The position numbers and the translations under genes are program-made. A stretch of DNA of 10,585 nt from Alistipes sp. (GTDB taxonomy: Bacteria > Bacteroidota > Bacteroidia > Bacteroidales > Rikenellaceae). Below, in pieces: positions 1 to 10,585 of the stretch (positions are counted from its first letter, which is position 1; each line of letters starts with the position of its first letter). A model generated the notes under the pieces. The model did not search any database and had not been told where the DNA came from. It saw only the letters and a program-made list of their open reading frames with translations. The DNA is taken from positions 1 to 10,585 of the forward strand of contig JAFZDR010000153.1 of NCBI GenBank assembly GCA_017561105.1, in the 5' to 3' direction.

Positions 1-67
1 AAATTAAAAGCTAAAAATTATTTGGTGGCGGGCAGAAAATTGTGGTGTTTACTATAAGTAACCTCAC

Positions 68-99
68 AAAAAAAGACGAAAGATTTTTCATCTCTCGTC
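68..99 (-). terminator. Rho-independent terminator built from heptad repeats
   Basis: Read on the minus strand, GACGAGAGAT pairs with ATCTTTCGTC across a GAAAA loop. This gives a 10-bp stem with one G-U wobble, followed directly by seven T. It lies 26 bp past the stop codon of the phosphoesterase gene and is well placed to end the der-phosphoesterase transcript. The left arm belongs to the GACGARA repeat array and the right arm is an inverted copy of the same repeat, so terminator and repeat share sequence. Confidence 0.8.
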
Positions 100-120
100 T
101 TTCGTTTCTCGTCTTTCGTC
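86..120 (-). repeat. GACGARA heptad array, 5 units, after phosphoesterase stop
   Basis: On the minus strand five 7-bp units lie head to tail: GACGAAA, GACGAGA, AACGAAA, GACGAGA, GATGAAA. The array starts 4 bp after the TAA stop at 127-125. It is the same family as the arrays at 4953-4987, 8252-8272 and 10049-10062, and like those it reads purine-rich on the sense strand of the gene it follows. Confidence 0.85.
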
Positions 121-124
121 TAAC

Positions 125-1288
125 TTAGAAGCTGTATTTATCAAGCTGTTTGCCGTCGAAATTCTCTACCACAACATCCATATTGGAGTGGTTTGCGCGG
201 ATACTTACAAGTGTTGCACTTCCATTCTCAAGAATTGGGAAGCTACACTTCTTGCCCGCCTTGTGCATCTCAGTGTTGTGGGTATAACCGCAAATCATAA
301 GGTTGATACCAGCCTCCTCCAACATTGGAACGAAGAGTGCGTGTAGATCCTTGCTTACAGGCGCAACACCCGCAACAGGCGGAATGTGCATCAAAGCAAC
401 CTTGAACTTCGCACCCTTAACCTCCTCGCTCTGCAAAGCCTTAGCCAACCACTCTGCCTGCTCCTTGCGGTATGCCTCGAAGTCGTTACCCGTAGCCTTA
501 TCCTTCTTATCGCAGCCCGAATCGAGCACAATAAAGCAGGTCGAGCCGTAACGAACAGTGTAGTATGGCTTGCCGGTTGTAGAAGGGAACTGATTCATAT
601 AGTTCATTCCAAGCTTGCCAACCGACTCGTTTACGCCGCGTACCATATAACAAGGTACCTCGTGGAGCGGAGTCTCTGCATTCTTAAGGTTGATGCAACG
701 ACCCGAGAGATTGTGGTACACCGACAACTTCTGCTTTTCCGACTCCGATGATGCCATATCGCCACAGAAGAGCACCGCGTCGGTCTTCTTGCGATTTACG
801 CGCTTATTGAGCAGCTCGATTGCACCGCTATTGCCATGCTGATCGTTCATAAGCACAAACTCTACCGACTCTTTGTTGTAGTCGAGAGTTTTAACATAGA
901 TGTGTCGATAAGCATAGATGCGAGTCGATGCTACACGACCATACATTGTGCGACCGCTCTTATTGCTGGTAATCTCCTGCGAGAATGCACGGTAGCGGAA
1001 TGTTGTCGAACCATCGGTGTTTGGGTTCGGAATGGTAATCGAGTGCAACTTGGTTGGCAACTTGCGACCAAGCACTGTCTGATAGAACTTAGGACGCTCC
1101 TCGCCATAGAAGTGCGACTTGTCGTTTGGTGCAGTTTCAACCCACGAAATAGCTGTCGCATCGGTACCCCAAACGATAGTAACACTATCCTTGGTTACCG
1201 CCTGAACATAGGGACCGTAGGTGATTTTAATCGCAAATGCCGAGGTTGCTACCACGAGCATCAACGCAAGTGTAAAGACTCTTTTCAT
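125..1288 (-). CDS. Secreted calcineurin-like metallophosphoesterase with altered active-site motifs
   Basis: 387 aa from the ATG at 1288. A longer frame to 1360 exists, but it would overlap the 3' end of der and hide the signal peptide (MKRVFTLALMLVVATSAFA). Residues about 22-108 look like the fibronectin-III-like N-domain of purple acid phosphatases (ITYGPYVQAVTKDSVTIVWG). Residues about 142-387 form a calcineurin-like phosphoesterase domain with NDQH (D149, H151), CGD (D177) and a histidine in LMHIPP (H301). Two canonical motifs are changed: GNHE reads GVNE (218-221), and GHxH reads GYTH (334-337), so a metal-bridging Asn and a metal-ligand His appear to be lost. It starts 23 bp after der and is probably co-transcribed with it. 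The family hydrolyses phosphomonoesters or diesters; the substrate cannot be told, and activity is uncertain given the changes. Export to periplasm or cell surface is inferred from the signal peptide. Confidence 0.85.
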   Translation of the reverse strand: MKRVFTLALMLVVATSAFAIKITYGPYVQAVTKDSVTIVWGTDATAISWVETAPNDKSHFYGEERPKFYQTVLGRKLPTKLHSITIPNPNTDGSTTFRYRAFSQEITSNKSGRTMYGRVASTRIYAYRHIYVKTLDYNKESVEFVLMNDQHGNSGAIELLNKRVNRKKTDAVLFCGDMASSESEKQKLSVYHNLSGRCINLKNAETPLHEVPCYMVRGVNESVGKLGMNYMNQFPSTTGKPYYTVRYGSTCFIVLDSGCDKKDKATGNDFEAYRKEQAEWLAKALQSEEVKGAKFKVALMHIPPVAGVAPVSKDLHALFVPMLEEAGINLMICGYTHNTEMHKAGKKCSFPILENGSATLVSIRANHSNMDVVVENFDGKQLDKYSF

Positions 1289-1311
1289 TATCTTAGGCGT
1301 TAGTTTTTTTA

Positions 1312-2616
1312 CTATTTTTGGCGGAAGTAGATCTGGATTGGCACACCCGCAAAATCCCAATGCTCACGCAAGTGGTTTTCCAAGAATCGGCGATAGTTCT
1401 CGCGGATATACTGCGGCAGATTGCAGAAGAACACAAACTGCGGAGTAGGTGTAGGCAACTGCATCGCATACTTGATGCGGATATACTTACCCTTGGTTGA
1501 TGGTGGCGGCGTCTCCTCGATAATCGGCAACATGTAGTCGTTGAACTCCGATGTAGGGATACGACGCGAACGCGACTCGTAAACACGAATTGCAGTCTGC
1601 AACACATCGAGGATACGCTGCTTGTTCAAAGCCGAAGTAAAGATGATAGGAATATCGTTGAATGGCGCAAGGCGCTTCTCGAGAGCCTCTTTCCACTCCT
1701 TCATGGTGTTGTTGCTCTTCTCGATCAAGTCCCACTTGTTCACTACGATAACACAGCCCTTGCGGTTACGAACGATAAGGTTGTGGATATTCAAATCCTG
1801 CGACTCGAGGCCCTGCTGAGCATCGAGCATCAAGACACAGACATCCGAAGCCTCGATAGCGCGAATAGAACGCATCACCGAGTAGAACTCCAAATCCTCC
1901 ATGGTCTTACCCTTCTTACGCATACCTGCAGTATCGACCAAATAGAAGTCCATGCCGTACTTATTGTAACGGGTATGGATAGAGTCGCGGGTTGTTCCTG
2001 CGATATTGGTTACGATATTGCGATCGCGACCAAGCAGAGCGTTGGTCATAGACGACTTACCTACATTTGGACGGCCCACGATAGTGATGCGTGGAAGATC
2101 CTCCAACTCCTCAGCCTCGCAATCCTCAGGGAGGTGCTTCAAGATCTCATCCATCAAATCGCCTGTACCGCTACCCGACATCGACGAGATGCAGAACGGA
2201 TCACCCAAGCCGAGCGAATAGAAGTCGTTCGACGAGTAGATCAAGTCGTAGTTATCTACCTTATTGCAGACGAGGATTGTGCGCTTTTTTGCACGGCGCA
2301 ACACCTCAGCCATCATCATATCCAAATCGGTAACGCCTGTGCCTACCTCAACCATAAAGAGGATAACATCAGCCTCCTCGATGGCGAGCATTACCTGCTT
2401 GCGAATCTCATCCTCGAAGATATCGTCGCTATTGACTGTATAACCTCCGGTGTCGATAATCGAGAACTCTCGTCCGCACCAGTCGGTCTTACCATAATGA
2501 CGGTCGCGGGTTGTTCCTGCCGTCGAATCGACAATCGCCTGGCGATTACCCACCAAGCGGTTGAAGAGTGTACTTTTGCCCACATTTGGGCGTCCTACTA
2601 TTGCTACTAAACTCAT
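1312..2616 (-). CDS. der: Ribosome-associated double GTPase Der (EngA)
   Basis: 434 aa, normal for the family. There are two consecutive GTPase domains. The first has GRPNVGKS (8-15), DTGG (55-58) and NKVD (118-121). The second has GRPNVGKS (181-188), DTAG (228-231) and NKWD (293-296). A KH-like domain from about residue 355 ends in IQIYFRQK. Der binds the 50S subunit during late assembly and is essential in most bacteria; this is family knowledge. All nucleotide-binding motifs are intact. The ATG at 2616 fits the universal [15 protein letters not shown] start and lies about 14 nt from the expected transcription start of a TACCTTTG promoter. The phosphoesterase gene follows 23 bp downstream, so this housekeeping gene leads a two-gene operon. 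Confidence 0.98.
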
Positions 2617-2637
2617 AAAGTCGCTATTTTACGGCTG

Positions 2638-2645
2638 CAAAGGTA
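2638..2645 (-). promoter_or_regulatory. Bacteroidetes -7 promoter box for der
   Basis: TACCTTTG on the minus strand (2645 to 2638) matches the Bacteroidetes consensus TAnnTTTG and is followed by the commonly seen GCAGCC. The predicted start near 2631 leaves a leader of about 14 nt. I see no convincing -33 TTTG at the usual distance; the sequence there is a run of T in an A/T-rich stretch. Confidence 0.7.
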
Positions 2646-2665
2646 CTAAAATTTAGTTAGAAAAC

Positions 2666-2681
2666 ATTATCTAAAGATAAT
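2666..2681 (-). terminator. A/T-rich hairpin after rhodanese gene, possible weak terminator
   Basis: ATTATCT-TT-AGATAAT on the minus strand is a perfect 7-bp dyad starting 8 bp after the rhodanese stop and followed by GTTTTC. The stem has only one G-C pair and a tiny loop, so as a terminator it would be weak. It also lies just upstream of the der promoter, so it could be an operator instead. Confidence 0.35.
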
Positions 2682-2688
2682 ATTTTTT

Positions 2689-3060
2689 CTATCGCTCGAG
2701 TTCGCCCTGCCAGCTGAGGATTCCGCCATCGAGTTCCACCACCTTAAAACCGAGTTTTACAGCCTGCTCGGCAGCGCTCTTGCTGCGACGACCACTACGG
2801 CAGTAGAGAGCCACCGTTTGTTTCTTATCGAGCTTTGCTATCTGCTTGGCAAAATCGGGCTGATAGACATCTACATTCACCGCATTCGGGATATGACCAT
2901 TTGCATACTCCTCGGCAGTTCGAACATCTACGAGTTGCACTCCAGACTTTGCAATTTCGCGTGCAAATTCGTCGGCATCAACCGACACAAAGCCCTTTGC
3001 AGTGCAACCAAAAATGGCACACAAAGCTGTAAAAATCGACATAAGAATAACTTTTTTCAT
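2689..3060 (-). CDS. Rhodanese-like domain lipoprotein
   Basis: 123 aa. The start at 3060 (MKKVILMS) is chosen over an in-frame ATG at 3078, which would sit at the predicted transcription start. Residues 1-18 form a lipoprotein signal peptide ending IFG-C19, so the mature protein is probably lipid-anchored on the periplasmic side or at the outer membrane. Residues about 24-123 are a single rhodanese domain: LVDVRTAEEYANGHIPNAVNVD, then the active-site loop CRSGRRS with catalytic Cys87, ending in LDGGILSWQG. Single-domain rhodaneses carry sulfane sulfur as a Cys-persulfide; the partner here is unknown. A clear -7/-33 promoter precedes it and it appears to be transcribed alone. An arsenate-reductase-like or phosphatase-like role is less likely, because the six-residue loop after Cys is rhodanese-sized. 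Confidence 0.92.
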   Translation of the reverse strand: MKKVILMSIFTALCAIFGCTAKGFVSVDADEFAREIAKSGVQLVDVRTAEEYANGHIPNAVNVDVYQPDFAKQIAKLDKKQTVALYCRSGRRSKSAAEQAVKLGFKVVELDGGILSWQGELER

Positions 3061-3086
3061 AATATAATTTGAGTTCAATTGTGTAG

Positions 3087-3118
3087 CAAAAATAGGTTAT
3101 TTCCGACGAATTAGCAAA
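3087..3118 (-). promoter_or_regulatory. Promoter of the rhodanese lipoprotein gene
   Basis: On the minus strand a TTTG -33 box (3118 to 3115) and a TATTTTTG -7 box (3094 to 3087) are separated by 20 nt, matching the Bacteroidetes sigma-ABfr promoter layout. Transcription is expected near 3080, giving a leader of about 20 nt to the ATG at 3060. Confidence 0.75.
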
Positions 3119-3178
3119 TATGCGCGCCATTTTTTACCACCTCCATTATGGCGGCATACCCAGAGCCTTGCGACATCG

Positions 3179-3197
3179 TTTATATATTATATATAAA
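3179..3197. promoter_or_regulatory. 19-bp A/T-only dyad in divergent intergenic region
   Basis: TTTATATAT-T-ATATATAAA is a perfect dyad of 9-bp arms around one T. It lies between the divergent rhodanese and barrel-protein promoters, 38 bp upstream of the latter's -7 box. It could be an UP-like element, an operator or a region of easy melting. Function is not shown by sequence alone. Confidence 0.35.
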
Positions 3198-3235
3198 AAT
3201 AGGGGCTGAAAGTTTTTAGTTTCAAAAATAATTGC

Positions 3236-3243
3236 TATTTTTG
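3236..3243 (+). promoter_or_regulatory. -7 promoter box immediately upstream of the barrel protein gene
   Basis: TATTTTTG matches TAnnTTTG. The expected transcription start (about 3249-3251) falls at or next to the ATG at 3252, implying a leaderless or nearly leaderless message. A T-run at 3213-3217 is the only -33 candidate. Confidence 0.6.
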
Positions 3244-3251
3244 GGGTGAAT

Positions 3252-3992
3252 ATGAGATATAGATTTTTAATTTCTACAATTATAGCGTTTGCGCTCTCGA
3301 GTGCAACGGCTTTTGCGCAGAGCGACTACGATTCGTACGACTACCGCGTAAATGCAAACTACGCCCGCAAAACCGTAAACAAGGCTCTCGCCAATCAGCA
3401 GCCCAGGGTTACAACCGAGTTCGGTTTGGGCATTGGTGTTCGCTACAACTTCTTCGATGTTATAGATATGAAAGGGGCCTTTTCTCCTAATATCACGATG
3501 AATTTATCGTATGGAGCAGCCTTGCAGTTCCGCCTCAACCTCGGCAGAACATTCGGCATTCAGCCCGAGATTTCGTACGCCTACTCTACGGTAAAGCTCA
3601 AGGGTGGCGAGATAGGCTCCACAATCAAGGCAAAATCGAACCTGGTGCAGATTCCGTTTCTGCTCTCGTTCCGCATAGCGATTGTGCGCATCAACTTCGG
3701 TCCCGTATTTACGGTTATGGACAACCCGTCATACATGCTTCCCGATTTGACAGAAGATTCGATAAAGACTTGTTACCTCGGCAACCTCTACCCTGCGGTA
3801 ACCTATGCTGCGGGTTTGAGTTTTAAACTGCCTAAAAATATGATGATTGATGTGCGCTATGCCGACCAATTTAAGGATATCAAGAAGGTAAACGAGTTCC
3901 TCTGGACGCTTGACGCGAACAAGCAGAGCGAACCTATAACATTCCGCACACGCACTCGTAGTGTTCAGCTGCGATTTGGTTTAGTATTCTAA
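3252..3992 (+). CDS. Outer-membrane beta-barrel protein (PorT-like family)
   Basis: 246 aa from the ATG at 3252. A GTG six bases earlier (3246) lies inside the promoter region and is disfavoured. Residues 1-24 are a signal peptide (MRYRFLISTIIAFALSSATAFA). The rest is a series of alternating amphipathic strands with glycine/aromatic turns (FGLGIGVRYNFF, YGAALQFRLNLGRTFGIQPEISYAYS, AAGLSFKLPKNMMIDVRYADQF). It ends in a typical outer-membrane C-terminal strand with final Phe (VQLRFGLVF). The pattern suggests about eight strands, as in the small barrel proteins Bacteroidetes genomes carry in number. No substrate or enzymatic motif is visible. phoH follows after only 9 bp, so the two are almost certainly co-transcribed. 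Confidence 0.85.
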   Translation: MRYRFLISTIIAFALSSATAFAQSDYDSYDYRVNANYARKTVNKALANQQPRVTTEFGLGIGVRYNFFDVIDMKGAFSPNITMNLSYGAALQFRLNLGRTFGIQPEISYAYSTVKLKGGEIGSTIKAKSNLVQIPFLLSFRIAIVRINFGPVFTVMDNPSYMLPDLTEDSIKTCYLGNLYPAVTYAAGLSFKLPKNMMIDVRYADQFKDIKKVNEFLWTLDANKQSEPITFRTRTRSVQLRFGLVF

Positions 3993-4001
3993 TTTACGAT
4001 T

Positions 4002-4994
4002 ATGACCGATACTACAGGAAAAGAGATATTTATCGAGGGTGTAGATACCCGCGAGCTGTATGGAGCCAAGGAATGCTACCTGCAGCAGATTGTGGCCATG
4101 CACCCCAAATTGAAGATTGTGGCACGAGGCTCGGCACTCAAGGTGCTCGGTGCCAAGGGCGATGTGGAGCGATTTGAGCGCCAGATGGCGGGTTTGATTG
4201 CCTACTACGACCGCTACGGGCACATCTCGAAGGAGGTGGTTGAGCAATCCTTCGCAACGGGTTTTGCCGAGGCGGCAGAGCAGGCACACAAGAGCGACAA
4301 AGAGGTTATCGTCTATGGTAACAATGGTGTAATTGTCAAGGCACGCACCGACAACCAGCGCAAACTTGTCGATCTCTACGACCACAACGACCTTATCTTT
4401 GCGACGGGACCTGCGGGTTCGGGTAAGACCTATACGGCTATTGCTCTTGCGGTACGCGCCTTGCGCGACAAGCAGGTACGCCGAGTAATTTTAACGCGCC
4501 CAGCTGTCGAGGCGGGCGAGAAGTTGGGTTTCTTGCCGGGCGACTTAAAGGATAAGCTCGATCCATATTTGCAGCCTCTCTACGATGCGCTCAACGATAT
4601 GATTCCGCCTGCAAAGTTGCAGAAGTTTATGGAGGATGGCACGGTGCAGATTGCGCCACTTGCCTATATGCGTGGTCGTACATTGGATAACGCCTTCGTA
4701 ATTCTCGACGAGGCGCAGAACACCACCCTATCGCAGATTAAGATGTTCCTCACCCGCATGGGTCGCAACGCAAAGTTTATTGTTACGGGCGATGTTACGC
4801 AGGTCGATTTGCCGCACAAGAGCGATAGCGGACTGGTGCGTGCAATGAATACCGTCAAGGGTATCAAGGGGATCGGCTTTGTGGAGTTCAACAAGGGTGA
4901 CATCGTGCGTCACGAGCTGGTTAAGCATATTGTCGAGGCGTTCGATAAGCAAGACGAAAGACGAGAGACGAGAGACGAAAGACGAGAGAAATAG
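4002..4994 (+). CDS. phoH: PhoH-like ATPase with repeat-encoded C-terminal tail
   Basis: 330 aa. An N-terminal KH-like region of about 100 residues precedes the PhoH P-loop ATPase domain. This domain has Walker A GPAGSGKT (136-143), the family signature RPAVEAGEKLGFLPGD (166-181), Walker B VILDEAQN (233-240) and a sensor-like TGDVTQVD (262-269). This is the cytoplasmic YbeZ/PhoH type, linked in other bacteria to RNA metabolism and phosphate or stress response; its exact role is unsettled. Here it follows an outer-membrane barrel gene rather than ybeY. The normal domain ends near FDK (314-316). Residues 318-329 (DERRETRDERRE) are translated from five 7-bp GACGARA units, a repeat that is non-coding elsewhere in the window. 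The tail is therefore probably an addition created by the repeat. Confidence 0.95.
   Translation: MTDTTGKEIFIEGVDTRELYGAKECYLQQIVAMHPKLKIVARGSALKVLGAKGDVERFERQMAGLIAYYDRYGHISKEVVEQSFATGFAEAAEQAHKSDKEVIVYGNNGVIVKARTDNQRKLVDLYDHNDLIFATGPAGSGKTYTAIALAVRALRDKQVRRVILTRPAVEAGEKLGFLPGDLKDKLDPYLQPLYDALNDMIPPAKLQKFMEDGTVQIAPLAYMRGRTLDNAFVILDEAQNTTLSQIKMFLTRMGRNAKFIVTGDVTQVDLPHKSDSGLVRAMNTVKGIKGIGFVEFNKGDIVRHELVKHIVEAFDKQDERRETRDERREK
4953..4987 (+). repeat. GACGARA heptad array inside the 3' end of phoH, 5 units
   Basis: Five perfect tandem 7-bp units: GACGAAA, GACGAGA, GACGAGA, GACGAAA, GACGAGA. It ends 4 bp before the TAG stop codon (4992-4994). This is the only array of the family that is translated. 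A 7-bp unit is not a multiple of three, so a change in copy number would change the reading frame. Stop codons occur soon after in all three frames, so only the tail would be affected. Confidence 0.95.
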
Positions 4995-5004
4995 AATAGA
5001 GGAT

Positions 5005-5041
5005 ATTAGCGGCGATTAGCGGCAATTAGCGGTGATTAGCG
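5005..5041 (+). repeat. 10-bp tandem repeat ATTAGCGGYR, 3.7 units
   Basis: Units are ATTAGCGGCG, ATTAGCGGCA, ATTAGCGGTG and a partial ATTAGCG, in direct head-to-tail order, 10 bp after the phoH stop. The core GCTAAT on the opposite strand is shared with the heptad array at 6590-6624. It is followed by an A-rich stretch (AAAAAGAAAAAAA). Confidence 0.9.
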
Positions 5042-5057
5042 AAAAAGAAAAAAACAC

Positions 5058-5097
5058 TAATACCCCCTAACAACCTCTAATAACCTTTAACAACCCC
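5058..5097 (+). repeat. 10-bp tandem repeat TAAYAACCYY, 4 units
   Basis: TAATACCCCC, TAACAACCTC, TAATAACCTT and TAACAACCCC follow each other with a strict 10-bp period, 30 bp before the pepD start codon. This is C-rich on the sense strand and unlike the flanking codon use. No TAnnTTTG promoter box is visible between phoH and pepD, so pepD may depend on read-through or on an unrecognised promoter. Confidence 0.8.
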
Positions 5098-5127
5098 TAT
5101 AAAACAAACTACAAAACAATAACGACT

Positions 5128-6576
5128 ATGAATTACAATTTGGAACAGCTCAAACCTGAGTTGGTTTGGAAACACTTTAAGGCAATTTGCCAGATTCCTC
5201 ACCCATCACACCACGAGGAGAAGATTCGCGAGTATGTTGTAGCTTTTGCAAAGGAGCACAACCTCGAATACTCGGTTGATGAGGCTTGCAATGTTTATAT
5301 CGCAAAACCCGCAACACCCGGCTATGAGGGTCGCAAGGGTATCGTTTTGCAGGCTCACCTCGACATGGTGCCACAGAAGAACAACGATAAGGTTTTCGAC
5401 TTTGAGAATGACCCTATCGAGGCATATATCGACGGCGATTGGGTAACCGCCAACGGTACTACTCTCGGTGCCGACAACGGTATCGGTGCAGCTTGTATCC
5501 TCGCAGTATTGGAGGACAACAGCTTGGAGCACGGTGCTATCGAGGGCCTCTTTACAGCTACCGAGGAGACAGGTATGGATGGTGCCTTCGGTCTTAAGGG
5601 CGGATTGCTCAAGGGCGATATTCTCTTAAATCTCGACTCGGAGACTGAGGGCGAGTTGTATGTTGGTTGCGCGGGCGGTACCGACGCAAACATCACACTC
5701 CCATACACTGCAGAGGCTGCACCTGAGGGTTGGAGCGCAGTGAAGCTCGAGGTTAAGGGCCTTAAGGGCGGTCACTCGGGTATTCAGATCGGCTTCCAGC
5801 GTGGTAATGCCAACCGTTTATTGTGCCGTTTATTGCTCCACACCGAGCAGGAGTGGTTGCTCGCATCGGTTGATGGCGGTGGCTTGCGCAACGCTATCCC
5901 ACGCGAAGCTCAGGCTGTAGTTCTCGTTAAGGATGTTGCAGCATTCAAGGCTGAGGCTGCGGCATACGAGAAGACCTTGCAGTCGGAGTTCGAGAATATC
6001 GAGGATTCGATTGCGGTACTCGCAGAGGAGGTTGCCGTACCTGCAGAGATTATCCCTGCAGAGGTTGCCGTAAAGCTCGTAAAGGCGGTTGTTGGCGCAC
6101 CTAACGGCGTAGTGAAGATGTCGGTTGAGATGGAGGGCCTGGTACAGACCTCTACCAACCTTGCACGCGTGGTATCGAATGGCGAGTGCGTAAAGATTCA
6201 GTGTTTGTTGCGTTCGTCTGTTTCGAGCGAGAAGGTTGCCTTGGCTGAGGCTATCAAGGGTGTATTCGAGATGGCAGGTGCCGAGGTTGAGCTCTCGGGC
6301 TCGTACGACGGTTGGAAACCAAATATGGAGTCGCCAATTTTGAAGGCCATGTTGGCATCGTATGAGGCATTGTATGGCAAGAAGCCTGCCGTAACCGCTA
6401 TCCACGCAGGTTTGGAGTGCGGCATCATCGGCGGTGTTTACCCTAACCTCGATATGATTTCGTTCGGTCCTACTATCTGCTATCCTCACTCGCCTGACGA
6501 GAAGGTCGAGATTGCATCGGTTGCGAAGTTCTACGACTTCTTGCTCCACACATTGAAGAACGCACCGGCGAAATAA
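5128..6576 (+). CDS. pepD: Aminoacyl-histidine dipeptidase (M20C, PepD)
   Basis: 482 aa, the usual length of this family. Motifs of the M20C di-zinc peptidases are intact: QAHLDMV (metal ligand H77, D79), GADNGIG (bridging D116), TEETGMDG (general base E146, metal ligand E147), NLDSETEG (D170), and near the C-terminus PTICYPHSPDEK (H454). The insertion between about residues 185 and 400 corresponds to the lid/dimerisation domain. The enzyme cleaves a broad range of dipeptides with a free N-terminus, including Xaa-His, in the cytoplasm. No signal peptide is present. It lies in the same direction as phoH and the lipid kinase, but separated from both by short-repeat arrays (133 bp upstream, 51 bp downstream). 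The leader is A/C-rich without a Shine-Dalgarno sequence. Confidence 0.96.
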   Translation: MNYNLEQLKPELVWKHFKAICQIPHPSHHEEKIREYVVAFAKEHNLEYSVDEACNVYIAKPATPGYEGRKGIVLQAHLDMVPQKNNDKVFDFENDPIEAYIDGDWVTANGTTLGADNGIGAACILAVLEDNSLEHGAIEGLFTATEETGMDGAFGLKGGLLKGDILLNLDSETEGELYVGCAGGTDANITLPYTAEAAPEGWSAVKLEVKGLKGGHSGIQIGFQRGNANRLLCRLLLHTEQEWLLASVDGGGLRNAIPREAQAVVLVKDVAAFKAEAAAYEKTLQSEFENIEDSIAVLAEEVAVPAEIIPAEVAVKLVKAVVGAPNGVVKMSVEMEGLVQTSTNLARVVSNGECVKIQCLLRSSVSSEKVALAEAIKGVFEMAGAEVELSGSYDGWKPNMESPILKAMLASYEALYGKKPAVTAIHAGLECGIIGGVYPNLDMISFGPTICYPHSPDEKVEIASVAKFYDFLLHTLKNAPAK

Positions 6577-6589
6577 ATTGATAATAAAA

Positions 6590-6624
6590 GCTAATGGCTA
6601 ATGGCCAAGAGCTAATAGCTAAAG
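6590..6624 (+). repeat. GCTAATR heptad array before lipid kinase, 5 units
   Basis: GCTAATG, GCTAATG, GCCAAGA, GCTAATA and GCTAAAG lie in tandem with a 7-bp period, beginning 13 bp after the pepD stop and ending 3 bp before the ATG at 6628. The array therefore fills almost the whole pepD-kinase gap and would be the ribosome-loading region of the kinase message. Its core is the reverse complement of the ATTAGC core at 5005-5041. Confidence 0.85.
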
Positions 6625-6627
6625 AAT

Positions 6628-7572
6628 ATGTCAGAGCGTTGGTTTGTAATAGTAAATCCCATTTCGGGCGGAGGTAAAGGATTGACGGATTTTCCGAAAA
6701 TCTCGCACCTCCTCCGCGAAAGCGGTATAGAGCACGACCCTGTATTTACCGAGCATCGTTACCACGCCACCGAGTTATCTGTCGAGGCGGCAAATCGTGG
6801 CTACCGCAAGCTTATCGTTGTGGGTGGCGACGGCACTCTGAACGAGGTAGTAAACGGACTCTTCATCCAAAAGCAGTGCCAGCCTAAGGATATTCTTCTG
6901 GCGGTAATTGCCGTAGGTACGGGCAACGACTGGGTGCGCACATTCGGTATTCCGCGCAACTACTCGGCTGTGGTACGCGCCATAAAGGAGGGCCACTCCT
7001 ATCTGCAGGATGTGGGCAAGGTAACCTACACCGAGTCGAAGGTGCAGCAGACCCGCTATATGGCAAATGTTGCGGGATTGGGATTCGACGCCTATGTCAT
7101 AAAGATATTCAACCACCTCAAGCTCAAGGGTTACAAAGGCAAGTGGCTCTATATCTACAGTCTGTTGAAGGGCTACTTCACGGCTAAGCCTGCGGGCGTA
7201 ACCATCGAGGTTGACGGCAAGGTTATCTACAACCGACTGCTGCTCTCGCTGGCGGTGGGCATTTGTCGCTACAACGGAGGAGGTATTCAGCAGCTGCCGC
7301 GTGCCGTAGCAAACGACGGATTGCTCGACTTGACAATCATCCGCCCCGTACATTGGTGGCATGTGGTATTCCGCGCAAAGCGCCTCTTCAATGGCGACAT
7401 CTACTCGATAGGTCATATCCACCACGCGCAGGGCAAGGAGGTAAAGATTACATCTGCACCCCCAATTCCTGTCGAGACCGATGGCGAGTTGCAGGGAGTA
7501 TCGCCTGTATCCATATCGGTGGTGCAGCAGGCGATACGCTGTGTCGTAACAAAGGAGTTCCTGGAGAAGTAG
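6628..7572 (+). CDS. YegS/DagK-family lipid kinase
   Basis: 314 aa, typical length for the bacterial diacylglycerol/sphingosine kinase-like family (YegS, BmrU, DgkB). N-terminal nucleotide-binding half: VNPISGGGKG (9-18), VGGDGTLNEVVNG (65-77), GTGNDWVR (97-104). C-terminal lipid-binding half: NVAGLGFDA (147-155), YNGGGIQQLPRAVANDGLLDL (215-235) and ETDGE (283-287). These are the ATP and Mg sites and the conserved Asp of this fold. The family phosphorylates a membrane lipid at the cytoplasmic face using ATP; diacylglycerol or sphingoid lipids are both plausible in Bacteroidales, and sequence alone does not decide. The start is fixed by MSERWFVIVNP. A lipoprotein gene follows after 59 bp in the same direction. 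Confidence 0.93.
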   Translation: MSERWFVIVNPISGGGKGLTDFPKISHLLRESGIEHDPVFTEHRYHATELSVEAANRGYRKLIVVGGDGTLNEVVNGLFIQKQCQPKDILLAVIAVGTGNDWVRTFGIPRNYSAVVRAIKEGHSYLQDVGKVTYTESKVQQTRYMANVAGLGFDAYVIKIFNHLKLKGYKGKWLYIYSLLKGYFTAKPAGVTIEVDGKVIYNRLLLSLAVGICRYNGGGIQQLPRAVANDGLLDLTIIRPVHWWHVVFRAKRLFNGDIYSIGHIHHAQGKEVKITSAPPIPVETDGELQGVSPVSISVVQQAIRCVVTKEFLEK

Positions 7573-7599
7573 CGGAGTTGGCACGAAGGTTGCGATTCA

Positions 7600-7633
7600 A
7601 TCGTGTGGTTTAACTTTTTAATTTCTACACGAT
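7600..7633 (+). promoter_or_regulatory. Hairpin covering the start codon of the lipoprotein gene
   Basis: ATCGTGTGG (7600-7608) can pair with CTACACGAT (7625-7633), nine pairs with one G-U. The 16-nt loop contains only one base other than A or T. The 3' arm includes the first two bases of the ATG at 7632. This might modulate translation, but it may also be chance. No TAnnTTTG promoter is visible in the 59-bp gap. Confidence 0.3.
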
Positions 7634-8198
7634 GAAAAAACTACTTCTTTCAGTTGCCGTTGTGGCACTTATCCTGGGTGGTGTATTCGCTTGTGGCGAG
7701 CAGACCAAGTGGAATCGCGAGGAGCGACAAGCTATGCGCAACCTACTGCGCGACTATCGCAAGATGGTCTATCTGAGCAACCTCACCGAGGCGGAGTATA
7801 TGCTCTTCACCGACCAGGTACTCGCCTCTATCGAGGAGGCCTACCCTACCTATACCACATTTATAGAGATGCCTGCCGTAAACGATACGGTACAGGTCTA
7901 TGTGGTAACTACGATTGTGGAGCAGCTGGCTGCCGATGCGTCGAATATGCGCCACCTCTACCCTTACCGCGACCTTGTGGCAGCGAACATTCTGCCCGAC
8001 GGATTGAGTCGCGGTCAGCAGAACGCCTTCTATCAGTGCTTTGCCAATGCGGTGGATAACACCTACAGCAATGCCGAGCAGTTGGTCAATGCAATAGTCG
8101 CCGACACGGTACAGACATCACAAATTGCGCAAATGCAATCGAATTGCGCCAACGAACTCTTCGGTTGGACGGTTGAAATAATAGAGGTAGGCAATTAA
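7632..8198 (+). CDS. Putative lipoprotein of unknown function
   Basis: 188 aa. Residues 1-20 are a lipoprotein signal peptide with lipobox VFA-C21, so the protein is probably lipid-anchored in the envelope. The mature part is acidic and rich in predicted helix (EERQAMRNLLRDYRKMVYLSNLTEAEYMLFTDQVLASIEE), with two further cysteines (in YQCFAN and SNCANEL) that could form a disulfide. I do not recognise a family or catalytic motif. It follows the lipid kinase in the same orientation and its gene ends inside a strong hairpin: the TAA stop is in the hairpin loop. Codon use matches the neighbours, so it looks native. Confidence 0.8.
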   Translation: MKKLLLSVAVVALILGGVFACGEQTKWNREERQAMRNLLRDYRKMVYLSNLTEAEYMLFTDQVLASIEEAYPTYTTFIEMPAVNDTVQVYVVTTIVEQLAADASNMRHLYPYRDLVAANILPDGLSRGQQNAFYQCFANAVDNTYSNAEQLVNAIVADTVQTSQIAQMQSNCANELFGWTVEIIEVGN

Positions 8199-8214
8199 GC
8201 CTACCTCTATTATT
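8177..8214. terminator. 16-bp perfect hairpin containing a stop codon in its loop
   Basis: AATAATAGAGGTAGGC (8177-8192) and GCCTACCTCTATTATT (8199-8214) are perfect inverted repeats around a 6-nt AATTAA loop. The TAA stop of the lipoprotein gene (8196-8198) is in the loop, so the 5' arm codes for IIEVG. It lies between convergent genes and can act on both strands. No long T tract follows, though the 3' arm itself ends in a U-rich stretch. Confidence 0.7.
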
Positions 8215-8218
8215 ATAG

Positions 8219-8239
8219 TGAGTAGTGAGTAATGAGTAG
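8219..8239 (-). repeat. YTACTCA heptad array, 3 units
   Basis: On the minus strand CTACTCA, TTACTCA, CTACTCA in tandem. It follows the GACGARA array of the GH2-like gene after a 12-nt A-rich spacer. The same order of modules is found on the plus strand at 10049-10104. Bases 8235-8241 can also pair with 8246-8252 (AGTAGTT/AACTACT, loop TTTT). Confidence 0.85.
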
Positions 8240-8251
8240 TTTTTTAACTAC

Positions 8252-8272
8252 TTTCGTCTCTCGTCTTTCGTC
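8252..8272 (-). repeat. GACGARA heptad array, 3 units, after GH2-like gene
   Basis: On the minus strand GACGAAA, GACGAGA, GACGAAA, beginning one base after the TAA stop (8276-8274) of the GH2-like gene. It has the same orientation relative to its gene as the other three arrays of this family. Confidence 0.9.
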
Positions 8273-8273
8273 T

Positions 8274-9563
8274 TTACTTGTCCGTTGCCCACTCGCCCTT
8301 GGCTCCGTCGTAGATAACAAGGTGGTTTGGAACGAGCGACTTCAGCATAAGATAGCTATCGTAGATATTCACGCCCGATGTCTTACCCTTAGCTATGGAG
8401 TAGCCTATAATTGCGCAGTTGCCCTGCGTGGAGTGCAAGGTGTGAAGGTTGCGCCACAAGTAGCTCTCGCTCCACAACAAATCGTTGCTTGGGTTGCCAC
8501 CGCGGCGGATATGATCGCCCAACGAAGTAGTATCGATAGGTGCGCGCACCACAACATATAGTCCTCGCTTTGCGCACTCCTCTACAACGCGCTCGGCACC
8601 GCGGTTAAGCGTGAGAATAATGCCGTTATATCCAAACTTAACAGCATCATCAAGCTCTCTCAGCGCCTCCCACTCCACAAGGTTTGGGGTTACTATCTCA
8701 TTGTTAATACGCAACTTACCATCCTCGAGTGTCATCTCGCGCAAGCCCACCATCTGCGATACGCACTCGGCTGTGCGGTTATCAATCTTACTCTCCAAAT
8801 CGAGGCGCAGGCGTGTAGGATTCTTCGCACTCCACAACGCCTTGCTTGGTACTACACACGCGAAGCGCAGCGTATCCTCGCGACGCATATCGAGAGCCAA
8901 CTCGCGGTATCCCTCGGCTACAACCAACGAATCACCCATACGGAGCGTATAGTGCAGACGCAGTTCCTTGCGGTTGAGTGCGTTACACTTTACAGGTATT
9001 GCAAACTCGGCGATACCCTCGCCCGAAGCATTGAGTGTGGTCTTGGCGATAACATCGCGCAGGCGGATTGTAGGCTGCGAGAAGACCTCAACGCCCTCGA
9101 CCACCATCTTCGATGCCGAGAAGAGTCGGTTTGCCGCATGTGAGAGGTCAAGCACAATCGTAACCTCGTTGCGACCCTCCTGCGAGGCCTTGGTGATATT
9201 AAACTCGGCACCCATAGCTCCCGTAGGGGCAAAGCCCACCTCGCGGCCATTGACATAGACCGTATAGGCTGTCGATGCGTAGTTTATGCGGAGAATAGTC
9301 TGACGATTGAGCCACGCCACAGGTTGTGCAAAGTGGGTGGTAAAGGTTGTGGATGTACCCTTATCGCTACGCTCGAGCTCCTCGACTACCGCAACAAAGC
9401 GCGACTGCGAAGCATCACCTGCAACGGCTGTTGCGAGGGTGTGGTACGGGATTGTACGCTTACGCGCAGGCTCCACGCCACGCGCCGAGAGGTCGTACGG
9501 CTCTTGAGCCGATGCGACAATGGCCGAAAATAATATAGCGACAAAAAGTGTGTATCTCTTCAT
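8274..9563 (-). CDS. Secreted GH2-like protein lacking catalytic residues (probable pseudoenzyme)
   Basis: 429 aa. Signal peptide MKRYTLFVAILFSAIVASA. Residues about 30-165 resemble the GH2 sugar-binding jelly-roll domain (TAYTVYVNGREVG, EGRNEVTIVLDL). About 166-275 is the immunoglobulin-like domain (PTIRLRDVIAKTTLNASGEGIAEFAI to LRLDLESKID). From 276 there is a shortened TIM-barrel segment in which GH2 landmarks can be followed (LEDGKLRINNE, FGYNGIILT, CAKRGLYVVVRAPID). The acid/base motif normally written SLGNE reads SIAKG (389-393), so the catalytic Glu is Gly. The protein ends 36 residues later, before the nucleophile Glu would occur; full GH2 enzymes are about twice as long. The frame is intact and the array after the stop leaves no remnant of a lost part. 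It is probably a secreted carbohydrate-binding or accessory protein. Alternatively it could be a decaying gene. Confidence 0.75.
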   Translation of the reverse strand: MKRYTLFVAILFSAIVASAQEPYDLSARGVEPARKRTIPYHTLATAVAGDASQSRFVAVVEELERSDKGTSTTFTTHFAQPVAWLNRQTILRINYASTAYTVYVNGREVGFAPTGAMGAEFNITKASQEGRNEVTIVLDLSHAANRLFSASKMVVEGVEVFSQPTIRLRDVIAKTTLNASGEGIAEFAIPVKCNALNRKELRLHYTLRMGDSLVVAEGYRELALDMRREDTLRFACVVPSKALWSAKNPTRLRLDLESKIDNRTAECVSQMVGLREMTLEDGKLRINNEIVTPNLVEWEALRELDDAVKFGYNGIILTLNRGAERVVEECAKRGLYVVVRAPIDTTSLGDHIRRGGNPSNDLLWSESYLWRNLHTLHSTQGNCAIIGYSIAKGKTSGVNIYDSYLMLKSLVPNHLVIYDGAKGEWATDK

Positions 9564-9572
9564 AATTTTTCG

Positions 9573-9580
9573 TATCTTTG
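9573..9580 (+). promoter_or_regulatory. -7 promoter box for the HsdR_N-domain gene
   Basis: TATCTTTG fits TAnnTTTG, with expected start near 9587 and a leader of about 26 nt to the ATG at 9614. It faces the minus-strand box at 9584-9591; the two form an 8-3-8 dyad with a single mismatch. Confidence 0.65.
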
Positions 9581-9583
9581 TGG

Positions 9584-9591
9584 CAAAGGTA
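9584..9591 (-). promoter_or_regulatory. -7 promoter box for the GH2-like gene
   Basis: TACCTTTG on the minus strand (9591 to 9584), same sequence as the der box. The expected start near 9577 lies within the opposing -7 box and gives a leader of about 13 nt to the ATG at 9563. The -33 region shows no clear TTTG. Confidence 0.55.
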
Positions 9592-9613
9592 CAATTTATT
9601 TCGATAAATCGCT

Positions 9614-10048
9614 ATGTCCGAGCAGATAAAACTATGTTTTCCGCCCATATCAGCCCGAATGAAGGATGATAATGGCGAGAAGTACATATGGGACCCACTC
9701 CGCCAAAAGTGGCTCTTACTCACTCCCGAGGAGTGGGTGCGCCAGCATGTTATCGGTTGGCTTGTGGGTGTGCGCGGCATACCGCAACTGCGCATATCGC
9801 AGGAGTACCCTGTCAATATCAACGGTCAGCGTCAACGTGCCGATATTGTAGTTATCGACGAGTCGGCCAAACCCCACCTGCTTGTGGAGTGCAAGGCTCC
9901 TGAGGTGGCTATCGACAACGAAGTGGTGATGCAGGCAATGCGCTACAATGCTATCGTGGGCGCACGCTTCGTGCTCCTAACCAACGGCATTAAACTCTAC
10001 TGCTACGAGCACTGCGACGGAAAATACCGAGCAGCAACGACATTCTAA
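9614..10048 (+). CDS. Stand-alone HsdR_N (PD-(D/E)XK nuclease-fold) protein
   Basis: 144 aa with no helicase part, whereas type I restriction HsdR subunits are about 1000 aa. The fold motifs are those of the HsdR N-terminal nuclease domain: an N-terminal helix with E40/E41 (TPEEWVRQHVIGWL), RADIVV with D77, LLVECKAP with E92 and K94, then QAMRY (Q107, Y111), the QxxxY motif of RecB/HsdR-type nucleases. All presumed catalytic residues are kept. Short proteins of this kind are annotated in Bacteroidetes without a restriction system, and here no hsdM/hsdS gene is nearby; their role is not established. A structural or DNA-repair nuclease role is a guess. No signal peptide, so cytoplasmic. It has its own promoter, divergent from the GH2-like gene, and ends at a GACGARA element followed by a strong terminator. 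Confidence 0.82.
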   Translation: MSEQIKLCFPPISARMKDDNGEKYIWDPLRQKWLLLTPEEWVRQHVIGWLVGVRGIPQLRISQEYPVNINGQRQRADIVVIDESAKPHLLVECKAPEVAIDNEVVMQAMRYNAIVGARFVLLTNGIKLYCYEHCDGKYRAATTF

Positions 10049-10062
10049 TACGAAAGACGAGA
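10049..10062 (+). repeat. GACGARA heptads, 2 units, after HsdR_N-domain gene
   Basis: TACGAAA and GACGAGA directly follow the TAA stop (10046-10048). This is the shortest array of the family in the window. Orientation relative to the gene is the same as in the others. Confidence 0.75.
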
Positions 10063-10076
10063 GAAAAAACTATTAA

Positions 10077-10104
10077 CTACTCTCTACTCGTTACCAACTA
10101 CTCA
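10077..10104 (+). repeat. YTACTCA heptad array, 4 units
   Basis: CTACTCT, CTACTCG, TTACCAA and CTACTCA in tandem, 14 nt (A-rich) after the GACGARA units. It has the same module order and a similar spacer as the minus-strand element 8272-8219. Confidence 0.75.
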
Positions 10105-10105
10105 C

Positions 10106-10138
10106 AAAAAAAGAGAGCCTCATCGGCTCTCTTTTTTT
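10106..10138. terminator. Strong bidirectional Rho-independent terminator
   Basis: Seven A, GAGAGCC, loop TCATC, GGCTCTC, seven T form a perfect 14-bp inverted repeat with a T tract on both strands. It serves the convergent HsdR_N-domain gene (plus) and GH2 beta-galactosidase gene (minus, stop at 10143-10141). Confidence 0.95.
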
Positions 10139-10140
10139 CT

Positions 10141-10585
10141 CTACTTCAATGGTCGAAGAACAAACTTGAACTCGCGATTCTCGTAAGGGATTTGGTACTC
10201 AGGACGAGGGAGTGTACGCCATGAAGTTACACAACCAAGACCCATCTGCATCTTATCGATATTGACGTAGGTGTTACCATCCTTCTTCAAGCGCTGAGCA
10301 TACTTCTGATACTTATCCGAGTGGATATCGTACTGCTCCATAGGATAAGGGAGTGCGTTAGCCTGGAAGAGTACATCGCTGATAACCTCGAAGCCACGAC
10401 CCGCCTTATCGGCAACGCGCCACCAGCGCAAATCGCAGTGTGCACCACACTCCTGCGGACGTGCGTAGAATGGCCAGAACTGATCTGCCACGTTCTGCTT
10501 GTAGATACCCACCTTCGCACTCGACTTGCGGTCAACGTATGTTTCGTGCTCGCCAGCACCGTAGAACTCGATAGTGTCGAACGTC
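10141..10585 (-). CDS. GH2 beta-galactosidase, C-terminal part only (cut by window edge)
   Basis: 147 codons of the C-terminus are visible; the reading frame is open to the window edge, so the 5' part lies beyond 10585. The segment matches the last domain of long GH2 beta-galactosidases (Bgal small-chain domain): FYGAGEHETYVDRKSSAKVG, then YARPQECGAHCDLRWWRV and GLGCVTSWRTLPRPEYQIPY, ending FKFVLRPLK. In LacZ-type enzymes this domain closes over the active site of the TIM barrel, which is outside the window. The product probably hydrolyses terminal beta-D-galactosides from host or dietary glycans in the periplasm; location is inferred from related enzymes. An internal GTG at 10512 is not the start. 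It shares family and strand with the pseudoenzyme at 8274-9563, with the HsdR_N-domain gene in between. Confidence 0.9.
   Translation of the reverse strand, partial: TFDTIEFYGAGEHETYVDRKSSAKVGIYKQNVADQFWPFYARPQECGAHCDLRWWRVADKAGRGFEVISDVLFQANALPYPMEQYDIHSDKYQKYAQRLKKDGNTYVNIDKMQMGLGCVTSWRTLPRPEYQIPYENREFKFVLRPLK

Follow-up and report, generated by a model that had tools for sequence, protein, structure and literature searches.

GACGARA arrays in a gut Alistipes clade mostly point outward from the nearest gene, at stop codons and promoters alike. Among 89 classified arrays in stretches sampled from six related Alistipes MAGs, with arrays at orthologous positions in different genomes counted separately and not collapsed, 78 were outward (p = 1.4e-13). 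These comprised 39 arrays on the STOP side (sense) and 39 on the START side (antisense). We put at about even the chance that the arrays are dispersed, directionally placed heptad blocks that have spread through a ruminant-gut Alistipes clade. GACGARA would then be one of about eight families of heptad mini-elements, ~30 to 35 bp long and typically of four units, that adjoin gene edges with one prevailing direction, the GA strand reading away from the gene. At a stop edge the array would begin in or right after the stop codon, and at a promoter edge it would lie just upstream of a TAnnTTTG box.

Four GACGARA arrays in the window

The window, the whole 10,585-nt stretch of DNA that was analyzed, contains 12 matches to GACGARAGACGARA with at most 2 mismatches, versus 0.25 expected; 12 was reached in 0 of 200 shuffles. 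The four arrays listed in a first-pass annotation are real and all are sense to the preceding gene, and two of them are partly degenerate. A five-unit array at 86 to 120 (minus strand) lies 4 bp past the stop (at 125) of a metallophosphoesterase gene (125 to 1261, minus strand). Its two perfect units are confined to 107 to 120, and the other three are degenerate. Together with this array, an inverted GACGAAA copy (75 to 81) and a T-run (68 to 74) make up a terminator-like hairpin (68 to 110, minus strand). The predicted RNA fold of 66 to 124 (minus strand) is −18.7 kcal/mol (z, −3.5), which was equalled by 0 of 200 shuffles; the hairpin is missing from the output of a simple terminator scan.

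The array at 4953 to 4987 (plus strand), of five perfect units, had been annotated as lying over the phoH stop codon. It is instead located inside the 3′ end of the phoH ORF (4002 to 4994), where it encodes a DERRETRDERRE tail and most of the terminal QDERRETRDERREK. The RNA of this array has a predicted fold of 0 kcal/mol. Three perfect units (8252 to 8272, minus strand) lie 1 bp past the stop of the gene at 8274 to 9563 (minus strand), and two units (10049 to 10062, plus strand), one perfect and one TACGAAA with 1 mismatch, abut the stop (10048) of an HSDR_N_2-domain ORF. Other heptads are present as well. GAGTAGT-family heptads (8216 to 8240, plus strand) lie 17 bp past the stop at 8198 and point outward, and GCTAATG-family heptads (6585 to 6622, plus strand) are in the leader of a diacylglycerol-kinase-like gene (start, 6628). 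The usual place of the GCTAATG family is before start codons. An Rfam search of the window gave no match.

Outward orientation at both gene edges

A total of 107 GACGARA arrays were found, from which 9 deep in ORFs and 9 without a gene on one side were excluded to give the 89 classified. The genomes are all drafts, and genes were called with a custom codon-usage script; with only ORFs of at least 300 bp, the outward rule held at 75 versus 10. By genome, outward arrays were 22/24 in G000, 24/26 in G070, 13/16 in G049, 11/13 in G057, 6/6 in G005, and 2/4 in G078. First arrays at homologous edges were 129 outward and 26 reverse (26/155 inward), with 14 first arrays of other heptads left out of the count. 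The GCTAATG family contributed 12 of the 26 reverse arrays, 9 of them at stops. Arrays were distributed over codirectional, divergent, and convergent spacers as 62, 16, and 11, versus 276, 94, and 69 among spacers of at least 60 bp, and no dependence on the direction of the neighboring gene is visible in these raw counts.

For 22 of the 39 START-side arrays, a TAnnTTTG −7 box separates the start from the array (or from the last two bases of the array), and the spacing from array to box is exactly 3 nt in 12 of these 22. If the box is the −7 element, such an array is not part of the transcript of that gene. The first-pass annotation had proposed an mRNA 3′-end signal, acting in end protection or through Rho, RNase, or an RNA-binding protein. 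The 39 outward, sense arrays at stop codons fit such a signal, but an equal number, half of the outward set, are antisense at START edges, with 22 of the 39 beyond a TAnnTTTG box, and unrelated heptads replace GACGARA in sister species. We therefore rejected a 3′-end element and consider it very improbable. The scarcity of inverted copies (8/103 arrays) and the 0 kcal/mol fold of the phoH array RNA likewise count against it. The genome-wide check suggested in that annotation revealed a strand and edge bias, but a rule of 3′ ends alone does not hold, as these account for only half of the placements. Strand and stop codon are not disregarded (78 versus 11; p = 1.4e-13), and the view of the arrays as nonrandom, strand biased, and bound to gene edges is upheld.

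Block structure and turnover in homologous slots

Four units are present in 61 of 103 GACGARA arrays. Array ends are phase locked, with A at the −1 base in 93/103 and G at the +1 base in 92/103. One exact 28-mer occurs at 15 sampled G070 sites. Among these, 5 blocks follow CAATTTTT..A, 4 precede TTGTTGGTGGGGACTCTGA, and two further pairs (2 and 2) have other downstream stretches in common. This extended identity suggests that the spread may partly be of larger repeats. An exact inverted copy of at least 6 bases was found within 45 bp downstream of 8/103 arrays, with a T-run in 4 of those. An intrinsic terminator (stem plus T-run) is thus not a general feature of the arrays, and one is predicted from the fold at 66 to 124 of the window.

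Homologous slots hold different heptads in sister species. Read by eye, the phoH stop slot contains GACGARA, ACGGAAA, ATTGACA, or no array, and the yitT stop slot contains GACGAGA in 6, 4, or 3 units, GAGAGTT, TTAGCCA-type heptads, AATTGAC/AATTTAT, or none. The promoter slot of a radA-like gene, also read by eye, carries four units of TCTCGTC, four of GTTTTCC, or TTAATTC-type heptads in 3 of the 7 clade genomes that could be read there. A clean 72-nt presence/absence difference at a stop codon distinguishes G049 from G057, with flanks 95.7 and 96.7% identical; among the fetched loci only these two have the locus, with no third species to give the polarity of the indel. Unit number also differs between genomes, 3 versus 4 at the yitT stop and about 1.5 versus 4.5 units for AACGGAA. 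These differences between sister species indicate that slippage acts as well.

Other heptad families and distribution among Alistipes

Period 7 dominates tandem tracts, far above 5, 6, or 8. The other heptad families of the clade have a period and length like those of GACGARA; three are clearly strand locked and four lean so. The stretches of the relatives were chosen around GACGARA arrays, so the following counts for other families are not a random sample; here too, arrays at orthologous positions were counted separately. By nearest gene, outward and reverse arrays numbered 60:10 for AATTGAC, 23:5 for AACGGAA, and 17:60 for GCTAATG (complement outward), and all three survive correction for eight tests. 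Counts were weaker for GAGTAGT (11:1), GAGAGTT (12:3), GCAAAAT (15:5), and TAAAAAT (25:12), with uncorrected p values of 0.006 to 0.05 and with overlapping family definitions, GAGAATT arrays being scored under AATTGAC and also GAGAGTT. AAAAATT tracts had no orientation bias (7 versus 8) in the first classification.

GACGARA dimers gave 65 matches in the genome of the window (35 and 30 by strand) and 0 with a reversed-pattern control. A general Alistipes feature was ruled out, as only 17 of 150 genomes, this one included, had a match. The relatives with at least 13 dimers were G005 (43), G049 (177), G057 (114), G070 (160), and G078 (13). G068 had 6 and G058 had 5; the reversed control reached 6 in one genome (G073), so that counts of 6 or fewer are uninformative. 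Period-7 tracts were absent from the stretches of G019 and numbered 2 in those of G007, where one was a run of N, and 1 in those of G060. As a check free of array-based selection, loci were chosen by phoH alone. Nine such loci held 22 period-7 tracts in 62 kb, and 71 more distant loci held 10 in 467 kb. We take the restriction to this clade as shown. The clade is a natural experiment, with several families in the same slots, mostly one direction, and fast turnover, and comparing closely related genomes makes the origin of heptad arrays testable.

Relation to known heptad repeats

GACGARA arrays fall in the class of tandem heptanucleotides (STRR or heptameric simple sequence repeats) present at many dispersed intergenic sites. 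The Calothrix-type cyanobacterial heptamers, which we take to be STRR, likewise comprise several families per genome, and we know of no gene-edge rule for them. REP elements, which are accompanied by the Y1 transposase RAYT, are also short, dispersed, and intergenic; they are palindromic, whereas GACGARA is not, and no Y1 transposase was detected in the 10 clade genomes.

Rehm et al. (2015; PMC4692102), in whose text Calothrix heptanucleotides are mentioned, describe GGGNATC and GGGGA(C/T)T heptameric repeats in Xanthomonas and Nostoc. Like GACGARA, these have a 7-nt unit, are mostly intergenic, prefer four units, and stay within 50 bp of an ORF, antisense where they precede it and sense where they are near its stop. 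In 78/89 of our arrays the 5′ side is likewise near an ORF, in either ORF orientation. The authors report raised stability around the repeats, mostly unchanged gene pairs, and much length and sequence variation, and they invoke G-quadruplexes (PMC4692102). Judging by its sequence, GACGARA, which holds single Gs only, would not be expected to form these. The clade also differs in its many coexisting families that replace each other in homologous slots. MacGregor (2015; PMC4679880) describes TAACTGA direct repeats from Beggiatoaceae, Cyanobacteria, and five Bacteroidetes, and the earlier statement that no such element had been described in Bacteroidetes was too strong. They too are intergenic heptad repeats with a patchy distribution between relatives. 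In the main genome described there (PMC4679880) they are mostly forward just before starts, like the GCTAATG family and unlike GACGARA, which has another unit and is outward at both edges. No paper on heptad arrays of Alistipes or Rikenellaceae was among the best matches listed in the open literature.

Alternative explanations

The mechanisms that we found suggested in print for bacterial heptamer arrays are slippage and G-quadruplexes (PMC4679880, PMC4692102). We argue that G-quadruplexes or local slippage by themselves account for neither the placement rule nor the preference for four units. Mere slippage of 7-nt units during replication, without dispersal, is consistent with the variable copy number between sister species, but identical heptads, unit pattern, and end phase recur at dozens of sites and period 7 far exceeds 5, 6, or 8, which leaves it a slim chance at best. 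Two independent functions, with TCTCGTC as a promoter-upstream element replacing the −33 box and GACGAGA as a 3′-untranslated-region or terminator element, would explain the lock to the −7 box, the terminator-like fold at 66 to 124, and the behavior of TTG at −27 to −17, which occurs in 61/116 array-free promoters (control window, 15) and in 12/50 that have an array close by, whatever its family (control window, 5). However, the same coincidence would be required for several unrelated families, and inverted copies adjoin only 8/103 arrays. We regard this explanation as quite unlikely.

Selection might instead keep the arrays as transcription boundaries, incoming polymerases making unstructured, C-rich (UCUCGUC)n RNA like a Rho-utilization site; this is unlikely, if still a serious candidate. 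A single rule would span both edges, covering antisense transcription from the 3′ side and read-through into the promoter. The inward strand has more C than G in GACGARA, AACGGAA, GAGTAGT, and GAGAGTT, but that of AATTGAC, GCAAAAT, and TAAAAAT is not C-rich and that of GCTAATG is G-rich, so the C-rich, G-poor composition would fit only some families. Co-occupied homologous edges exceed shuffled ones (101 pairs versus 46; standard deviation, 7), although spacer room alone may account for this. No enrichment is visible where polymerases would arrive: arrays with a START at the 5′ edge are 32 codirectional versus 16 divergent (base, 276 versus 188 edges), and those with a STOP are 30 codirectional versus 11 convergent (base, 276 versus 138). 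To our knowledge, cyanobacteria lack Rho. Nonetheless, the G-rich heptads of Nostoc are laid out alike (PMC4692102), and this also counts against boundaries of this kind.

Proposed origin of the blocks

The reading that fits best is dispersal of blocks, close to the alternative in the first-pass annotation, a repeat-generating process leaving debris at gene ends. We infer that, through copying or end extension, a gene-side DNA end receives a preformed block whose direction is fixed. The target would be A/T-rich edges, namely, the A of TAA/TTA at stops and ATAATAAAAA beside −7 boxes. Unit number would afterwards drift through slippage, and some copies may later have been put to use in terminator stems, in the DNA upstream of promoters, or in the C-terminal tails of proteins. 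A common mRNA 3′-end function is not needed under block writing. The arrays alter stop codons and protein C termini, and also promoters, which often lack a −33 box at arrays.

More speculatively, and on balance improbably, a heptad-writing machinery could extend gene-side DNA 3′ ends from a short species-specific template, capping genes outward at both edges with ~30-nt blocks; the Xanthomonas and Nostoc heptads would be like products. Homologous slots would then hold different heptads in the same orientation because templates change between species. Telomerase likewise extends DNA ends, at the ends of chromosomes. Neither a writing enzyme nor a donor was found. As a writer, RAYT is not supported, given the nonpalindromic unit and a Y1 transposase (Y1_Tnp) found in 0/10 clade genomes and 1/96 genomes searched. 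Reverse transcriptase is not supported either: RVT_1 was found in 4/10 clade genomes (that of the window, one weak match; G047, G058, weak; G068) and was absent from the array-rich G005, G049, G057, and G070 (85 to 91% complete drafts).

Selection could equally explain the 3-nt lock to −7 boxes. Array and −7 box may have been copied as one, as a portable promoter. Against this, the boxes at exactly 3 nt vary (TATCTTTG, n = 10; TAACTTTG, n = 1; TATATTTG, n = 1). In the genome of the window, GCAAAGATAATAAAAA with at most 1 mismatch occurs at 14 sites, 7 of them beside GACGARA-type arrays, and 5 of the 6 exact sites are beside arrays.

Arrays at gene edges

The first-pass annotation reported four tandem arrays of GACGAAA/GACGAGA (GACGARA) in the window, at 86-120 (-), 4953-4987 (+), 8252-8272 (-) and 10049-10062 (+). 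All four exist, two of them partly degenerate. The phoH array (4953-4987), said to lie over the stop codon, is instead inside the ORF (4002-4994, +) and codes for the protein tail. Across the window's assembly, a 1.64-Mb draft in 246 contigs (69.6% complete), the dimer GACGARAGACGARA had 65 matches (35 and 30 by strand), and a reversed-pattern control had none.

Placement was scored in array-surrounding stretches from this genome and five relatives (1.0 Mb total, 87% called coding), with genes called by a codon-usage script and each array assigned to the closest edge of a gene. GACGARA arrays numbered 107; 9 lay deep within ORFs and 9 had no gene on one side, leaving 89. The nearest gene was 5′ of the GA strand in 78 of these, so that the GA strand reads outward from the gene; these divided equally between stop edges, in sense (39), and start edges, in antisense (39). 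The earlier claim that arrays are always sense at gene 3′ ends thus describes 4/4 in the window, but as a draw from an even split. In the window's genome alone, 22/24 arrays were outward (14 stop, 8 start), and the lean persisted among arrays with no gene within 60 bp (21 versus 7). Where a same-strand gene end was nearby, the first unit started within 10 bp (-5 to +10) in 27/41 arrays, and in 11/41 its first base coincided with the stop codon's final base.

Bacteroidetes promoters carry TAnnTTTG at -7 and TTTG at -33. A TAnnTTTG box lay between array and start at 22/39 start edges, exactly 3 nt from the array in 12 of the 22. TTG was found at -27 to -17 from the box in 61/116 promoters without arrays (control window, 15) versus 12/50 that had one close by, whatever its family (control window, 5), so arrays often take up the -33 region. 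Secondary uses were also seen: arrays within ORF ends lengthen proteins, and array 86-120 is predicted to form a strong terminator-like hairpin.

Further heptads in the clade were AATTGAC, AACGGAA, GCTAATG, GAGTAGT, GAGAGTT, GCAAAAT and TAAAAAT. Modal length in all eight families, GACGARA included, was about five rounded units (32 to 38 nt), with five tied with six for GCAAAAT and a second crowd at 2 to 3 units for AATTGAC. After correction, GACGARA, AATTGAC, GCTAATG and AACGGAA were clearly strand-biased with respect to the closest gene edge; the other four leaned the same way. Only AAAAATT showed no bias (7 versus 8, first classification). GCTAATG occurred chiefly in 5′ leaders ahead of start codons, with TAnnTTTG between array and start in 0/40. 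One start-side AATTCTC array directly precedes a sequence that, by eye, we take to resemble a thiamine pyrophosphate riboswitch.

Turnover between relatives

Nine PhoH relatives (95 to 98% identity) were Alistipes or Rikenellaceae metagenome-assembled genomes, mostly ruminant where a source was named. The phoH stop carried GACGARA in the window's genome and two relatives, a clear ACGGAAA array in one (traces in two), ATTGACA in one and nothing in three. A second slot, the stop of a gene assigned by Pfam to the YitT family and lying upstream of one with a UPF0004 domain (MiaB-like), carried GACGAGA ×6 in the window's genome, ×4 in relative G057 and ×3 in G049, GAGAGTT in G068, a TTAGCCA type in G070 and G087, and AATTGAC/AATTTAT in G078; G005, G047, G058 and the more distant G154, G030 and G043 had no array. 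A RadA-like gene, so named from its Pfam domains, had at its promoter TCTCGTC ×4 in the window's genome, GTTTTCC ×4 in G047, a TTAATTC type in G049 and only GCTAATG-type leaders in G005, G057 and G087; in G058 the gene lies close behind another.

Over 756 edge-by-genome cells, filled-filled pairs numbered 101, versus 46 (SD, 7) when shuffled within genomes; spacer room can account for part of this co-occupancy. The family was the same in 28/101 pairs (10.7 expected with families re-dealt). In 13 same-family pairs, arrays were 0.88 to 1.00 identical and the next 40 nt 0.60 to 1.00; arrays therefore often sit where conservation ends on the outer side. A clean 72-nt difference separates G049 from G057 at the stop codon of an S1/P1-nuclease-like gene; it contains (GACGAGA)6 together with roughly four units of AAATGCA.

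Origin of the arrays

By mismatch-tolerant extension, 61/103 GACGARA arrays had four units, preceded by A in 93/103 and followed by G in 92/103. Period 7 (with harmonic 14) predominated in 388 kb of G070 (85 tracts); other periods from 4 to 13 had at most 14 each (periods 9 and 10, 13 and 14). The identical block GACGAGA-GACGAAA-GACGAGA-GACGAGA occurred at fifteen sampled G070 sites whose flanks, 11 to 30 nt away, had mean pairwise identities of 0.28 and 0.26. Some flanks were not independent: five blocks were preceded by CAATTTTT..A, four shared a downstream TTGTTGGTGGGGACTCTGA stretch, and two pairs shared other downstream stretches. This is as expected from block dispersal, partly within larger repeats, and not from independent slippage. 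In the window's genome, a repeat of greater length, accgacgctgcggagcgag...ccgcgagg, is also dispersed and comes after the GACGARA array at several sites (L038, L039 and L043). Composite arrays at G070 loci L150, L160 and L161 include AATTGAC heptads followed by a T-run and then the GACGARA block, and a pair of GACGARA blocks close together.

One and the same strand orientation applies at both edges of genes; array placement should therefore have its cause in the DNA and not in mRNA. The main rival, a boundary function acting through Rho, predicts enrichment at edges facing incoming transcription, and none was visible in the sampled stretches. Rehm et al. (PMC4692102) describe G-rich heptads of Xanthomonas and Nostoc, linked to G-quadruplexes, with the same placement rule and four-unit preference as GACGARA. 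GACGARA and AATTGAC follow that rule without G runs, and we therefore favor directional placement of preformed blocks, then slippage. A preformed heptad block would be set down in a fixed direction at a gene edge, and slippage would act afterward; array junctions suggest the direction of addition and an A/T-rich target. Among RAYT and reverse transcriptases, the search of clade genomes gave no consistent suspect as writer.

Other features of the window

The phoH-peptidase spacer holds decamer repeats at 5005-5041 and 5057-5099, ATTAGCGGCG-like and, on the other side, CTAACAACCT-like. Similar decamers occur in G049 and G070 spacers. They represent a further class of repeat, with a period of 10. 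A small HSDR_N_2-domain protein (type I restriction R-subunit N terminus) is encoded at 9614-10048; the seven proteins of the window that were scanned include no restriction-modification partner. A strong hairpin with a T-run is predicted at 10105-10140 (-19 kcal/mol; z, -6.6), downstream of the 10049 array, and resembles a standard terminator separating two convergent genes.
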